Origin: Acidihalobacter ferrooxydans
GTDB taxonomy: Bacteria > Pseudomonadota > Gammaproteobacteria > DSM-5130 > Acidihalobacteraceae
DNA: 64,000 nucleotides
Reading direction: 5' to 3'
Assembly (NCBI RefSeq): GCF_001975725.1
Contig: NZ_CP019434.1
Location: 1,757,486 to 1,821,485 of the forward strand
Below are positions 1-64,000 of this stretch, piece after piece (position 1 is the stretch's first letter; the number at the start of each line of letters is the position of its first letter). The translations under genes were made by a program, and so were the position numbers. The notes under the pieces are model-generated. The model searched no databases and was not told where the DNA came from. It saw only the letters and a program-made list of their open reading frames with translations.

Positions 1-414
1 GCCACTCACTGAAGAGTCTTCCCTGTAAATCCAGATCTCTGCGCAATCACTGCCTCGCCCAATGAAATATCTGGGTTTAACGAAAGCATACTGCGTGCCA
101 TTTATGCGTCCATAAGAAAATACGTTGCATTCCGCCGATGACTATCTAAGCTCAAGGTTTGGGCGCGGCGCGCGATGGGCGCGTATCTAGCCGTGCTTGA
201 CTGCACGGGCGGTAATGGAACTCGGCGATGTACGCGAATCAGACTCAGTCGATTGAAGCGCGCCACGATAGCCGGATGACTGCATCCACGATGGTGTGCC
301 TGATCTGGGAATACGTGACGCAGTGTCACGTTCTCGGTACAGCTGTAAGCGTGTTCGCAACGGCGCCATCCGCGAGCGGTGGTTGGCCGTTGCGTGGCGG
401 CAGGGTGGTGGCGC
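1..414. other. left-edge non-coding stretch
   Basis: No convincing gene is visible here. The short frames on both strands lack a ribosome binding site and recognisable protein character. The stretch probably contains the promoter of the sigma-54 activator gene that follows, but no clear -35/-10 pair stands out. Confidence 0.5.
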
Positions 415-2358
415 GTGTCTGATCGTGAGGTTGCCCGCCATCTAGAACGTATCCAGGCGATCATTGCCGACGGCGCCTTGGCGCACGACGTCGAATCCTA
501 TATTTCGGATTCCTGGCGACGCTGCGTGGCGGAACATCGATTAAATCCCAGTGATTGCCGCGAACCCGAGGTGCTCGAATCTGCACTGTTGCGCGAGCGC
601 CGCCAGCGGCACGAACGTCTGCTATCGCTGGCGTCTGATGAGATGGGCAGTTTGTACCAGCAGGTGGCTGGTTCAGGGCACGTCGTTATCCTGACGGACG
701 CCGACGGCTGCGTGCTCGACTATGTGGGCGACATGGCGTTGGAACGGCAAACCGGCAGCGCTGGTCTGCTCCCCGGCGCGTTGTGGAACGAGCGCGTCCA
801 GGGCACCAACGGTATGGGCACCTGCCTGATGACCGGCAAGCCGGTGACCGTGCACCACGACGAGCATTTTCTGGTCAGGAACACAGTGCTGACCTGTTCG
901 GCTGCGCCCATCTACGATCCCGAGGGCGATCTGATGGCGGTGCTGGACGTGTCGAGCACCGCCAGCGTGGCCCAGCAGCATGCGCTGAGTCTGGTGGGCA
1001 TGTCTGCCCAACTCATCGAAAACAGGGTGTTCCACTGCGCGTACCGTGATCAGTACCTCCTGCATTTCCACAGTCGACCGGAGTTCCTCAACACGCTGGG
1101 GGAGGGTGTACTGTCCTTCGATCCAGCGGGCAGGGTGCTCGGCGCCACTCGCAGCGCGCTGTTCCAACTAGGCGTGGATGCACGCGTGACGCTGGTCGGC
1201 CAGGACATCGCCGAGGTGTTCGACATGCGGCTGGCCGACCTGATAGACGAGGCTGCCAGGCTCCATCACGGTCAGCCGATTCCCCTGCGCGGTGTGGTGG
1301 ACGGCAGGCGGTTCTTTGCCTCACTGAAGTGTCCCGCGCGCAGCGGTTCACACACCGGGCATAACGTGCGCGCAGCGAAGATCCGCGACGCTGGCGCATC
1401 GGAGCTCGACCTGGAGCAGCTCAATTTCGGCGACCCGCGCATGGCCCAGGCCATTCGGCAGGCAAAGAAGCTCATCGACCGCGACGTGTCGCTGCTACTG
1501 TCGGGACCAACCGGTGTCGGCAAGGGCCTGTTTGCCAAGGCGCTGCATGGCTATAGCGACCGCGCCGACAAGCCGTTCGTTACAGTCAACTGCGCAGCTA
1601 TCCCCGAAACGCTGATAGAAAGCGAGTTGTTTGGCTACAAGGCCGGCGCGTTCACCGGAGCCAACCGCCAGGGCAGTCGCGGCAAGATCGTGCTGGCGAA
1701 CGGCGGCACGCTGTTTCTGGACGAGATCGGCGACATGCCGCTGCCGTTGCAGGCGCGGCTGCTGCGCGTGCTGGAAGAACGAGAGGTGGTGCCGCTGGGA
1801 GCGGACACCGCGATCAGGGTCGACCTCAACATCATCAGCGCGACGCACCGCGATCTAAAGACGCTGGTGCAATGCGGCGAGTTCCGCGAGGATCTGTACT
1901 ACCGTTTGCGTGGCCAGGCGCTGATCCTGCCGCCCCTGCGCCAGCGCACAGACAAACGCCAGCTCATCGAATACATCCTCAAGCTCGAACAGGCCGAGGA
2001 TCGCGTCCGCCTCGAACCCGAGGCAATGCACCTGTTGCTGGCGTACGCCTGGCCCGGCAACATCCGCGAACTGCGCAACACCCTGCGGACCTTGATCGCA
2101 CTGTGCGAAGACGAACGGATCTCGGCTGCGGACCTGGCCGATGAATTCCATCAGGAAACGGGGGCCGATGATCCGCAATGCGCCGACACAGGGGTCAGCG
2201 AAGCGCAAAACCCGCTCGCCTCGGCCGAGCGAGCGGTACTGCTGCGCGAACTGGAATCGATGCGCTGGAACGTGGCGAAGGTCGCGCGCAACTTCCGCGT
2301 GAGCCGCAACACCCTGTATCGGAAAATGCGCCGTTATGGCATCAAGCCACCCCGCTAA
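415..2358 (+). CDS. sigma-54-dependent transcriptional activator, AcoR-like
   Basis: A 647-residue bacterial enhancer-binding protein. The N-terminal third looks like a GAF-type sensor region. A central AAA+ domain follows, with Walker A GPTGVGKG (about 364-371), the sigma-54 contact loop GAFTGA (411-416) and Walker B LFLDEIGD (433-440). A Fis-type helix-turn-helix ends the protein ([19 protein letters not shown]). The frame is open from an ATG at 379, but those first 12 residues are unlike the family, so GTG 415 is preferred; the start is uncertain. The domain order matches AcoR-type regulators. It lies just upstream of a -24/-12 promoter match and the formate dehydrogenase genes, so control of that operon is a reasonable inference. 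The ligand is unknown. Confidence 0.9.
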
Positions 2359-2547
2359 GCCTGTCGGACAAAAATGAGCGGGGCGTGGCGAGCGGGACTG
2401 GAGACCGGTTTCCTCATCTTTAAAGATGTTCCCTTCGAATAACTTAAGCTGCGAATGGACCCATTCTTCCCTCGCCGCAGTCGACACCTTCCAAGCCCGG
2501 CAGGCTCCCGGGGTGCCGCGCCGCGCTGTGCCGATTCGGATACAGGC

Positions 2548-2566
2548 TGTCATGCCCGGCGGGACA
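2548..2566. promoter_or_regulatory. possible activator-binding inverted repeat
   Basis: TGTC and GACA are separated by 11 bases, about 80 bp upstream of the -24 element. A tighter TGTC-G-GACA palindrome occurs at 2362-2370. Upstream dyads of this sort are where enhancer-binding proteins sit. The half-sites are short and could be chance. Confidence 0.25.
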
Positions 2567-2644
2567 GATCCGGGACACCGGCAGACGGGCTTGGATGCGC
2601 ATGGTCGCCACCTAATCGGCGGATTCGTTTGATCGCACGACGTC

Positions 2645-2659
2645 TGGCATGGATCGTGC
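2645..2659 (+). promoter_or_regulatory. sigma-54 (-24/-12) promoter
   Basis: TGGCATG-GATC-GTGC matches the sigma-54 consensus (TGGCAYG, four bases, TTGC) with one mismatch in the -12 box and exact spacing between the invariant GG and GC. It lies about 80 nt before the membrane-protein start and downstream of a sigma-54 activator gene, which makes function plausible. The rest of the 383-nt gap 2359-2741 shows no gene and no clear terminator. Confidence 0.55.
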
Positions 2660-2741
2660 CGTGCATTAGCGTGACGGCGGTGAATTCGCCGCGAGACACG
2701 AAGTCGGTCGCAGGACCCACGCAAGGGCGGAGGATCGAGCG

Positions 2742-3395
2742 ATGATGCAGGTATCGGCGCTGGTCGCGATGGCAGTGGCTATGGGTGTCTACCAGGGCGT
2801 AAATCCCTCTATGGGTTGGCTCTATGCTACGGCCAGAGGGCTTGAAAACCGTTCAGTGAAATCGCTGATCGATGGCGGCGTGAAATTTGCCTGGGGCCAC
2901 TACCTGGGAATGAACGTCGTGCTGTTGCCAATGGCTTGGCTGCTGGCGCTCACCCGGCTGCACCCGATGCTGCTAATGCCCTGGATCGGCGCCACGCTGA
3001 TGGTCTACGGACTGCTCAAGTTGCGTTCGCCGGGGCACCCGCGTCTGCTGAATCGGGTGTCGCCGCTGCGCGTCAGCCGCTGGTCGTTTGTGATGGCGCT
3101 GACGCATTGCGGCTCCCCGTTGATGATGATCTCTCCCCTGCTGGGTCTGGTGATGGTTTCGCAGGCGGGCGCACCGGCCGCGACGAATCTGGCCACTACG
3201 CTGCAAGGCTACACACTGCTGGCGCTCGGCATCAGCGCGGCGATGGCCTTGCCGCAATTGCTGATCTCGCTCGCCATCGCCATGGCCGTCTATTCCCGGC
3301 TCGGCCTCAAGGCGCTGACGCGCTACTGGCTGAATTTCGATCTCGGCTGGTCGATCATTTTCATTCTGATGGGCGCGATGGCCGTGGGGATGTGA
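2742..3395 (+). CDS. integral membrane protein of unknown function
   Basis: A very hydrophobic 217-residue protein with roughly six membrane segments separated by short loops. The N-terminus includes the string GVYQGVNPSMGWLYA. Related proteins have been loosely labelled ArcD-like antiporters in proteobacteria, but I see nothing that fixes a substrate. ATG 2742 follows a GGAGG-like site (ggaggatcgagcg). It lies directly behind the -24/-12 promoter match and 207 nt before fdsG. A role in formate or other small-molecule transport, or in cofactor supply, is only inference. Confidence 0.65.
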   Translation: MMQVSALVAMAVAMGVYQGVNPSMGWLYATARGLENRSVKSLIDGGVKFAWGHYLGMNVVLLPMAWLLALTRLHPMLLMPWIGATLMVYGLLKLRSPGHPRLLNRVSPLRVSRWSFVMALTHCGSPLMMISPLLGLVMVSQAGAPAATNLATTLQGYTLLALGISAAMALPQLLISLAIAMAVYSRLGLKALTRYWLNFDLGWSIIFILMGAMAVGM

Positions 3396-3602
3396 GGTGT
3401 ACGGCTGGTCGCCTGTCGCTGCCTCGCATTGCGCGGTCGGTGCGGGAACCGCTTCACAGGCATGACCATGATCCGATCACTAGGTGCTATTTGACTTTCT
3501 CCGCCTATGATTTATTGAATGAGCAAGCACGATTTCACCCGTTCTGGACAGGCAGCGGATTGATCAATGCTCGTCCCGAGCCGCCTTTCCCGGAGGTACG
3601 AC

Positions 3603-4067
3603 ATGTCCGACAGCCGCGATTTGCCGATATCTATTGCCGAGATCTGCCGTCGGCACGATGACGACCCGGCAGCACTTTTGCCGCTCCTGCACGAACTGCA
3701 GGAGCGTGCCGGCCACGTCTCGCCGCAGGCCGTCGCCGACATTGCGGAATGCTTGAATGTCACCCGCGCGGAAGTCGACGGCGTGGTCAGCTTCTACTCC
3801 GATTTCCGCACCCAGCCGCCGGCCGCTCGCGTGGTCAAGGTCTGCCGCGCGGAGGCCTGTCAGGCCAGCGGCGGGCGTGCCGTCTGGGATGCCGCGGTGG
3901 CAGCAGCGGCGCGCACCGCCGGCGCGGTCGAGGTCGAGGCCGTGTACTGCCTCGGCAACTGCGCCTGCGGACCGTCCGCGCTGAGCGGTGAGCAGCTATT
4001 CGGTCGGGTGGACGGCACACGGATCGACGCGCTGATCGAGCGCTTTGGACAGGAGGCGGGCGCATGA
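3603..4067 (+). CDS. fdsG: NAD-dependent formate dehydrogenase, gamma subunit
   Basis: A 154-residue NuoE/HoxE-type thioredoxin-fold [2Fe-2S] protein. The cluster ligands are in the usual pattern: Cys81 and Cys86 (C-x4-C), then Cys116 and Cys120 (C-x3-C). It forms the diaphorase part of the soluble molybdenum formate dehydrogenase together with FdsB. The frame is open 12 codons further upstream, but ATG 3603 has GGAGG seven bases before it and starts with MSDSRDLP, so it is preferred. Its stop overlaps the fdsB start (ATGA). No good promoter was found in the 207-nt gap before it, so it probably shares the upstream transcript. Confidence 0.93.
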   Translation: MSDSRDLPISIAEICRRHDDDPAALLPLLHELQERAGHVSPQAVADIAECLNVTRAEVDGVVSFYSDFRTQPPAARVVKVCRAEACQASGGRAVWDAAVAAAARTAGAVEVEAVYCLGNCACGPSALSGEQLFGRVDGTRIDALIERFGQEAGA

Positions 4068-5605
4068 AAGTGTACATGTCGGCGGACAGTTCCTCGCAGG
4101 CTATCGGTACGCGCGAGATTGCCGAGGCGCTGACCGCGTCCGCCGCGCAGCGCGCGCTGGAGCTGACCCTGGTGCGCACCGGCTCACGCGGTCTGTACTG
4201 GCTGGAGCCGATGCTTGAAGTCGAGCGCGACGGCCGGCGCGAGGCCTTCGGTCCGCTGACGCCGGCCGACGTGCCGGGCGTGCTGGATGCGTTGGCGGCA
4301 GGACACGCGCATCCACGGGCACTTGGCCCGGTCGAGGCGCTGCCGGAGGAGCAGGGCCAGCAGCGGGTCAACTTCCGGCGCTGTGGCGTTGTCGCGCCCG
4401 GCGACTGGCGCGATTACCTGGCGACGGGCGGCATGCTTGGCCTGCGCAGGGCACTCGAACTCGGCGCCGATGGCGTGGTCGCGGCAGTCACGGCGTCCGG
4501 CCTGCGCGGACGTGGCGGAGCGGGTTTCCCGACCGGCGTCAAATGGCGTACGACACGCGCGGCCGCAGCCGACACGAAATTCATTGTGTGCAACGCCGAC
4601 GAAGGCGATAGCGGCACTTTTGCCGACCGCATGCTGATGGAAGGCGATCCCTTGAGCCTGATCGAGGGGATGGTCATTGCCGGTTACGCGGTCGGTGCGG
4701 CGCAGGGCTTCATTTACCTGCGCTCGGAATATCCGCTTGCCCGCGAGGTACTGGAGCGTGCCATTGAGACAGCCTACGCGAACGGCCTGCTCGGTGCTGA
4801 CGCGCTCGGCAGCGGCGCGCGCTTCGACGTGCATCTGCGCCTCGGTGCCGGTGCCTACATCTGCGGCGAAGAGACCTCGCTGCTGGAAAGCCTGGAAGGC
4901 AAACGCGGCACGGTGCGCTATAAGCCGCCGCTGCCAGCCATGGAAGGGCTTTTCGGCAAGCCCACCGTCGTCAACAACGTGATCACCCTGGCTACGGTGC
5001 CGGCGATCCTGACCGATGGCGCGGAGGCCTACGCTGCTCTCGGGCACGGCCGCTCGCGCGGCACGCTGACTTTGCAGCTGTGCGGCAACGTGCGTCGTCC
5101 CGGGCTGTACGAGCTGCCGTTCGGCGTCACTCTGGGCCATGTGGTGCAGACGCTTGGCGGCGGCAGCGCCTCGGGGCGGCCAGTGCGCGCGGTGCAGGTC
5201 GGCGGACCGCTGGGCGCCTATTTCCCGGTTGAACTGTTCGACACGCCGCTGGACTACGAGGCGTTCGCCGCACGTGGCGGCATGCTCGGCCACGGTGGCG
5301 TGGTGGTGTTCGACGACACGGTAGACATGCTGGAGCAGGCACGTTTCGCAATGGAGTTCTGCGCGCTCGAATCCTGCGGTAAATGCACGCCTTGCCGCAT
5401 CGGTTCCACACGCGGCGCGGAGCTGATCGAGCGCATGCGCGGCGGCGCGCGCGCGCAGCAACTCACCTTGCTCGAAGACCTGTGCGAGGTGATGGAACAG
5501 GGTTCGCTATGCGCGCTCGGCGGCCTGACGCCGGTGCCGGTGCGTAGCGCGTTCAAACATTTTCCGGAAGATTTCCAGCCGGCGGCAGTGGCTGCGGCAG
5601 GATAG
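4064..5605 (+). CDS. fdsB: NAD-dependent formate dehydrogenase, beta subunit
   Basis: A 513-residue NuoF-like diaphorase that binds NAD+ and FMN and passes electrons from formate oxidation to NAD+. The N-terminal ~100 residues are a thioredoxin-like extension typical of FdsB. The NAD/FMN loop GRGGAGFPTG is at 149-158. The [4Fe-4S] site ESCGKCTPC supplies Cys438, Cys441 and Cys444, with a fourth Cys near 483. The start overlaps the fdsG stop by four bases, indicating translational coupling. Length is normal for the family. Confidence 0.95.
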   Translation: MKVYMSADSSSQAIGTREIAEALTASAAQRALELTLVRTGSRGLYWLEPMLEVERDGRREAFGPLTPADVPGVLDALAAGHAHPRALGPVEALPEEQGQQRVNFRRCGVVAPGDWRDYLATGGMLGLRRALELGADGVVAAVTASGLRGRGGAGFPTGVKWRTTRAAAADTKFIVCNADEGDSGTFADRMLMEGDPLSLIEGMVIAGYAVGAAQGFIYLRSEYPLAREVLERAIETAYANGLLGADALGSGARFDVHLRLGAGAYICGEETSLLESLEGKRGTVRYKPPLPAMEGLFGKPTVVNNVITLATVPAILTDGAEAYAALGHGRSRGTLTLQLCGNVRRPGLYELPFGVTLGHVVQTLGGGSASGRPVRAVQVGGPLGAYFPVELFDTPLDYEAFAARGGMLGHGGVVVFDDTVDMLEQARFAMEFCALESCGKCTPCRIGSTRGAELIERMRGGARAQQLTLLEDLCEVMEQGSLCALGGLTPVPVRSAFKHFPEDFQPAAVAAAG

Positions 5606-5617
5606 GAGTGATCGACG

Positions 5618-8473
5618 ATGGCTTTGATCCATGAAACCGACTATGGCACCCCGGCGGCCAGGGCCGACGGCGAAACCGTCGCACTCGATATCGATGGGCA
5701 GCGCGTCGAAGTGCCGGCAGGCACTTCGGTGCTGCGCGCGGCGGTCGAGGCCGGTGTTTCCATTCCCAAACTCTGCGCCACGGATGCGCTGGAGGCGTTT
5801 GGCTCCTGCCGCCTGTGCTGCGTCGAGATCGAGGGGCGCAAGGGCTTCCCGGCATCCTGTCATACGCCGGTCGCACTGGGCATGGTGGTGCGCACGCAGA
5901 CCCCGGCGCTGGAGAAGCTGCGCCGCGGCGTGATGGAGCTGTATATCTCCGATCATCCGCTGGACTGCCTGACCTGCGCCGCCAATGGCAACTGCGAGTT
6001 GCAGGACATGGCCGGCGCGGTCGGCTTGCGCGAGGTGCGCTACGGCTTCGCCGGCAAGAATCACCTCGACGGGGAAACAGATGCCTCGAACCCCTATTTC
6101 AGCTTCGACGCGAGCAAGTGCATTGTGTGCTCGCGCTGCGTGCGCGCCTGCGAGGAGGTGCAAGGCACGTTCGCGCTGACGGTGCACGGGCGCGGTTTCG
6201 ATTCGGTGATCAGTGCCAGTCAGCAGGAGCCGTTTCAGGATTCGGAGTGCGTGTCCTGCGGCGCCTGCGTGCAGGCCTGCCCGACGGCCACGCTGATGGA
6301 AAAATCCGTCATCGAGCACGGTCAGCCCGAGCGCAGCGTGGTGACCACCTGCGCCTACTGCGGGGTGGGGTGCTCGTTCAAGGCCGAACTGCGTGGCGAT
6401 CAGGTGATTCGCATGGTGCCGTACAAAAACGGCCAGGCCAATCACGGGCATTCCTGCGTGAAAGGGCGCTTCGCCTGGGGCTATACCACGCATCCCGACC
6501 GCATCACCCGACCGATGATTCGCGAGCGCATCACCGATCACTGGCGCGAGGTGACATGGGACGAGGCCATCGGCTTCGCCGCGCGGCGCATTCGCGAAGT
6601 ACAGGCTGCTCACGGGCGCGCAGCGGTAGGCGCGATCACCTCGTCGCGCTGCACCAACGAGGAAACTTATCTGGTGCAGAAACTCGCGCGCGCGGTGTTC
6701 GGCGTGAACAATGTCGATACCTGCGCGCGCGTGTGCCATTCGCCCACCGGTTACGGTCTGAAGACCGCATTCGGCACCTCGGCGGGTACGCAGGATTTCG
6801 ATTCGGTGGAAGAGGCCAACGTTATGCTGGTGATCGGCGCCAACCCGACCGACGCGCATCCGGTGTTCGCTTCCCAGATGAAGCGGCGCTTGCGTGCGGG
6901 GGCGCGGTTGATTGTGATCGACCCGCGGCGCATCGACCTGGTGCGATCGCCGCATGTGCGTGCCGACTATCATCTTCAGTTGCGCCCCGGCACCAACGTC
7001 GCGTTGATCGACGCACTGGCGCATGTGATCGTCAGCGAGGGGCTGACCGACGAGACCTTCGTCACCGCGCGCTGCGAACCAGAAGCCTACGCCGAATGGC
7101 GCGAGTTTATCCTGCGCCCTGAAAACTCGCCGGAGGCGGTGGCAGACGTCACCGGCGTGCCAGCGGAGCAGATCCGCAGCGCGGCGCGGCTCTACGCAAG
7201 GGCCGGCAACGCGGCCATTTACTACGGCCTCGGTGTGACCGAACACAGCCAGGGGTCGACCATGGTCATGGGCATGGCGAACCTTGCCATGCTCACCGGC
7301 AATATCGGCCGGCGCGGCGTCGGCATCAATCCGCTGCGCGGACAGAACAATGTGCAGGGCTCGTGCGACATGGGCTCCTTCCCGCACGAGTTCCCCGGTT
7401 ACCGCCACGTCTCCGACGCCGCCGTGCGCGCGACCTTCGAGCGCGAATGGGGCGTGCAACTCGACCACGAGCCTGGGTTGCGCATCCCGAACATGATCGA
7501 TGCCGCCATCGCCGGCAGCTTCAAGGCCATCTATATCCAGGGCGAGGATATCCTGCAATCCGACCCCAACATCCAACACATCGCGGCCGGCCTCGAGGCC
7601 ATGGACTGTGTCATCGTGCAGGATCTGTTTCTCAACGAGACAGCGGCCTACGCACACGTCTTTCTGCCCGGTTCCACGTTCCTGGAAAAGGACGGCACCT
7701 TCACCAACGCCGAGCGGCGTATCAATCGCGTGCGGCGCGTGGTGGCGCCGCCTGGCGGACTCGCGGATTGGGAGATCACGCAGGCGCTGGCGCGGGCGCT
7801 CGGCTACCCCATGAACTACACGCACCCGAGCGAAATCATGGACGAGATCGCGCGTACCACGCCGACCTTTGCAGGCGTCAGCTACGCCAGGCTCGAACGC
7901 CTCGGCAGTATCCAATGGCCGTGCAACGACAAGAAGCCGGAAGGCACGCCGACCATGCATGCGGACACCTTCGTGCGCGGCCTCGGACGCTTTATGCTCA
8001 CGCCTTACATCCCGACGGAGGAGCGCACCGGACGCAAGTACCCGCTGCTGCTGACCACCGGCCGTATCCTCAGTCAGTACAACGTCGGCGCACAGACCCG
8101 GCGCACCGAGAATCGCGTCTGGCACGCCGAGGACCGCCTCGAAATCCATCCGCACGACGCGCAGCAGCGCGGCATCCACGACGGCGAGCGGGTCGCCGTG
8201 CGCAGCCGCATCGGGGAGACCACGCTGCACGCGCAGCTGAGCGACCGCGTACCGCCCGGCGTCGTCTACACCACCTTCCACTTCCCGGAAACGGCGGCCA
8301 ACGTGGTCACCACCGAACACTCCGACTGGGCCACCAATTGCCCCGAGTACAAGGTCACGGCGGTCGAGGTGATGCCAAGCCACACGCCCTCGGAGTGGCA
8401 GCGGCGCTACCGCGAACACCGTCATGACACGCTCGGGCTTCCTGCCCAGGCGGCGGAGGTGTTCGACGCATGA
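5618..8473 (+). CDS. fdsA: NAD-dependent formate dehydrogenase, alpha (catalytic) subunit
   Basis: A 951-residue molybdenum bis-MGD enzyme that oxidises formate to CO2. An N-terminal NuoG-like region carries a [2Fe-2S] ferredoxin domain (GSCRLCCVEI) and two [4Fe-4S] sites (CIVCSRCVRAC and CVSCGACVQAC). The molybdopterin oxidoreductase core begins with another cluster (CAYCGVGC). The expected metal ligand is Cys373 in ARVCHSPTG, encoded by TGC at 6734-6736, so this is a cysteine and not a selenocysteine enzyme. A C-terminal molybdopterin dinucleotide-binding domain follows. It starts 12 nt after fdsB and overlaps fdhD by four bases. A long open frame on the opposite strand is a codon-bias shadow. 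Confidence 0.96.
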   Translation: MALIHETDYGTPAARADGETVALDIDGQRVEVPAGTSVLRAAVEAGVSIPKLCATDALEAFGSCRLCCVEIEGRKGFPASCHTPVALGMVVRTQTPALEKLRRGVMELYISDHPLDCLTCAANGNCELQDMAGAVGLREVRYGFAGKNHLDGETDASNPYFSFDASKCIVCSRCVRACEEVQGTFALTVHGRGFDSVISASQQEPFQDSECVSCGACVQACPTATLMEKSVIEHGQPERSVVTTCAYCGVGCSFKAELRGDQVIRMVPYKNGQANHGHSCVKGRFAWGYTTHPDRITRPMIRERITDHWREVTWDEAIGFAARRIREVQAAHGRAAVGAITSSRCTNEETYLVQKLARAVFGVNNVDTCARVCHSPTGYGLKTAFGTSAGTQDFDSVEEANVMLVIGANPTDAHPVFASQMKRRLRAGARLIVIDPRRIDLVRSPHVRADYHLQLRPGTNVALIDALAHVIVSEGLTDETFVTARCEPEAYAEWREFILRPENSPEAVADVTGVPAEQIRSAARLYARAGNAAIYYGLGVTEHSQGSTMVMGMANLAMLTGNIGRRGVGINPLRGQNNVQGSCDMGSFPHEFPGYRHVSDAAVRATFEREWGVQLDHEPGLRIPNMIDAAIAGSFKAIYIQGEDILQSDPNIQHIAAGLEAMDCVIVQDLFLNETAAYAHVFLPGSTFLEKDGTFTNAERRINRVRRVVAPPGGLADWEITQALARALGYPMNYTHPSEIMDEIARTTPTFAGVSYARLERLGSIQWPCNDKKPEGTPTMHADTFVRGLGRFMLTPYIPTEERTGRKYPLLLTTGRILSQYNVGAQTRRTENRVWHAEDRLEIHPHDAQQRGIHDGERVAVRSRIGETTLHAQLSDRVPPGVVYTTFHFPETAANVVTTEHSDWATNCPEYKVTAVEVMPSHTPSEWQRRYREHRHDTLGLPAQAAEVFDA

Positions 8474-9363
8474 GCGCGCAAGGATCCATGCTCGACGAAA
8501 CGGGACTGCTGGCACCCCTCGAACCGGCGCGGCCGGGCGTCAACCGCGGTTCGATTGCGCCGTTTCGAGAGGTTCGGCTGCATACGTGGACCGAGGCCGG
8601 TTGCGAGTATGGGCGCAGGTGCGTACCCGAAGAAGTGCCGGTGGCGCTGAGGCTGAACTGCCGCGACTACGCAGTGATGCTCGCCAGCCCCGCGGATCTG
8701 GAGGATTTCGTTTACGGATTTCTGCTCACCGAGCGACAGATCGAGCGTGCGGAAGATATCGCCGAATTGTCCTTCGACGAGCGTGCCGAGGGTATCGTCG
8801 CACGCGTGACGCTGCGTGGATCGGCAGCAGATCGGCAGCGTCCGGATGGTGGGCAACGCCTGCCCGGGGCAACCGGTTGCGGGTTGTGTGGCGTGCAGTC
8901 GCTGCGCGATGCGGTGCGGCCGGTGCCGCGCGTCGCCCCGGCGCCCCGGATTGCACCGGAGGCGGTGTGCCGGGCGGTGGCGGCACTGCGTGACTGGCAA
9001 CCGCTGAACGCGAGCGCGGGAGCCCTGCACGCTGCAGCCTTCGCGGACATCGCCGGCAATATTGTGACTGCGCGCGAGGACGTCGGACGCCACAACGCCC
9101 TGGACAAGCTCATCGGCGCGTTACTGCGCGACGGACGCACGTCGCATGGCGGCTTGGTCGTGATGAGCAGTCGGTGCAGCTATGAACTGGTGCAAAAGGC
9201 GGCTGCCTTCGGCGTCAGTCTGCTGTGTACGGTGTCGGCCCCTACCGCATTGGCCATCCGCCTGGCCGAGGAGGCCGGCATGACGCTGATTTCGCTGGTG
9301 CATGCTGATTCCTTCGCAGTGCTCACCGGAGCAGATTGTCTCGACTGGCATAAGGACGGTTAA
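8470..9363 (+). CDS. fdhD: formate dehydrogenase accessory sulfurtransferase FdhD
   Basis: A 297-residue FdhD. The family moves sulfur from IscS to the molybdenum cofactor, which formate dehydrogenases need for activity. The conserved CxxC is present as TGCGLCG (Cys137 and Cys140), and the family block EDVGRHNALDKLIG lies near residues 202-215. ATG 8470 overlaps the fdsA stop (ATGA). Its place inside the fds operon is the usual arrangement. Confidence 0.93.
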   Translation: MSAQGSMLDETGLLAPLEPARPGVNRGSIAPFREVRLHTWTEAGCEYGRRCVPEEVPVALRLNCRDYAVMLASPADLEDFVYGFLLTERQIERAEDIAELSFDERAEGIVARVTLRGSAADRQRPDGGQRLPGATGCGLCGVQSLRDAVRPVPRVAPAPRIAPEAVCRAVAALRDWQPLNASAGALHAAAFADIAGNIVTAREDVGRHNALDKLIGALLRDGRTSHGGLVVMSSRCSYELVQKAAAFGVSLLCTVSAPTALAIRLAEEAGMTLISLVHADSFAVLTGADCLDWHKDG

Positions 9364-9365
9364 CC

Positions 9366-9608
9366 ATGCAAACGGAAAAACTCGTGCAGATGGCCAATCA
9401 GATCGCCGGATATTTCGCTGCCTATCCGGAGGAACGGGCACGCCAGAGTGTGCTCGATCACATCAACGCAAGCTGGGCGCCACGTATGCGCGACGAGATG
9501 GCCGCTTATGTCCAGCAAGGCGGCAGTGGATTGCATCCGTTGGCTCGCTGGGCGGCGCAACACTTGGTGCGACCGACGGAAGACATATCCCTTGTAAGAG
9601 ACCAGTGA
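9366..9608 (+). CDS. fdsD: formate dehydrogenase delta subunit
   Basis: An 80-residue FdsD-type protein. This small subunit accompanies soluble NAD-dependent formate dehydrogenases and supports assembly or stability of the complex. Family features visible are the N-terminal helix LVQMANQIAGYFAAYP and the closing RWAAQHL. It starts two bases after the fdhD stop and ends the operon; the next gene is convergent, 33 nt away. Confidence 0.88.
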   Translation: MQTEKLVQMANQIAGYFAAYPEERARQSVLDHINASWAPRMRDEMAAYVQQGGSGLHPLARWAAQHLVRPTEDISLVRDQ

Positions 9609-9641
9609 GATCTGTGGTCGTTGTGAATTATCCGGGTTAAG

Positions 9642-12068
9642 TCATGGTTTCGGGTTTAGGTTCGTGCCGTTCCCTGAAATCGCTGTCGTCACAGCTTTGA
9701 TCTCATACCCCATCGCCCGGTAGCCGCGCTGGCGTTTGTCCCACATGCGGATGAGTTGCGGCTGATCGCTTTCGACATAATCATAGATGCGCACATCCTG
9801 CTTATCTGCGTGTTCCCGATGCAGGCGTCCGGCATATTGCTGCAAGGTTCCTTTCCAGGAGATCGGCATGGCCAACACCAGTGTGTCGAGCGGCGGATGA
9901 TCGAAGCCTTCGCCGATCAGGCGACCAGTAGCAAGCAAGACTCTTGGTGCCGACTCATCCAGCGCATTCAATGCCGTGATCACAGCCGTTCGCTGCTTCT
10001 TCGACAAGCGGCCATGCAGGACGAAACAGTGCTCGACCTCAGCCCCCAGCGCCTCCTGCAACAGCGGCAGATGATCCGTTCGCTCGGTCAGCGCCAGCAC
10101 CTTTCGCCCTTCCCGGTAGGCGGCTTGCACATCCCCGGCGATTCTTCGGTTGCGTTTTACATCGTTGGCAAGGATGCGGAACACATCCTGAATCGATGAA
10201 TCCGGCGGGATCTCCGGCGCGGGCAGCACCTGCGGCCAGACCTCCAGTTGTGCCGGGGCGGTTTCCGGTCTGGCGGCGCTGTGGCGGATCGGTCCGCATT
10301 GCATGAAGATGATCGGCTGATGCCCGTCGCGTCGGATCGGGGTGGCGGTCAGGCCCACCACGAATTTCGCCTTGGCCTGTTTGAGGATGGCCTCGAAGGA
10401 AAACGCCGACAGGTGGTGGCATTCGTCGATGATGATCTGGCCGTACTGGTCGAGCAGTCCGCCAAGCTCTTCCCGGCGGGAAAGGGACTGCATGACCGCG
10501 ATGTCGATCTTTCCGGACGGTTTTTTCTTGCCGCCGCCGATGACACCCAGGCTTGCTTTCGGAAACTCAAGAAATCCGTTCAACCGCTCCTGCCACTGAC
10601 GCAGCAGTTCGGTGCGATGGACCAGCACCAGTGTGCTCACCTTGCGCCGGGCAATCAGGGCGGCTGCGGTAACGGTCTTGCCGAAGGCCGTCGGGGCGCA
10701 GAGCACGCCGACCTCGTGTTTGAGCATCTCCCGCACCGCCGCTTTCTGATCCTTGCGCAAGGTGCCGGTGAATTTGGCCGTCACCCTCCGTCCTGGCAGG
10801 CGCTCGTCCTGCAGTTCAGGGCGGATGTCGTTCTCCTGCAGCAGGTCAAGCACAGCATCGAGGCAGCCACGAGGCAGGCCGATATGATGGGCGTAGTTCT
10901 CGGCGCAGCCGATGATGCGCGGCTTGTTCCACACCGGCAGAAGCATGGCCTGGGCCTTGTAGAACTCGGGATTCTGGAAGGCGGCGAGGCGGATCAGGCG
11001 GTTAGCCAACGGTTGCGGCAGATCGGCTTTGGCAATGAAGATCTGGTTAGCCAGCACCAGGCTCAGCGATTCCGGTAGCGGACCGGCAATCCGCGCGGGC
11101 AGGGGCGAAGGACGTTGCCAGGGCTTGCTGTCTTCTTCCTCGGCGGAAAAGGCCACATCAATAGGATGGCGACCACCGCTGGCCCGCAAAATGGCGTCTT
11201 CCAGGTCACGCCGGGACATGGGGCGGATGGATGCCAGAAAAGTCCATTGATCGGGGTAGGGCTGAAGGTGTTCGTCGACGAAAACACTGCGGTCCAATTC
11301 CCTCGGCTGTTTCTGCAGGGGCAGCGCGATGAGGTTGCCGAAGCCGCCCTTGGGTAAGGTGTCCTGGTTGGGAAACAGACGGTCGTAGCTGGTCAGGGAC
11401 ACGGACCGGGTGCGGTCGCAGGTATAGCTGATCAACGCGGCTCCAAGCTGCCGGGCCGCGCGGGCCGGAACCGGCTCGGCAAAGAAGATCCAGATGTGTG
11501 CTCCATTGCCGGAGCGGGAAATCTCCAGCGCCGCCGGAAAGTTGAGTTCCCGACAGGATTGCAGGAAGGCTTTGGCATCCTCGCGCCAATTGGCTTTATC
11601 GAAATCGGCGGCCAGAAAGCAGCAACTGTCATCGCCAAGGAGTGGATAGACGCCGATGGTTCGTTTCCCGGCCAAATGGCCGTAGATCACCTGATCGGTC
11701 ACCGGCAGCCATTGGCGCTGTGTGCAGTCGCCACATTTCACCCGGGGCTTGTGGCAGATGCCGGGCTTCCACTCGTTACCGCAGGCCGGTGAATAGCCGG
11801 ACGTGCCCTGGGCCGACTCCCAGCGTTGGGGGTAGACATCGACCCGCCCACGAAAAAGGCGGCGAAACAGGGCGATCTTGTCGTCCGTGGTGAAATGGAT
11901 CGGGGTTGGTGCGGATTCGGTCGGGGCGGTGACGGGTTCAGGGATGGCCGGTTCTTCCCAGGCGATACCGTGCCGGGTCAGCAGCTTTTTGAGCCGGGCG
12001 TTATCCTCGCGCAGCTGACGCAGTTCGTCCTGTTCATTCTGGCGCTTGTCACTCTTCGGCAAAGCCAT
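9642..12068 (-). CDS. TOTE-type primase-helicase (conflict system)
   Basis: An 808-residue fusion. After a short coiled-coil-like N-terminus comes an archaeo-eukaryotic primase-like domain with the acidic pair in AADFD (near 155) and a downstream SGNGAHIWIFF block. A superfamily 2 helicase follows, with Walker A CAPTAFGKT (about 460), the DECHH box (about 548), GLTATP and a C-terminal TGRLIGEGFDHPP motif. This architecture belongs to the TOTE class of predicted conflict systems, which lie near restriction genes and small unknown partners. It overlaps the gene before it by 20 nt. A role in nucleic-acid sensing or restriction is family knowledge and inference. Confidence 0.82.
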   Translation of the reverse strand: MALPKSDKRQNEQDELRQLREDNARLKKLLTRHGIAWEEPAIPEPVTAPTESAPTPIHFTTDDKIALFRRLFRGRVDVYPQRWESAQGTSGYSPACGNEWKPGICHKPRVKCGDCTQRQWLPVTDQVIYGHLAGKRTIGVYPLLGDDSCCFLAADFDKANWREDAKAFLQSCRELNFPAALEISRSGNGAHIWIFFAEPVPARAARQLGAALISYTCDRTRSVSLTSYDRLFPNQDTLPKGGFGNLIALPLQKQPRELDRSVFVDEHLQPYPDQWTFLASIRPMSRRDLEDAILRASGGRHPIDVAFSAEEEDSKPWQRPSPLPARIAGPLPESLSLVLANQIFIAKADLPQPLANRLIRLAAFQNPEFYKAQAMLLPVWNKPRIIGCAENYAHHIGLPRGCLDAVLDLLQENDIRPELQDERLPGRRVTAKFTGTLRKDQKAAVREMLKHEVGVLCAPTAFGKTVTAAALIARRKVSTLVLVHRTELLRQWQERLNGFLEFPKASLGVIGGGKKKPSGKIDIAVMQSLSRREELGGLLDQYGQIIIDECHHLSAFSFEAILKQAKAKFVVGLTATPIRRDGHQPIIFMQCGPIRHSAARPETAPAQLEVWPQVLPAPEIPPDSSIQDVFRILANDVKRNRRIAGDVQAAYREGRKVLALTERTDHLPLLQEALGAEVEHCFVLHGRLSKKQRTAVITALNALDESAPRVLLATGRLIGEGFDHPPLDTLVLAMPISWKGTLQQYAGRLHREHADKQDVRIYDYVESDQPQLIRMWDKRQRGYRAMGYEIKAVTTAISGNGTNLNPKP

Positions 12069-12598
12069 GTTCCGCCATCAGATCGTCCATGTCGTCGCCA
12101 ACGCCCCAACCCCAGTTGTGGCCTTCGCTCCGGACACGTTCAAGCCGCTCGACAAAGGCATCCTGCTGGCTGGGCTCAAGCGCCGCAATCGCCTTCAGCG
12201 CCTGCTCGAACATGCGCACCAAGGCGTTGAAAGCCCTCGTCATCCATGCCGCAGTAGCCGAGCAGGTTCATGCAGGATTCGCAATAGACCACCGTCAGCT
12301 CCGCCAGCCCTTCCGGACGCCCGATGGCTTTCTTGTAATCGGAGATTGCCTTTTTGGCTTTGGCGACCGAGATATCCTGATTGCGCATCACATCCGGACA
12401 AACCCAGCGGTTGATGGTGGCCTTGTACGGTTCGCGCACATCCTCGCCCAATGCAAAGCGGGCATGGAGAAAAGCCTGATTGCTCTTGCTGGCGGCGTAC
12501 AAATCCTGAATCAGGCCCAGCAGCGCCGGACGGTCGAGATCGGCAAGCTGGCGCTTGAGATTGGTCCAGGTCGGTTTTTTCTTGTTTGATTTTTTCAT
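12049..12598 (-). pseudogene. small TOTE-associated protein, frameshifted
   Basis: Two overlapping minus-strand frames make one protein if one base is removed. The first runs MKKSNKKKPTWTNLKRQLAD to YCGMDDEGF; the second continues FNALVRMFEQALKAI to the stop at 12049. The break lies at the AAA at 12230-12232 (TTT in the coding strand); deleting one T restores GFNALVRMFE. Intact relatives of about 180 residues read straight through this point, and one is usually found beside the primase-helicase. ATG 12598 is preferred over GTG 12607. Either a sequencing error or true inactivation; function unknown. Confidence 0.75.
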
Positions 12599-12606
12599 GA
12601 AGCCCA

Positions 12607-12939
12607 CTATTTGCTCTTGATGGCCCGAAAAGCCGAGTCGTCAGCCAGATGTAGATAGATGCGGCCGTTCAGCTCGCCATTTTCAATGGCCGCCCAGCCC
12701 CGACCGCAAATCGGATCGTTTTCATCCTGTCCCGACCAGGAAAATTCGAAACGCGGCGCATGACCAAATGGCTCCACCCGGCCATCTATATCCCCGGAGA
12801 CCAGCCCAAACTGAAACTGGCCGGTGCCGTCAGAGCCGATGTTGATAAATCCCGGCACCTCCATGTCGACGTAATCCTGATCCCAGACCTCCATCTCGAC
12901 GATGCGCCAATTTCCGGTAAACGGTTTCATCTTTTTCAT
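12607..12939 (-). CDS. conserved hypothetical protein of the TOTE module
   Basis: A 110-residue acidic, aromatic-rich protein with no catalytic motif that I recognise. Conserved-looking strings are WRIVEMEVWDQDYVDMEVPG near the start, DENDPICGRGWAAIENG in the middle and HLADDSAFRAI at the end, suggesting a small beta-rich fold. It is the first gene of the three-gene minus-strand operon with the primase-helicase, and its stop overlaps the alternative GTG of the next gene. The operon promoter must lie in 12940-13126. Confidence 0.7.
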   Translation of the reverse strand: MKKMKPFTGNWRIVEMEVWDQDYVDMEVPGFINIGSDGTGQFQFGLVSGDIDGRVEPFGHAPRFEFSWSGQDENDPICGRGWAAIENGELNGRIYLHLADDSAFRAIKSK

Positions 12940-13058
12940 AGGATGCCTTTCTGGTTACCTCTTTCTGACCCACCAAGTTGTCACAGTCCATGTCATAGCG
13001 TTGGGCACATGCATGAAAAAACGGATAGGAGAAAAATCTCTGGCCATGTTTACGTCCC

Positions 13059-13086
13059 TTGTTCGGACGAATCCGGTTAGTATATT
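13059..13086 (+). promoter_or_regulatory. candidate sigma-70 promoter for the RHH-hsdM operon
   Basis: TTGTTC, 16 bases, TATATT, ending 40 nt before the RHH start codon. The spacer contains the small dyad CGGA-CGAA-TCCG (13064-13075), which could be an operator for the RHH protein. The 187-nt divergent gap must also hold a minus-strand promoter for the TOTE genes. Confidence 0.4.
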
Positions 13087-13126
13087 CGCAGTACAATCGA
13101 AAGCCACTCCGGAATTGAGGTTACTG

Positions 13127-13303
13127 ATGGCCGAAACCAAATCGACGACCCTGACTGTTCGTGTCCACCCCGCCGTCAAGGAGGGGCTGAAGGTCGCGGC
13201 GGAAAAGGAGCGGCGCAGCCTCGCCAACATGATTGAGGTGATGATTCGCGACTATTGCGCCCGTACCGGCGTCGCCCTGGAAGAGAAGGCGACCAGCCGC
13301 TAA
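13127..13303 (+). CDS. ribbon-helix-helix (Arc-type) regulator
   Basis: A 58-residue protein. TLTVRVHPAVKEGLKVAAEK followed by RRSLANMIEVMIRDYC has the short strand and two helices of Arc/MetJ-type DNA-binding proteins. The frame is open further upstream, but ATG 13127 has GAGG six bases before it and begins the recognisable domain. It lies 22 nt before hsdM and is probably co-transcribed, suggesting it represses or times expression of the restriction operon. An antitoxin role is possible, but no toxin is adjacent. Confidence 0.75.
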   Translation: MAETKSTTLTVRVHPAVKEGLKVAAEKERRSLANMIEVMIRDYCARTGVALEEKATSR

Positions 13304-13325
13304 GCCCCCACAATAAGGACCGACC

Positions 13326-14879
13326 ATGGCCAGACCTGCTGCCAAAGCCAAAGAACAAGAACCCCTGGAAAAGACCCTCTGGAAGAGCGCCGACCGGCTG
13401 CGCAAGAACATGGATGCCGCCGAGTACAAACACGTGGTGCTCGGGCTGATCTTCCTCAAGTACATCTCCGACGCCTTCGAGGAGTTGCACGCCAAGCTGA
13501 CCGCCGGCGACGGTGACTACGCCGGGGCTGACCCGGAGGATGCCGACGAGTACCGGGCGGAGAATGTCTTCTTCGTTCCCGCCAACGCGCGTTGGTCTTA
13601 TCTCCAGGCCCGGGCCAAGCTGCCGGAGATCGGCAAGGACGTGGACGATGCCATGGAGGCGATCGAGAAGGAGAACCCCACCCTCAAGGGGGTGCTGCCC
13701 AAGCAGTACGCCCGCCAGAACCTGGACAAGGCGAGTCTCGGCGCGCTGATCGACATGGTCGGCAAGATCGGCCTGGGCGACGCCACGGCCCGCAGCCAGG
13801 ACATCCTGGGCCGGGTCTATGAATACTTCCTCGGTGAGTTTGCCGCCGCCGAGGGCAAGAAGGGCGGCCAGTTCTACACCCCCGGCAGCATCGTCAAGAC
13901 CCTGGTCAACATGCTCGAACCCTACCAGGGGCGGGTCTACGATCCCTGCTGTGGCTCCGGCGGCATGTTCGTGCAGGCCGAGAAACTGGTCGAGGCCCAC
14001 CAGGGGCGCATTGACGACATCTCTATCTACGGCCAGGAGTCCAACCAGACCACCTATCGCCTTTGCCGCATGAACCTGGCTATTCGCGGCATCGACGGCT
14101 CCAACGTGCGCTGGAATGGCGAGGGCAGCTTCCTCAACGATGCCCACAAGGACATGAAGGCCGAGTACATCATCGCCAACCCGCCCTTCAATGATTCCGA
14201 CTGGTCGGGCGAGCTGCTGCGCGACGACCCGCGCTGGCAGTTCGGCGTGCCCCCCACCGGCAACGCCAACTTCGCCTGGATGCAGCACATGATCTACCAC
14301 CTCGCCCCCACCGGGACGCTGGGGCTGGTGCTGGCCAATGGCTCGCTATCGTCCAACAGCGGCGGCGAGGGCGAGATCCGCAAGGCCATCGTCGAGGCCA
14401 AGCTGGTGGACTGCATCGTCGCCCTGCCCGACAAGCTGTTCTACAACACCGGCATCCCCGCCTGTCTCTGGTTTATCTCCCGCGACCGGCGCAACCATAA
14501 TTTCCGCAACCGGGAAGACGAAATCCTCTTCATCGACGCCCGCAACCTGGGCGAGATGATCACCCGCCGAAACCGTGACTTCACGGATGCGGACATCGCC
14601 CGTATCGCCGACACCTACCACGCCTGGAGAAACAAGGATGGCGGTTACGAGGACGAACAGGGCTTCTGCAAGGCCGCCAATCTGGAGGAGGTGCGCAAGC
14701 ACAACCATGTACTGACGCCAGGGCGTTATGTGGGCATTCCCGACGAAGAGGATGACGGGGTGCCCTTTGAGGAGAAGATGGCTATGTTCACCGCCGAACT
14801 GGCTGAACAGATGGCGCAGGGGGAGACGCTGGATGTGCGGATTCGGGAGAACCTGGCGAAGGTGGGGTTTGGGCTATGA
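13326..14879 (+). CDS. hsdM: type I restriction-modification methyltransferase subunit
   Basis: A 517-residue HsdM. It begins with the HsdM N-terminal helical domain ([17 protein letters not shown]), followed by the N6-adenine methyltransferase core with the S-adenosylmethionine motif [10 protein letters not shown] (206-215) and catalytic NPPF (285-288). It methylates adenine in the site chosen by HsdS and protects host DNA. It overlaps hsdS by four bases (ATGA). Three accessory genes separate this pair from hsdR. Confidence 0.95.
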
Positions 14880-16111
14880 GTCAACTCGAAACGGTTGAGC
14901 TGGAGAGTGTAGGCCGGATCGTTACAGGGAAGACTCCCCCTTCTTCGATAGAAGGCGCTTTTGGCGGTGATGTTCCGTTTATCACTCCTTCTGATATGGA
15001 TGGCAGGAAATGGATTGATACCACCGATCGTTATTTGACTGAAGTCGGAGTCAGCACTGTAAAGAGTTCCTTGGTGCCGAAAGGCGCTGTTGCGGTTTCC
15101 TGTATCGGTTCCGATATGGGAAAGGTCGTGATGGTTGCAAAAGATAGCGTAACAAATCAGCAAATAAATTCGATCATTGTCGATGAAGCAAGGTATGTTC
15201 CCGAATACATTTATTACGTTCTACTGCCTCGCCAGAAGGAGCTGAAGGATTTAGCAAGTGGTTCCGCAACGCCGATTCTGAGCAAGGGGCTTTTTTCGAG
15301 AGTTACCGTAGATTTACTTCCTTTTCATTCACAGCAAGCCATCGCCGAAATCCTCTCCTCCCTCGACGAAAAAATCGAACTCAACCGCAAGCAGAACCGC
15401 AGCCTGGAGGCCATCGCCCAGGCGCTGTTCAAACGCTGGTTCGTGGAGTTCGAATTCCCCGACGAAAACGGCCGCCCCTACAGATCAAGCGGCGGCGCCA
15501 TGCAGCCCTCCGAGCTGGGGGAGATTCCGGTGGGGTGGGAGGTTGGCTGTATCGGTGATTTTGTTGAACACAAGAAGGACGGAATCAATCCTGGCGACCA
15601 GCCTGATGAGCTGTTTTTCCATTTCAGCATCCCTAACTTCGACGACGGCCAAGCAGCGAAGCCGGAACTTGGCGGCACAATCTTGAGCAACAAGTATTTG
15701 GTGGCCCCGGACTCTATTCTCGTCTCGAAACTTAATCCAAGATTTCCGAGGATATGGCCGGTCTTCGGGGTTCCTGGTGAGCGATCTGTTTGTTCCACTG
15801 AGTTTCAAGTTCTATCGCCAGGCGAAGGCGCATTTGGATTCGTTCTCTGTCTTCTGAAGTCACCTCTTGTTGCATCGGAAATGGTATCGAGGGCATCGGG
15901 GACGAGCGGTAGTCACCAACGCATCAACCCGGATGATCTTCTTTCCATAGAGGTGATTAAGCCAATGGAGGATGTCATTGAGCGTTTTCATTTGGCCGTT
16001 CTCGACGGCATTCGTAAAGCGCAGGCGAACTTGGAACAAAATCGAGTGCTAGGTGAAGTGCGAGATACCCTTCTACCAAAACTGATGTCCGGCGAACTCA
16101 GGGTGGCGTGA
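14876..16111 (+). CDS. hsdS: type I restriction-modification specificity subunit
   Basis: A 411-residue HsdS with two target recognition domains (about 1-150 and 205-360), each followed by a conserved helical segment: [20 protein letters not shown] in the centre and a related stretch ending KLMSGELRV at the C-terminus. It sets the bipartite DNA sequence recognised by the methylase and nuclease. The first recognition domain (about 14920-15330) is visibly richer in A and T than the conserved segment after it, the usual sign of domain swapping. Confidence 0.93.
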
Positions 16112-16112
16112 C

Positions 16113-17126
16113 ATGGACTTCAACGACAACCCGGAATTCAACGATTGGCTGGATGAAACCTATCCGAGGGTAGAGATCGGGGAGTTCTCGGAGGCGCCGA
16201 GCGTGGTGCTGTTCGAGATGGACCCGAGCGCGTATCTCGACCAACTGGATGCCTGGAAGAGCCAGCAGATTGAGGAGTTCCCGGAGGTGGTCGTCAACGA
16301 GTTCCCGGCGCCCATCGCCCATTACCTGCACCAGACGCTGCACGGCTACGACGACGCCAACCACCGCTTGCAGTTGCTGCGCACGACGTGGGAATCGGTG
16401 ATCTTCACCCTGTATAGCCTGGCCGTGGGCGAGGTGCTGTATCGAGGCGTAAACCTTTCGGGTTTTCAGCTCGGTGGTCAGCCGTTATCGCTAAACCGCA
16501 TGATGTCGGATAGCCTGGCGACCAGGCTGGGCTTCGTCGAAGCGTTGGTGAACAACGATGCGGATACCGGCCAGTTTGTGATGTCCGAGATTGTCAGCGC
16601 CGATGCCATAGAGGGATTGCGCCAGCTCAATCAGGAACGCAACGCCATTCAGCACATCGCCGCGCTCAACGCGTCGGAGTCAGAGGCACGGTTTGAGCAG
16701 TTGCTTCCCGATGTAAAAGCGGTTCTTTACGCGTTGCGCAAATTACGAAACGTTTCATTTATTCAATACCGCAGAAGTGAGCCTACGCCACGAGACTTGA
16801 AATGTCGCAAGTTCGATGGCCATACGCTCGGGCGCATGAATTACGATTTATGTCTCAGCGAAGCGCAGTTTGCGGCCATCGGCGCGAATCTTACGGCCAA
16901 CCGGCTCTATGCGGAGCTGGGCGAGGACATCTTCTGCGTCTCACCGTTCGCCCATGTGGTTGACGAAAACCACCAGACCTATCTTTGTTTCTACAAGAAA
17001 AAGAACAATGCTGCCTTGTTCCGGTTTGAGCGGGTTGGAACTCCCGTCGGAGAGTTCGACCTCGATGGCGGTCAATTTCAGGATGTCAGGGACGCGATAG
17101 AGGGGGCGTTGCAACATGTGGTCTAA
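16113..17126 (+). CDS. unknown protein with a HEPN-like RNxxxH motif, in the hsd operon
   Basis: A 337-residue soluble protein that I do not recognise as a named family. The N-terminus is acidic. The middle is helical and contains ERNAIQHIAALN (near residue 187), matching the RNxxxH signature of HEPN ribonuclease-type domains. The C-terminal third looks beta-rich (FDGHTLGRMNYDLCLSEAQF). It starts one base after the hsdS stop, so it is translated with the restriction operon. HEPN proteins are often toxins or abortive-infection effectors, so a back-up killing role is possible but unproven. Confidence 0.6.
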   Translation: MDFNDNPEFNDWLDETYPRVEIGEFSEAPSVVLFEMDPSAYLDQLDAWKSQQIEEFPEVVVNEFPAPIAHYLHQTLHGYDDANHRLQLLRTTWESVIFTLYSLAVGEVLYRGVNLSGFQLGGQPLSLNRMMSDSLATRLGFVEALVNNDADTGQFVMSEIVSADAIEGLRQLNQERNAIQHIAALNASESEARFEQLLPDVKAVLYALRKLRNVSFIQYRRSEPTPRDLKCRKFDGHTLGRMNYDLCLSEAQFAAIGANLTANRLYAELGEDIFCVSPFAHVVDENHQTYLCFYKKKNNAALFRFERVGTPVGEFDLDGGQFQDVRDAIEGALQHVV

Positions 17127-17144
17127 GTCGGCGGGCGGGGCGTC

Positions 17145-17846
17145 ATGAACGAAACCTATAACATCTATTGCGACGAATCCTGTCATCTGGAGAACGACCA
17201 TCAGCCGGTGATGTTGCTGGGCGCTATCTGGTGCCCGGTGGGTGAGGTAGCGCGTCTGTCAAAGGAAGTCCAGGACATGAAAGCGCGGCATAATGCGGCT
17301 GGCGAGCTGAAGTGGTCAAAGGTTTCGAAAGCGCGGCTGAACTTCTATCTGGAGCTAGTGGATTGGTTTCTGGCTGAAGTGCCACTGCACTTTCGCGGCT
17401 TGGTGGTGCTGCACAAGGAGCGGCTTAACCACGCGCTATTCAATGAAGGATCGCACGACGATTTCTATTACAAGATGTACTTCTCGCTGCTGAGCAAGAT
17501 TCTGAGTCCCGATCAGCGGTACAACATCTATCTGGACATCAAGGACACCCGCAGTCGCCTGAAGCTGCGCAAGCTGGGCGAGGTGTTGTGCAATGACAAA
17601 TACGACTTTACCAGCCAGATGATCGGGCACTTGCAGAATATTCGTTCCCACGAATCCTATTTGCTCCAGGTGTGTGACTTTCTGCTTGGCGCAGTTTCTT
17701 ATCGGCACCGGGGGCTTGAGGGTAATCCGGCAAAGGTGGCGGTTATCCAGCATCTTGAAAAGCGCTTGGGGCGCCAGTTGTTGTATTCAACGCCGTTACG
17801 CGAAGAGAAGTTCAATTTGTTTCTATTTACCCCACGGGAGGCGTGA
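17145..17846 (+). CDS. DUF3800 family protein
   Basis: A 233-residue protein with the DUF3800 hallmark YCDES near the N-terminus and a second acidic strand, NIYLDIKDTRS, near residue 130. These positions suggest an RNase H-like fold with metal-binding acidic residues. DUF3800 genes recur as cargo in restriction operons and mobile islands; their biochemical role is not settled. ATG 17145 lies 18 nt after the upstream stop, and the end abuts the next gene. Confidence 0.8.
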   Translation: MNETYNIYCDESCHLENDHQPVMLLGAIWCPVGEVARLSKEVQDMKARHNAAGELKWSKVSKARLNFYLELVDWFLAEVPLHFRGLVVLHKERLNHALFNEGSHDDFYYKMYFSLLSKILSPDQRYNIYLDIKDTRSRLKLRKLGEVLCNDKYDFTSQMIGHLQNIRSHESYLLQVCDFLLGAVSYRHRGLEGNPAKVAVIQHLEKRLGRQLLYSTPLREEKFNLFLFTPREA

Positions 17847-17851
17847 CGGGC

Positions 17852-18325
17852 ATGAGCTACCCGGAATGGCTACCCGAACTCTTCCGGGTGAATCCTTGGC
17901 AAGGGGATACCTACGAGGCCCTGTATCGCCTCTTCGCACGTGATTTCAAGGCATCGCAGCCAGTATATGACGGGCATGCGGTTTGGTTTTTCCCGGAGAT
18001 GGAGGACGGGAAGGAGAAGATCTTCTGGCATCTGACTTCGCGGGAGGACAAAGAGGCGGGTGATCGCTTGCCGGATTTACGCAGAAGCGAGCGGCTACCC
18101 TGGGTGCGGCCGATGCTGGACCAACCGGAGAAGCCGGAGATTCTGGCTTGGGACCACGATGAAGGAGATGGGACGGTCAAGACTTACGTCTGGCTGGAGA
18201 ACGACGATTTCGTGGTCATCATGAAGAAGTATCCCGATGGCCGGCGGCGGCTTGTAACCTCGTTCTGGGTCGAATACGGGAACACCAAGCGGAAGCTCAG
18301 GAAGAAATATGAGCGCAGGATTTGA
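17852..18325 (+). CDS. hypothetical protein, possibly RelE/barnase-like fold
   Basis: A 157-residue protein. The central and C-terminal part (RLPWVRPMLDQPE, then TYVWLENDDFVVIMKKYPDG, ending in a basic tail KRKLRKKYERRI) resembles the short, basic nucleases or toxins encoded by phages and islands; that comparison is tentative. GTG 17843 would overlap the DUF3800 stop, but GGGAGG at 17836-17841 suits ATG 17852 better. It is the last gene before a hairpin and a 166-nt gap ahead of hsdR. Confidence 0.55.
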   Translation: MSYPEWLPELFRVNPWQGDTYEALYRLFARDFKASQPVYDGHAVWFFPEMEDGKEKIFWHLTSREDKEAGDRLPDLRRSERLPWVRPMLDQPEKPEILAWDHDEGDGTVKTYVWLENDDFVVIMKKYPDGRRRLVTSFWVEYGNTKRKLRKKYERRI

Positions 18326-18341
18326 GGCCGAAAACAAGAAA

Positions 18342-18362
18342 GGCCAACGCGGAGCGTTGGCC
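18342..18362. terminator. hairpin between cargo genes and hsdR
   Basis: GGCCAACGC-GGA-GCGTTGGCC is a perfect nine-base-pair stem with a three-base loop, 16 nt after the previous stop. It lacks a clean T run, so it may attenuate transcription or protect mRNA rather than stop fully. A second short dyad, TCCACC-ATG-GGTGGA, lies at 18371-18385. Confidence 0.4.
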
Positions 18363-18491
18363 CAACTCCTTCCACCATGGGTGGATGAGATATCCATAGT
18401 ATCGGCCTGATGGGGCGAAAACTCAAGGACAATTTCGGGAAAATTCAATGTCGTCGGGGCTTATTGGCCAATTAATTATGCGTAAAAACAA

Positions 18492-21704
<3,213 letters not shown>

Positions 21705-21769
21705 TGCACTCGGCTCGCCCGTCACGCCGCTTGCAAGCTACGCGGCAAGCGCCGCGCCGAGCTAAGCCT

Positions 21770-21868
21770 TGCCAGGGATAGCGCGGGGTCGGGTTCCAGC
21801 AGGCAGAAGGGGACGTTTTTGTGGTGTGTGACGACGGCTTCTTTGCCGATCCAGTTCAATGTTGGCAT
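21770..21868 (-). pseudogene. N-terminal stump of a type III-like DNA methyltransferase
   Basis: The minus-strand frame from ATG 21868 reads MPTLNWIGKEAVVTHHKNV and continues to EPDPALS, the conserved opening of Mod-type site-specific DNA methyltransferases. Homology stops after about 33 residues and the frame ends in unrelated sequence at 21722, beside the hsdR end. The catalytic domain is missing. The upstream genes (XRE, SH3-like, HepT, MntA) probably once belonged with this methyltransferase. Confidence 0.6.
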
Positions 21869-21881
21869 GAGGCCGCGTTCC

Positions 21882-22067
21882 TTACTTGTGTTCTTTTTGC
21901 TGAGTGTCTGCCCTATTCGCGAGGGTCTGGTTCGGTTCATTGGTAAAAAACGCGAGGTCGGCGCTCACCCCGAGGGCGTGGGCCAGTTTCTCCTGGGAGA
22001 GTGCCAGTTGTCGCCGCACCTCCTTGACCGTTTCAGGAAAGTTTAAGGGTTGGCGGATCATGGCCAT
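21882..22067 (-). pseudogene. XRE-family DNA-binding protein, truncated
   Basis: MAMIRQPLNFPETVKEVRR followed by LALSQEKLAHALGVS is a helix-turn-helix opening common in XRE regulators. The expected recognition helix and NRWE-type segment are replaced by an unrelated tail after LGVS, so the DNA-binding unit is incomplete. ATG 22067 has a CAGGAG site upstream and overlaps the end of the previous gene. It probably lost its C-terminus by a small deletion near 21955. Confidence 0.6.
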
Positions 22068-22387
22068 TGGATATCTCCTGCAGATTGAACCAACCGCAGC
22101 AGACCGGGCGCGACGTTCCACTGATGGCCGTCATCGGTGGCGACGCTGATGGTCTTTTTGTTGAGGCGCAGCACCATCCCTTCCAGCATCCGGCCGTCCG
22201 GGGCCTGAAAACCGACCCTGTCGCCCTTGGTGAAGCGGGTCATCAGCGTGGTGGCGCGGGCCTGGGAGATGAGCTTGAGCCGTTCGACGATCAGCTGGTT
22301 GAGAAAGAGCAGATCCTCCTCATTCAGCCGCTTGATCGCTTCCGTGGCGGAGACGCGGTCGACAATCCTGATGCTGCCGGGTTTCAT
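22058..22387 (-). CDS. hypothetical protein with SH3/KOW-like C-terminal domain
   Basis: A 109-residue protein. The N-terminal half is helical (LNEEDLLFLNQLIVERLKLI). The C-terminal half (FTKGDRVGFQAPDGRMLEG) looks like a small SH3 or KOW beta-barrel of the kind that binds nucleic acid or ribosomes. It overlaps hepT at its start (ATGA) and the XRE gene at its end, forming one operon. No catalytic residues were recognised. Confidence 0.6.
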   Translation of the reverse strand: MKPGSIRIVDRVSATEAIKRLNEEDLLFLNQLIVERLKLISQARATTLMTRFTKGDRVGFQAPDGRMLEGMVLRLNKKTISVATDDGHQWNVAPGLLRLVQSAGDIQWP

Positions 22388-22745
22388 GGCTGTGACTCGT
22401 TTTTCAGCGCCCTGAGCAGCGGCAGCAGTTCAGGCACATCCTCCCGGATGATGCTCCACAGGGTGTCCTCGTCGATACCGAGGTAGCCATGAATCAGGCG
22501 GTTGCGGGTGGCGATGATCATTCGCCAGGGGATTTCGAGATGAGCGGCACGGACTTCGTCAGGGATATGTGTGGCGGCTTCGCCGATCAGCTCCAGGTTG
22601 CGCAGGGTGGCATCGTAATTCAGGCCGCTGGCCAGGAAACCTGTCTGGTCAAGCCCGCACCGTCGGTGTAAGCAAGCACCTTCCCGGCAAAATCAATCAT
22701 GTCGTCGAGATAGAAGCGCCATTCACGCTGGCTGGTATCAGACAT
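22384..22745 (-). pseudogene. hepT: HepT toxin (HEPN ribonuclease family), frameshifted
   Basis: The first frame reads MSDTSQREWRFYLDDMIDFA and continues to YTDGAGL, then hits a stop. The rest of HepT is in another frame: TGFLASGLNYDATLRNLELI, then IATRNRLIHGYLG with the RNxxxH ribonuclease motif, ending ALKNESQP at 22384. A two-base deletion or one-base insertion near 22665-22675 would restore about 120 residues. It overlaps mntA by eight bases and the following gene by four. If the lesion is real, the toxin is dead while its antitoxin persists. Confidence 0.75.
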
Positions 22746-23028
22746 AGACCCGCTCCTGTTCAATGTAGGGGCGCAACTCCGGCCGCAACGCCTTTTCGGT
22801 GACCAGATCAACCGGACAGCCGAACAGGTCCTCCAGGTAGAACTGCACGCCGAAGTAACGCTTGGAGGTGGCCGGACCGTCGAAGGCGACCAGCACATCG
22901 ACATCGCTGCCGCTGGTTGCCGTATCGCGAGCGGTGGAGCCGAACAGGGCCAGCCGGGTCACGCCGAAACGAGCCTGCAACTCCGGCTTGCTGCTGGTCA
23001 GCAACTCCAGTGCACGTTGTCTGTTCAT
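22738..23028 (-). CDS. mntA: MntA-type nucleotidyltransferase antitoxin
   Basis: A 96-residue minimal nucleotidyltransferase. GSTARDTATSGSDVD carries the GS-x10-D-x-D catalytic signature, starting near residue 30. In characterised HepT-MntA pairs this protein adds AMP groups to the HepT ribonuclease and silences it. It is the first gene of its operon and overlaps hepT by eight bases. The active-site residues are intact. Confidence 0.85.
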   Translation of the reverse strand: MNRQRALELLTSSKPELQARFGVTRLALFGSTARDTATSGSDVDVLVAFDGPATSKRYFGVQFYLEDLFGCPVDLVTEKALRPELRPYIEQERVYV

Positions 23029-23767
23029 CGCTCAGCCTCTAAACAACGGGTTTATCTACATGGCCTTGTGCGTCCGAAACCGCCAGGCGCACGTAGATCA
23101 TCAAAAACCGGTCGACGATATAACACGTGCTATGCGTCGTGTAACTCAAATCTTGAGGGAGTTCCGACAGATTTGAAACCAATCCGGTAGGTCAGACTCA
23201 ACGACCTGTTTGACGGAATTATAAAGAGCATCGACCACTTTCCGACGAAATCGCCGAGCATCGCTTGCAGGACAAAATGCAGGACACCGGACGAGGCCCG
23301 GAGAATGGGGGGTGATAATGCGGGAAATGATGGGGTGAAAGAGAAGCGAGATGTGACAGATCTGTGCCCGGCTAGCCGTGACATCCCTGCGGGACTCGCC
23401 TATAAGCTCGCGCTTCGTTAGATCGCAGGCCTCGCAAGCCGTAGTCCCCGGAAGGGACTGATCGCGGCGGCATCGTCGATATCCTGAAAGCGATGTAAGT
23501 TTCTGATAATAAAAAACCCGTCAACCAACCGGGTGGTTAGTGGACGGGTTTGTCTTTTCTGATTGGTGGTGGGGTGGTACCCCGCATCAAACGACTATTG
23601 AAAGTACGCGATACCGGCGTTCTGGCAAGTTGCGAAGCCCTGCGTACCAGTGCGAAAAGCGGGGGTTGACAGGCGAATCTGCGGACATTCAAGCAGGTTT
23701 TTCGCGCTGATTGGTCGCCGGAAATGGCCCTCAACCTCGTCTGCTTTTCAGGGCCAGTTCAATTCCC
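23029..23767. other. gene-free stretch between mntA and the Fic region
   Basis: About 740 bases without a supportable gene. Short frames on both strands show no family character or ribosome binding site. The only clear structure is the hairpin at 23514-23551. The sequence looks like scar DNA left by island turnover. Confidence 0.5.
23514..23551. terminator. bidirectional intrinsic terminator
   Basis: ACCCGTC and GACGGGT form the outer stem, AACCA and TGGTT an inner stem, with an A run before and a T-rich run (gtttgtctttt) after, so it could work on either strand. No gene ends directly at it; it may insulate the Fic region. Confidence 0.55.
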
Positions 23768-23792
23768 GAACGCGGAATCGAACCCGCGTCCG
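23768..23792 (-). repeat. direct repeat, left copy (tmRNA/tRNA-like T-arm)
   Basis: A 25-base segment matching 26584-26608 at 23 positions in the same orientation. On the minus strand it contains GGACGCGGGTTCGATTCC, like the T-arm end of tmRNA or tRNA, a common integrase target. It begins just past the Fic stop codon. No full RNA gene is present. Confidence 0.5.
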
Positions 23793-23798
23793 TCATCC

Positions 23799-24848
23799 TC
23801 AGCGCAGGGCGTACCAGACGCCACGGCCGCTGCCATGCTGGTTCAGCGTGCCGCGCTCCACCAACGCACGGAAATGCTGCTTGAGCGTGTTGCGGCTGGC
23901 CCCGGTCAGCTTGATGGCCTCGCCGATGGTGACGCGGCCGTGCTCGCGGGCAAACTCGACGATCTGTAGCTGCAGTTCCGGCATGGCCGCCAGTACGATC
24001 TTCTCGCGCTCGACCTTCTTCTCCAGCCGCCTAACCTGCTCGGCCAGGGAGCGCAGGAAGAACACCAGCCACGGCTGCCAGTTCGGTGCATCGGTGCGGA
24101 TCGTGCCCTGCGTCTGGCGCAGCGCCAGGTAGTAGGCTTCCTTGCTCTGCTCGATCACGCTCTCCAGCGAGCTGTAAGGCACATAGGCGTACCCGGCCTG
24201 CAGCAGCAGGAGTGTGGTCAGCACGCGAGAGAGCCGCCCGTTGCCGTCCTGGAAAGGGTGAATCTCCAGGAACACGACGACGCACAGGGCGATGATCAAT
24301 AGCGGATGCAGCCTGGCCGTCTCGCGCTCCTGGTTCACCCATGCCACCAGCTCCGTCATCAGGCGAGGCGTGTCGAAGGGTGAGGCGGTCTGGAACACGA
24401 TGCCAATCTGCGCGCCGGTCTCGTCGAAGGCGGCGACGCTGTTCGAGTTGGTCTTGTAGTTGCCGCGATGCCAGGTGTCCTTCTCGCTGTAGCGCAGCAG
24501 GATCTGGTGCAGCTGCTTGATATGGTTCTCGGTGAAGGGGATGTCCTGCCAGGACGCGAACACCAGGTCCATCAGCTCGGCATAGCCGGCCACTTCCTGC
24601 TCGTCACGGGTCGCGAAGGATTTGATCTCCAGGTTCGACAGCAGCTGCTCCACTTCCCGGTCGGACAGCTTGCTGCCCTCGATGCGGGTCGATGAGCCGA
24701 TGCTCTCGATGGTGGCCACGCGGCGCAGGGCCGACAGCCGGTCGGGCGCGAGCGTGCCCAAGGCGCGCCAGGCGCCCTTGAACTCGTCGATCCTGGCAAT
24801 GAGGCTCAGGATCTCCGGGGTGATCTGGAGGGTGTCGGTTTTCAGCAT
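23799..24848 (-). CDS. Fic family protein (AMP transferase)
   Basis: A 349-residue Fic protein. The catalytic motif HPFQDGNGRLSR (197-208) is complete. An inhibitory-helix signature, SSTRIEG (52-58), lies N-terminal to it, as in self-inhibited class II Fic enzymes. A winged-helix segment (VTIGEAIKLTGASRNTLKQH) closes the protein. Such enzymes transfer AMP to target proteins and are often self-regulated. Two perfect 17-base repeats lie just upstream and may be its own operators. Confidence 0.92.
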   Translation of the reverse strand: MLKTDTLQITPEILSLIARIDEFKGAWRALGTLAPDRLSALRRVATIESIGSSTRIEGSKLSDREVEQLLSNLEIKSFATRDEQEVAGYAELMDLVFASWQDIPFTENHIKQLHQILLRYSEKDTWHRGNYKTNSNSVAAFDETGAQIGIVFQTASPFDTPRLMTELVAWVNQERETARLHPLLIIALCVVVFLEIHPFQDGNGRLSRVLTTLLLLQAGYAYVPYSSLESVIEQSKEAYYLALRQTQGTIRTDAPNWQPWLVFFLRSLAEQVRRLEKKVEREKIVLAAMPELQLQIVEFAREHGRVTIGEAIKLTGASRNTLKQHFRALVERGTLNQHGSGRGVWYALR

Positions 24849-24859
24849 GAACCAATACT

Positions 24860-24915
24860 ACACCCATTTACACCCATTTTCGAGGCACATCCATTAAGAC
24901 ACCCATTTACACCCA
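24860..24915 (-). promoter_or_regulatory. tandem operator-like repeats upstream of fic
   Basis: ACACCCATTTACACCCA occurs perfectly at 24860-24876 and 24899-24915, 39 bases start to start, and each copy contains two ACACCCA units. They begin 12 bases upstream of the Fic start. The winged-helix domain of the Fic protein is an obvious candidate binder. Confidence 0.55.
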
Positions 24916-24986
24916 ATTGGCGCAGTGCGGCGAACGCATGGCCAAACTGCGCCAGCTCTCTCTTTGGGGGGGCGTGAAGGGTGGGG

Positions 24987-25327
24987 TTACTCGTACCCCA
25001 TCTTGAGCTCTTGGGCCTGGGCAACCAGTTCGTCCAATGCTTGAAGCCGAGCCTTATGGGAATGACGATCCAGAGCAGCGCCTGATGCAGCGGGTGGATG
25101 CTCGGGTTGCCCAGATGGAAACCCGCTCACTTTGAGTTCGCCGCCAAGAGCATCGACGACCCGCAGCACATGCTAAGCCGGAGCGTGGGCTTGCCCGCTT
25201 CCAACTCGACGATGAACCGCAGCCCCACGCCAGCGGCTAGAGCCACCTCCGCTTGGGTGAGGCCAAGATGTTTCCGAGCGGCCCGAACGGCGTGCCCAAG
25301 GCTTTGTGTCGTCGTGATGCCAATCAT
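24987..25327 (-). pseudogene. HipB-like XRE regulator, frameshifted
   Basis: From ATG 25327 the frame reads MIGITTTQSLGHAVRAARKH, then LGLTQAEVALAAGVGLRFIVE, a complete XRE helix-turn-helix of HipB type. After EAGKPTLRL it shifts; the missing end (LRVVDALGGELKVSGFPSG) continues in another frame to 24987. Adding one base near 25172-25173 gives RLSHVLRVVDALGG and repairs it. No hipA kinase gene follows; the Fic gene sits there instead. As it stands the protein would stop soon after the HTH. Confidence 0.75.
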
Positions 25328-25350
25328 GTGGGGGCTCTTTGAAGGAGATG

Positions 25351-25414
25351 TTCCCGATCGGTAAAGTTTCACTCGTCTGGCCCAGATCAGCAACAAAATA
25401 ATCCCGATCGGGAA
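25351..25414. promoter_or_regulatory. paired operators TCCCGATCGGGA
   Basis: ATCCCGATCGGGAA at 25401-25414 is a near-perfect palindrome, and TTCCCGATCGGTAA at 25351-25364 is a close second copy 50 bases away. They lie in the divergent region between the HipB-like and AlpA-like genes. Both are probably bound by the HipB-like protein. Confidence 0.5.
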
Positions 25415-25427
25415 TGCGAAAATCGCG

Positions 25428-25458
25428 CTGCGGAGAATACGCGGCCTATTCTCCGCAG
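25428..25458. promoter_or_regulatory. perfect 12-bp inverted repeat
   Basis: CTGCGGAGAATA and TATTCTCCGCAG flank a seven-base loop. No T run follows, so an operator or a structured 5' leader of the AlpA-like gene is more likely than a terminator. Confidence 0.45.
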
Positions 25459-25555
25459 AAAGTGCGGCGAATAGATACCGCCGCGATACCGCTTGGCTCG
25501 TCGGCCGAACAGCGCCTTCATGGACTCCTGCCAACTCATTCGGAAGGAGACCAAG

Positions 25556-25771
25556 ATGGACGTCGTACACCTCAATCAAAAACAACTTGCCGCCCGCTGG
25601 AACATCAGCGAGGCCACCCTGGAGCGCTGGCGCAGCGTCGGGATCGGACCAAAATTCCTGAAGCTCTGTGGCCGGGTGGCTTACCGCCAGGTCGACATCG
25701 AAGCCTACGAGGAGTCGTGCTTGCAGATTTCAACCAGCCAGTCGGTCGCGGCGCATGCCCAGTCCAGCTGA
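25556..25771 (+). CDS. AlpA/excisionase-type helix-turn-helix protein
   Basis: A 71-residue MerR-like DNA-binding protein: QKQLAARWNISEATLERWRS, then GPKFLKLCGRVAYRQVDIEA, the pattern of AlpA or excisionase-like regulators. ATG 25556 follows a strong GGAAGGAG site. It overlaps the next gene by 17 bases. Such proteins control excision or gene expression of islands, which suits its place between two direct repeats. Confidence 0.75.
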   Translation: MDVVHLNQKQLAARWNISEATLERWRSVGIGPKFLKLCGRVAYRQVDIEAYEESCLQISTSQSVAAHAQSS

Positions 25772-26372
25772 ATACGTCAGCCAATGGCTCGACGCACAGG
25801 CGGAGGGTGCTTTGATCAGAAGTCTGGATCTGCGGTGCATGGTCAGTCGCAATCAGGCTTCGCGGGAGCTGGCTCGCTTGGCAAGGCGCGGACGGTTGAT
25901 GCGCGTGGCGCGCGGCCTGTACGTCACCGTGACAGCCAGCCGTTTCGGCCCGGTCCCGCCTCCGGTCGACAAGATGATCCAATCGCTCGCGGACATCACT
26001 GGACACGCCATCGTCCGTCACGGTACGGCAGCGGCCAATGCACTGGGGCTGACCACGCAGGTCCCTGTCCGACAGATCTATTTGACCGACGGCCGTGCGA
26101 GGACCCTCAATCTCGGCAAGCAAGTCATTGAGATCCGCCGTGTGCCCAAGTGGATGCTGGTACTGGGCGACAGTCTCGCCGGCGATATCGTCAGAGCCCT
26201 TGAATGGCTCGGCCCGGACCTCGCTGAACACGCGGTCGGCAAGTTGGCCGGGCGTATCGGGCAGGATCACTGGAACACCGTGCTCGAAATCCGAACGCAC
26301 CTGCCGCCGTGGATGTTGGCGGCAATCCAGAAGGGCGTTCCCACATCGGCGCTTGTTCCGATTCGTCGGTAG
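25755..26372 (+). CDS. AbiEi/DUF6088-type antitoxin-like regulator, orphan
   Basis: A 205-residue protein. The N-terminal winged-helix region (GALIRSLDLRCMVSRNQASR, then GRLMRVARGLYV) and the C-terminal domain match DUF6088 proteins of the type IV AbiEi antitoxin group. AbiEi normally precedes an AbiEii nucleotidyltransferase toxin, but the 374 bases downstream contain no gene, so the partner is lost or elsewhere. ATG 25755 lies inside the end of the AlpA-like gene. Confidence 0.72.
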   Translation: MPSPAEYVSQWLDAQAEGALIRSLDLRCMVSRNQASRELARLARRGRLMRVARGLYVTVTASRFGPVPPPVDKMIQSLADITGHAIVRHGTAAANALGLTTQVPVRQIYLTDGRARTLNLGKQVIEIRRVPKWMLVLGDSLAGDIVRALEWLGPDLAEHAVGKLAGRIGQDHWNTVLEIRTHLPPWMLAAIQKGVPTSALVPIRR

Positions 26373-26746
26373 ATATCGACAATTACCGACGTTTTGCAAC
26401 GTGGCGGCACAGGAGGCCGTCTGTGCGAGCCAGATTTCCGGCCCATTGAACGTCCGCAGTCCGCAAGCGCGGACCGATCGAGCAGTTTGCTGAAAATCAA
26501 CGGCCTGGCATCGGGCCGTGCGGGCTGGTGAGGGTTCCTGCGGGTTCGTGCGGAAAGATTCGAACTCCTGCAGGGTCTCGGTGGAACACGGAACCGAACC
26601 CGCGTCCGCACTCCGATCCAGATATTAACGCATGACCCCTGAGTCCGTCGATTCGACGATTTGGCCGTAATCCAACGACAACAAAGGCGTCGGCTTGCCT
26701 GACACCTTCTGGTCCGATTCATGGAATTGAACGCGTCCACAAAAAG
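26373..26746. other. gene-free stretch with right direct repeat
   Basis: No supportable gene. The segment holds the right copy of the 25-base repeat and several GC-rich direct words (cgggttcgtgcgg, ggtgagggttcctgcggg). It may be a recombination scar at the end of the Fic-to-AbiEi unit. Confidence 0.45.
26584..26608 (-). repeat. direct repeat, right copy (tmRNA/tRNA-like T-arm)
   Basis: Same orientation as 23768-23792, two mismatches in 25 bases. On the minus strand it reads GGACGCGGGTTCGGTTCC. Together the copies bracket 2.8 kb containing the fic, hipB-like, alpA-like and abiEi-like genes. Confidence 0.5.
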
Positions 26747-28076
26747 TCAGGTTTTGCCCATTCCTTTAAGGATGTTAGATAGGAGCAAGGTTCGTTTTTC
26801 AACGAAGGTTCGGAACGACGCAAAATCAAGTGGCGCGTCCGTTGGGATCAGTAGTCCATCAAGGCTGAGTCCCTCTTGCTCCTTGAACCAATCAGCGAAT
26901 GGCCGGTCTTGTTTTGATTTGTTTCTGGACTCGTCTAGGAGGTGGAGGTTGACGATGCTGTTCCAGTTCTCCCGATTTTGAAAAAACTCCATCGCATCCT
27001 GCTTCCCTTTCAGGAATTCGTATTGAGCAATTTTTTCGGGCCCGAAGGATGCCGCAGGATGGATATGGTCTTTCTGTAGTGCCCGCGTGTAGTCAAGATC
27101 CGGCATCAGCAGAGCCAAGATCGAGAAGCAGGACGCATCATCTTTCTGGGTTTTGAGCAATCGACTGATGAAGTCATCATCGAAAAGCAGATCCTTGCTG
27201 TGCCCCCGGTAATCTTCGATGATCTTCGTCAGCGGGAACGAATCTGCCGAAATGTTGGCTTTGATGATCTTGCGCAAGTTTGTCAGCAGTGCATCACCTT
27301 GGCCGCCGAAAACGCCCTTGAGCAGCGACATGTGCAACCACTGCCGGATCAGTTTCCGATCTTGAATGTGAAATGCCTGCTTGTTGATGCTTGAGAACGC
27401 CCCCTTCTTGCCAGCGGAGGCGTCGCGCCCCTTGTGATACAGGTAGTAGGCAATTGGAATGACTGCATTTTTTGCGCGTAAAGATGCGTCGTTGAGACCA
27501 AATGACCGGATCAGTCGAAACGTCTCCAAGATGCAGGCACTGATTTCATCCCATTCACTCTCAATTCTTGCCACCTGCGCACCGGCGAAGTTTTCGACCT
27601 TGAAGCGGATGTCGGCATCTGTCAAAGCCAGCGCCGCCTTCAATATCCAGTCACGATCAATTGAGAACTCCATGTCAGAGCCAAACCGGACCTTGTCCAC
27701 CAGATCGTCGATCTGCTGACGCGCATCCTTTTTCCAGTTCGCGATGGCAATCGACATCAGCAAATCGGAGAATGACAGAGGCGTGCCTCCGTGGTTGGTA
27801 CGAATGAAGATATCCAGAACGTGGTCGATTTTCTGACTTGTCTCGTTGTAGTAATGAATCAGGGTGTCGCGCCGAACGGCGAAATAGAGCCGCGTCAGTG
27901 TTTTTCTGGCATATGCGTTCGACGACATGCCAACCTTTTCCAAGTGGGCCATGACTACGTCCAGTACCTGATCTGCCGTCTCCGCCTCTTCGAGATCCAG
28001 CACGTCACCGACAAGAAACCAGCATTTCCCGTCGGTGGCTTTCTCACGCTCTTGTTTAGTCAGGAATGAGAACGGC
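26747..28076 (-). pseudogene. DUF262 nuclease, C-terminal part, cut off by IS30
   Basis: The C-terminal portion, about 440 residues, of a DUF262/DUF1524-type protein. It resumes at PFSFLTKQEREKATDGKCWF and includes a helical core and an HNH-like end (KDHIHPAASFG, then NLHLLDESRNKSKQ and FADWF). The N-terminal half lies at 29148-29636 across the insertion element. Joining the halves with one copy of the target duplication restores the frame (EFGGPFSFLTKQE). The family includes GmrSD-like modification-dependent restriction enzymes. As written, this part has no start of its own. Confidence 0.85.
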
Positions 28077-28078
28077 CC

Positions 28079-29145
28079 GCTCAAGAATGAAGTGCAACAC
28101 CTTTGGTCCAAAGGGATTGGAGGTGGAAGATGGGCAGCAGGTACAAACAGTTGAGCATGGATGAGAGGAACCGGTTGCAGAGGGGCTTGAACCAAGGGAT
28201 GAGTCTGCGCGCGTTGGCGCGAGCGTTAGGCCGTCACGTCAGCACCCTGAGCCGGGAGTGCCGCCGAGGGTGGATCGGCAGTAGCTATGATGCGGTCCAG
28301 GGACGGGAGGCGGTGCGGATCAGGAGACGGCGGGGCACACGCAAGCTGCTTGCAGGGAGCCCTCTGGCCGACCTTGTAGCGTGGCAGATAATCCAGCACG
28401 CTTGGTCACCCGAGCAGATTGCCGGAAGGTTGCGTATGGAGCACCCGGAAGAGGCCCGCCAGCGGGTTTCCCACGAGACGATCTATCAGTTCATCTACGC
28501 GCACCCGGCGGGTGCGCTCAAGAAGCTCCTGGTGGAGTCCTTGCGCCAAGGCCACCAGAAGCGCCGTCCCCGTCGCCGGGGCCAGGACCGCCGCGGTAGC
28601 CTGCGAAACATGCGCTTTATCCGTGAGCGGCCAGAAGAAGCGCAGGCTCGGGAGATTCCCGGTCACTGGGAGGCAGACCTCATCAAAGGGGCCTACAATG
28701 GGAGTGCCATTGGCACCCTGGTGGACCGCAGCACCCGGTTCACCCTCCTGGCCAGAGTGGACGACTCCTCGGCAGAGGCGGTGCTGGACGGTTTCACAAG
28801 ACGCCTACGCACGCTGCCCAAGGCGCTGCGAAAGACCCTGACCTACGACCAGGGCAAGGAGATGGCGCGGCACGAAGAACTGGAGAAGCGAACTCACCTG
28901 CGGGTGTATTTTGCCGACCCGCATAGCCCCTGGCAGCGACCGACCAATGAAAATACCCATGGCCTGCTGCGCCAGTACTTCCCGAAGGGTACGGACTTGT
29001 CGCTCTACTCTCAGCAGTACTTGACCAAGGTGGCAGAGGAACTCAATAATCGACCCAGAAAAACTCTGGGATTTCGCACGCCTGCCGAAGTGATGGCAGA
29101 GAAAATCAGCGCGTTAAACCGCAGTGTTGCGCTTCAAAATTGAAA
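28079..29145 (+). mobile_element. IS30-family insertion sequence
   Basis: About 1067 bp with one transposase gene. The ends are imperfect inverted repeats sharing TCAA-N3-TGAAG-N-GCAACAC. The flanks allow a target duplication of two bases (CC at 28077-28078 and 29146-29147 on the plus strand) or up to four, depending on where the tips are drawn. Size, transposase and short duplication fit IS30. It disrupts the DUF262 gene. Confidence 0.88.
28130..29143 (+). CDS. IS30 family transposase
   Basis: A 337-residue transposase. The N-terminal HTH (MSLRALARALGRHVSTLSRE) binds the element ends. The catalytic core has the DDE order: HWEADLIKG, TYDQGKEMARHEEL and RPTNENTHGLLRQYFPKG. ATG 28130 has GGAGG upstream; an in-frame ATG at 28103 lies nearer the repeat and is less likely. 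The gene is full length, so the element may be active. Confidence 0.93.
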   Translation: MGSRYKQLSMDERNRLQRGLNQGMSLRALARALGRHVSTLSRECRRGWIGSSYDAVQGREAVRIRRRRGTRKLLAGSPLADLVAWQIIQHAWSPEQIAGRLRMEHPEEARQRVSHETIYQFIYAHPAGALKKLLVESLRQGHQKRRPRRRGQDRRGSLRNMRFIRERPEEAQAREIPGHWEADLIKGAYNGSAIGTLVDRSTRFTLLARVDDSSAEAVLDGFTRRLRTLPKALRKTLTYDQGKEMARHEELEKRTHLRVYFADPHSPWQRPTNENTHGLLRQYFPKGTDLSLYSQQYLTKVAEELNNRPRKTLGFRTPAEVMAEKISALNRSVALQN

Positions 29146-29147
29146 CC

Positions 29148-29636
29148 GCCGAACTCATAAGACATCATCTCCTCGTTGTGCTCTTCGTCCAAGGGCGCAG
29201 CGATATTCAGATAGAGCCGTCTCGGGGGCAAAATGGAATCGTCTTGAGTCTTTGGCCACCACTTACGCGGTAACCTGTACGCGTAGGTTCCTTTCAGGCC
29301 GATGTATAGCGAGGTAAGTCGCTGTTGGCCATCGATGACGGCCTGGAAGTTTCCATGCCCCTTGGTATCGAAGTCAGGATTGTTCTCGCCGAAACGTTCA
29401 CAGTATTTTTCAAGGAACTGGTAGAAACGGAAGTTGCTCTTGACCTCCGCATCTGTCACCTCCCAGAACATGAAGGTGTTGATGGGATAGCCGCGCATGA
29501 TTGAATCGAACAGTACTTCGATCTGGGATGTGCTCCATGTGAACTTCCGCTGTATCGAGGGCAGGAGATACCGGCGCGAAACAATATTCTGGATTGCCTT
29601 GCCGATAGAAATGGCCTTTTCGTATTCTCCTGACAT
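29148..29636 (-). pseudogene. DUF262 nuclease, N-terminal part, cut off by IS30
   Basis: The first ~163 residues of the DUF262 protein: MSGEYEKAISIGKAIQNIVS, RRYLLPSIQRKFTWSTSQIE, and the ParB/DUF262 signature VIDGQQRLTSLYIGLKG. The genuine sequence ends at MMSYEFGG, after which the frame runs a few codons into the insertion element. It is the last gene of the methyltransferase operon, 52 nt after the preceding stop. Confidence 0.85.
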
Positions 29637-29688
29637 TCAATAGTCCTTGTTGGTCAGATCGCTGAAGTAAAGCTGTTCATTACACTGC

Positions 29689-30855
29689 TCAACGCTTGGC
29701 CACTAACAGCACATGCTCATGACTAATGCGACTATTCTTCACATTGAATGCACGCTTCGTCGAATGAAGAGTTCTTATCCAACGCTTTTCCTCCGCCAAT
29801 CCCTGTGCTGACAACAAATCAATAAATCGATCGCCTACATACACAGGTTGCTTTGAAACGATCGCATCGCCAACAACAATCAGACAGCGCCCGCCCTTCT
29901 TGAGAACACGCGCCCACTCGGAGAAACAGGCGTTCATGTCTTCGAAGTAGCCGTCCGGTGTCGCGTTATTCCTCGTAAACTCATCGTGACTTCCAATCTC
30001 GCGATCACGGGCGAACTCGACGCTCTCGTCCCCGCCGATCCAGTGGAGGCGCTGGCGATGGTATTTGTGATAGTCATAGGCGTTCAGATACGGCGGCGAA
30101 GTGACGATTAACGAAACACTTCCTGTACTTATGAATGGGACGGAGCGAGAGTCTGCTTGGACCACATCCACCGATCCGCGTCCGTTGATCATCGCGTCAG
30201 GGATGCGCGAGATCGTGTCGGCAAGCCGCGAGCGAAACGCCGAATCCACCTCGTCGACGGTCACCTCCCTCAATTGGCGGGAATAGCGGGTATCGCTGTC
30301 CTGATAAGACACCCTCACAATGATCGATGAAAAAACCGCCATCAGCAGCGTCCTAACCGGATCCTTCTCCGCGAGAATCAGCCCCTTTAGGGCGGCGAGG
30401 CGCTCGACCGTCACGGGGTGGAACCAGTAATGGAAGTTCTTGTTCGTCGGAATCAGGTCCGGTCGCGGCGGCGCGAAATCCAGCCCTCCGGCAGTCCTTC
30501 CGGCGAACGCGTTGAGGGCCTCAAGGTCAGCCTTCGAGTAGATTGCCGTTTTGGCCCGCGAGGCGAGGATCGCCACTGCATTATTGTCGGTGCCGACACC
30601 ACGGCGGCCTGCGAGACTGGCTTCGAACACCGTCGTCCCGCATCCGTTAAATGGGTCGTAAACCAAGTCGCCCGGTGTGGTCCAAAGCTCTATCGCCCTG
30701 CGCGGAATCTGCGGGATGAACTTGGCAGGATACGGGTGCAGGGAGTGCAGATGCTCCTTGGTCTCCTCTTCGTGGAAATTCCACTCCTCGCCACCGAGGA
30801 CTAGTGCGTCCTCGTCCTCGCGGGTATAGATGGCCTTGCGAATCAGAGTCGTCAT
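29689..30855 (-). CDS. DNA methyltransferase B of the island operon
   Basis: A 388-residue DNA methylase. The SAM-binding motif YDPFNGCGTTV lies near 65 and the catalytic block TSPPYLNAYDY near 255. TSPPY is typical of N4-cytosine or related beta-class enzymes. No target-recognition domain was recognised by eye. ATG 30855 overlaps the stop of methyltransferase A (ATGA), so the two are translationally coupled. Confidence 0.87.
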   Translation of the reverse strand: MTTLIRKAIYTREDEDALVLGGEEWNFHEEETKEHLHSLHPYPAKFIPQIPRRAIELWTTPGDLVYDPFNGCGTTVFEASLAGRRGVGTDNNAVAILASRAKTAIYSKADLEALNAFAGRTAGGLDFAPPRPDLIPTNKNFHYWFHPVTVERLAALKGLILAEKDPVRTLLMAVFSSIIVRVSYQDSDTRYSRQLREVTVDEVDSAFRSRLADTISRIPDAMINGRGSVDVVQADSRSVPFISTGSVSLIVTSPPYLNAYDYHKYHRQRLHWIGGDESVEFARDREIGSHDEFTRNNATPDGYFEDMNACFSEWARVLKKGGRCLIVVGDAIVSKQPVYVGDRFIDLLSAQGLAEEKRWIRTLHSTKRAFNVKNSRISHEHVLLVAKR

Positions 30856-32447
30856 GCGCGGAAACAAAGGATGGTTTCGGAGGATCCGCGGTTCTCGCGG
30901 AAGATGTCACGCGAGGCGATCAGCTCCATGGGGATTTGCTCTACGGGGGTCCAGCCAGCGGCGGCCCCAAGACCAACAAGGAAGTGGTCAGTCGGGATCT
31001 CGATTTTCTTGCCGTCAACTTCCGTGCTGTTGTTGCCAACAACGTAGTGGCCGAACGCTCCCGGCTTCATCAGCTCTCTGGCCGAACGCATCGCGTCGAG
31101 CATCGAGAGAAAATACTTCCCGAGCAAGGCGGGAAGGTTGCGCCGACGGAAACCGACGCCCTCACCGTGGTTGACGGCGGCTATCCTGTCGATCAGGGAG
31201 GAGATCTCCTCTGGAAGCTCGCCTCGGCGAACTTCGTAGGCGGCCCACGCCTCGCGCCGCTCGCGCTCGGAGACCTCACGAGTGCCCACCATGTCGCGCT
31301 CGGCCTCGCCATGCTGCTTTCGCGGCAGAAGGCCCATCACAATCAAGCTAAGGCGATCAGTATCCAGATACGGCAATGCTGTTGCGTAAGGTGGCGAAGT
31401 GATCAGCAGGTCGACCTTGCCCCGATACTCAGGAAAGATCGAGGCAATGTCCAACGCGTTGCCCCGGCGAATTTGGACGTTTGCAGGCCCTTGGTGCTTG
31501 AGAACGGACAGATAAGGATAAATACGATCAACCTGGGCACCTGCCTCGGCCAAAAAACGCACTTGGGCTGTTCCCGCGTCGTAGGGCAGAATTTCCTTTC
31601 GGACGCGCAAGTCGGTGGACTTCTGCCACGAGACCGAACGCACGATGTTGCTCAGGCATACGCGGAAAAAGTCGCGGTAGGCCGGGGACCGGATTTTCCC
31701 AATCTCGGAAACGATGGAGGCGAGGTCCGTGATCGCCTTAGGGTCGAACCACATACCAAGGTAACGCAAATCGTCTTCCCCCCAAACCTTGGCGGGGTCT
31801 GCAGGCTCGAACTTGAACTTTGGTAGCCGATCAACGGCCTGCTTCTTGAATTCCTTTGGATCGATCGCCGGGATCGAGGCCTTGACCGACGCGATTAGGG
31901 CCGAAAGCGGGTTCAGATCCGCCCCGATCGCGGCCATTCCGGCTGCGATGGCCTCGCAGGCTGTAGTCCCGCTTCCGCTCATCGGATCGAGTACCAAGGA
32001 ACCCTCAGGGATACCGGACATGTTGATCAGGCTGCGCACAAGTTGCGGGAAGAATTTCCCCCGGTATTCGTGCAGGTCGTGGGGGCCGTAGCGCAGACGC
32101 CGGGCACGGTGCAGCTCGGACCGTTCGTTGCCCGCCGTCTCGCCGTTCTGCGTAAATTCGAGGGCCTTTTGGAGCGTGGGTTCAAGAGAGTCACGCCCAA
32201 CACGCTGCCAGTAGGTCAACTTAGCGCGCAGCATTTCGTCGGAGACCGCTGTCCGCGCAAGCCAGTAGCCATGCTCCTCGCGAATCTCGTCGCCGGGGTT
32301 CAGAAGGGCCCGCAACTCGCGCACGGCGAGCTCTCGCTCGAATGGCTGCAGGTAAGGCTTGATCTCCAGGGCTACCTGATCGGTTCCGCCGGAGAGGAGC
32401 AGGGGCGTCGGAACCGCGAAACGTTCCTGGATGCTCCGAGCGATCAT
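30852..32447 (-). CDS. DNA methyltransferase A of the island operon
   Basis: A 531-residue DNA methylase. Motifs in order: YGPHDLHEYRGKFFPQLV, the SAM site VLDPMSGSGTTACEA (near 155) and TSPPYATALPYLD (near 350). It is longer than methyltransferase B, with ~110 extra N-terminal residues and a long insert after the TSPPY block that could recognise the target. ATG 32447 overlaps the previous stop (ATGA). Two TSPPY enzymes side by side suggest modification of two strands or two sites of one system. Confidence 0.87.
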   Translation of the reverse strand: MIARSIQERFAVPTPLLLSGGTDQVALEIKPYLQPFERELAVRELRALLNPGDEIREEHGYWLARTAVSDEMLRAKLTYWQRVGRDSLEPTLQKALEFTQNGETAGNERSELHRARRLRYGPHDLHEYRGKFFPQLVRSLINMSGIPEGSLVLDPMSGSGTTACEAIAAGMAAIGADLNPLSALIASVKASIPAIDPKEFKKQAVDRLPKFKFEPADPAKVWGEDDLRYLGMWFDPKAITDLASIVSEIGKIRSPAYRDFFRVCLSNIVRSVSWQKSTDLRVRKEILPYDAGTAQVRFLAEAGAQVDRIYPYLSVLKHQGPANVQIRRGNALDIASIFPEYRGKVDLLITSPPYATALPYLDTDRLSLIVMGLLPRKQHGEAERDMVGTREVSERERREAWAAYEVRRGELPEEISSLIDRIAAVNHGEGVGFRRRNLPALLGKYFLSMLDAMRSARELMKPGAFGHYVVGNNSTEVDGKKIEIPTDHFLVGLGAAAGWTPVEQIPMELIASRDIFRENRGSSETILCFRA

Positions 32448-33469
32448 CGGCCGCCTTCCGTTTGAAGGTTGGCGATCAGGTGCGAGGCACAAACCGCCTC
32501 GATCGGGGTAAGGTCAGCTCCAAACGGAATCGGGACATCGCGCATCTGGAACGCAGGAATGTCCAGCGGGTTCTCGGCGAGGCTTCTTGAGTAAATCGTC
32601 AGTCGGTCCATGATCGCAGCCCGTTGGGTCGGGTCATCGACCTTGGCCGACAGGGCGGCCACGTGGCAGGCGACAAGCGGGGAATGGATCGGCTTATCGC
32701 GGGAGGTCCGCTTGGCCGTTCCCATGTATGCGTCGACCTTCGAGGCCATGGAGAAGTCACCCCACCCGCGATCGAGCCCAACTTTGCAGGCCTCGATGTG
32801 GTCGCCGATCCCGATGGGAAACTGCTCCTCGAAGCCGAGGATGCGCAGTGCCGCAAGGCGGAACTGCTCGCTGGTCATATATCCAAGCGGCGGAACCTTG
32901 CGTGGATCGCTGAGGCTGGTGGCAAGCTCGGAGCGTAGATCGTCGGTCAGGCGGCCCGCCTCGGAAAGGATTTCCGCACCCATTGCCGCAGACATGGAAA
33001 GCTCGGCTTTCATCCGGTGGCGCAAGATGGTCGGGCTGACGTCCGTATCGATGATCAACCCGTCGGGTCCTTTCTTGGCAAGAATCCAGTCCGCGAACTT
33101 GCCGTGGTCGACTGCCTCGGGCTTGGTTAGCGTCTCGATCCACCAGCGCGTGTGGATCGAATGGACGGTTGATTGAAGGAACTGGCCCTCGAACTTATAA
33201 AGTCGGTCTCCGAACCCCACGGAGTAGGCTAAGGGTCGGCCGACCTCATCGGTAAGAAGGTCCTCCATGACCGAGAGCCAGTCATGGGTCGGCCGCCCGT
33301 CGAGGACGAGATCGATCAGGGTTGCTTGGTGGCAAACCGAGGCTGCTGCCCTCCCGTCGTCCGCATCGACGATCGCCTGCTCACGCCATGCGCGCAGATA
33401 GCGCTCATAGGCGGGATGAGAAAAGCCAGCACCGAGGACCACTCCCGGCAGAATAGGATGGGCTGCCAT
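32444..33469 (-). CDS. unknown protein of the island methyltransferase operon
   Basis: A 341-residue soluble, mostly helical protein with no motif that I recognise. It starts MAAHPILPGVVLGAGFSHPA and has a conspicuous KPIHSPLVACHVAAL segment near residue 260. ATG 33469 overlaps the previous stop by one base (TGATG) and its end overlaps methyltransferase A, so it is made in step with both. A structural, scaffold or specificity role in the complex is inference only. Confidence 0.7.
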   Translation of the reverse strand: MAAHPILPGVVLGAGFSHPAYERYLRAWREQAIVDADDGRAAASVCHQATLIDLVLDGRPTHDWLSVMEDLLTDEVGRPLAYSVGFGDRLYKFEGQFLQSTVHSIHTRWWIETLTKPEAVDHGKFADWILAKKGPDGLIIDTDVSPTILRHRMKAELSMSAAMGAEILSEAGRLTDDLRSELATSLSDPRKVPPLGYMTSEQFRLAALRILGFEEQFPIGIGDHIEACKVGLDRGWGDFSMASKVDAYMGTAKRTSRDKPIHSPLVACHVAALSAKVDDPTQRAAIMDRLTIYSRSLAENPLDIPAFQMRDVPIPFGADLTPIEAVCASHLIANLQTEGGR

Positions 33470-35049
33470 CAGTAGAACTCCTCCATGGGATCCGCGACTA
33501 TTCCGCCGAAGACCGTGTGCATCAAAAGCGGGAAATACCAGCGGCAAAGCGTCGAAGACGCCCAGAAGTCGATCCTGGCCACCCCAGAGCCGGTAGGCTC
33601 GACATGGGAGTAGCGGTCGGCATATTCCGAACTGAGCAAACTTGCGCCGTCAAGAGGGGCATCTGCGACTTCCAAAGCCCACTGCTTGATTGCCAGCGAT
33701 ACTTCCATCGTTCGCAACTTGCCGTCACCGCTGGCCCCACCGCGGAGCATCGAAACGCCGTGCTTGAGGCCGGTGACGACGAGCTCAGGAAAGTATTGGC
33801 TGCCCACCTTGACCTTCCAGGCCTCGAGGCAGTCCTCGGGAAAGAATACCTTGCGCAGGGTTCGCAGCATCAACTCGAGACTAGCTCCCTCCGACGAGGT
33901 GAAGCCCATAGCCATTGCGCCGGGGTTTTCCCCAAACATCTTGAACAGAGCCTCCTTGGGTGTCGATCCCTCAGCAAGATATAGCCCTGCGACATAGCAC
34001 CACAGGGGATCAATGCGCAGGTGACGGCGCAGCCGGATTTCGCTCGAGCGTCGCCATTGGCCAAGAAGCCTGTCACCATCAAGGGCGATTTTTGCGGGCC
34101 GCTCCCTGTTGATTTTTCCAAACGGGTTGTTCGTGAAGAAATCCAGCAAATCAAGCGTTTGTCCAACTTCTGAAGGCTTCGCGATCCAACGGACTAACCC
34201 TTGGCTAGAGGTTTGAACGTCGCGTAAGGCCGTGTCCTCGATCTCGTGCATCATTTTGAGGAACAGCTCGCCGACCCCGTTCAGTCCCCCGAGGTGTATT
34301 TCGTCGGAACGGCTCGATCCACCCGGCTGTCGGGCTCCCTTCTTGAACGGGCGACGTAGAGATGCTGTGATTTTGATGTCATCGGCCGGCTGAATTCCGA
34401 CACTGGCGAGCTCGGCAGTCTTCTCGGCCACGAAGATCGCCTCCATGGCTTCCTGGTGTTGGTAGTAAAACGCTAGATGCTCCTCGTTGGTTCCAGCGAC
34501 GTCTGGGCGCACCTCGGCGATGTATTGGCGATCCTTGTCGTTGATGTTTGGGCGCACGACAGCGAGCGCCTTGGTCGCCGGCGTCCCACTGCCGGTTGTC
34601 TCGAGGTAATAAGAATTTAGGCGCTCGAGGCCATCTCCCGCCATGAAATAGGCACTGTCCTCGCCCAGGGAGAACGTGAAGCGGATGTTGCCTGGGAAAA
34701 GACGACGAAATTGGTCTACAGCAAACCGTACAAGATGCTTCTCCTTCTGGGAAAAGGAGATCGTCGGCACGATCCGACCGACCTCGTTCCGATCTTCGGA
34801 TCCCTTGGCGCCATCGCCGCTATATAGCCCAAAGAAGGCCACTAGCGATTCATCGAGCTCAATGATCTTGGGAATCGATACTGCGTCGCCATTTCCGTCC
34901 TCGCGACGGACAACAATTTTGTCTCCCGCGTCGTCGCAAACGTATTCACGTCTGTATTGGCGATCCTTTGCATCGGTGATGACACAGCCAACGACCCGAC
35001 CCTGCACTGTTCGCAGGTATTCATCGATATTTAGGTATCCAAGAATCAA
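33469..35049 (-). CDS. LAGLIDADG-like protein of the island methyltransferase operon
   Basis: A 526-residue protein with three LAGLIDADG-like helices: FFGLYSGDG (72-80), YVAGLYLAEG (352-361) and MLRGGASGDG (434-443). Each ends in the acid-glycine pair used for metal binding in homing endonucleases. The ~270 residues between the first two motifs are longer than in ordinary two-motif enzymes. The start is TTG 35049 with GGGGAAG just before it. Its place ahead of two methyltransferases makes it a candidate cutting or recognition subunit; an intein or homing enzyme is less likely because nothing is split around it. Confidence 0.65.
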   Translation of the reverse strand: MILGYLNIDEYLRTVQGRVVGCVITDAKDRQYRREYVCDDAGDKIVVRREDGNGDAVSIPKIIELDESLVAFFGLYSGDGAKGSEDRNEVGRIVPTISFSQKEKHLVRFAVDQFRRLFPGNIRFTFSLGEDSAYFMAGDGLERLNSYYLETTGSGTPATKALAVVRPNINDKDRQYIAEVRPDVAGTNEEHLAFYYQHQEAMEAIFVAEKTAELASVGIQPADDIKITASLRRPFKKGARQPGGSSRSDEIHLGGLNGVGELFLKMMHEIEDTALRDVQTSSQGLVRWIAKPSEVGQTLDLLDFFTNNPFGKINRERPAKIALDGDRLLGQWRRSSEIRLRRHLRIDPLWCYVAGLYLAEGSTPKEALFKMFGENPGAMAMGFTSSEGASLELMLRTLRKVFFPEDCLEAWKVKVGSQYFPELVVTGLKHGVSMLRGGASGDGKLRTMEVSLAIKQWALEVADAPLDGASLLSSEYADRYSHVEPTGSGVARIDFWASSTLCRWYFPLLMHTVFGGIVADPMEEFY

Positions 35050-35111
35050 ATTCTTCCCCTTGTTATTACCGGAAAAAGTCAGAACGAGTCAGTTCTCAGC
35101 GGCTTCATTTT

Positions 35112-35300
35112 TCATCGGCCATCGGCTTCCGCCGCGCCACCTGACCGCACCCATTCATCGACTTCTTCAGTTTTGAACTTCCAAAGTCGACCAATTCGAT
35201 GCGCAGGCATGTTCCGTTTGCTGATCCACGCATAGACTGTGTCCTTGCTCACGCCGAGGTACTCGGCGATCTCCTCGACCGACAACCAGCGATCTGACAT
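35112..35300 (-). CDS. excisionase-type helix-turn-helix protein
   Basis: A 62-residue protein. SVEEIAEYLGVSKDTVYAWI, then MPAHRIGRLWKFKTEEVDEW, is the standard helix-turn-helix/excisionase DNA-binding domain. MSDRW at 35300 is the likely start; ATG 35315 is an alternative. It is the first gene of the operon, directly after a good promoter, and is probably its regulator. Confidence 0.82.
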   Translation of the reverse strand: MSDRWLSVEEIAEYLGVSKDTVYAWISKRNMPAHRIGRLWKFKTEEVDEWVRSGGAAEADGR

Positions 35301-35346
35301 TGCGTGGATTTCCATCAAAAAAGTCGGAGTGTTGGGACCATGGAAC

Positions 35347-35374
35347 ATTATCGCACAGATCACTTGGGTTTCAA
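35347..35374 (-). promoter_or_regulatory. sigma-70 promoter of the island methyltransferase operon
   Basis: On the minus strand TTGAAA, 16 bases, GATAAT, about 45 nt before the HTH start. A short dyad (CAGAT, 13 bases, ATCTG; 35356-35378) overlaps it and could be an operator for the HTH protein. Confidence 0.55.
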
Positions 35375-35468
35375 TCTGTTTTGAAAGGATTAAGTTGGGT
35401 TGAGTGTGATTGAGCTTGATTAAGTAAGCTATTGCCTACAGGTCGGTTGCACTTCGAACTTACCTTCG

Positions 35469-35930
35469 TCACTTTGCCAGCAAGGTGGCTTCAGTTTTCC
35501 GACGTGCCACCAGCCCCGGCAGCACCTTTCCACCGCCATAAACCCACCGGCGCAGCTCTGTCGCTGCGGCAGTCCAGTCGCGCTGATTTATGCGGCGCCG
35601 CAGCGTCGACATCTGCAACCGCCCCGCGCCGAGGTTGAAGGTGAAATCCACGATGGCAGCGAGCCTGCTCTCTGGCTCTGTGGCCAGCACCGGGCAGTAG
35701 CGCAGCGTCGCGGCGAGTGCCGATTGCAGGTCGCGCGCCAGATAGACCTCGGCTTCTGCCTCCGTGATCGGCGGGTGCTTGGAGTCGCAGAGATGGCCGT
35801 ACCCAATCGTCCAAAAGCCTGCGGGGCAGATGTAGGGAACGGCAGTGATTTCGTTTCCGCGTTTTACCTTGCGCTCGAAGCCCTCGAATCGCTTGGCCAG
35901 ATCGATGGCAGCCTGCGGTATTTTGTTCAT
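35469..35930 (-). CDS. phage endolysin, GH24 lysozyme
   Basis: A 153-residue T4-type lysozyme that cuts peptidoglycan at lysis. The catalytic Glu lies in FEGFERK and the usual GFWTIGYGH follows. The second catalytic Asp of T4 lysozyme is replaced by Cys in PYICPAG, a form seen in many phage lysozymes. No signal peptide or SAR helix is obvious at MNKIPQAA. The start overlaps the holin stop (ATGA). Leftmost gene of the prophage. Confidence 0.9.
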   Translation of the reverse strand: MNKIPQAAIDLAKRFEGFERKVKRGNEITAVPYICPAGFWTIGYGHLCDSKHPPITEAEAEVYLARDLQSALAATLRYCPVLATEPESRLAAIVDFTFNLGAGRLQMSTLRRRINQRDWTAAATELRRWVYGGGKVLPGLVARRKTEATLLAK

Positions 35931-36403
35931 CGCCGCACGCGGTCGAACACACGCCCGAGGAACCAGAAGTTGAGTACACCGGCCCATAGAGCCATGTCGT
36001 CCTCTGTCCAGGCATGGAGAACGACGGTGCCCCAATCAGTGCCGGCGTTGATGGCAGCGGCGAATGCGGCTGTTTTGGCCGCGCAGTACAGGCCCATGAA
36101 CCAGTAGGTGATGACAGGCCGCACGCTTGAACTCAAGCCATCAATCCACGGCACACCGGACGGTCTGCCTTGTCCTACTACAGCCTCTTTCAAGGCTTCT
36201 ATGGCGCCTGTACTCCACGCGGCATCTGCACTGGCGTTGATTTCGCCCATGCGCTGTGCACCGCGCAGTTTCTCAAATTCCAGAGCCTTGTCCTGCATCG
36301 CCAGTTCATGGGCTCGCTCGCCATTGCGATCTACCCACTTGAGTATCTCGGGTGCGAGTCTGAACAGCCCACCCATCAGTCCGCCGAGGAGTGTTTCGAT
36401 CAT
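35927..36403 (-). CDS. phage holin, 3TM type
   Basis: A 158-residue protein: an amphipathic N-terminus (MIETLLGGLMGGLFRLAPEI), a charged helical middle (RNGERAHELAMQDKALEFEK), then hydrophobic segments (VRPVITYWFMGLYCAAK and WAGVLNFWFLGRVF). This layout matches 3TM-type phage holins. It overlaps the lysozyme and the upstream gene by four bases each, forming a lysis cassette. Confidence 0.8.
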   Translation of the reverse strand: MIETLLGGLMGGLFRLAPEILKWVDRNGERAHELAMQDKALEFEKLRGAQRMGEINASADAAWSTGAIEALKEAVVGQGRPSGVPWIDGLSSSVRPVITYWFMGLYCAAKTAAFAAAINAGTDWGTVVLHAWTEDDMALWAGVLNFWFLGRVFDRVRR

Positions 36404-36708
36404 TTCGGTGACCCTCCCAGGAGCTCAAGTTTGACGATAATCCCGAAGAAGAGAGCGGCCAGTAGTGCCGTGGTCACGACTTTGATGATGGTCTGCCACG
36501 CAGTGCGGCGGGCATCGCGCCAGGCTTCCAGCAGGTCGCGTAGTTCGCGGATGTCCTTCGCGGCACTGCCGTTCTCCAGCCCGAGATGGGCAAGACAACG
36601 CTCGGCTCCGCGTTCAGCGGCGCGGTCGAGCAGTTCGTCGAAGTCCTCGCGGCGTAAGAGGAGCATGTTCTCGACGAGCGCAGGCTGTTGTTGTTCGGGT
36701 TCGGTCAT
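36400..36708 (-). CDS. DUF6127-like small phage membrane protein
   Basis: A 102-residue protein: helical N-terminus (LLLRREDFDELLDRAAERGA), then one membrane span (IIKVVTTALLAALFFGIIV) near the C-terminus. It resembles DUF6127 proteins beside holin genes. A spanin or holin-accessory role is possible; no lipobox is seen. Confidence 0.65.
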   Translation of the reverse strand: MTEPEQQQPALVENMLLLRREDFDELLDRAAERGAERCLAHLGLENGSAAKDIRELRDLLEAWRDARRTAWQTIIKVVTTALLAALFFGIIVKLELLGGSPK

Positions 36709-36725
36709 TGCGGTCTCCAGGTATG

Positions 36726-36746
36726 CGAAACCCGCCAGCGGCGGGT
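36726..36746 (-). terminator. hairpin before the lysis cassette
   Basis: A stem of CCCGCC and GGCGGG with a short loop; on the minus strand GGCGGG is followed by TTTCG. The 21-base segment is identical to 50658-50678. It separates the tail genes from the lysis cassette and is probably an attenuator. Confidence 0.55.
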
Positions 36747-36771
36747 CTCATGGGGGGTGAACAGGATTCGG

Positions 36772-37122
36772 TCAGATCACGATGCCTGCGCTCCAGCCGG
36801 TGGACTTGTAGGCCGAGAGCTTGGCCTCGTCCTCGATGTAGCAAAGCCAGCCGATCTTGGGCGAGTGGTACTCCCAGGCATCGGCAATGCGCGCCGCGAT
36901 CTGATTGGTTTTGCCTGCCCACACGCCGGTGGCGGCGGCGGGCACGATGTAGCGGTCGCCGTTGGCGGGGCTGGCTGGTGGTGAGGTCAGGTCGCGGTCT
37001 TTCACGGACAGGCCGACCACCGCGCCGAGGCGCTTGAGGTTGGCATCCATGCCGGTGTCCCAGCCGCTCTCGCCGAGCGTCCAGCCGTAGTTGAGTCCAA
37101 GGTTCGGATCGGTCGATGACAT
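36772..37122 (-). CDS. DUF2793 phage tail-associated protein
   Basis: A 116-residue protein with the DUF2793 pattern: LKRLGAVVGLSVKDRDLTSP, then PANGDRYIVPAAATGVWAG and GWLCYIEDEAKL. The family occurs at the ends of phage tail operons, often in fibre or baseplate proteins. It lies between the glycosyltransferase and the lysis cassette. Confidence 0.8.
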   Translation of the reverse strand: MSSTDPNLGLNYGWTLGESGWDTGMDANLKRLGAVVGLSVKDRDLTSPPASPANGDRYIVPAAATGVWAGKTNQIAARIADAWEYHSPKIGWLCYIEDEAKLSAYKSTGWSAGIVI

Positions 37123-37125
37123 GGT

Positions 37126-37722
37126 TTATCTCCAGAGAATCGATGCGTGGCGAATGCGCCGGACTGCTTCCGGATCGCCGGTGCGATGGCTTTGCTGCGG
37201 GTGTTGTCGCCAATGACGCCCGACGATGGGCAGGTACAACACGCCGCCGCGCTTGGCTACGAGCAGGGTCAGCAGCCAGTCGGCGAAGTTGTTGAGGTCG
37301 GTGGTTTCCTTGAGCACGGCTTCGACGGCGGATCGACGCATCACGATCAGGCCATGCACATGGCTGGCGCTGTTCGCGTGCTGCCAACGGCTGTAGGCCA
37401 GACGCCGTACCGCGATGTCCTGGCCGTTTTCGTCAGTCAGCGCTTCGTCGGTGTAGGCCATCACGGCTTGCGGGCAGGCATCCAGCGCGTCGGCCAGTTG
37501 TGTGAAGGCACTGGGTTCGTACAAATCGTCGGGATCGACGAAGGACACCAGGGGCAATGTGCCCTGCGCATAGCCAGCGGCACGTGCCTCACCAATACGG
37601 CCCGGAATGCCGGGCAAGACATGCAACTGGATCGGTGCGCCTTCGATGCTGGCGGTGCAGGCATCCCGCCATTCGGCAGGCTCGTTCAGGGTGAGCAGAT
37701 GAACATCGATGCGCGGCTCCAT
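37126..37722 (-). CDS. glycosyltransferase-like protein in the tail operon
   Basis: A 198-residue GT-A-like protein: MEPRIDVHLLTLNEPAEWRD, then the metal/nucleotide-sugar segment VSFVDPDDLYEPSAF and a C-terminal WRQHPQQSHR. The DPDD block suits a family 2-like glycosyltransferase. ATG 37722 overlaps the tail tip protein stop. It could modify a tail protein, the capsid or the host surface; the target is unknown. Confidence 0.7.
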   Translation of the reverse strand: MEPRIDVHLLTLNEPAEWRDACTASIEGAPIQLHVLPGIPGRIGEARAAGYAQGTLPLVSFVDPDDLYEPSAFTQLADALDACPQAVMAYTDEALTDENGQDIAVRRLAYSRWQHANSASHVHGLIVMRRSAVEAVLKETTDLNNFADWLLTLLVAKRGGVLYLPIVGRHWRQHPQQSHRTGDPEAVRRIRHASILWR

Positions 37723-39995
37723 CACACACCTCCCCAATACTGTCCCCAGCGCAGGCCGTAGCCCGCGCGATCCATGACCCGCACCTGCGGCTGCCAGCTA
37801 CTCAAACCATCGCGCTCGGCACTGATCTCCACCGTGATGCGGTCGCCCAGCGCACCGGCATCCAGCGCGGCCACTGCTGCCGTCCAGATGTAGGCGGAGC
37901 CAAGCAGCGCCGTCTCAGTACGAACCAGCACGTTGTTGCGATTGCGAATGTGCACCGTGTAGGTCACGCCCAGTTCCGGCCCGATATCGCCCTCGTCTTG
38001 CTGCACGAGATAGGCGGTCTGCTGCGTGCGGTCGCGATGCGCCCACGCGACGGTGAGATCACCGGCCACAACGGCAGGCTCGGTCTGGTCATTGATGCGG
38101 ATGCGACCGGGGGGATACGGCAATGCCTGCCGACCGGTCAGCGTCATCGGCTGCCCATTGGCGGCCAACACAGGATCGCCCTGATCGGTCGAAGTACGAG
38201 GAATCGCGCCCGCGAACACCGATTCGCCCGGGGCGCGTTCGGCTCCTTCGGACGCCAGCCATTCGCCAACGCCGATCAGCCGAGTCCCCGAGGCATGTGC
38301 TTTGGGTGTGGTGTCGAGCACGCCGCGTGCGAGATCGATGGTTGCGTTGGCGGCATCGAAGGCCAGGACGGCAACGGCCTCTGCAATTGCCCCACTGGCA
38401 GCCACCAGATAGGCGTAGTCGCCCACGGCCAGTCTCTCCGGCTGGCTGATGGCCGTCACCGGCACACCGATGGCATCGACCTCGCTGGCAGGCAAGGCCA
38501 CATCGAGCGTCAGCAGTGGTGCGTAGTCTTCGCCCTCCACGGCAGTGAGGTCGCCGCTGGAAGCGCCGGTAGTCAGCTGCCAATTCAACTGCCCGCTACC
38601 ACCGGCGGCGGCCAGCGCACCGAGGTAGGTGTCCGTGTCGGTCAGGTACGCGAGATCGGCCCGCGACAAGCGCCGGGCTAGTTCCCAATACGGCACCTCG
38701 ACGGCCAGCACCAAGGCGGGCGGCAACGGTTCGATGGTCGGCTCCTCGACGTGCGGTGGCGGGGGCGACAGCACGGTGTTGCTCATCCCGAACACATCTT
38801 CCATGGCTTCGATGCGCCACTCGGCCGCGCCCAATGTGCCGGTGTCGATGCCGGTGACGCGCACCACCATCTGATCCACACCCAAGCGTGGCCAGTTCAG
38901 CAGGAACACGTCGCCGGGCAGTGGTGCGCGTTCCAGCGTGTCGCGTGCCACGGTCAGGCTCATCCGGGCCAGGGGCGAACCCAAGGCGCGCAAGTCACGC
39001 AAGGCCAGCCGCGCGGCCAGTGGCCCGTAGTTGACGCCCGGATAGTCGCGGCGTTGCTTGATCACGCCGCCTTGCAACTGGATGGCGGCTAGGTTCTCGA
39101 CCGTGACGGCAGCATCACCGCCGGTCTGCCAGTCGGTGTAGACCACCGTTAATTCGTTGGGCAGCTCGCCCCACTGGGCGCGCTCGAAGCGTTCCAGCCG
39201 CACGATTTCGTCAGGCCCCAACTGCGGCAGGCTGTCGATCCAATAGTCATCGCGCAGCAGCTTGAGCTCAAATGTGCCTTGTTCTGGGTCGGTGTAGAGG
39301 ATGCCGCCAATGTGGTCGATGACCTGGCCGATGAAGCTCTCGATGGGCTGCTGCCGTGTCCAGATCAGATTGAGGCCGAAGCCCTCACTCGACAAAGCCC
39401 ATGCCGCGTTCCAGAAGCTCCAGCCGATGGTGCTCTGCGGATAGCCCATACCCCAATGCGGATCGGTGAGGCACTGCACCAGAATGTGCGCCGGGTTCAT
39501 ACCGACGCTGATCTCACGGCCTTCGTCCTCATCCCAGGTGCGGACTTCGGCATTCCATTCCATCCACGGCGCATCGAACCAACCCGCTGTGAAGCGCCGG
39601 ACGCGCACTGCCCACGGTTTGATGTAGGGGTTGTTGGCCGCGAACAGGATCTTGCGTGCCACCAAGGACAGCACACCCCGAAATGCCGGAATGGAACCGC
39701 CGAGGCGACTCATCAGATAGTCGTTGCGTCCTTGTCCGGCATGACCAGAAAGCACATCGATGGTGCCGACCACGCCGCCTTCGCGCTCGTCGCCGCCAAA
39801 CAGCGTGGGCTTGTTGATCGAGAGGCTGCTCAGCCCATGCCCGCTGGACAGCGGCGCACGGTTGGCATCCCCCCACGCGGTACGGTCTCCCATCTGGATT
39901 TCCTGCACGGCATCGACAGGCCCTTGGCACAAGGCCAGATGCAGCCCCATCCGGTAGCGGTAGCCGACGGTTTGCGATTTGCTGCTGCCACCCAT
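37722..39995 (-). CDS. phage tail tip / host specificity protein
   Basis: A 757-residue protein similar to J-like or GTA tail-tip proteins: MGGSSKSQTVGYRYRMGLHL, DAVQEIQMGDRTAWGD, then a baseplate-hub region with repeated beta segments. It forms the end of the siphoviral tail and determines host contact. It overlaps the genes on both sides by one base or a few. Confidence 0.85.
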   Translation of the reverse strand: MGGSSKSQTVGYRYRMGLHLALCQGPVDAVQEIQMGDRTAWGDANRAPLSSGHGLSSLSINKPTLFGGDEREGGVVGTIDVLSGHAGQGRNDYLMSRLGGSIPAFRGVLSLVARKILFAANNPYIKPWAVRVRRFTAGWFDAPWMEWNAEVRTWDEDEGREISVGMNPAHILVQCLTDPHWGMGYPQSTIGWSFWNAAWALSSEGFGLNLIWTRQQPIESFIGQVIDHIGGILYTDPEQGTFELKLLRDDYWIDSLPQLGPDEIVRLERFERAQWGELPNELTVVYTDWQTGGDAAVTVENLAAIQLQGGVIKQRRDYPGVNYGPLAARLALRDLRALGSPLARMSLTVARDTLERAPLPGDVFLLNWPRLGVDQMVVRVTGIDTGTLGAAEWRIEAMEDVFGMSNTVLSPPPPHVEEPTIEPLPPALVLAVEVPYWELARRLSRADLAYLTDTDTYLGALAAAGGSGQLNWQLTTGASSGDLTAVEGEDYAPLLTLDVALPASEVDAIGVPVTAISQPERLAVGDYAYLVAASGAIAEAVAVLAFDAANATIDLARGVLDTTPKAHASGTRLIGVGEWLASEGAERAPGESVFAGAIPRTSTDQGDPVLAANGQPMTLTGRQALPYPPGRIRINDQTEPAVVAGDLTVAWAHRDRTQQTAYLVQQDEGDIGPELGVTYTVHIRNRNNVLVRTETALLGSAYIWTAAVAALDAGALGDRITVEISAERDGLSSWQPQVRVMDRAGYGLRWGQYWGGV

Positions 39996-40210
39996 CAGCC
40001 TTGCTCCCGCTGGCTGGATTGATCGCGGGCGTGCTCGACCACACGTTGGGCCATTGCATCGCCGGTGGCCAGCAAGGTGTCGGCGTCACAGCCATCGCGC
40101 AGGAAGGCGCGGAAATCCAGGTCGTGACGCGCAAACCACGTACGCGTGCCGTTCACGCACAGGCCCACGGCGCGCACGTGATCGATGGTGATGACGGTCT
40201 GCGTGGTCAT
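39995..40210 (-). CDS. small phage tail-region protein
   Basis: A 71-residue protein of unknown role with an aromatic centre (TRTWFARHDLDFRAFLRDGC). Its place between two tail-tip genes and its four-base overlap with the upstream gene indicate it belongs to tail assembly. Confidence 0.65.
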   Translation of the reverse strand: MTTQTVITIDHVRAVGLCVNGTRTWFARHDLDFRAFLRDGCDADTLLATGDAMAQRVVEHARDQSSQREQG

Positions 40211-40434
40211 TTCTTGCCACCTTTCTTCTTGATCGGGTCGGCTTCCAGATCGCCGTACCAGACGACGTTGGAACCGCGCAGCAGCACGGTGCCGAACACG
40301 ACCGGGATCGGTCGGCCTTCTTCTGCGGTGGGGGCATCGACGTCAGACAGGGATGCCGGTTTGGGTTCGGGCGGTTTCGGCGCGAGTGCGACCGAAACCA
40401 GCGCCGCCACCACGATGACGACGAGGTACCACAT
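40207..40434 (-). CDS. small phage tail-tip membrane-anchored protein
   Basis: A 75-residue protein with an N-terminal hydrophobic helix (MWYLVVIVVAALVSVALA) and the segment GRPIPVVFGTVLLRGSNVVW, which recurs in phage tail-tip assembly proteins. It sits between the BR0599-like gene and the tip protein. Confidence 0.65.
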   Translation of the reverse strand: MWYLVVIVVAALVSVALAPKPPEPKPASLSDVDAPTAEEGRPIPVVFGTVLLRGSNVVWYGDLEADPIKKKGGKK

Positions 40435-40452
40435 GGCGATTTCTCCAGGGAT

Positions 40453-41283
40453 TCAGAACACGCCCGTCGAAAACGGGTTTTTGCTCGGGATGGCGGGAAA
40501 GCCGCCGTAGTTGTCGAGGTTGCCGAAGCGCGACTCGCACGTGGCCGTGCTGTGATCGCAGCCGACCGTCAGCAGTACCTCTGTGCCGACGTCTATGGCG
40601 ACCGGATAGAGCAACTCAACGCCGCCACCGTAGTCATTGACGATCATGTGACGGGCGCCTGCCGGGGTTTGCAGCCAGCCACCGGCCAAGCCACCACTGA
40701 CGCTGCCGGGCGTGCCACCGTCGAGATCGACGTTGCGGCCATTGCTGTTGCTCACCAAGGCGCTGGCAGAAATCGGTGAGGCACCACAGGCAGCCGAATA
40801 CAGCACGTGGGAACACTTGCGGCTGTAGAGCCACCGCAACCCGATACGCTTGAGACTGACTTGCGCCGACTCGCAGCGAACGCGAGCGACATCGTCAGCA
40901 ACTTCGACGCTCAGCACCCGGCCCATCCAGCGCGTGCTGGAGATCCACCAGTAGTCGCCCCAGGTGTCGCGCCGTCCGATGCGCAGGGTGATCGAGGTGG
41001 TGTCGCCGGTCAGGGAGTTGGCGAGCAGATGGCGCACCAGATCACAATTCAGCGGCAGCTTCAGATCCAGCGCCGTTTTTGCGGCTTCGGCACCCAGCGC
41101 CAGTTCGTTGCGCTCGAGGGCCACACTTTTGTACAGATTGCCGTCGAGATCGACGTCGAATTCATGCGGCGTCAGATGGAACTGCGCGCTGTTGCTGGCG
41201 AAGGCGTAGAGCTCGACTTCGAGCAATGGCGCTGCGCCGGTATGGCAACCGGATGACGTTGGAACGATGACCCGCATGATCAT
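40453..41283 (-). CDS. phage BR0599 / DUF2163 tail protein
   Basis: A 276-residue protein: MRVIVPTSSGCHTGAAPLLE, then ALERNELALGAEAAKTALDL, and a C-terminal cysteine-containing end (CSHVLYSAACG). This matches the BR0599/DUF2163 group of tail-tip proteins. The frame is open further upstream inside the neighbour, but ATG 41283 overlaps its stop (ATGA) and starts the recognisable domain. Confidence 0.82.
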   Translation of the reverse strand: MIMRVIVPTSSGCHTGAAPLLEVELYAFASNSAQFHLTPHEFDVDLDGNLYKSVALERNELALGAEAAKTALDLKLPLNCDLVRHLLANSLTGDTTSITLRIGRRDTWGDYWWISSTRWMGRVLSVEVADDVARVRCESAQVSLKRIGLRWLYSRKCSHVLYSAACGASPISASALVSNSNGRNVDLDGGTPGSVSGGLAGGWLQTPAGARHMIVNDYGGGVELLYPVAIDVGTEVLLTVGCDHSTATCESRFGNLDNYGGFPAIPSKNPFSTGVF

Positions 41284-42851
41284 GACGGCATGTAAGTAGA
41301 CCGGCCATTGCAGCGGGGCTCGGGCAGCTGGTGCGCGGTCAGGGGTATCTCGACCAGAGTGGGGCTGTGCCAGTACAGGTCGATGGCATCGTGGTCGAGG
41401 CGGCAGCGTGTAAGGCGGACGACGCGGCTGCCGGCAGGCACCCAGTCGTCGAGGCCCGAGCGCAGCACCAGCACACCGCTTTGATCCAGATGGCAGGTAG
41501 CCGTCAGGGCGTACTGCCGATAGCCGTCTGGATGCACGATCAAGCAGGCGGCGGGGCGATGCCAGAACGCGGAGATGTCTTTGCCATCCACGCGCAGGAA
41601 GCCATCTTCGGGATCGGCTTCGACGTTCACCCACAGGATCGGAGCCAAGCCATCGGGCAGCCAGAAGGCTTCCAGACGCCCCTGGGTCCGCCATAGCCGC
41701 GCCCGCCAAATCTCGATTTCATCGAGTGAGCTGGCCAGATAGCGCCGCTGCAAAGTCGTCGTCGGCCACGGATCATCGCGGCGCACCCACGGGTCTGCGG
41801 GGGACAAATCCTGGCGGGTGATCGTGGCTTGCGCGCTAGCCGTCGGATCGTCACGCCAGTTGCCATCCGGCCAGACCGGGATCTCGTCGAGCCATGGGTC
41901 ATCGAGAACATCCTGGTCGGGCAGTGGCGCAGGCTGGATCTGTGTGGGAATGTTGCCGCCGACCATGCCGGGTACCCACTGCGTGAGATCCGCCGGGTCG
42001 ATGGCCTTGCCCCGCACCAAGGGCATGATGGTGCTACCCACGGCTGCGGCGCGTGCCAAGGGCTCCGTCAGCCACAGCAGAGCGCTTTCCACACGCTCAA
42101 GTTGGGCGATCTGCCAGCCATCGGCGGCGATGATCAGCACCCAGCGGCCATTGCTCTCACTTTCCTGCCAGCCCTGCACCCCGTCGTAGGTCAGATGCAC
42201 ATTGACCGAGAGTGGCCCGAACTGTCGCCCGTCAGCCTCCGTCATATTGAGTGCCAGTGCGCCACGTTCGCAGGACTCGGTCAGGTGCACCGCGTACTGC
42301 GGCAGCGGCCACAGCGCCGTTTGACCGAGATGATCGGCCAGCCAGTCGGCCACCAGGGCATCGGTCTGGCGGGCGTTGCCCACCTTGTAGGTGAGCCAGC
42401 GCCGAGGAACGCGTCGGCGTGCCTGGCGGGATTCGTTACCACTGGCCAGCCGCGCGACGCTGGTCTTCCACTCCAGCCGTTCAACGAGGGGCTCCATCCA
42501 ATCATGACGGAAGGCAAACACGCCGCGCTGCGCATCCGGCCAAGGCTGGTCGCCAAAGGCATCCATGCCGGTGGCGACGATGGCGCTGGATGCCGTGTCC
42601 CGGCGCAACACCTCGACCAGAAAGATCGCTGCATCGATGGGGGGGCAGGGGCCCGCCAAGGATTCCGCCAGCAGGCTGGCCGCCAGATTGGGCGGCAGCG
42701 GAGCCACAGCCGTTTCCGGCTTGAAGCGGGCTGCGCTCGCCCCAAAAGTGGTGCGCGAGAGCACTTCACCCTGGAAGGCAGGCAGTTCGCTCTCCGGCGT
42801 CGGCTTGCTGGAAACCTCCGCGAGGTCTTGAACGACGACGCGGTCGGTCAT
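41280..42851 (-). CDS. phage virion structural protein, tail region
   Basis: A 523-residue protein without a catalytic motif, rich in Trp and Asp, with several long loops (PDQDVLDDPWLDEIPVWPDG). Such genes lie between the tape measure and the DUF2163 protein in lambda-like phages and build the distal tail. It overlaps the previous gene by four bases. Confidence 0.7.
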   Translation of the reverse strand: MTDRVVVQDLAEVSSKPTPESELPAFQGEVLSRTTFGASAARFKPETAVAPLPPNLAASLLAESLAGPCPPIDAAIFLVEVLRRDTASSAIVATGMDAFGDQPWPDAQRGVFAFRHDWMEPLVERLEWKTSVARLASGNESRQARRRVPRRWLTYKVGNARQTDALVADWLADHLGQTALWPLPQYAVHLTESCERGALALNMTEADGRQFGPLSVNVHLTYDGVQGWQESESNGRWVLIIAADGWQIAQLERVESALLWLTEPLARAAAVGSTIMPLVRGKAIDPADLTQWVPGMVGGNIPTQIQPAPLPDQDVLDDPWLDEIPVWPDGNWRDDPTASAQATITRQDLSPADPWVRRDDPWPTTTLQRRYLASSLDEIEIWRARLWRTQGRLEAFWLPDGLAPILWVNVEADPEDGFLRVDGKDISAFWHRPAACLIVHPDGYRQYALTATCHLDQSGVLVLRSGLDDWVPAGSRVVRLTRCRLDHDAIDLYWHSPTLVEIPLTAHQLPEPRCNGRSTYMPS

Positions 42852-43906
42852 GCCGACTCCAGGCCGAACTCAGCGGCATTGAAGGCGGCCTCCGTCCACT
42901 GCACGTTGCCGTTCGGATTGCGCTCGAACAGCGTGCTCTGCCACGCCAGTTGCTCCTGCAGGACGATGTCGGTGCTGACGGCGCTTTGCGCACCACTGAC
43001 CACGAGGCCTTTGACCTTGCCCAGACCGGCGTCGGTCTTGCGGGCCAGCATCGTGAGCTGCACGCCGTAGATGGCGGGCGTGGCCATCACCGGCAGCGGC
43101 TTGACATCGAAGGACTGGCGCAGCCCTACACTGAGCGCACTGATCGCCGTTGCCTCGTCCTCATCGCTCACGGCTTCCCATGCAGCGGTGCCGACCGGAC
43201 TGGCGGTCCACTGGTTCAGACTGCCATCGGCCTGTGCCTGCAAGGCATCGACGCGCACATCACCAAGGAAGGTGTTGTTGATCGTGCCGCTGGTGTCGGC
43301 GATGTAGAAGTCGTCGACGTCGATGGTGAGCGGACAATTCTGGCCGGGCACCGCACCTACGAATGCCGTGAGCAGTTGGCCACCGCCCTGAATGGTGTTC
43401 TGCGCGGTCATCTGGATGGCCAGGATGCCGTTGATGCGCACCGACAGAATGCCGTTGCTGGTGCCCTGCGTGACCTGCAGCTCGATGTAGTGCCAGCCGC
43501 GCGCCGGAGCCGTGGCCACCGATGTCGAGATCAACTGGTCGGAGCCGTATTGCCAGCGGTAGAGCTTGAGCCGACCGTCCTCGCCGATTTTCACGAGATG
43601 CGCGACCTGCGAGTTGGCATCGCGCACGCCCAGCAGCAGCGGCTCGGTGTAGGTGTTCTGGTACGGCACCACGCGAACGGCTGCCCCGACAATCAGGCTG
43701 GTCTTGGTGGCGTCGAGGTTCTTGACATAGCCGCCACCCGAACCTTCCGGCAAACGCAGGGCATAGGAGGACGGACGACGACCATTGATCCGGGTGGCCT
43801 GTGGTGACAGATACGCCGCCTTGCCACGTGCGAGCCACGGATCGCCAAAGCTGTCCACGGCCTGCGGGTCGTAGTGATCGAAACCGTCGATGAACAGAAG
43901 TGCCAT
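42848..43906 (-). CDS. phage distal tail / lectin-like structural protein
   Basis: A 352-residue protein: MALLFIDGFDHYDPQAVDSF, then a region resembling a concanavalin-type beta sandwich (YIELQVTQGTSNGILSVRIN). The frame extends upstream to 43960, but ATG 43906 after GGGGAAAG fits. It is probably part of the tail tube end or a short fibre. Confidence 0.7.
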   Translation of the reverse strand: MALLFIDGFDHYDPQAVDSFGDPWLARGKAAYLSPQATRINGRRPSSYALRLPEGSGGGYVKNLDATKTSLIVGAAVRVVPYQNTYTEPLLLGVRDANSQVAHLVKIGEDGRLKLYRWQYGSDQLISTSVATAPARGWHYIELQVTQGTSNGILSVRINGILAIQMTAQNTIQGGGQLLTAFVGAVPGQNCPLTIDVDDFYIADTSGTINNTFLGDVRVDALQAQADGSLNQWTASPVGTAAWEAVSDEDEATAISALSVGLRQSFDVKPLPVMATPAIYGVQLTMLARKTDAGLGKVKGLVVSGAQSAVSTDIVLQEQLAWQSTLFERNPNGNVQWTEAAFNAAEFGLESA

Positions 43907-43925
43907 TGGACTTTCCCCTGAAAAT

Positions 43926-46631
43926 TCAGCCTTGCAGCACCGCACGGATAGCCCGTGCATTGCGCCCGATGATGTTGACGATGACTTTCTCTCCGGCAGG
44001 CGACTGCAGATGGTCGTGGGTCACGCCCGGATCGACCGCATTGACGATGCGCACCGCCTGATTCACCTGCGGCTGCGCGGGCGGCACTTTCACTTCCGGC
44101 ACCAGACCTCCTGCAGCGAAGGACAGCTCACCACCTGTGAAACGCGGGCCTGCCGACAAGCCGTTGAGCGAGTCGAGGAAGGCCACGCCGACTTGGCGGA
44201 CGGCAGCCGCCCGCACTACGTACTCGCCTGCGGACAGACGCGCCGGGATCGAATCCGAGGTGGCGCTGCCCGGCCCGGGGACCAGGCCACCTCCCGCAAA
44301 CTTCTTGATGCCACCCAAGAGCGCCATCACAGCGGCGACCATGGCTACCATCGCGGCCACCGCGAGTGCCGGGCCAACGTAGGGAATGGAAGCCTGCGAC
44401 GCCGCTGCACCGGCTCCTGCCTTGGCTGCATCCATCGACACCACGGCGGTGGTTTCGGTGGTCTTTTGGGCGACCTTGGCGGCGCTGGCCGCCGCATCGA
44501 CGGTCTGCTCCTGCTGGATGAAACCGAGCTTGAGCGCCAACATTCGAGCCTGCATGGCGATCCACTGCTGAAACGGCTGGATCACGATCTGCTGCAGGAA
44601 GGCATCGGCCACCTGCTGAAAGATGCTCGCCAAGGCACTGCGCCAGGTCTGCGCGCCGGTGATCATCCCGTTGAGCGCACCACCAAAGCTCTCGCCGATG
44701 CGATTCCACAGCGGGGCCATTTCATCGACGGTGAGCTTGGTGCGATCCAGCTCGTTGCGCCACGCCTGCACGCGAATCACCGCATCCGGCCCGATGGCCT
44801 GCGCGGCTTGCTGCATGGTCGGCAACAAGCGCTCCATCTCGGTGGCCGATTGCTGTTGCAGGGCCACGATCTGCTGACGAGCCTGTGCTTCGGTGAGCAA
44901 CCCGGCCTGCTGCTGGGTCTGAATGGCCTCCTGCGCATTGCGCAGACGCTCGGTGACCTGCCGCCATTGGGCTCCGAGCGCCGCCAGATTGGCCTGTGCA
45001 GCCTTCACGTTGATCAGCCGGTCGACGAGCGACACACCGTCGGTATCGCTTTCTGCCGCCAGTCGTGCCCGCAGATCGCGGTAGCTGCGTTCGATGGCGG
45101 CTTGTCGGTCAGCATCGGTAGCCGTGCCGGTGATCTGGGTCAGTTCCTCACGCGCCTGCGCCAAGGCATCGGCCAGCTCACGCTCGGCTTGCGCTGCCTT
45201 GCGCGCATTGGCCTTCTCAATGTCCGTGCGCCGGTTGTTGAGCGTGATCAGGTCGGCTTCCGCCTTGGCCACTTCGGCCTTGGCGCGCAGGCGGTCGTTT
45301 TCTGATTTTCCCGTGGCGGCGACTTGCTGACTGCGGGCCAGCTCCTGCTGCTTGCGCGCGATCTCGGCATCAACCTCGCGCTGCTCGATGGCCGTTTTCT
45401 GCGTGTGGTAGTCGCGCACCGAAACCAGACGGTCTTCGAGCGCGGCATCCAGCGCGGTTTGTTGCCGGGACAGCCCGTCCTTGAGCAAGGCGAACTCGGC
45501 GTCCAGCTGCGCTTTCATCAGCGTGGTCTGCGCGCCGGTCTTGTCCTGCGCTGGCTTGACGGCTTTGGGCTTGGTCAGTCGCTGCAGCAGTTCCGGATCG
45601 GCCAGGATCTTGGGCGCCTTGACCTCGATGGGCTTGGGATCGAACAGGCTGTCACGGAAGGACGCCAGTTCATCCAGCCGTTTGACCAGATTGCCCTTGA
45701 GGTCGGCAATGATGGCCTTGGCCCCATCGGTGTTGCCCTTGAGTGCCTCGACCGCCGCCGCGACACCGGCGCCAATGGCCTCGCCCAAGGCGACGAAGGC
45801 CTTGCCAACGGTGGCGGCACCGAGCGCCAAGGTCTTGAGCGCCAGCACCACGCCATCCAGGATCGTGCGCAGCGTGCCGCCTTGCTTGGCCGACTCGACC
45901 ATGCCTCCGGCCATATCGTTCAGGGCGGGCAGCAAGGACGCAATGATCTGGTTGCCGATGCTGGTGGTGGCCATATGCAGTTTGTCGAGGGAGTCGTTGA
46001 ATACCTCTGCTTGCGCGGCGGTATCTGCTCCCATCTGCACACCCAAAGTGGCTACTTCGCTTGCGAGTGCTTCGACGCCATCCCTTCCCTGATTCAGGAA
46101 GGGGATCATCTCTGCACCGGCCTTGCCGAAAATTTGCACTGCCAAGGCAGATTTCTCTGCACCGTCTGGCATCGCCTTGAATCGGTCAGCCAGGTCCAAC
46201 AACACTTGATCGGTGGCGCGTAGCGTGCCGTCCTGATTCTTGAACCCGATCCCGAGTGCCGCAAAAAGTTGAGCCGACTCGTCGAACCCTGTTGCCGCTT
46301 CAAACATCGTTGTGGCGAGTTTCTTGAGTCCGGTTTCGAATTTCTCCGTCGAGAGGCCAGAGAGCTCCGCCGTAGGAATCAGCGTTGATAGAGACTCGAC
46401 GGTGATACCGACACGCTGAGACAGCTTATTCAGCGCGTCGCCCGTGTCGATGGCCGATTTCACCATCGCGGTCAGACCGGCCACGGAAACAGCCACACCA
46501 AGGTTGGCCAGCACGCCATTGACGCTCTTGGCCGTATCGGTGAGTCCGCCCAGGCCCCGCTTGATCGAGTCGAAAGCGGTCTTGGTCTGGTCGACGGCAC
46601 TGATCAGAATTTGGGCACGATTGCTTGCCAT
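43926..46631 (-). CDS. phage tail tape measure protein
   Basis: A 901-residue tape measure protein that sets tail length and is ejected with the DNA. It begins MASNRAQILISAVDQTKTAF, has long coiled-coil regions (AREELTQITGTATDADRQAA), a hydrophobic glycine-rich part (VAAMVAMVAAVMALLGG), and the common C-terminal sequence GSATSDSIPARLSAGEYVV. ATG 46631 overlaps the previous stop by one base. A long open frame on the opposite strand is a shadow. Confidence 0.9.
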   Translation of the reverse strand: MASNRAQILISAVDQTKTAFDSIKRGLGGLTDTAKSVNGVLANLGVAVSVAGLTAMVKSAIDTGDALNKLSQRVGITVESLSTLIPTAELSGLSTEKFETGLKKLATTMFEAATGFDESAQLFAALGIGFKNQDGTLRATDQVLLDLADRFKAMPDGAEKSALAVQIFGKAGAEMIPFLNQGRDGVEALASEVATLGVQMGADTAAQAEVFNDSLDKLHMATTSIGNQIIASLLPALNDMAGGMVESAKQGGTLRTILDGVVLALKTLALGAATVGKAFVALGEAIGAGVAAAVEALKGNTDGAKAIIADLKGNLVKRLDELASFRDSLFDPKPIEVKAPKILADPELLQRLTKPKAVKPAQDKTGAQTTLMKAQLDAEFALLKDGLSRQQTALDAALEDRLVSVRDYHTQKTAIEQREVDAEIARKQQELARSQQVAATGKSENDRLRAKAEVAKAEADLITLNNRRTDIEKANARKAAQAERELADALAQAREELTQITGTATDADRQAAIERSYRDLRARLAAESDTDGVSLVDRLINVKAAQANLAALGAQWRQVTERLRNAQEAIQTQQQAGLLTEAQARQQIVALQQQSATEMERLLPTMQQAAQAIGPDAVIRVQAWRNELDRTKLTVDEMAPLWNRIGESFGGALNGMITGAQTWRSALASIFQQVADAFLQQIVIQPFQQWIAMQARMLALKLGFIQQEQTVDAAASAAKVAQKTTETTAVVSMDAAKAGAGAAASQASIPYVGPALAVAAMVAMVAAVMALLGGIKKFAGGGLVPGPGSATSDSIPARLSAGEYVVRAAAVRQVGVAFLDSLNGLSAGPRFTGGELSFAAGGLVPEVKVPPAQPQVNQAVRIVNAVDPGVTHDHLQSPAGEKVIVNIIGRNARAIRAVLQG

Positions 46632-47272
46632 CAGACTTTGTCCAGTTCTTGTTGTATCGCCCGCGCCAAGGCAGGCAGCGCGCGCTGCACGCCACCGGCC
46701 AGATTCAGCCGCCGTTTGAGATCGACGCGCTTGACCAGCACAGCGATGGGAATTTCCTGACCGCGCTTGATCTGCTTGGCCCCGGTGCGAGCACGCTCGG
46801 CACGCTTGAAGCGGTTGAGTTGCGATGCGTTCTCTTTGATGTTCTCGGCCATCAGCAGCACGCGACCGTTCTTCTCGATGAAGAAGGCATTGCCCGAGCG
46901 CATCAGGCCATCGATGACCGCCTTGAAACGCTTGGGGCCGATGCGTCCGGGCAGCAGCGGGATCAGAAGATTGCCGCTGACCGTGCCGCCTTTTTCGTGC
47001 AGACCTAGCCACGGGATCTTGCTGCCCACCAGCAAGGCGGGCAGCAGTTCGGGCTTCTTGTCGAACACCTTCACGCCCATCGAGGAGATGAAGCTGTTGC
47101 GCTTGACGGTGAAGGCCCTGCGCATCTCGGATCGCGCCGCGTCACGCACTTCACGCCCGCCCGATTGCATGCCCTTGGCGACGGCGGTGTGGATGGCGCG
47201 ACGCCGCTCGGTGCTCCACGCCGCCAACTGGCGCGGGTCCAGCAAGCCGGTGGTGGTGAGTGAGAGGCGCAC
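46631..47272 (-). CDS. phage minor tail protein, gp10-like
   Basis: A 213-residue basic protein: MRLSLTTTGLLDPRQLAAWS, then REVRDAARSEMRRAFTVKRN. It resembles HK97 gp10-type or DUF6441-like minor tail proteins that join or complete the tail. Its position between the tail chaperones and the tape measure is slightly unusual but seen in related phages. Confidence 0.65.
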   Translation of the reverse strand: MRLSLTTTGLLDPRQLAAWSTERRRAIHTAVAKGMQSGGREVRDAARSEMRRAFTVKRNSFISSMGVKVFDKKPELLPALLVGSKIPWLGLHEKGGTVSGNLLIPLLPGRIGPKRFKAVIDGLMRSGNAFFIEKNGRVLLMAENIKENASQLNRFKRAERARTGAKQIKRGQEIPIAVLVKRVDLKRRLNLAGGVQRALPALARAIQQELDKV

Positions 47273-47275
47273 GTT

Positions 47276-47515
47276 TCAGTCCTTCAGAAGATCGCGTTGC
47301 AGTTGTTCGATGCCACGCTTCTCGCCCTGGGCAGCCACGGCATGAATGCCAAGCAGCTGGGCAAGTTGCTGCCGTTCGATCTGGCCGTCGGCATCCAGAA
47401 AGGCTTGCGTCTGCGTGAGCGTGTAGGCCATCACGTCGCCCAGGCGGTGACCGGCGCGGATCAGGCGCGCGACGGCAGCGTCCCACCCGAGTTCGTCAGC
47501 GAGCTCAGCGTGGGT
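47276..47515 (-). CDS. tail assembly chaperone, -1 frameshift extension
   Basis: The second part of a GT-like chaperone. The frame from HAELADELGWDAAVARLIRA to GIEQLQRDLLKD at 47276 has good coding character but no convincing start before ATG 47431. It overlaps the upstream chaperone, which ends at 47461. A -1 slip near GCACCCACG (47509-47517) would join them, the lambda G/GT arrangement. Independent initiation at 47431 remains possible. Confidence 0.6.
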   Translation of the reverse strand, partial: THAELADELGWDAAVARLIRAGHRLGDVMAYTLTQTQAFLDADGQIERQQLAQLLGIHAVAAQGEKRGIEQLQRDLLKD

Positions 47516-47865
47516 GCGAGTCGATGGGCCGCGCCTTGCACTGCCGGAACGACGTGCGCCACGAAAAAATCCGCGTTCACCTCGAACACAGCGGCGGCCA
47601 GTTGCACGGCGTCCTCCAGTGACAGATCGTTGATCCACGCGCGCTCACGCCGGGTGGTGATCGCCAGCAAATCCAGCACGGCATCGCCGTAACGTCCCAG
47701 CAGCGCCATCCAGTCCGGATCGCTGGTGATTTCCTCGGCCAACGGGCGTACCACGGCCAGCAGCCGTGGCAACTCACCCAGACGGATCGGCGTCAATTCC
47801 AGCGTGGTGCCGGACAGGGTCACGACCACAGGCTCAGGGGGGAAGGTTTTGAAGTCATCCATCAC
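47461..47865 (-). CDS. tail assembly chaperone, G-like
   Basis: A 134-residue protein: MMDDFKTFPPEPVVVTLSGT, ELTPIRLGELPRLLAVVRPL, then SLEDAVQLAAAVFEVNADFF. This fits the phage chaperone that lies between major tail protein and tape measure and is extended by frameshift. ATG 47865 overlaps the major tail protein stop (ATGA). Confidence 0.75.
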   Translation of the reverse strand: MMDDFKTFPPEPVVVTLSGTTLELTPIRLGELPRLLAVVRPLAEEITSDPDWMALLGRYGDAVLDLLAITTRRERAWINDLSLEDAVQLAAAVFEVNADFFVAHVVPAVQGAAHRLAPTLSSLTNSGGTLPSRA

Positions 47866-48614
47866 AGCAGCACCAGACGGCCGAACTGACCGAGATCACC
47901 ACCGACTGGCTTGGTCAGATCCGCCAGTACCTGGCCCGACAGCTCGAATTTCAGTAGTTCGTCCGTGATGATCGAGAGCTCCTTGGCCGGGTTGATGGCC
48001 ACGCGGTAGAGGTCGATCACCACCTCGCGGTTGCCGTCGGCGGTGTTAAGCCCTTCGAAGCGAATCCAGCGCTCGGGCAGCGGCTGGGTGAACATCGCCG
48101 TGCTCTGCGCCGCGCCATAGGCGTAATCGACGGTGAACGGCTCGGTGTAGGGGCCGCCCGACGTGGCATCCAGCACTACCAGCGAGCCGTGCTTGGCATT
48201 GACGCTGTACTGGCTGGTCGGAAGCGTCTTGGGCGTGGCGTCGGAGTCGTGGATCTGCACGGCGGACACGTTCTGCATCGCCAGCGGGTACAGGCTGCCC
48301 GGCGTGACTGGATTGGGCAGTAGCTCGCCGGTCACGGTGCCTGGCGTGATCGTGGTCGTGGTGCCGTAGAGCGCGAGCGCCAGGTTGGTGGCGATCAGTT
48401 CTTCCAGCGTGCAGGCGAACTCGCCTTTCTTGGTCTTGATGAGTTGCAGGTCGGTCAGGCGCTGGCCCGACTGCGCTTCCTGGTGCTCGATGGTGTCTAC
48501 CGACAGCGACACCTTCAGCTCGGGCACGTTGCCGACGAAGGTCAGTCCGGCCGGGTTGCCGAGTTCATCACGTGCGCCGATATAGACGCGGCCTTGTCCG
48601 GAAAAGTAAGCCAT
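47862..48614 (-). CDS. phage major tail tube protein
   Basis: A 250-residue protein: MAYFSGQGRVYIGARDELGN, then LKVSLSVDTIEHQEAQSGQ and IITDELLKFELSGQVLADL. It matches siphoviral tail tube proteins that stack in rings around the tape measure. It is upstream of the chaperones, as expected. Confidence 0.85.
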   Translation of the reverse strand: MAYFSGQGRVYIGARDELGNPAGLTFVGNVPELKVSLSVDTIEHQEAQSGQRLTDLQLIKTKKGEFACTLEELIATNLALALYGTTTTITPGTVTGELLPNPVTPGSLYPLAMQNVSAVQIHDSDATPKTLPTSQYSVNAKHGSLVVLDATSGGPYTEPFTVDYAYGAAQSTAMFTQPLPERWIRFEGLNTADGNREVVIDLYRVAINPAKELSIITDELLKFELSGQVLADLTKPVGGDLGQFGRLVLL

Positions 48615-48616
48615 GT

Positions 48617-48829
48617 TCAGTCTCCTTGGGTGGCTGCAGTTGTGGAAACACCGGACGTGGCATCACGGCGGGTGGGTATGGAGTCGGTGGCGGGGGTGGC
48701 CGCTTTGGCCGTGCCTTGTGCGATCAGCCAACGGGCGCTGGCGTCATTCAGATCAAGGCGATCACCCACGGCGAGGCGCTTGCCTGCGTGGGTGTGGGGT
48801 TTCAGTAGTTCGATGGAGAGATTTGGCAT
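48617..48829 (-). CDS. small phage protein, DUF7210-like
   Basis: A 70-residue protein: MPNLSIELLKPHTHAGKRLA, then GDRLDLNDASARWLIAQGTA, a small phage fold often placed beside the tail tube gene. It lies two bases before the tail tube gene. The longer frame to 49048 is unsupported. Confidence 0.7.
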   Translation of the reverse strand: MPNLSIELLKPHTHAGKRLAVGDRLDLNDASARWLIAQGTAKAATPATDSIPTRRDATSGVSTTAATQGD

Positions 48830-48836
48830 AAGGGGT

Positions 48837-49262
48837 TCATCCTGTTTGGGTAAGGTCGATGGCGTGGGTGCGGTAGCGGATTTCGTAGCGAGCGGGTAGC
48901 GCGACGGCCCCGGCGTCGGCGTCTTCGAACTCCCATTCGCAGTCGATCTCGCGCACGGCGATGACCAGACCGCCCAGATTCGGGTCGGCCAGCATCGCCG
49001 CGTGGGCCGCGACCAGCGCCAGATCGGACACGTCGAAGGCATCCGCACCGCGTGCCACCACGGCGAGCCGGACGATCAACATCCGGTCGACCAGGTGGTT
49101 GGCGTGGGCGGTGATGCTGTCGCCATCGACGAACAGCAGCAGTGCTGGACTGGCCTCGCGGGTGACCGGCACGGCAGGCATGCGCAGCACCGGTATCGGG
49201 GCAATCGCAGATGCCAGGCGCGTGACGATCTCCCGCAAGATGCGCTCGCGGACGGAGTTCAT
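48837..49262 (-). CDS. phage tail terminator, gpU-like
   Basis: A 141-residue protein: MNSVRERILREIVTRLASAI, LLFVDGDSITAHANH, then a beta region ending YEIRYRTHAIDL. It fits tail-completion proteins that cap the tail tube. It lies between the head-tail joining gene and the tail tube genes. Confidence 0.72.
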   Translation of the reverse strand: MNSVRERILREIVTRLASAIAPIPVLRMPAVPVTREASPALLLFVDGDSITAHANHLVDRMLIVRLAVVARGADAFDVSDLALVAAHAAMLADPNLGGLVIAVREIDCEWEFEDADAGAVALPARYEIRYRTHAIDLTQTG

Positions 49263-49271
49263 GGGAGTTCC

Positions 49272-49550
49272 TCAGAGTTGGGAGAGCGAGGCGCGACGCT
49301 CAGTGCCGTCGCCGATGGCGCGCACGTCGCGCACCTGAAAGGTGTTGCCTGCCACCTCGACCGTGTCCCCGACTGCCAGCGTCAGCCAGGACACCGGGTA
49401 GTCGATCTGGTAGACCCGCGATAGTGCAAAACCATCCAGCACGGTTTCATCCGGGGCACGGAAGGCGCATTGCACGGTGGTGCCCGCCACCGTGACGGCG
49501 GTCAGCAGTCCGGCATTGCGGGCCGCTTCGTACAGCGCCGCGACATCCAT
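49272..49550 (-). CDS. phage head-tail joining protein
   Basis: A 92-residue protein starting MDVAALYEAARNAGLLTAVT, with a C-terminal beta domain (FQVRDVRAIGDGTERRASL). It fits lambda FII-like or HK97 gp9-like connectors. ATG 49550 overlaps the capsid stop by one base, which rules out the longer upstream frame. Confidence 0.72.
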   Translation of the reverse strand: MDVAALYEAARNAGLLTAVTVAGTTVQCAFRAPDETVLDGFALSRVYQIDYPVSWLTLAVGDTVEVAGNTFQVRDVRAIGDGTERRASLSQL

Positions 49551-50572
49551 CAGGCTGCAACGAGCTTGATCAGCACGCCCGGGCGGTGGCACATCGGCAG
49601 CGGGTTCGACTGCGTGTGCAGATCGGTGCCCCGGTCGAACTTGCGCGGCTCCTGCTTGGCATACAGCGGCTTGCCGATGGTGTTCACGGTCTCGTTGAAG
49701 TCCGCTGGCGCGAAGTAGGTCGCGAAGGTATCCACCGTGCCGACCGGGAAGGCATGGGCTTCCCCTGCGGCAATGAAGCGGCGCGACCCCAGCGTGCCGT
49801 CGTCTTTCACATAAGACGCTTGCCCACGGTATTCCTCGAAGGTGATGCCGCTGTAGCTGAAGCCCGAACGCATGTCGTTGATCAGCACTGCGCCCTGCTG
49901 CCAGTTCTGGTAGGCGGTCTTGACCTCCTTGTGGGTGGTCAGCGCCCGGAAGAACTCGGTCGAGCAAAGCACATGCACACCGGTCGAGAACTCGCCGGTG
50001 AGCCCGTCTTCCATGAGCCCCAGCAGTTCCAGGCAGGCAGTCTTGATTTGCCCGTTGTCGGCCGCCGTCGAAAACTCGAAGGACACCGATTGCGCAGTGA
50101 TGTCGAACTCGTCGAACAGATCGACGAGCTCACTGCCATCAGCGTCGAGAATCTTGCCCTTGAGCGCACCCATGCGCAGATGCTCCAGAGTGATCGCGTG
50201 CTTGTTGCGCATGGTCTCCAGATGGCGGGCCATGACACCGCCGATGGCTTCCATTTCGGTTTCGGAACCGAAGGCGCGCAGTCCTTGCACTTCCTCTGGC
50301 AGCACCACGTCGTCGTGGGGGATGTGCGGGATCACGAAGGAGCGCAGGTTGCGCTTGCCACGTTCACCCACCGTGCCGGGCGAACCGGGCGCGCGGGTGG
50401 GCAGCAGGTTCAGACGACCGGCGGACTCCTCGACGATGATCTGCCGGGTGCGCACCGGCTTGGCCGGGAACAGGTTGAGTTGCTCCAGCCGCCCATAGCG
50501 GTTGGGCAGGAGGTTGATGGCGGCCGTCAGGCTGGCCATCGAGAAGCCGGGGTTTTCAAAAGGGTTCTGCAT
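49550..50572 (-). CDS. phage major capsid protein, lambda E type
   Basis: A 340-residue capsid protein: MQNPFENPGFSMASLTAAIN, then FVIPHIPHDDVVLPEEVQGL, with the familiar HITLEHLRMGALKG-like region (KHAITLEHLRMGALKG) and RRFIAAGEAHAFPVG. This is the lambda gpE family. It follows the decoration protein gene, from which it is separated by a hairpin. Confidence 0.92.
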   Translation of the reverse strand: MQNPFENPGFSMASLTAAINLLPNRYGRLEQLNLFPAKPVRTRQIIVEESAGRLNLLPTRAPGSPGTVGERGKRNLRSFVIPHIPHDDVVLPEEVQGLRAFGSETEMEAIGGVMARHLETMRNKHAITLEHLRMGALKGKILDADGSELVDLFDEFDITAQSVSFEFSTAADNGQIKTACLELLGLMEDGLTGEFSTGVHVLCSTEFFRALTTHKEVKTAYQNWQQGAVLINDMRSGFSYSGITFEEYRGQASYVKDDGTLGSRRFIAAGEAHAFPVGTVDTFATYFAPADFNETVNTIGKPLYAKQEPRKFDRGTDLHTQSNPLPMCHRPGVLIKLVAA

Positions 50573-50657
50573 TTGGGATTTCCAGCAAAAATTGTTCGGA
50601 ATAATTTTTCGCGTCAGCCCCGAAGGGGTGAGGCGCATGGATGCGCCGAACAAATGA

Positions 50658-50678
50658 CGAAACCCGCCAGCGGCGGGT
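50658..50678 (-). terminator. hairpin between decoration and capsid genes
   Basis: Identical over 21 bases to 36726-36746: stem CCCGCC/GGCGGG, then TTTCG on the minus strand, plus TTTT on the other side. It lies in the 140-nt gap between decoration and capsid genes and could act as an attenuator or mRNA-stability hairpin. Confidence 0.5.
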
Positions 50679-50712
50679 TTTGGGGGGAGTGGGATGGAAC
50701 GTCGGTACGGGA

Positions 50713-51090
50713 TCAGGCGCTGTCGCGCACCAGCACCCCAAGGGAGGTGAGTTGGGCGACGGCAGTTGCCTTCTGCGCAACCGTGAGCCCGGTCGGCCAG
50801 ACCAATGCGCCGCGCGCGACGATGGCGTGGCGGGCGATCAGGATCGCGTCCTCACGGTCGATCAGCGTCGCATCGACGTCATTGCCGAGCACGCCAACGG
50901 CGATTTCCGTGCCGTCCGTGGCGCTCGGGTCGAGGGCCTTCAGCTTGGCGCTAGCCGTGTCACGGCCCACCACGGTGCCCAGCGGCAGGTTCTGCGCGGC
51001 CGCGACGGTGTCCTGGTCACGCGAGTAGAGATTCGGCGCTTCGTACTTCAGCAGGTCGCCGAGATTCTTGGGTTGAGAGACAGTGGGCAT
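50713..51090 (-). CDS. phage head decoration protein, lambda D type
   Basis: A 125-residue protein: MPTVSQPKNLGDLLKYEAPN, LPLGTVVGRDTASAKLKAL, then EDAILIARHAIVARGALVWP. It fits the lambda gpD-like trimer that stabilises the expanded capsid. Gene order protease-decoration-capsid is as in lambda. Confidence 0.87.
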   Translation of the reverse strand: MPTVSQPKNLGDLLKYEAPNLYSRDQDTVAAAQNLPLGTVVGRDTASAKLKALDPSATDGTEIAVGVLGNDVDATLIDREDAILIARHAIVARGALVWPTGLTVAQKATAVAQLTSLGVLVRDSA

Positions 51091-51093
51091 GGT

Positions 51094-51468
51094 TTACTCC
51101 TTGGCGTTGAGTTTCTTGACGGCAGCGACCACCGGACTGTTTTCCGGGTGCTGGCTGGTTCCTGCATCGGCGGTGATGCGCGAAGCAATTTCGGGCTGGT
51201 CGGCACGGGCATCGAGCAAGGCACGGCGCACCTGCGCTTCCGAGAAGCCTGCTGCGAGGAATTCCGCCGTGCGTTGGGACTGGCCCGCGATCAGGCACAT
51301 CTCTGCAATGGCCTGTGCTTGGCCGCGCCCGCTGGCAAAGGACTGCGCCAGTGCGGCTTGGGCAGCAGGCGTCGGTTGCGAATCGCTGTCGGTCTGCGGC
51401 TGGTCGCCCTGTGGGGCGGTGTCGGCCGGATCGCTCGGGTTTTCGTGGTCGTCTTTGGGGTCGGTCAT
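51094..51468 (-). CDS. nested scaffold protein, Nu3-like
   Basis: An in-frame internal ATG (51468) with GGAG six bases upstream starts MTDPKDDHENPSDPADT, giving a 124-residue acidic protein identical to the C-terminus of the protease. This is the lambda C/Nu3 arrangement: the same frame yields protease-scaffold fusion and free scaffold. Confidence 0.6.
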   Translation of the reverse strand: MTDPKDDHENPSDPADTAPQGDQPQTDSDSQPTPAAQAALAQSFASGRGQAQAIAEMCLIAGQSQRTAEFLAAGFSEAQVRRALLDARADQPEIASRITADAGTSQHPENSPVVAAVKKLNAKE

Positions 51469-52410
51469 GGTGTTCTCCAGGGTGAAAGGTTTGCTTCGGG
51501 GCGGGTTTGAAATGGATTGAGTGGACAGGCTTCGCGGCGAGGCGCGGGCCACGCCAGGCTGCGCCAACCGCTGCTTGGCAGCCAACGCGTCGGTGAACTC
51601 GGTCATCACCGCATCAAACGGCATCACCGCGTCGGCGAGGCCTGCTGCCACCGCCTGCTCGCCATAGAACAGCCCCGCCTCGGTGGCGCGCACGGCATCC
51701 GGATCGATTCCGCGCATCTGTCCGACCTGATTCACGAAGATGTCGTACAGGCGATCCACCTCGGTCTGCAACGCGGTGGTGGCCTGGGGGGTGAGGGGTT
51801 CGTGCGGGGAGAAATCGTTCTTGTGATTGCCCGCGAAGACAGCGGTGTAGTTCAGGCCGTCCTTGGCGTCCTTCACCGACTGGTCGACGTGCAGCGCGAT
51901 CACGCCAATCGACCCGACGCCAGCGGTCTGCGACAGCGTCAGGCGCTGGCAGGCAGCCGCGATGGCAAATGCCGCCGAGTACGCGGCATCGTTGGCATGC
52001 GCCCAGATCGGCTTGATGGTGCTGGCAGCGCGGATGCGCTCGGCCAACTCAAACACACCCGAGGCCTCGCCGCCGGGCGAGTCCAGATCGAGCAGGATGC
52101 CCGCCACCTGCGGGTCGGCCAGCGCGGTGTCCAGGCGAGCTTCGATCTCGCCGTAGGACATCAGGCCAGAGGCGGCTTCGATACCCATCGAACGTCTGAC
52201 CAGCGTGCCGACCACCGGGATCACGGCAATGCCCGTCTGCGTCGATGGAACTGACTGGCGTGGCGCGGGCAGCGCCATGTCTAGATCGGGCAGGCTCTGG
52301 GGGAGCAAACCAATGCGCGAACCCAGCACCGACAGGATCACGTCGAGTTTGGGGCGCGCGATGAGCAGCGGCGTCCCGTAGAGGCGCGACGCCAGATGGA
52401 TGAGGGTCAT
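51094..52410 (-). CDS. phage head maturation protease, S49, with C-terminal scaffold
   Basis: A 438-residue lambda gpC-like protein. The N-terminal S49 (SppA/ClpP-like) protease has DLDSPGGEASG, the nucleophile region NDAAYSAAFAIAAAC, and the general-base Lys region HVDQSVKDAKDGL. The C-terminal part is acidic, low in complexity and works as scaffold; a strong internal start at 51468 is likely. ATG 52410 lies one base after the portal stop. Confidence 0.9.
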   Translation of the reverse strand: MTLIHLASRLYGTPLLIARPKLDVILSVLGSRIGLLPQSLPDLDMALPAPRQSVPSTQTGIAVIPVVGTLVRRSMGIEAASGLMSYGEIEARLDTALADPQVAGILLDLDSPGGEASGVFELAERIRAASTIKPIWAHANDAAYSAAFAIAAACQRLTLSQTAGVGSIGVIALHVDQSVKDAKDGLNYTAVFAGNHKNDFSPHEPLTPQATTALQTEVDRLYDIFVNQVGQMRGIDPDAVRATEAGLFYGEQAVAAGLADAVMPFDAVMTEFTDALAAKQRLAQPGVARASPRSLSTQSISNPPRSKPFTLENTMTDPKDDHENPSDPADTAPQGDQPQTDSDSQPTPAAQAALAQSFASGRGQAQAIAEMCLIAGQSQRTAEFLAAGFSEAQVRRALLDARADQPEIASRITADAGTSQHPENSPVVAAVKKLNAKE

Positions 52411-52411
52411 A

Positions 52412-53938
52412 TCAATCGTCCTGTGGGTATTGCGGTGGTGCGACGGGTTGCGTGCCCACCGCTGCAATAGGTTGTTTGTCGTGACGCGGGTCGGAGTCGA
52501 ACACCAGCCCGAGCGCGTCCGCACGCTGGTTGTCGGCAGCGATCTCGCGGTCGATGTCCTCGGCGTCGTAGCCGAAGGCCGAGATGGCCTCGGAACGCGA
52601 CAGCAGCCCTGCGCGAATGGCCGTGAGCATCGCGTCGAATTCCTTCTTCGGATCGACCCACTGCCAGCCCTGCGGAATCCATTTGGCGGCGAAGTAGTCG
52701 CGCTTCTTCTCGGTGAATTGCGGCAGCACCAGCACGCCTTCCAGCGCTGCCTGTTCCATCCACGCGCGCCAGATCGGGCGGCACAGCTGGTGGACGATCA
52801 CGCCATGCTGGATGGCTTCGCAGCGGCGACGAAACTCCAGCAGCCCCGCACGGATCGACGAGTAGTTCACCTGTGTCAGATCGCCGGTGAGCATCTCGTA
52901 GGTGATGCCCATGGCGGCGGCCACGGCACGAAACTGTATCCGCAGGAATTCGGCGTAGCTCGCGCCGACGTCGGCGGGCTGGCTGAATTTCACATCCTCG
53001 CCCGGCTCCAGGATCTGCATCGTGCCCGGCTCCAGCCCGGCCAATGCCGCTCCGCTGGCACCCGGCAAGCCTTCACCCATCAGGTTGTCCTCGGGGGACA
53101 GGCGCGTGATGAAGCCTGCGAACATGGCCGCCGTCTTCTTGCGCACGAGCTCGGCGTCGTCGTACTGGTCGAGTTCGTTGAGCTTGACCAGTGCGCGCGC
53201 CAGCCATGGTTCGCCCCGGATCTGTCCAGGCCGCAAGGGACGAAACAGGTGGATGATTTCGCTGGCCGGAACACGCACTGTATCGAGACCGCCCACCACG
53301 CCACCGGTGCCCGACATCGGGGCCAGTGAGCCATCACCCGGATGCGAGCGATACAGGTGGTAAGCCACCCGCCGTCCGAGCTTGTCGAACTCGATGCCCG
53401 CACGGATCACGTTTCCCGAAGCCAACTCCTGATTCAGCGCGGCTGGCAGGTGTTCGGGTTCGAGCAACTGCAGTTGCAAGCCCACCGGCAGGCCATCCTC
53501 CGGGCGGCGATAGCGTAGCCGCACCAGACATTCCCCGCCTTCGAGCATGGCGCGACAGGCCACGGCCTGCAGTCCGTAGAAATCGGTCAGTCCGGCGGCA
53601 TCGGCCTCCTCGCACCATTCCCACCACAGGCTGTGGATCGCTTCGCGCAGGGGCTGATCGGCCAGCATGCTCTGCGGCTTGATGCCGGTGCCGATGGCGT
53701 TCGAGACAAAGGCTTCGACGCCTGCCGCAGCCCAGGCATTGCGGCGTACCAGATCGCGGCTCTTGGCGCGCAATTCGTTCTGGGTGAACGCCAGCGCTGC
53801 GACTGCACCGGGATTGCCAACCTGCCACGCCAACGCACGACGGCCACCACCGATGCCGTCATAGAATGGCGTGCCGCCAAGCAGGCGCATGCCGACGCCT
53901 TTTCGTAACCGATCACGCATTCGGTCAAGCCATTGCAT
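52412..53938 (-). CDS. phage portal protein, lambda B type
   Basis: A 508-residue portal protein: MQWLDRMRDRLRKGVGMRLL, RDLVRRNAWAAAGVEAFVSN, then IIHLFRPLRPGQIRGEPWLA and GDLTQVNYSSIRAGLLEFRR. This is the lambda gpB family: a ring through which DNA enters the head. ATG 53938 is preferred over an upstream in-frame ATG that lies inside the gpW gene. Confidence 0.92.
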   Translation of the reverse strand: MQWLDRMRDRLRKGVGMRLLGGTPFYDGIGGGRRALAWQVGNPGAVAALAFTQNELRAKSRDLVRRNAWAAAGVEAFVSNAIGTGIKPQSMLADQPLREAIHSLWWEWCEEADAAGLTDFYGLQAVACRAMLEGGECLVRLRYRRPEDGLPVGLQLQLLEPEHLPAALNQELASGNVIRAGIEFDKLGRRVAYHLYRSHPGDGSLAPMSGTGGVVGGLDTVRVPASEIIHLFRPLRPGQIRGEPWLARALVKLNELDQYDDAELVRKKTAAMFAGFITRLSPEDNLMGEGLPGASGAALAGLEPGTMQILEPGEDVKFSQPADVGASYAEFLRIQFRAVAAAMGITYEMLTGDLTQVNYSSIRAGLLEFRRRCEAIQHGVIVHQLCRPIWRAWMEQAALEGVLVLPQFTEKKRDYFAAKWIPQGWQWVDPKKEFDAMLTAIRAGLLSRSEAISAFGYDAEDIDREIAADNQRADALGLVFDSDPRHDKQPIAAVGTQPVAPPQYPQDD

Positions 53939-53940
53939 GT

Positions 53941-54162
53941 TCAGAACCCTTTGCCGGTGGTGACCCGGATCTGGCGTGGCGCGCCAGGCCACAGTCCGGT
54001 GTCCACGGCCTGTTCGAAGAGGTCGCGCTTGACCGCCGCAATGGCGGCCTGGAGTTCATCGACGCTGCGGTACTCGACGGTCTTGTCGCCAAAAGTCACG
54101 CGCTTCTCGCCTTTGACCAGCGCGGCTTCCAGTGCGTCGAGATGTGCTTGTGTGTAGGCCAT
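53941..54162 (-). CDS. phage gpW-like head-tail joining protein
   Basis: A 73-residue protein: MAYTQAHLDALEAALVKGEK, then RVTFGDKTVEYRSVDELQAA. It is a clear match to lambda gpW, which closes the portal before tail joining. ATG 54162 overlaps the upstream stop by one base. Confidence 0.85.
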   Translation of the reverse strand: MAYTQAHLDALEAALVKGEKRVTFGDKTVEYRSVDELQAAIAAVKRDLFEQAVDTGLWPGAPRQIRVTTGKGF

Positions 54163-54554
54163 CAACGGAACACCGTGAGGTTGATTTCAGAGGAGTCGTC
54201 GAACGATGCGGACGTAGAGGCGCAACTGATGTCGACGTACTGGGCGGTCTTCTGGTCGGTGGTGGATCGCACAATGGCGATGCGCTGCTTGCCCCTGTTG
54301 GTGCTGCTGCGGGCGAGCGCCGTCCAGCAGTATTCGGCATCCGGCATGGCAGTGGCGAAGGTCACGCGGTAGCGGCCCGCTGCCGTCCGTGTCACGGTGG
54401 CCACGTTGTGCGACGCGCGCACGACGACCTGCGTGCCGACATAGCCGAAGCACACCCACGCCCGGGCGACGCCGGGGTAGGTGGCGTCGATCTTGGTCTT
54501 GACCTCGAGCCCGACACGACTGGCCAGCGCACTGATGCGCGATGCGAGGCTCAT
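54162..54554 (-). CDS. phage protein with fibre-like C-terminus, paralogue 2
   Basis: A 130-residue protein: MSLASRISALASRVGLEVKT and a beta-rich domain (ASHNVATVTRTAAGRYRVTF). The first 15 residues repeat those of the neighbour (MSLA, R-I, L, RV, E). The C-terminal part recalls phage fibre or decoration domains. Its place between terminase and portal is unexpected for a fibre. Confidence 0.6.
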   Translation of the reverse strand: MSLASRISALASRVGLEVKTKIDATYPGVARAWVCFGYVGTQVVVRASHNVATVTRTAAGRYRVTFATAMPDAEYCWTALARSSTNRGKQRIAIVRSTTDQKTAQYVDISCASTSASFDDSSEINLTVFR

Positions 54555-55045
54555 CAGACCAGCGTACCCACAAAGACCGCGACGAAGTCGGTGTCGGTGT
54601 TGCCGACATCGCTGACGGCGACCGCGCCGATGTTGCTGCGCGCCTGAAGTTGCTCGGCCACGGTCAGCGACTGCGCCGCATCGAAGCGCACACGGTTGTT
54701 GACGGCGGCGAGCAGCGCATCCAGGCCACTGGTGCCGTTCTGCAGCAGTTGCTGGATTTCCACCAGCGTGTCGTAGGCGGCGTCCGCTCCACCGAGGATT
54801 TCCGCCTTGAGCGCATCGAGCAGCGCGACGATCTTGCTGGACGAATAAGTGCTGGTGGTGGCGACCTGCGCGTCGTCGATCACCGCCGAAGACACTACGG
54901 CCGCCTTCAGTTCGTTGATGGCGGTGACCAGACTGGATTTGTCGGTAGTGGTGAGGTTGGCCAGGTTGCCTGCCTTGGCGCGGACGTCGTTGAATTCCTG
55001 CGCGACGCGGATGACCAGACTTTCGATACGGGTAGCGAGGGACAT
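54554..55045 (-). CDS. phage coiled-coil protein, paralogue 1
   Basis: A 163-residue protein: MSLATRIESLVIRVAQEFND, a long helix, then SSLVTAINELKAAVVSSAVI and ARSNIGAVAVSDVGNTDTD. The sequence TTDKSSLVTAINELK recurs in phage fibre and tail proteins. It is linked by a one-base overlap to the next gene, which starts with a similar segment. Confidence 0.6.
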   Translation of the reverse strand: MSLATRIESLVIRVAQEFNDVRAKAGNLANLTTTDKSSLVTAINELKAAVVSSAVIDDAQVATTSTYSSSKIVALLDALKAEILGGADAAYDTLVEIQQLLQNGTSGLDALLAAVNNRVRFDAAQSLTVAEQLQARSNIGAVAVSDVGNTDTDFVAVFVGTLV

Positions 55046-55062
55046 GCTTTCTCCTTGAGGTG

Positions 55063-57024
55063 TCAGGACAGCCAGCGGCTCTTGATCACGCGCCGACCGG
55101 TGTTGCGGTTGCCAGAAACTTTGATGCCACCGCGTTGGGTGGCCTGGTTGATCGATTCAGTAGGTGTTTCAAGGGCTGGCGGACTGGCCAGCCCCAGTTG
55201 CCGCTCCAGTTCGCGCCAGTGACGTTCCTCGAAGCGATCCAGTCCCGCCGCCGCTGCGGCGGCGCGGGCGTAGACGTAGCAGTCGAGCGCCTCGTTGCGC
55301 TCGCGCATCTTTTGCCACTCGCGCACGGGGAAACCGTTGCGGTCGCGGCGGGTGACCAGTTGCTCCGCGCAAAGCTGCTGGATGAACTCGGCGTCGATCC
55401 TGGTCAGGTGGACGAACCCGGCAGGAAACACCGTAGTCAATCCGTCCTCGCCAACATCGGCGCTCTTGCGCAGGTTGTTGTAGAACTCCAGCTTGGCGAT
55501 GCCGACCGCCACCGAATACACCTTGATGCCTCGGCGCAGCTTCTTGCCGCCCTGCGAGACATCGATGGCGGTTGGCGTGCCGATCAAGGCTGCACCGCGC
55601 GGCACGCCCTTGACTGCCATCACGCGCGGATCGCGGCAGGCCCGCACGAAGGCGTAGGCCTCTTGCGTGGCGAAGCCGGTGTCGAGTGCAAAGCGCGCCA
55701 GCGGCATCGACGCACCCGATGCGTGTGTCCAGGTCTCGGCCAGCATTTCAGCAAGGTGCTTCCACACCGTGTCGCGGGCGGTGTCACCCATCAGCACGCG
55801 GTGCTCGACCAGCCACGACTCCTTGCCGCGCCCGAAGGCCCAGACCGACGCCTCGATCCGATCCTTCTGCACGTCTGCCGCACCTACCAGGAGCAGTCCT
55901 CCCTGCGGCACGCTGCCGATGCGGTAGTCCTCGCGACGCTCGACCAGCCGTTGCCAATTCGGCGCTTCGCCTTCCTCGACCCAGGTCTCGCCCAGCTCGG
56001 TGTTCTTGAAAGTCTTGATCGCGGCGGCCGAGCCGGACTCCTTGCTGACCGCGCTCTCCCACGCGTTCGCGATGTCGCGCCACGAGCGCCAGCCCACCGG
56101 GCTGTAGAGCGACGAGAGATGGAAGCCAGACGTCTTGATGCCGTTCTCCGGCGCCATCGCGCGCCACTCGCCGTGTTCGAGCATCCACGTCTTGTGGTGC
56201 TCGGCAATCGCGGTGTCGCAGGACTCACAGATGTAGGCGGCGGTCTCCGGTTGCCCTTTGTCCCAGCGCAACTGCTCGAAGCGCAGCCACTGCCGGTGCG
56301 AGCAATGCGGGCATGGCACGAAGTAGCGGCGCTGGTCGCTGGCCTCGTACTCGCGCTCGATGGCCGAAGCCCCCGAGATCGTCGGCGTCGAGACGATGAA
56401 GATCTTCCGGCGCGCAAAGGTGCGCGTGCGCGCCTCCGCCAGCGAGATCGCATCGCCTTCACCCTCGACGTCCAGCGGGTAGCCGTCCACCTCGTCGAGG
56501 AACAGATACCGCACCGGCATCGAGCGCAGCCCAACCGCGCTGTTGGCACCGGTCATCACCAGTACGCCGCCGCGGAACTCCTTGGCGAGAATGGTGTTGC
56601 CCGAATCCCTACTGCGCGCCGGTGCAATCAGTTCAGCCAGTGCGGACGACTCCTCGATCAGCGGATCGATCCGCTGCTTGGAGTTGCGCTTGGCCATCTC
56701 CACCGTCGGCCAGACGGCCATCATCGGCCCCGGCGCATGGTGAATGACGTAGCCGATCCAGTTCGACCCCATCTCGGTCGCGCCGAGTTGGGCGGCTTTC
56801 ATGAACACCACGCGCTCGACCGGCGAGGTCGGCGACAGGCAATCCATGATGGCCTTGAGGTAAGGCGTGCGGCTGGTGCGCCAGCGTCCCGGCTCTGCGG
56901 ACGCCCTGCTGGAGAGCATCCGGTGCCGATCCGACCATTCGGACACGGTGAGCAGCGGGTCCGGCGTCAGTCCTTCGCGCCAGGCGCGCTCGATTTCGGC
57001 AGCACCTTCGTAGTCGACGTCCAT
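55063..57024 (-). CDS. phage terminase large subunit, GpA type
   Basis: A 653-residue GpA-family packaging ATPase-nuclease. The Walker A-like FMKAAQLGATEMGS lies near residue 65 and Walker B YLFLDEVDGYP near 165. A four-cysteine zinc-ribbon region (CPHCSHRQ and CESC) follows, then the nuclease half. ATG 57024 begins MDVDYEGAAEIERAWREGL; the open frame upstream overlaps the small subunit and is rejected. Confidence 0.92.
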   Translation of the reverse strand: MDVDYEGAAEIERAWREGLTPDPLLTVSEWSDRHRMLSSRASAEPGRWRTSRTPYLKAIMDCLSPTSPVERVVFMKAAQLGATEMGSNWIGYVIHHAPGPMMAVWPTVEMAKRNSKQRIDPLIEESSALAELIAPARSRDSGNTILAKEFRGGVLVMTGANSAVGLRSMPVRYLFLDEVDGYPLDVEGEGDAISLAEARTRTFARRKIFIVSTPTISGASAIEREYEASDQRRYFVPCPHCSHRQWLRFEQLRWDKGQPETAAYICESCDTAIAEHHKTWMLEHGEWRAMAPENGIKTSGFHLSSLYSPVGWRSWRDIANAWESAVSKESGSAAAIKTFKNTELGETWVEEGEAPNWQRLVERREDYRIGSVPQGGLLLVGAADVQKDRIEASVWAFGRGKESWLVEHRVLMGDTARDTVWKHLAEMLAETWTHASGASMPLARFALDTGFATQEAYAFVRACRDPRVMAVKGVPRGAALIGTPTAIDVSQGGKKLRRGIKVYSVAVGIAKLEFYNNLRKSADVGEDGLTTVFPAGFVHLTRIDAEFIQQLCAEQLVTRRDRNGFPVREWQKMRERNEALDCYVYARAAAAAAGLDRFEERHWRELERQLGLASPPALETPTESINQATQRGGIKVSGNRNTGRRVIKSRWLS

Positions 57025-57034
57025 CAGTTCCCGA

Positions 57035-57571
57035 TCAGTCCACGCGCGGGCGCAGATCGCCCAATTCCTGCAAGTGCTCGCGCACTGCGGCCTCCAGTGC
57101 CACGTGCATGGCGTGCGGATCGACATCGAGCCTGGCAGCCATCTGCGCCGAAATGCGCGCGGGCCAGTTGAGCCAGGCATCGCGCTCAGAGCGCGCCAGC
57201 TTGAACACATGCGCAATGGCCTGTGGCCGATCGACCAGCTCTCCTTTTAGGCGGGCCAGTCGCACCTTGTTGGTTTGCGCCTTGACCACTTCGTTGACCG
57301 TGCGTGCCTGCAGCAACGACGTGCCACCAGTAGGCAAGGCAGCAGGCCCGTCGCTCGACGGTGTGCCGGTCTCCTGCACGACCACTTTGGCCGCCTTGGT
57401 ACGGGTGCCTGCCTTGGGCACATCCGAGTTGCGCGCCCACTCGCGATCCGCCCGGTCGGCATCGATGGTTCCGTCAGGTTCCGGCGTGATGCGCCCGGCG
57501 CGAATCGCCTTGTGAACAGCGGTGTCGGTCACGCCTCGGTGCCGGGCGTATGCGCGTATCGAAATGCCCAT
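57035..57571 (-). CDS. phage terminase small subunit, Nu1-like
   Basis: A 178-residue protein: MGISIRAYARHRGVTDTAVH, then IRAGRITPEPDGTIDADRAD, the helix-turn-helix that recognises the packaging site in Nu1-type proteins. The C-terminal half (ARLKGELVDRPQAIAHVFKL) contacts the large subunit. TTG 57595 is an alternative start. Ends 10 nt before the large subunit. Confidence 0.82.
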   Translation of the reverse strand: MGISIRAYARHRGVTDTAVHKAIRAGRITPEPDGTIDADRADREWARNSDVPKAGTRTKAAKVVVQETGTPSSDGPAALPTGGTSLLQARTVNEVVKAQTNKVRLARLKGELVDRPQAIAHVFKLARSERDAWLNWPARISAQMAARLDVDPHAMHVALEAAVREHLQELGDLRPRVD

Positions 57572-57623
57572 GGTGAGAACCGGCGGCTCCTTCAATCATT
57601 TGATGGTTATTCCTCTGGATTGA

Positions 57624-57651
57624 GCTTGGCTTCCATCTGGAACAGCGCGTT
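57624..57651 (+). repeat. prophage leader element, copy 1
   Basis: GCTTGGCTTC, six variable bases, GAACAGCGCGTT. It ends 38 nt before the DUF6900 gene start. Confidence 0.75.
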
Positions 57652-57689
57652 CATGGCATCACCATCAACGACGCCGTCAGGAGACGCAC

Positions 57690-57878
57690 ATGACCAAGCA
57701 AACCGACAAATCCCTGGAAAACCTGCTGCAGCAAATCGCGCTGGATCACCTGTTCATCGACAACCTGGAGACCCGCAACAGCGATCGCCTGGACTTCCAC
57801 GAGGTCAGCGTCTGGGGCGTCAAGAGCGCCCTGATCGCCGCTTACGAGGCGGGCCGGCAAGCCGCCAAACAGGACTGA
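57690..57878 (+). CDS. DUF6900 small protein
   Basis: A 62-residue acidic protein: MTKQTDKSLENLLQQIALDH, then RNSDRLDFHEVSVWGVKSAL. It fits DUF6900, a family seen on plasmids, ICEs and phages next to DUF3489 genes. It has GGAG before ATG 57690, runs opposite to the packaging genes and lies behind leader copy 1. Function unknown. Confidence 0.75.
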   Translation: MTKQTDKSLENLLQQIALDHLFIDNLETRNSDRLDFHEVSVWGVKSALIAAYEAGRQAAKQD

Positions 57879-57894
57879 GAAAGAAGCAGAAGAC

Positions 57895-57922
57895 GCTTGG
57901 CTTCACTCGCGAACAGCGCGTT
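57895..57922 (+). repeat. prophage leader element, copy 2
   Basis: GCTTGGCTTC, six bases, GAACAGCGCGTT; ends 39 nt before the DUF3489 gene start. The bases after it also resemble copy 1 (both begin CAT, and both genes are preceded by GCAC). Confidence 0.75.
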
Positions 57923-57961
57923 CATCAGCTCACGCCATCAACCACTCCAAAGGAGCAGCAC

Positions 57962-58495
57962 ATGAACACCACCCAACTGACCCCGGCCCAGCACGCGATC
58001 CTGGCCTACGCCCTCGAACACACCGGCGGCAAGATCGACTGGTTCCCCGACAACATCAAAGGCGGTGCACGCAAGAAGGTGTTGGACGGACTTTTCAATC
58101 GTGCCTTGATCACTACCGACGGCTCCGACTGGTTTGTCGCTGCCGAGGGCTACGATGCGATGGGTCGCGCCCGTCCCGCCCTCGAACCCACCGCCACGCC
58201 CCTGGATGCCGATCCCGAAATTGAGGCCGCCGTGACCGCAGCCGAGGCCGCGTGGGCCAAGGACGCGAGCACTGAGCAGGCCAAGCCGCGCACCCGCGAG
58301 AACAGCAAGCAGGCGGAAGTCATCCGGATGCTGCAACGCCCCGAGGGCGCCACGATTGCCCAGATCTGCATGGCCACCGGGTGGCAGGCGCATACGGTGC
58401 GCGGCACCTTTGCCGGGGCCTTCAAGAAGAAGCTCGGCCTGACCATCGTCTCGGACAAGGCTCCGGGCGGCGAGCGGGTCTACCGGATCGCCTGA
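57962..58495 (+). CDS. DUF3489 protein
   Basis: A 177-residue protein: MNTTQLTPAQHAILAYALEH, a central acidic linker, then a winged-helix-like C-terminus (KQAEVIRMLQRPEGATIAQI, GWQAHTVRGTFAGAFKKKLG) that defines DUF3489. The domain probably binds DNA. AAAGGAG precedes ATG 57962. It is the middle gene of three in tandem, each with its own leader element. The much longer open frame upstream is rejected. Confidence 0.8.
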   Translation: MNTTQLTPAQHAILAYALEHTGGKIDWFPDNIKGGARKKVLDGLFNRALITTDGSDWFVAAEGYDAMGRARPALEPTATPLDADPEIEAAVTAAEAAWAKDASTEQAKPRTRENSKQAEVIRMLQRPEGATIAQICMATGWQAHTVRGTFAGAFKKKLGLTIVSDKAPGGERVYRIA

Positions 58496-58526
58496 TCAGA
58501 AAGATCGAGAAAGAGGCCAAGCCCCG

Positions 58527-58554
58527 CTTGGCTTCTCAATCGAACAGCGCGTTA
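58527..58554 (+). repeat. prophage leader element, copy 3
   Basis: GCTTGGCTTC, six bases, GAACAGCGCGTT; ends 39 nt before the next start. GAGGCCAAGC just upstream can pair with GCTTGGCTTC, forming a hairpin in this copy. Confidence 0.75.
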
Positions 58555-58593
58555 CTACAGGTGTCGCAACGATCAGATCCCAAGGAGCCAGCG

Positions 58594-58962
58594 ATGAACG
58601 CCACCAACCAAATCCCTGCCACCCAGAACGAAGAATGGGGCTTCTGGGGCACGATGAACGAGCACGCCAGCGCCGGATGGCCCCTGGCGATGGCCGCCAT
58701 CTCGGACGCCACCCACCAGCCCCTCGAATCGGTTCAGTCCTTCCTCGACAGCCGCCACGGTCGCCACTTTGCCGACGACGTCCAAAACGGGCTTTACGAA
58801 GGCATGGCCCTGGCAGAATCGATCAACGCCGCCACGGGGCGCTGGATGGACTGGACGATTGGGCGCCAGACCAGCAAGCAATACGGCATCCCGCGCGGCA
58901 TGCCATACCTGACGGGCTTTGTGATTCACTGCGAGATCGTCGAGGAATCGCTGGTCGCCTGA
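58594..58962 (+). CDS. conserved hypothetical protein, third leader-linked gene
   Basis: A 122-residue protein: MNATNQIPATQNEEWGFWGT, AAISDATHQPLESVQSFLDS, RHGRHFADDVQNGLYEGMAL. I do not recognise a characterised family; similar proteins often travel with DUF3489. AAGGAG precedes ATG 58594. The end overlaps the convergent methyltransferase gene by 37 bases. Confidence 0.7.
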   Translation: MNATNQIPATQNEEWGFWGTMNEHASAGWPLAMAAISDATHQPLESVQSFLDSRHGRHFADDVQNGLYEGMALAESINAATGRWMDWTIGRQTSKQYGIPRGMPYLTGFVIHCEIVEESLVA

Positions 58963-60188
58963 TCGAATACTGCGCCATCCGCCTCGCGGGTGGCCTGCTT
59001 GCCGGTGAAGTCCTCCCACCGGCGCACGATCACATCCACGTACTTCGGATCGAGTTCGATCAGCCGCGCGACGCGCCCCGACTTTTCGGCCGCAATCAAC
59101 GTTGTGCCAGAACCACCGAACGGATCGAGCACCAGGTTACCCGGGCGGCTCGAATTGCGGATGGCTCGCTCGACCAGCTCCACCGGCTTCATCGTCGGAT
59201 GCAGATCGTTCTTCTGCGGCTTCTTGATAGCCCACACATCGCCCTGATCGCGGTCACCACACCAGTGGCGTTGCGCACCCTCGGGCCATCCGTACAGGAT
59301 CGGTTCGTACTGGCGCTGGTAGTCGGCACGGCCAAGCGTGAAGGTGTTCTTGGCCCAGATGATGAACGTCGACCACTTGCCACCGGCGGCACGAAAGGCG
59401 GCTTGCAGCACATCCAGCTCGCTGGATGACATCGCCACGTAGATGCCGCCCCGGCAATTCGCCACGGTCGGCGTCAGCGCTGCCAGCAAGAAGTCGTAGA
59501 AGCCATCGCCCAGGTTGTCGTTGAGGATCGCGCGATCCTTGCCGCGCATCTTGTCCTTGGCGCTGTTGGCGTAGTTCACGTTGTACGGCGGGTCGGTGAA
59601 GACCATGTCTGCCACGTCGCCTTGCATTAGCCGGGCATAGCTCTCTGCCACGGTCGAGTCGCCGCACAGCAGGCGGTGCTGGCCCATGATCCAGACATCG
59701 CCCGGGCGCGAGATCGGTGTCTCGCCAACCTCCGGTACCGCGTCCTCATCGGTCTGGCCCTCATTGTCCGGCTCGTCGCCCGCGATCAGTTCGGCCAGCG
59801 CGTCGGCGTCGAAGCCGGTGATGTCCAGATCGAAACCTTCGAGCTGCAAGGCTTCCAGTTCGATCCGCAGCATCGCATCGTCCCAGCCCGCGTTCTCGGC
59901 GATACGGTTGTCCGCGATGACCAAGGCACGGCGCTGGGTCGGGCTCAAATGGTCGAGTACGACCACCGGTACGATCTCCAGCCCGAGCTTTTGGGCAGCG
60001 GCCAGCCGACCGTGGCCCGCGACGATGATGCCGTCACTGCCTGCGAGGATCGGATTGGTGAAGCCAAACTCGGCAATCGATGCGGCGATCTGCGCCACCT
60101 GATCATCCGAGTGGGTTCGCGCATTGCGGGCATAGGGCAGCAGCTTGGCGGTCGGCCACTGCTCGATCTTGTCGGCCAGCCAGTTCAT
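58926..60188 (-). CDS. ParB-domain DNA methyltransferase, DPPY type
   Basis: A 420-residue fusion. The N-terminal ParB-like nuclease domain has LPYARNARTHSDDQVAQIAA and IIVAGHGRLAAAQKLG. The C-terminal adenine methylase has TDPPYNVNYAN (near residue 195) and VLDPFGGSGTT (near 365). DPPY indicates N6-adenine modification. Such orphan phage methylases can protect phage DNA from host restriction. Overlaps the second methyltransferase by four bases. Confidence 0.9.
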   Translation of the reverse strand: MNWLADKIEQWPTAKLLPYARNARTHSDDQVAQIAASIAEFGFTNPILAGSDGIIVAGHGRLAAAQKLGLEIVPVVVLDHLSPTQRRALVIADNRIAENAGWDDAMLRIELEALQLEGFDLDITGFDADALAELIAGDEPDNEGQTDEDAVPEVGETPISRPGDVWIMGQHRLLCGDSTVAESYARLMQGDVADMVFTDPPYNVNYANSAKDKMRGKDRAILNDNLGDGFYDFLLAALTPTVANCRGGIYVAMSSSELDVLQAAFRAAGGKWSTFIIWAKNTFTLGRADYQRQYEPILYGWPEGAQRHWCGDRDQGDVWAIKKPQKNDLHPTMKPVELVERAIRNSSRPGNLVLDPFGGSGTTLIAAEKSGRVARLIELDPKYVDVIVRRWEDFTGKQATREADGAVFDQATSDSSTISQ

Positions 60189-61609
60189 GCCGCCACCTCG
60201 GCATCGAGGGCGGTGGTGCGCTCAGCGACAACCTGCTCGAAGGACTGACCGGTGGCGATCAAGGTGATCGGCACGCCGGGGTGGTTCTGCTGGAAGCGCT
60301 TGATGGCCACGTCCACGTACTGCGGGGCGATCTCGACGCTGCGGCAGATCCTACCGGTACGTTCGGCCGCCAGCATCGTCGTGCCGCTGCCGCCGAAGGG
60401 TTCGAACACGATGTCGCCCGCGTCGGTGTAGGACTCGATGGCGAACTCCGGCAACGCCACCGGGAACACGGCTGGGTGGTCGATGTCCTGGCCGATCTTG
60501 CCCTTGTGACGCATCACGCGGATCACAGAGTCGGGGATGCGGTTGTCCTGCGTCGGCTGACCCTTGTGTGTCCAGCCACCGACCTCGCCATCCTTACCGC
60601 GCATCGCCGTGGAGGACCCGTCGGAGCGCAGGTGCGAGTCCTGGCCTGCGTGCTTGCAAGGCACGATCTTGTTGGGTTTGCGGGTGTTGCGATTGAAGTG
60701 GAAAACAAACTCGAAGCTGGGAGCCAATCGGCCCTGCCAGTCGCCGGGCATGCCTGGCCCCTGATCCCAGACGTACCACGCGAAGCGCCGCCACCCTTGC
60801 TGACGCATCCAGGACAGCCAGCCATCCCAATACGGGATGACTTCGTTGTCGCGGTGGATCAGCCCAAGATTGACCAGCACCTGTCCGTCGTCCGTCATCG
60901 GCAGATGTGCGAATACACCGCGCATCAGGGTGTCCCAGTCGGCAATGCCGCCGGAGGTGTAGTCGCGCTGGTTGCCATACGGCGGCGAGGTGAAGCAAAG
61001 CTGCGCGGTGTCACCCTGCATCAGCGTGGCGACCACATCCCGGTCGGTGGCATCACCACAGATCAGGCGGTGTGGGCCAATTGCCCAGACATCGCTGGGG
61101 CGAGTAACCGGCACGGTGGGTGCCTGCGGCACATCATCATCAGCGGCGTCACCTGCCGTTTCGTCAGGATCTTCTGCCACCTCAGCCGCATCGTCATCCA
61201 AGTCGGTAGAGAGCAGGCGCTCGAGTTCGCTGCTGTCGAAGCCAGTCAAGGCAAGTTCGTATCCCGATTCGGACAGTTCAGCGAGTTCGAGCGCCAGCAT
61301 GGCTTCATCCCAACCGGCATCCAGTGCCAGCCGGTTGTCAGCGATCACCAGCGCACGCTTTTGCGCGACGGTCAGATGCGCCAGTTCGATCACCGGCACC
61401 TGATCCAGCCCTAGCTTGCGGGCCGCCGCCAGACGACCGTGGCCCGCGATGATGCCGTTGTCGCCATCAACCAGGACCGGGTTCGTCCAGCCGTATTCGA
61501 CGATGCTGGCGGCGATCTTGGCAATCTGCGCATCGGAATGAGTGCGCGGATTGCGGGCGTAGGGGATCAGCGCCTCGACCTTGCGGTACTCGACGTTGAG
61601 CGTGTTCAG
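60185..61609 (-). CDS. ParB-domain DNA methyltransferase, SPPY type
   Basis: A second ParB-methylase fusion, about 474 residues: LIPYARNPRTHSDAQIAKIA and IIAGHGRLAAARKLG, a long acidic linker (STDLDDDAAEVAEDPDETAG), then FTSPPYGNQRDY and FEPFGGSGTTML. SPPY suggests N4-cytosine (or a different adenine class). The start is uncertain: CTG 61609 has GAGG just upstream; the frame is open to TTG 61705, through a terminator hairpin. It overlaps the DPPY enzyme by four bases. Confidence 0.87.
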   Translation of the reverse strand: MNTLNVEYRKVEALIPYARNPRTHSDAQIAKIAASIVEYGWTNPVLVDGDNGIIAGHGRLAAARKLGLDQVPVIELAHLTVAQKRALVIADNRLALDAGWDEAMLALELAELSESGYELALTGFDSSELERLLSTDLDDDAAEVAEDPDETAGDAADDDVPQAPTVPVTRPSDVWAIGPHRLICGDATDRDVVATLMQGDTAQLCFTSPPYGNQRDYTSGGIADWDTLMRGVFAHLPMTDDGQVLVNLGLIHRDNEVIPYWDGWLSWMRQQGWRRFAWYVWDQGPGMPGDWQGRLAPSFEFVFHFNRNTRKPNKIVPCKHAGQDSHLRSDGSSTAMRGKDGEVGGWTHKGQPTQDNRIPDSVIRVMRHKGKIGQDIDHPAVFPVALPEFAIESYTDAGDIVFEPFGGSGTTMLAAERTGRICRSVEIAPQYVDVAIKRFQQNHPGVPITLIATGQSFEQVVAERTTALDAEVAA

Positions 61610-61622
61610 AATCGGTTCCTCG

Positions 61623-61658
61623 AAAAAGAAAACCCGCCGACGGGAAACCGTGGGCGGG
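61623..61658 (-). terminator. strong intrinsic terminator ahead of the SPPY methyltransferase
   Basis: On the minus strand CCCGCC, inner stem ACGG-TTTC-CCGT, GGCGGG, then TTTTCTTTTT. The T tail ends about 14 bases before the likely methyltransferase start, so upstream transcription would stop unless antitermination occurs. Confidence 0.7.
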
Positions 61659-61689
61659 CTCGTGATATGCGCTGGATGGGTGGGTGCAA

Positions 61690-61720
61690 ACTGCAAACCC
61701 CGCAAACCTAGGTTTGCAGT
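61690..61720. promoter_or_regulatory. operator-like palindromes
   Basis: ACTGCAAACC and GGTTTGCAGT flank an 11-base centre, and inside this GCAAACCTAGGTTTGC (61702-61717) is a perfect 16-base palindrome. This nested symmetry is typical of a phage repressor site. The cognate protein is not in the window unless it is HigA. Confidence 0.5.
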
Positions 61721-61820
61721 CTGACGCTAAAAAAGCGCCGCGCTCGCGCCCCCCGCATGGCTCTTCGGCCAGGAAGGACCCATCGCGCTCGGCGGGTCGG
61801 ATCGCGAAGGCAGAAACGAC

Positions 61821-61848
61821 GAAGGCCACAGACTGTGCTGTGGCCTTC
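61821..61848. terminator. perfect 11-bp hairpin
   Basis: GAAGGCCACAG-actgtg-CTGTGGCCTTC. No long T run follows on either strand, so it is a weak terminator or RNA-structure element, possibly ending higBA transcripts. Confidence 0.4.
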
Positions 61849-61973
61849 AGACGTACTTCGCTCGCGAGATTAGCCGTAATACTAGCGAAAAAACCTCAGG
61901 ATGTTGCACGCTGAAAAGTGGCCGAAAGCCCCACCGTTACGCAGGAGTTCCAAGAGGCTAGCAACGATTGGCA

Positions 61974-61985
61974 ATTACATGTAAT
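61974..61985. promoter_or_regulatory. palindrome ATTACATGTAAT
   Basis: A perfect 12-base palindrome within the near-symmetric flanks GGCA and GCCC, 24 bases beyond the HigA stop. It could be an operator or a methylation-independent protein site. Confidence 0.35.
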
Positions 61986-62008
61986 GCCCTCACCGGATCA
62001 GGCGCGAA

Positions 62009-62329
62009 TCAGATGACGGCTTCCAGCCCTTTACGCTCGATCAGATTCAGCAGCTTCAGAGATGGGCCGCTGGGCTTCTTGTCGCCGACCTCCCACTTCT
62101 GCACCGTGGACAAGCTGGTATTCAGCACGGCAGCAAACACCGCTTGGCTCACATGAGCTTGCTCGCGCAGTGACTTGATCTTCTGCGGGGGCATCTCATG
62201 AACATCGAGATGACACAGCGCATCGAACTCGCCCATGCGCCGCTTGCTGATCAAGCCGGCGCCATGCAGCCCACGCGCAGTTTCGTGCATCTCATCCAGA
62301 ATTCGGCTCTTACGCTTTGTCGTTGCCAT
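62009..62329 (-). CDS. higA: HigA-like XRE antitoxin
   Basis: A 106-residue antitoxin: DEMHETARGLHGAGLISKRR, then the HTH KIKSLREQAHVSQAVFAAVL and NTSLSTVQKWEVGDKKPSGP. This is the HigA/NadS-type antitoxin that neutralises its toxin and represses the operon. ATG 62329 overlaps the toxin gene by 20 bases; toxin-first order is the HigBA pattern. Confidence 0.88.
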   Translation of the reverse strand: MATTKRKSRILDEMHETARGLHGAGLISKRRMGEFDALCHLDVHEMPPQKIKSLREQAHVSQAVFAAVLNTSLSTVQKWEVGDKKPSGPSLKLLNLIERKGLEAVI

Positions 62330-62696
62330 CACACACCTCCACAATCTCACCCGCCGACAGGGCGTTTGCCAGCTGTCGATCATCGAATCCGAGCAATTCC
62401 TTTGCCACCTCTTGGAACACCTTCAGTTCGTCTTTATCGATGTTGGCTCGCTCGTTCTTGCCGAACCCGTACAGAAAGAACCAGCGGTCAGCCATCTTGG
62501 TGGCCACTATGGTCCTGGCTCCACCATGCTTGCCCTGCCCGGGCAGGGCGACCCGCTTTTTCACCACATGACCGCCCAGGTCTGCATCGACGAGTCCTTG
62601 GGCCATCTCGGAAACGGCTTCGCACAGAGCATCGTCTGTCAAACCCGCTTTTCGCATCCAGCGGGTGAAGGTTCGGATCCGGAACACGCTTCTCAT
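62310..62696 (-). CDS. higB: HigB/RelE-like toxin
   Basis: A 128-residue toxin: MRSVFRIRTFTRWMRKAGLT, then KKRVALPGQGKHGGARTIVA and FFLYGFGKNERANIDKDELK. This is the RelE/HigB-related group that cuts mRNA at the ribosome. The core residues look intact. It is the first gene of the pair. In a prophage it can act in maintenance or superinfection control. Confidence 0.87.
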   Translation of the reverse strand: MRSVFRIRTFTRWMRKAGLTDDALCEAVSEMAQGLVDADLGGHVVKKRVALPGQGKHGGARTIVATKMADRWFFLYGFGKNERANIDKDELKVFQEVAKELLGFDDRQLANALSAGEIVEVCDGNDKA

Positions 62697-62723
62697 CGTC
62701 GAATCATGCCACTTAGTGCAATA

Positions 62724-62749
62724 GTTTGCCAGTCATGGTTTGCCAGTCA
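62724..62749 (-). promoter_or_regulatory. higBA operator/promoter region
   Basis: GTTTGCCAGTCA is repeated directly at 62724-62735 and 62738-62749. The minus-strand -35-like TTGACT overlaps the outer copy; a -10 is weak (AACTAT). The repeats sit where HigA would autoregulate. Confidence 0.5.
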
Positions 62750-63133
62750 AGTTCCCCGACTGGGGCCGGTTAGCGAATCTGCCACCTGCTGGAGTGCCGC
62801 CTGCCAACGACGCCAGGCAGTGGTCCGGTCACAGGCAAAGCGGCAGCAGATGTCCTTCCACGGATATCGTTGTGCTCGCATCCAGACGAGGTGCCGCTGT
62901 TCTTCTTCCAGCCACTGAACCCACCGTATGGTCTCCAGCATCCGGTCGATGGCCGCGGGGTCGGGCGGAAAGCGGTAGACCGGTGGCTCTGCGCCGAGGT
63001 TTTCCCATGGCATGCGTTTGATCGCCGGCCAGCAGTTGAAGTAGCCCTGCACGCGAACCGGAGGAAGGCGGTGGGCGGTTCTTGCTGCCTCGATGAACCG
63101 GTCGGCCACGGTCTCGATCGTCCATTCAGCCAT
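62747..63133 (-). CDS. DUF6362 phage protein
   Basis: A 128-residue basic protein: TIETVADRFIEAARTAHRLP, CWPAIKRMPWENLGAEPP, then a C-terminal HTH-like part (YPWKDICCRFACDRTTAWRR). It fits DUF6362, common in replication/regulation regions of prophages. Probable DNA binder. Overlaps the neighbour by eight bases. Confidence 0.75.
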   Translation of the reverse strand: MAEWTIETVADRFIEAARTAHRLPPVRVQGYFNCWPAIKRMPWENLGAEPPVYRFPPDPAAIDRMLETIRWVQWLEEEQRHLVWMRAQRYPWKDICCRFACDRTTAWRRWQAALQQVADSLTGPSRGT

Positions 63134-63338
63134 GTCGACGCTCCTTCGCCCCGTACAGCCGATCGCCGATCCGGCGCAGCAGTTCGCGTTCGACCCAGTC
63201 GAGCCGCGCGTCGTCGGGCGAGATCACCAGGATCTGCTGGTCGCGCCAGCCCTTACGCTTGATCTGCTCCGGATCGGGGCGCGGATCGGGCTGCAGGCGA
63301 GCCAGGGCACAGCGGTAGGCGGGAGTCGGAACCTTCAT
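63126..63338 (-). CDS. small conserved phage protein
   Basis: A 70-residue protein: MKVPTPAYRCALARLQPDPR, then KRKGWRDQQILVISPDDARL and DWVERELLRRIGDRLYG. No family assigned. It begins two bases after the RuvC-like gene stop and overlaps DUF6362. The longer upstream frame lies inside the RuvC-like gene and is rejected. Confidence 0.65.
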   Translation of the reverse strand: MKVPTPAYRCALARLQPDPRPDPEQIKRKGWRDQQILVISPDDARLDWVERELLRRIGDRLYGAKERRHG

Positions 63339-63339
63339 C

Positions 63340-63801
63340 TCACACCTCCTGCGTCTCGACGGCCCAGTGCAACAGTGCAATGGCATCGGCTTCGTTGTCG
63401 TCAGCCGGTGCGTGGCCACGCAACCGGGCGGCGCTGATCATCTGATCCTTGTTCGCGTTGCCCTTGCCGGTGGCGTGCTTCTTGATCGTGCCCACCGGAA
63501 CGCCTTGGTACGGGATCTGGTGGTGCTCGCACCATGCGGTGAGGTGGGCCATGAAGCCGCCGTAGGCGTGTGCCGCATCGACCCCGGCGTGGCGGCGCAC
63601 CTCCTCGAAGTACACGGCGTCGATCCCGTCGCAGGACTGCTTGATCTCGGTGAGCCAGCGCTTGAATCGCAGGTAGCGCATGCCGCCACCCTCGAAGCGC
63701 TGCGGCTTGAAGGATTCCGATCCACTGGTCACTGCGCCATCGCGGTCGCGCAGTGCCCAGCCTGTCTGGGTGCCGAGATCCAATGCCAGGATCAAGGACA
63801 T
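63340..63801 (-). CDS. RuvC-like Holliday junction nuclease
   Basis: A 153-residue RNase H-fold nuclease: LALDLGTQTGWALRDRDGA supplies the first Asp, YFEEVRRHAGVDA the Glu, and DDNEADAIALLHWA the terminal Asp pair. This is the phage RuvC-like pattern for resolving recombination or replication intermediates. ATG 63801 is chosen because the domain starts there; the upstream open frame crosses a strong hairpin. Confidence 0.83.
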   Translation of the reverse strand: MSLILALDLGTQTGWALRDRDGAVTSGSESFKPQRFEGGGMRYLRFKRWLTEIKQSCDGIDAVYFEEVRRHAGVDAAHAYGGFMAHLTAWCEHHQIPYQGVPVGTIKKHATGKGNANKDQMISAARLRGHAPADDNEADAIALLHWAVETQEV

Positions 63802-63870
63802 GGATGGCCGCCGATGATCTGATCCCGGGTGGCCGGCAAGTCCCCGACGTAGGGCAGAGGGACCCCCTGG

Positions 63871-63902
63871 TCCCTCTCCTACGTAGTAGGAGAGGGAGTT
63901 TT
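63871..63902. terminator. 12-bp hairpin with T run
   Basis: TCCCTCTCCTAC, loop GTA, GTAGGAGAGGGA, then GTTTT on the plus strand. It lies 70 bases upstream of the RuvC-like gene. It may stop plus-strand transcription or act as a structured leader for the minus-strand genes. Confidence 0.55.
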
Positions 63903-63903
63903 C

Positions 63904-63986
63904 GCCAACTGGAGAATGGGAGAAAATCCAGCAACCACGCGGGTTTGCGCCAGTTGGCAAGTTGGCATCGTTGCCAACTGCCAACT
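63904..63986. repeat. GCCAACT heptamer cluster
   Basis: GCCAACT or its complement AGTTGGC occurs five times: 63904, 63952, 63960, 63973 and 63980. The last four form a large dyad (63952-63967 with 63972-63986). This could be a repressor operator or an iteron-like replication origin of the prophage, upstream of the RuvC-like gene. Confidence 0.5.
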
Positions 63987-64000
63987 GCGGGTAATTTCCC

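Follow-up and report, generated by a model that had tools for sequence, protein, structure and literature searches.

According to the passages of three reports that bear on these systems (PMC7969949, PMC11150451, PMC7171158), an antiterminator-loading site lies between the -35 and -10 elements at lambda pR' (QBE), at Pseudomonas aeruginosa alpB and PA0807 (ABE), and at the Caulobacter GTA cluster (ZBE), all of them promoters of phage or phage-derived genes. The putative binding elements of AlpA and GafZ between -35 and -10 have been likened there to the Q element at pR'. The same passages describe the readers of these sites as a Q-type HTH, a predicted winged helix in AlpA, and a predicted sigma-factor-like HTH in GafZ. 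They also report that GafY aids the polymerase at the degenerate -35 elements of about 18 promoters. A different kind of repeated element is known from cluster K mycobacteriophages, in which the SAS, GGGATAGGAGCCC, is located at the ribosome-binding site, and about half of the SAS/ESAS are accompanied by an upstream inverted repeat (PMC3203893, in part). Prophage morons, for which criteria have been given (PMC5567305, in part), are accessory genes set against the late operon, and they can carry sigma-70 promoters of their own.

In this study, we investigated an element repeated before three consecutive plus-strand genes of Acidihalobacter ferrooxydans. The stretch of chromosome analysed has 64,000 nucleotides and is called the window. 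Its features are as follows.

25491..25518, plus strand: degenerate element copy with 3 mismatches, from the pattern search, before a small HTH-like gene at 25552
57624..57651, plus strand: element copy 1 (G + CTTGGCTTC-N6-GAACAGCGCGTT), exact match, before the DUF6900 gene
57626..57631, plus strand: -35-like TTGGCT of copy 1, placed by analogy with 703 aligned copies
57649..57654, plus strand: -10-like GTTCAT of copy 1, 17 bp after TTGGCT and 3/6 of TATAAT
57661, plus strand: predicted transcription start of copy 1 (A after C), from the pyrimidine-purine (YR) step at alignment positions 35/36
57690..57878, plus strand: gene 1, DUF6900 protein of 62 aa (PF21841, E 1.9e-26)
57895..57922, plus strand: element copy 2, exact match, before the DUF3489 gene
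57932, plus strand: predicted transcription start of copy 2
57962..58495, plus strand: gene 2, DUF3489 protein of 177 aa, candidate regulator (PF11994, E 2.1e-32)
58516..58532, no strand assigned: GCCAAGC-ccc-GCTTGGC, an inverted repeat sharing bases with the -35 of copy 3; 1 such repeat in the region, where shuffles would give 1.6
58526..58553, plus strand: element copy 3, exact match, before the third gene, hexamer variant GTTACT
58563, plus strand: predicted transcription start of copy 3
58594..58962, plus strand: gene 3, 122 aa, function unknown (phrog_8020)
62747..63133, minus strand: DUF6362 protein of 128 aa, candidate transcription factor for the element (sigma-region-4/Q21-like model)

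The window was searched for the pattern GCTTGGCTTC-N6-GAACAGCGCGTT with up to 3 mismatches. Exact matches were found on the plus strand at 57624-57651, 57895-57922, and 58526-58553, and no match was found in 100 dinucleotide-preserving shuffles of the window. A sequence-only reading of this DNA had reported the element in exact form before three consecutive genes, and all three copies were recovered. It had given their distances to the start codons as 38, 39, and 39 nt; the first two values stand, and the third copy ends 40 nt 5' of its ATG (ATGs at 57690, 57962, and 58594). A fourth copy, with 3 mismatches at 25491-25518 (plus strand), was absent from that reading. Its naming of the genes as DUF6900, DUF3489, and unknown agreed with the Pfam search, which confirmed the first two and gave no match for the 122-aa product of gene 3. 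Across the whole chromosome, the same search gave 5 matches with up to 3 mismatches, compared to 1 for a reversed-pattern control. These were the four window copies and one outside the window (C1:1834461), 5' of a DUF2924 gene.

The three genes form a plus-strand island between minus-strand terminase genes and two minus-strand methyltransferase-like genes. We judged that the island sits in a prophage spanning about 35,000-79,500 in window numbering, because of genes common to AcaML1 and another genome. The gene following the degenerate copy (25552) lies outside this main prophage, and its product and the AcaML1 regulator gp9 share 49% identity. The DUF2924 gene beyond the window is followed by homologues of AcaML1 site-specific recombinase genes, and the copy before it lies inside the 3' end of a 72-aa ORF on the same chromosome, just past the window (L416:12826-13044). 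Elsewhere in the window, two small overlapping minus-strand genes at 62009-62696 looked by eye like a RelE-type toxin and an HTH antitoxin. The stretch 12000-34000 is mostly of lower GC (0.55-0.62), and its ORFs looked by eye like a restriction-modification and mobile-gene island.

If the element is read as a promoter, it is similar to the Q, AlpA, and GafZ promoters in that a conserved, rigidly placed CAGCGC block lies between -35 and -10. The model of the DUF6362 protein also aligns with Q21. Unlike those promoters, the element has a different sequence and occurs in 1 to 10 copies per record (14 records), mostly before single small genes. The layout is like that of antiterminator-loading promoters. 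By analogy with the AlpA and GafZ promoters, the conservation of the spacer points to binding by a phage factor. With the SAS/ESAS as described in part of PMC3203893, the element has in common that it is short, asymmetric, and repeated at a set position ahead of the starts of numerous unrelated genes. However, its place is some 40 nt 5' of the ATG, it has no Shine-Dalgarno sequence, and its sequence and hosts are unrelated, so that it falls outside the SAS/ESAS in both sequence and position. The -35/17 bp/-10 geometry and the YR start are those of the sigma-70 promoters of prophage morons, and the island genes, like morons, are accessory genes set against the late operon. In contrast to sigma-70 moron promoters, the common forms of the element have 4/6 of the -35 consensus and 3/6 of the -10 consensus, and about 15 further bases beyond the sigma-70 consensus are conserved.

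Pattern scans found the element in at least 120 stretches of viral contigs and at least 117 stretches of bacterial genomes. The fetched loci, from hundreds of related prophage-like sequences, held at least 703 unique copies with at most 1 core mismatch; identical sequences were counted once, and copies too near a locus end were excluded. At least 675 genes lying 3' of the element were grouped into 35 mutually unrelated protein clusters, with the reservation that some are single short ORFs that may be spurious. The largest were those of the third gene (164), DUF3489 (162), and DUF6900 (121). Among the matches listed, 80 loci for each scan, element-bearing records came from Burkholderiales, Rhodocyclales, Lysobacterales, Pseudomonas indica, Thiomonas, and Halotalea, and further listed matches were in the complete chromosome of Nitrospira defluvii and in metagenome bins labelled Gallionella, Geobacter, and Elioraea; the copies were read directly in five of the named records. 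In an even draw of genomes from the host phylum, 4 of 398 had an exact 17-base match, including the host's own, and the reversed-pattern control gave 0 throughout. AcaML1 carries 4 distinct copies, one of which appeared twice due to overlapping fetched stretches and was counted once.

For many of these loci the query was the element itself, which inflates its apparent conservation. Loci picked by protein were used as the check. We examined 80 third-gene loci, from which 17 duplicates and 1 short locus were removed, and 80 DUF6900 loci, from which 26 duplicates were removed. For 60/62 unique third-gene relatives, the 160 nt upstream contained the 17-base core with no more than 2 mismatches, and 43/54 unique DUF6900 relatives had it in the same range when up to 3 mismatches were allowed. 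The remaining relatives (2/62 and 11/54) had at least 5 core mismatches. In 5-6 kb plasmid stretches with DUF3489 relatives from Roseicitreum, Shinella, Paracoccus, Endozoicomonas, and Bradyrhizobium, no match with 4 or fewer mismatches out of 17 was found, and 5-mismatch matches were present in all five. In 16 kb of a Thauera plasmid with a relative of gene 3, the element was not found at up to 3 mismatches. The sequence-only reading had proposed that the element is conserved in its own right, and its presence before about 35 unrelated clusters and upstream of most protein-picked homologues supports this. It had also named absence of the element upstream of homologues elsewhere as grounds against its reading; the element was present for 60/62 and 43/54 relatives and missing for 2/62, for 11/54, and, at up to 4 mismatches in the stretches read, for the DUF3489 relatives examined on Alphaproteobacteria plasmids. 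Its absence before some homologues and plasmid relatives suggests that the element is tied to one phage group, not to the protein families at large. A plasmid of Eleftheria had the same island layout with DUF3489 and diverged versions of the element. The Roseicitreum plasmid also had this layout with DUF3489, and a different leader repeat (78 nt, 79% identical; L534:1285-1362 and 2136-2213) leads into two of its six island genes. The leaders in these two records are a hint that would fit a co-divergence of element and reader.

We then aligned the copies, of which there were at least 703 after removal of identical sequences. CTTGGCTT and CAGCGCG were almost invariant, the N6 stretch was variable, and GAA was conserved at 78-90%. 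The invariance of the core is partly by construction, because copies were collected with at most 1 core mismatch; the selection did not extend to the flanks or to bases 2-6 of the hexamer. The final hexamer was GTTCAT in 489 copies, GTTACT in 104, GTCAAT in 55, CTGAAT in 13, and GTGAAT in 10, with rarer forms in the rest. At the 17-bp spacing, its last base was T in about 99% of copies. When gaps of 7-13 nt were scanned with at most 1 mismatch, the two blocks were 10 nt apart in 660/661 copies and 9 nt apart in one, and exact copies scanned over gaps of 5-15 nt had 10 nt in 471/471. The distance from GTT to the ATG was flexible (36-39 nt in 501/673, range 28-73).

We consider the element likely to be a promoter that is specific to the phage and probably dependent on a factor. 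The promoter would consist of TTGGCT as the -35, a 17-bp spacer with the conserved GAACAGCGC, and a T-ending hexamer (GTTCAT, GTTACT, GTCAAT, or CTGAAT). Transcription would start 7 nt past the hexamer at a pyrimidine-purine step, and the ATG would follow a 5' leader of about 30 nt. With -7 assigned to the final T, which hardly varies, TTGGCT falls at -35 to -30. In this register, 91% of copies had a pyrimidine at -1 and a purine at +1; outside the conserved blocks, no other such step was as frequent. The YR step at positions 35/36 was present in more than half of the copies for 29 of the 35 clusters, and other nearby steps had cluster means of 0.20-0.37. The other six clusters did not have it in most copies (in one, it was present in half), and neighbouring YR steps were also high (38/39, 0.77; 29/30 and 27/28, 0.72). 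The depletion of T in the leader was modest, which likewise counts against the promoter. The spacing falls within 16-18 bp (17 bp by the placement of the hexamer), and the purine start falls about 7 nt past the -10. A phage-specific promoter was among the options of the sequence-only reading, and the promoter geometry and the YR step at the predicted start support it. Its remark that there is no obvious -10 box is right as to sequence, but a T-ending hexamer sits at the -10 spacing.

A scan for sigma-70 promoters at 9/12 found none in 57200-59000, and none of 131 first copies had a sigma-70 match within the element that reached 8/12; in both scans a site must have A as the second base of its -10, and the hexamer of the element has none there. 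By these scans, the element is no ordinary sigma-70 promoter. Duplex stability showed no dip at the predicted -10, and the less stable stretches were upstream and in the -35 and spacer. The weak -10 and the conservation of the spacer make it probable that host RNA polymerase relies on a phage protein that binds within this spacer. The promoter would be repeated before the genes of the small accessory island, which runs in the opposite direction to the terminase and methyltransferase genes on its two sides. Because the element also precedes DUF2924, beside site-specific recombinase genes, the genes for integration and those of the island could be activated jointly.

A site bound by a phage protein may also be an operator, through which a phage repressor or regulator (DUF3489 or an HTH_17-like protein) silences or tunes the genes while the contacts with polymerase are incidental. 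The two-part, rigidly spaced, asymmetric site is consistent with this, and so is the DUF3489 model with two winged helices. The relative of AcaML1 gp9, which is HTH_17-like below the Pfam cut-off, was present in 31/40 records, and copies of the element also precede HTH genes (cluster 24; window 25491). We consider an operator unlikely, however: by inspection the element is not palindromic, and its placement with respect to the start codon and its YR step fit a core promoter and would be unnecessary for an operator by itself. The operator and promoter readings are not exclusive. An inverted repeat upstream of the element was rejected as the operator. An upstream inverted arm (8/9 or better) was found at 154/446 internal copies and at 1/148 first copies, with two main offsets; common at internal copies and nearly absent at first copies, it is more likely to be the end of the preceding gene. 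The repeat at 58516-58532 is terminator-like on the minus strand only (GCCAAGC-GGG-GCTTGGC then CTCTTTCTC), and the intergenic inverted repeats were by inspection without a U tract on the sense strand. A boundary for recombination or cassettes, kept for shuffling the island genes, would agree with islands that differ in gene number and kind, and with one locus (L195, minus strand, about 2432) in which the element is fused to the apparent interior of the gene-3 homologue, as if by illegitimate recombination. This is very improbable, as the orientation and position before start codons are constant, with copies on both strands in only 5/488 loci, and the YR step is present.

The remaining explanations place the function in the transcript or in a peptide. 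An mRNA leader element, namely a protein-binding, riboregulatory, or small-RNA target site acting on the translation of all the genes, would account for the 306/315 unique copies that stand in sense orientation ahead of a start codon preceded by a Shine-Dalgarno sequence, and for the A/C-rich leader 3' of the element. The 150 nt upstream of 131 first copies contained 29 sigma-70-like sites of 8/12 (shuffled mean 16.6, maximum 25), 2 of 10/12 (shuffled 0.6, maximum 2), and, at 9/12 or better, 2 compared to a shuffled mean of 3.0. Strong sites thus did not exceed chance, which favours a promoter at the element, but the slight excess of weak sites leaves room for an upstream promoter and counts in favour of an mRNA leader. 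However, folding energy compared with shuffles for 120 sequences did not go beyond them (mean z +0.40 for the element, -0.25 for element and leader, -0.24 for the control); a stretch that included 30 nt upstream was more stable (mean z -0.94), presumably via the inverted arm. No Rfam family matched the window at gathering scores, the sole match being a chance-level miRNA on the other strand (E 2.7), and the TTC/GAA positions showed no covariation. An RNA element was rejected for the lack of an Rfam family, of TTC/GAA covariation, and of a conserved fold. The inner gap is also rigid and the distance to the start codon flexible, and on these grounds the mRNA structure, protein-binding leader, or small-RNA target that had been offered earlier fares worse than a promoter; we regard it as quite improbable. 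In a coding remnant, LGFxxEQRVH would be a conserved peptide or leader ORF. In its favour, each block has a length divisible by three, the copy preceding DUF2924 forms the 3' end of a genuine small ORF, and in distant DUF6900 relatives the upstream gene ends by eye in GFxxxxQ[IV]H or similar. The frame relative to the downstream gene also showed a modest excess of phase 0 (276/199/198), but no phase was fixed, the excess is explained by the 39-nt distance peak, and starts in the element's own frame came between those in frame 1, which were more numerous, and those in frame 2, which were fewer. In the ORF before DUF2924, the entropy at third codon positions was 0.17 bit in the element compared to 0.70 in codons 1-45 (63 unique sequences). 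The conserved blocks were unchanged, except for C/T at one base, in 50/59 unique relatives; 9/59 unique proteins failed the motif filter and were left out of this count but kept in the entropy. With its wobble positions frozen within an ORF, the element is a nucleotide signal. The frame statistics and the wobble freezing speak against a leader peptide, and a coding remnant is the least probable of all the explanations.

Returning to a factor-dependent promoter, we examined which phage proteins may bind the spacer. The candidates are DUF6362, with a Q21/sigma-4-like model, and DUF3489 (gene 2), with a tandem winged-helix model. Among the matches listed from the viral scan, 18 records were at least 34 kb long; DUF3489 was present in 18/18, DUF6362 in 18/18, DUF6900 in 12/18, and a terminase control in 18/18. 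As the terminase control is equally universal, co-occurrence singles out neither DUF3489 nor DUF6362. The DUF3489 model (mean pLDDT 79, pTM 0.39) had two winged-helix-like domains, with residues 2-72 closest to RuvB (best Z 9.8) and residues 112-177 closest to winged-helix regulators (best Z 8.4). Pfam HTH_23 weakly matched 69/70 DUF3489 relatives (best 3e-4). On a Bradyrhizobium plasmid, a DUF3489 gene lies directly 5' of a DUF2924 gene. The DUF6362 model (pLDDT 78, pTM 0.69) had a C-terminal half similar to sigma region 4, and it aligned along its length with phage 21 Q (Z 8.1, 112 residues, rmsd 4.8). Z values of about 8 are modest. Sigma70_r4_2 weakly matched 18/38 DUF6362 relatives (best 6e-4), and other HTH models matched more of them (HTH_Tnp_4, 34; HTH_23, 30). 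For both models, Foldseek alone yielded nothing at E 0.001 or better, sequence searches of the PDB gave nothing significant, and NCBIfam gave no match. DUF6362 is possibly the late regulator of this phage group. We tentatively suggest, as possible rather than probable, that these are private factor-loading promoters: one phage factor, DUF6362 or the island's own product DUF3489, would bind the spacers at several sites in each phage and so adjust the host polymerase for a distributed regulon of accessory genes and genes for integration. Element and reader would have diverged together.

The literature, accessible in part, was searched by sequence, protein families, phage name, and motif wording, and no published description of the element was found in it; the sole match to the element sequence was a paper on fungal chitinase secretion. 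A DUF3489 relative (E 1e-5) is encoded in only three of 50,697 phage records, and these are all AcaML1. Thus a phage group that is widespread, but of which hardly any member has a name, appears to have its accessory genes marked by a single, highly conserved control element. Should this element be a factor-dependent promoter, it would allow a regulon to be predicted from sequence and would offer a route to new small phage genes. DUF3489 and DUF6362, two families of unknown function, would then become testable as readers of the element.
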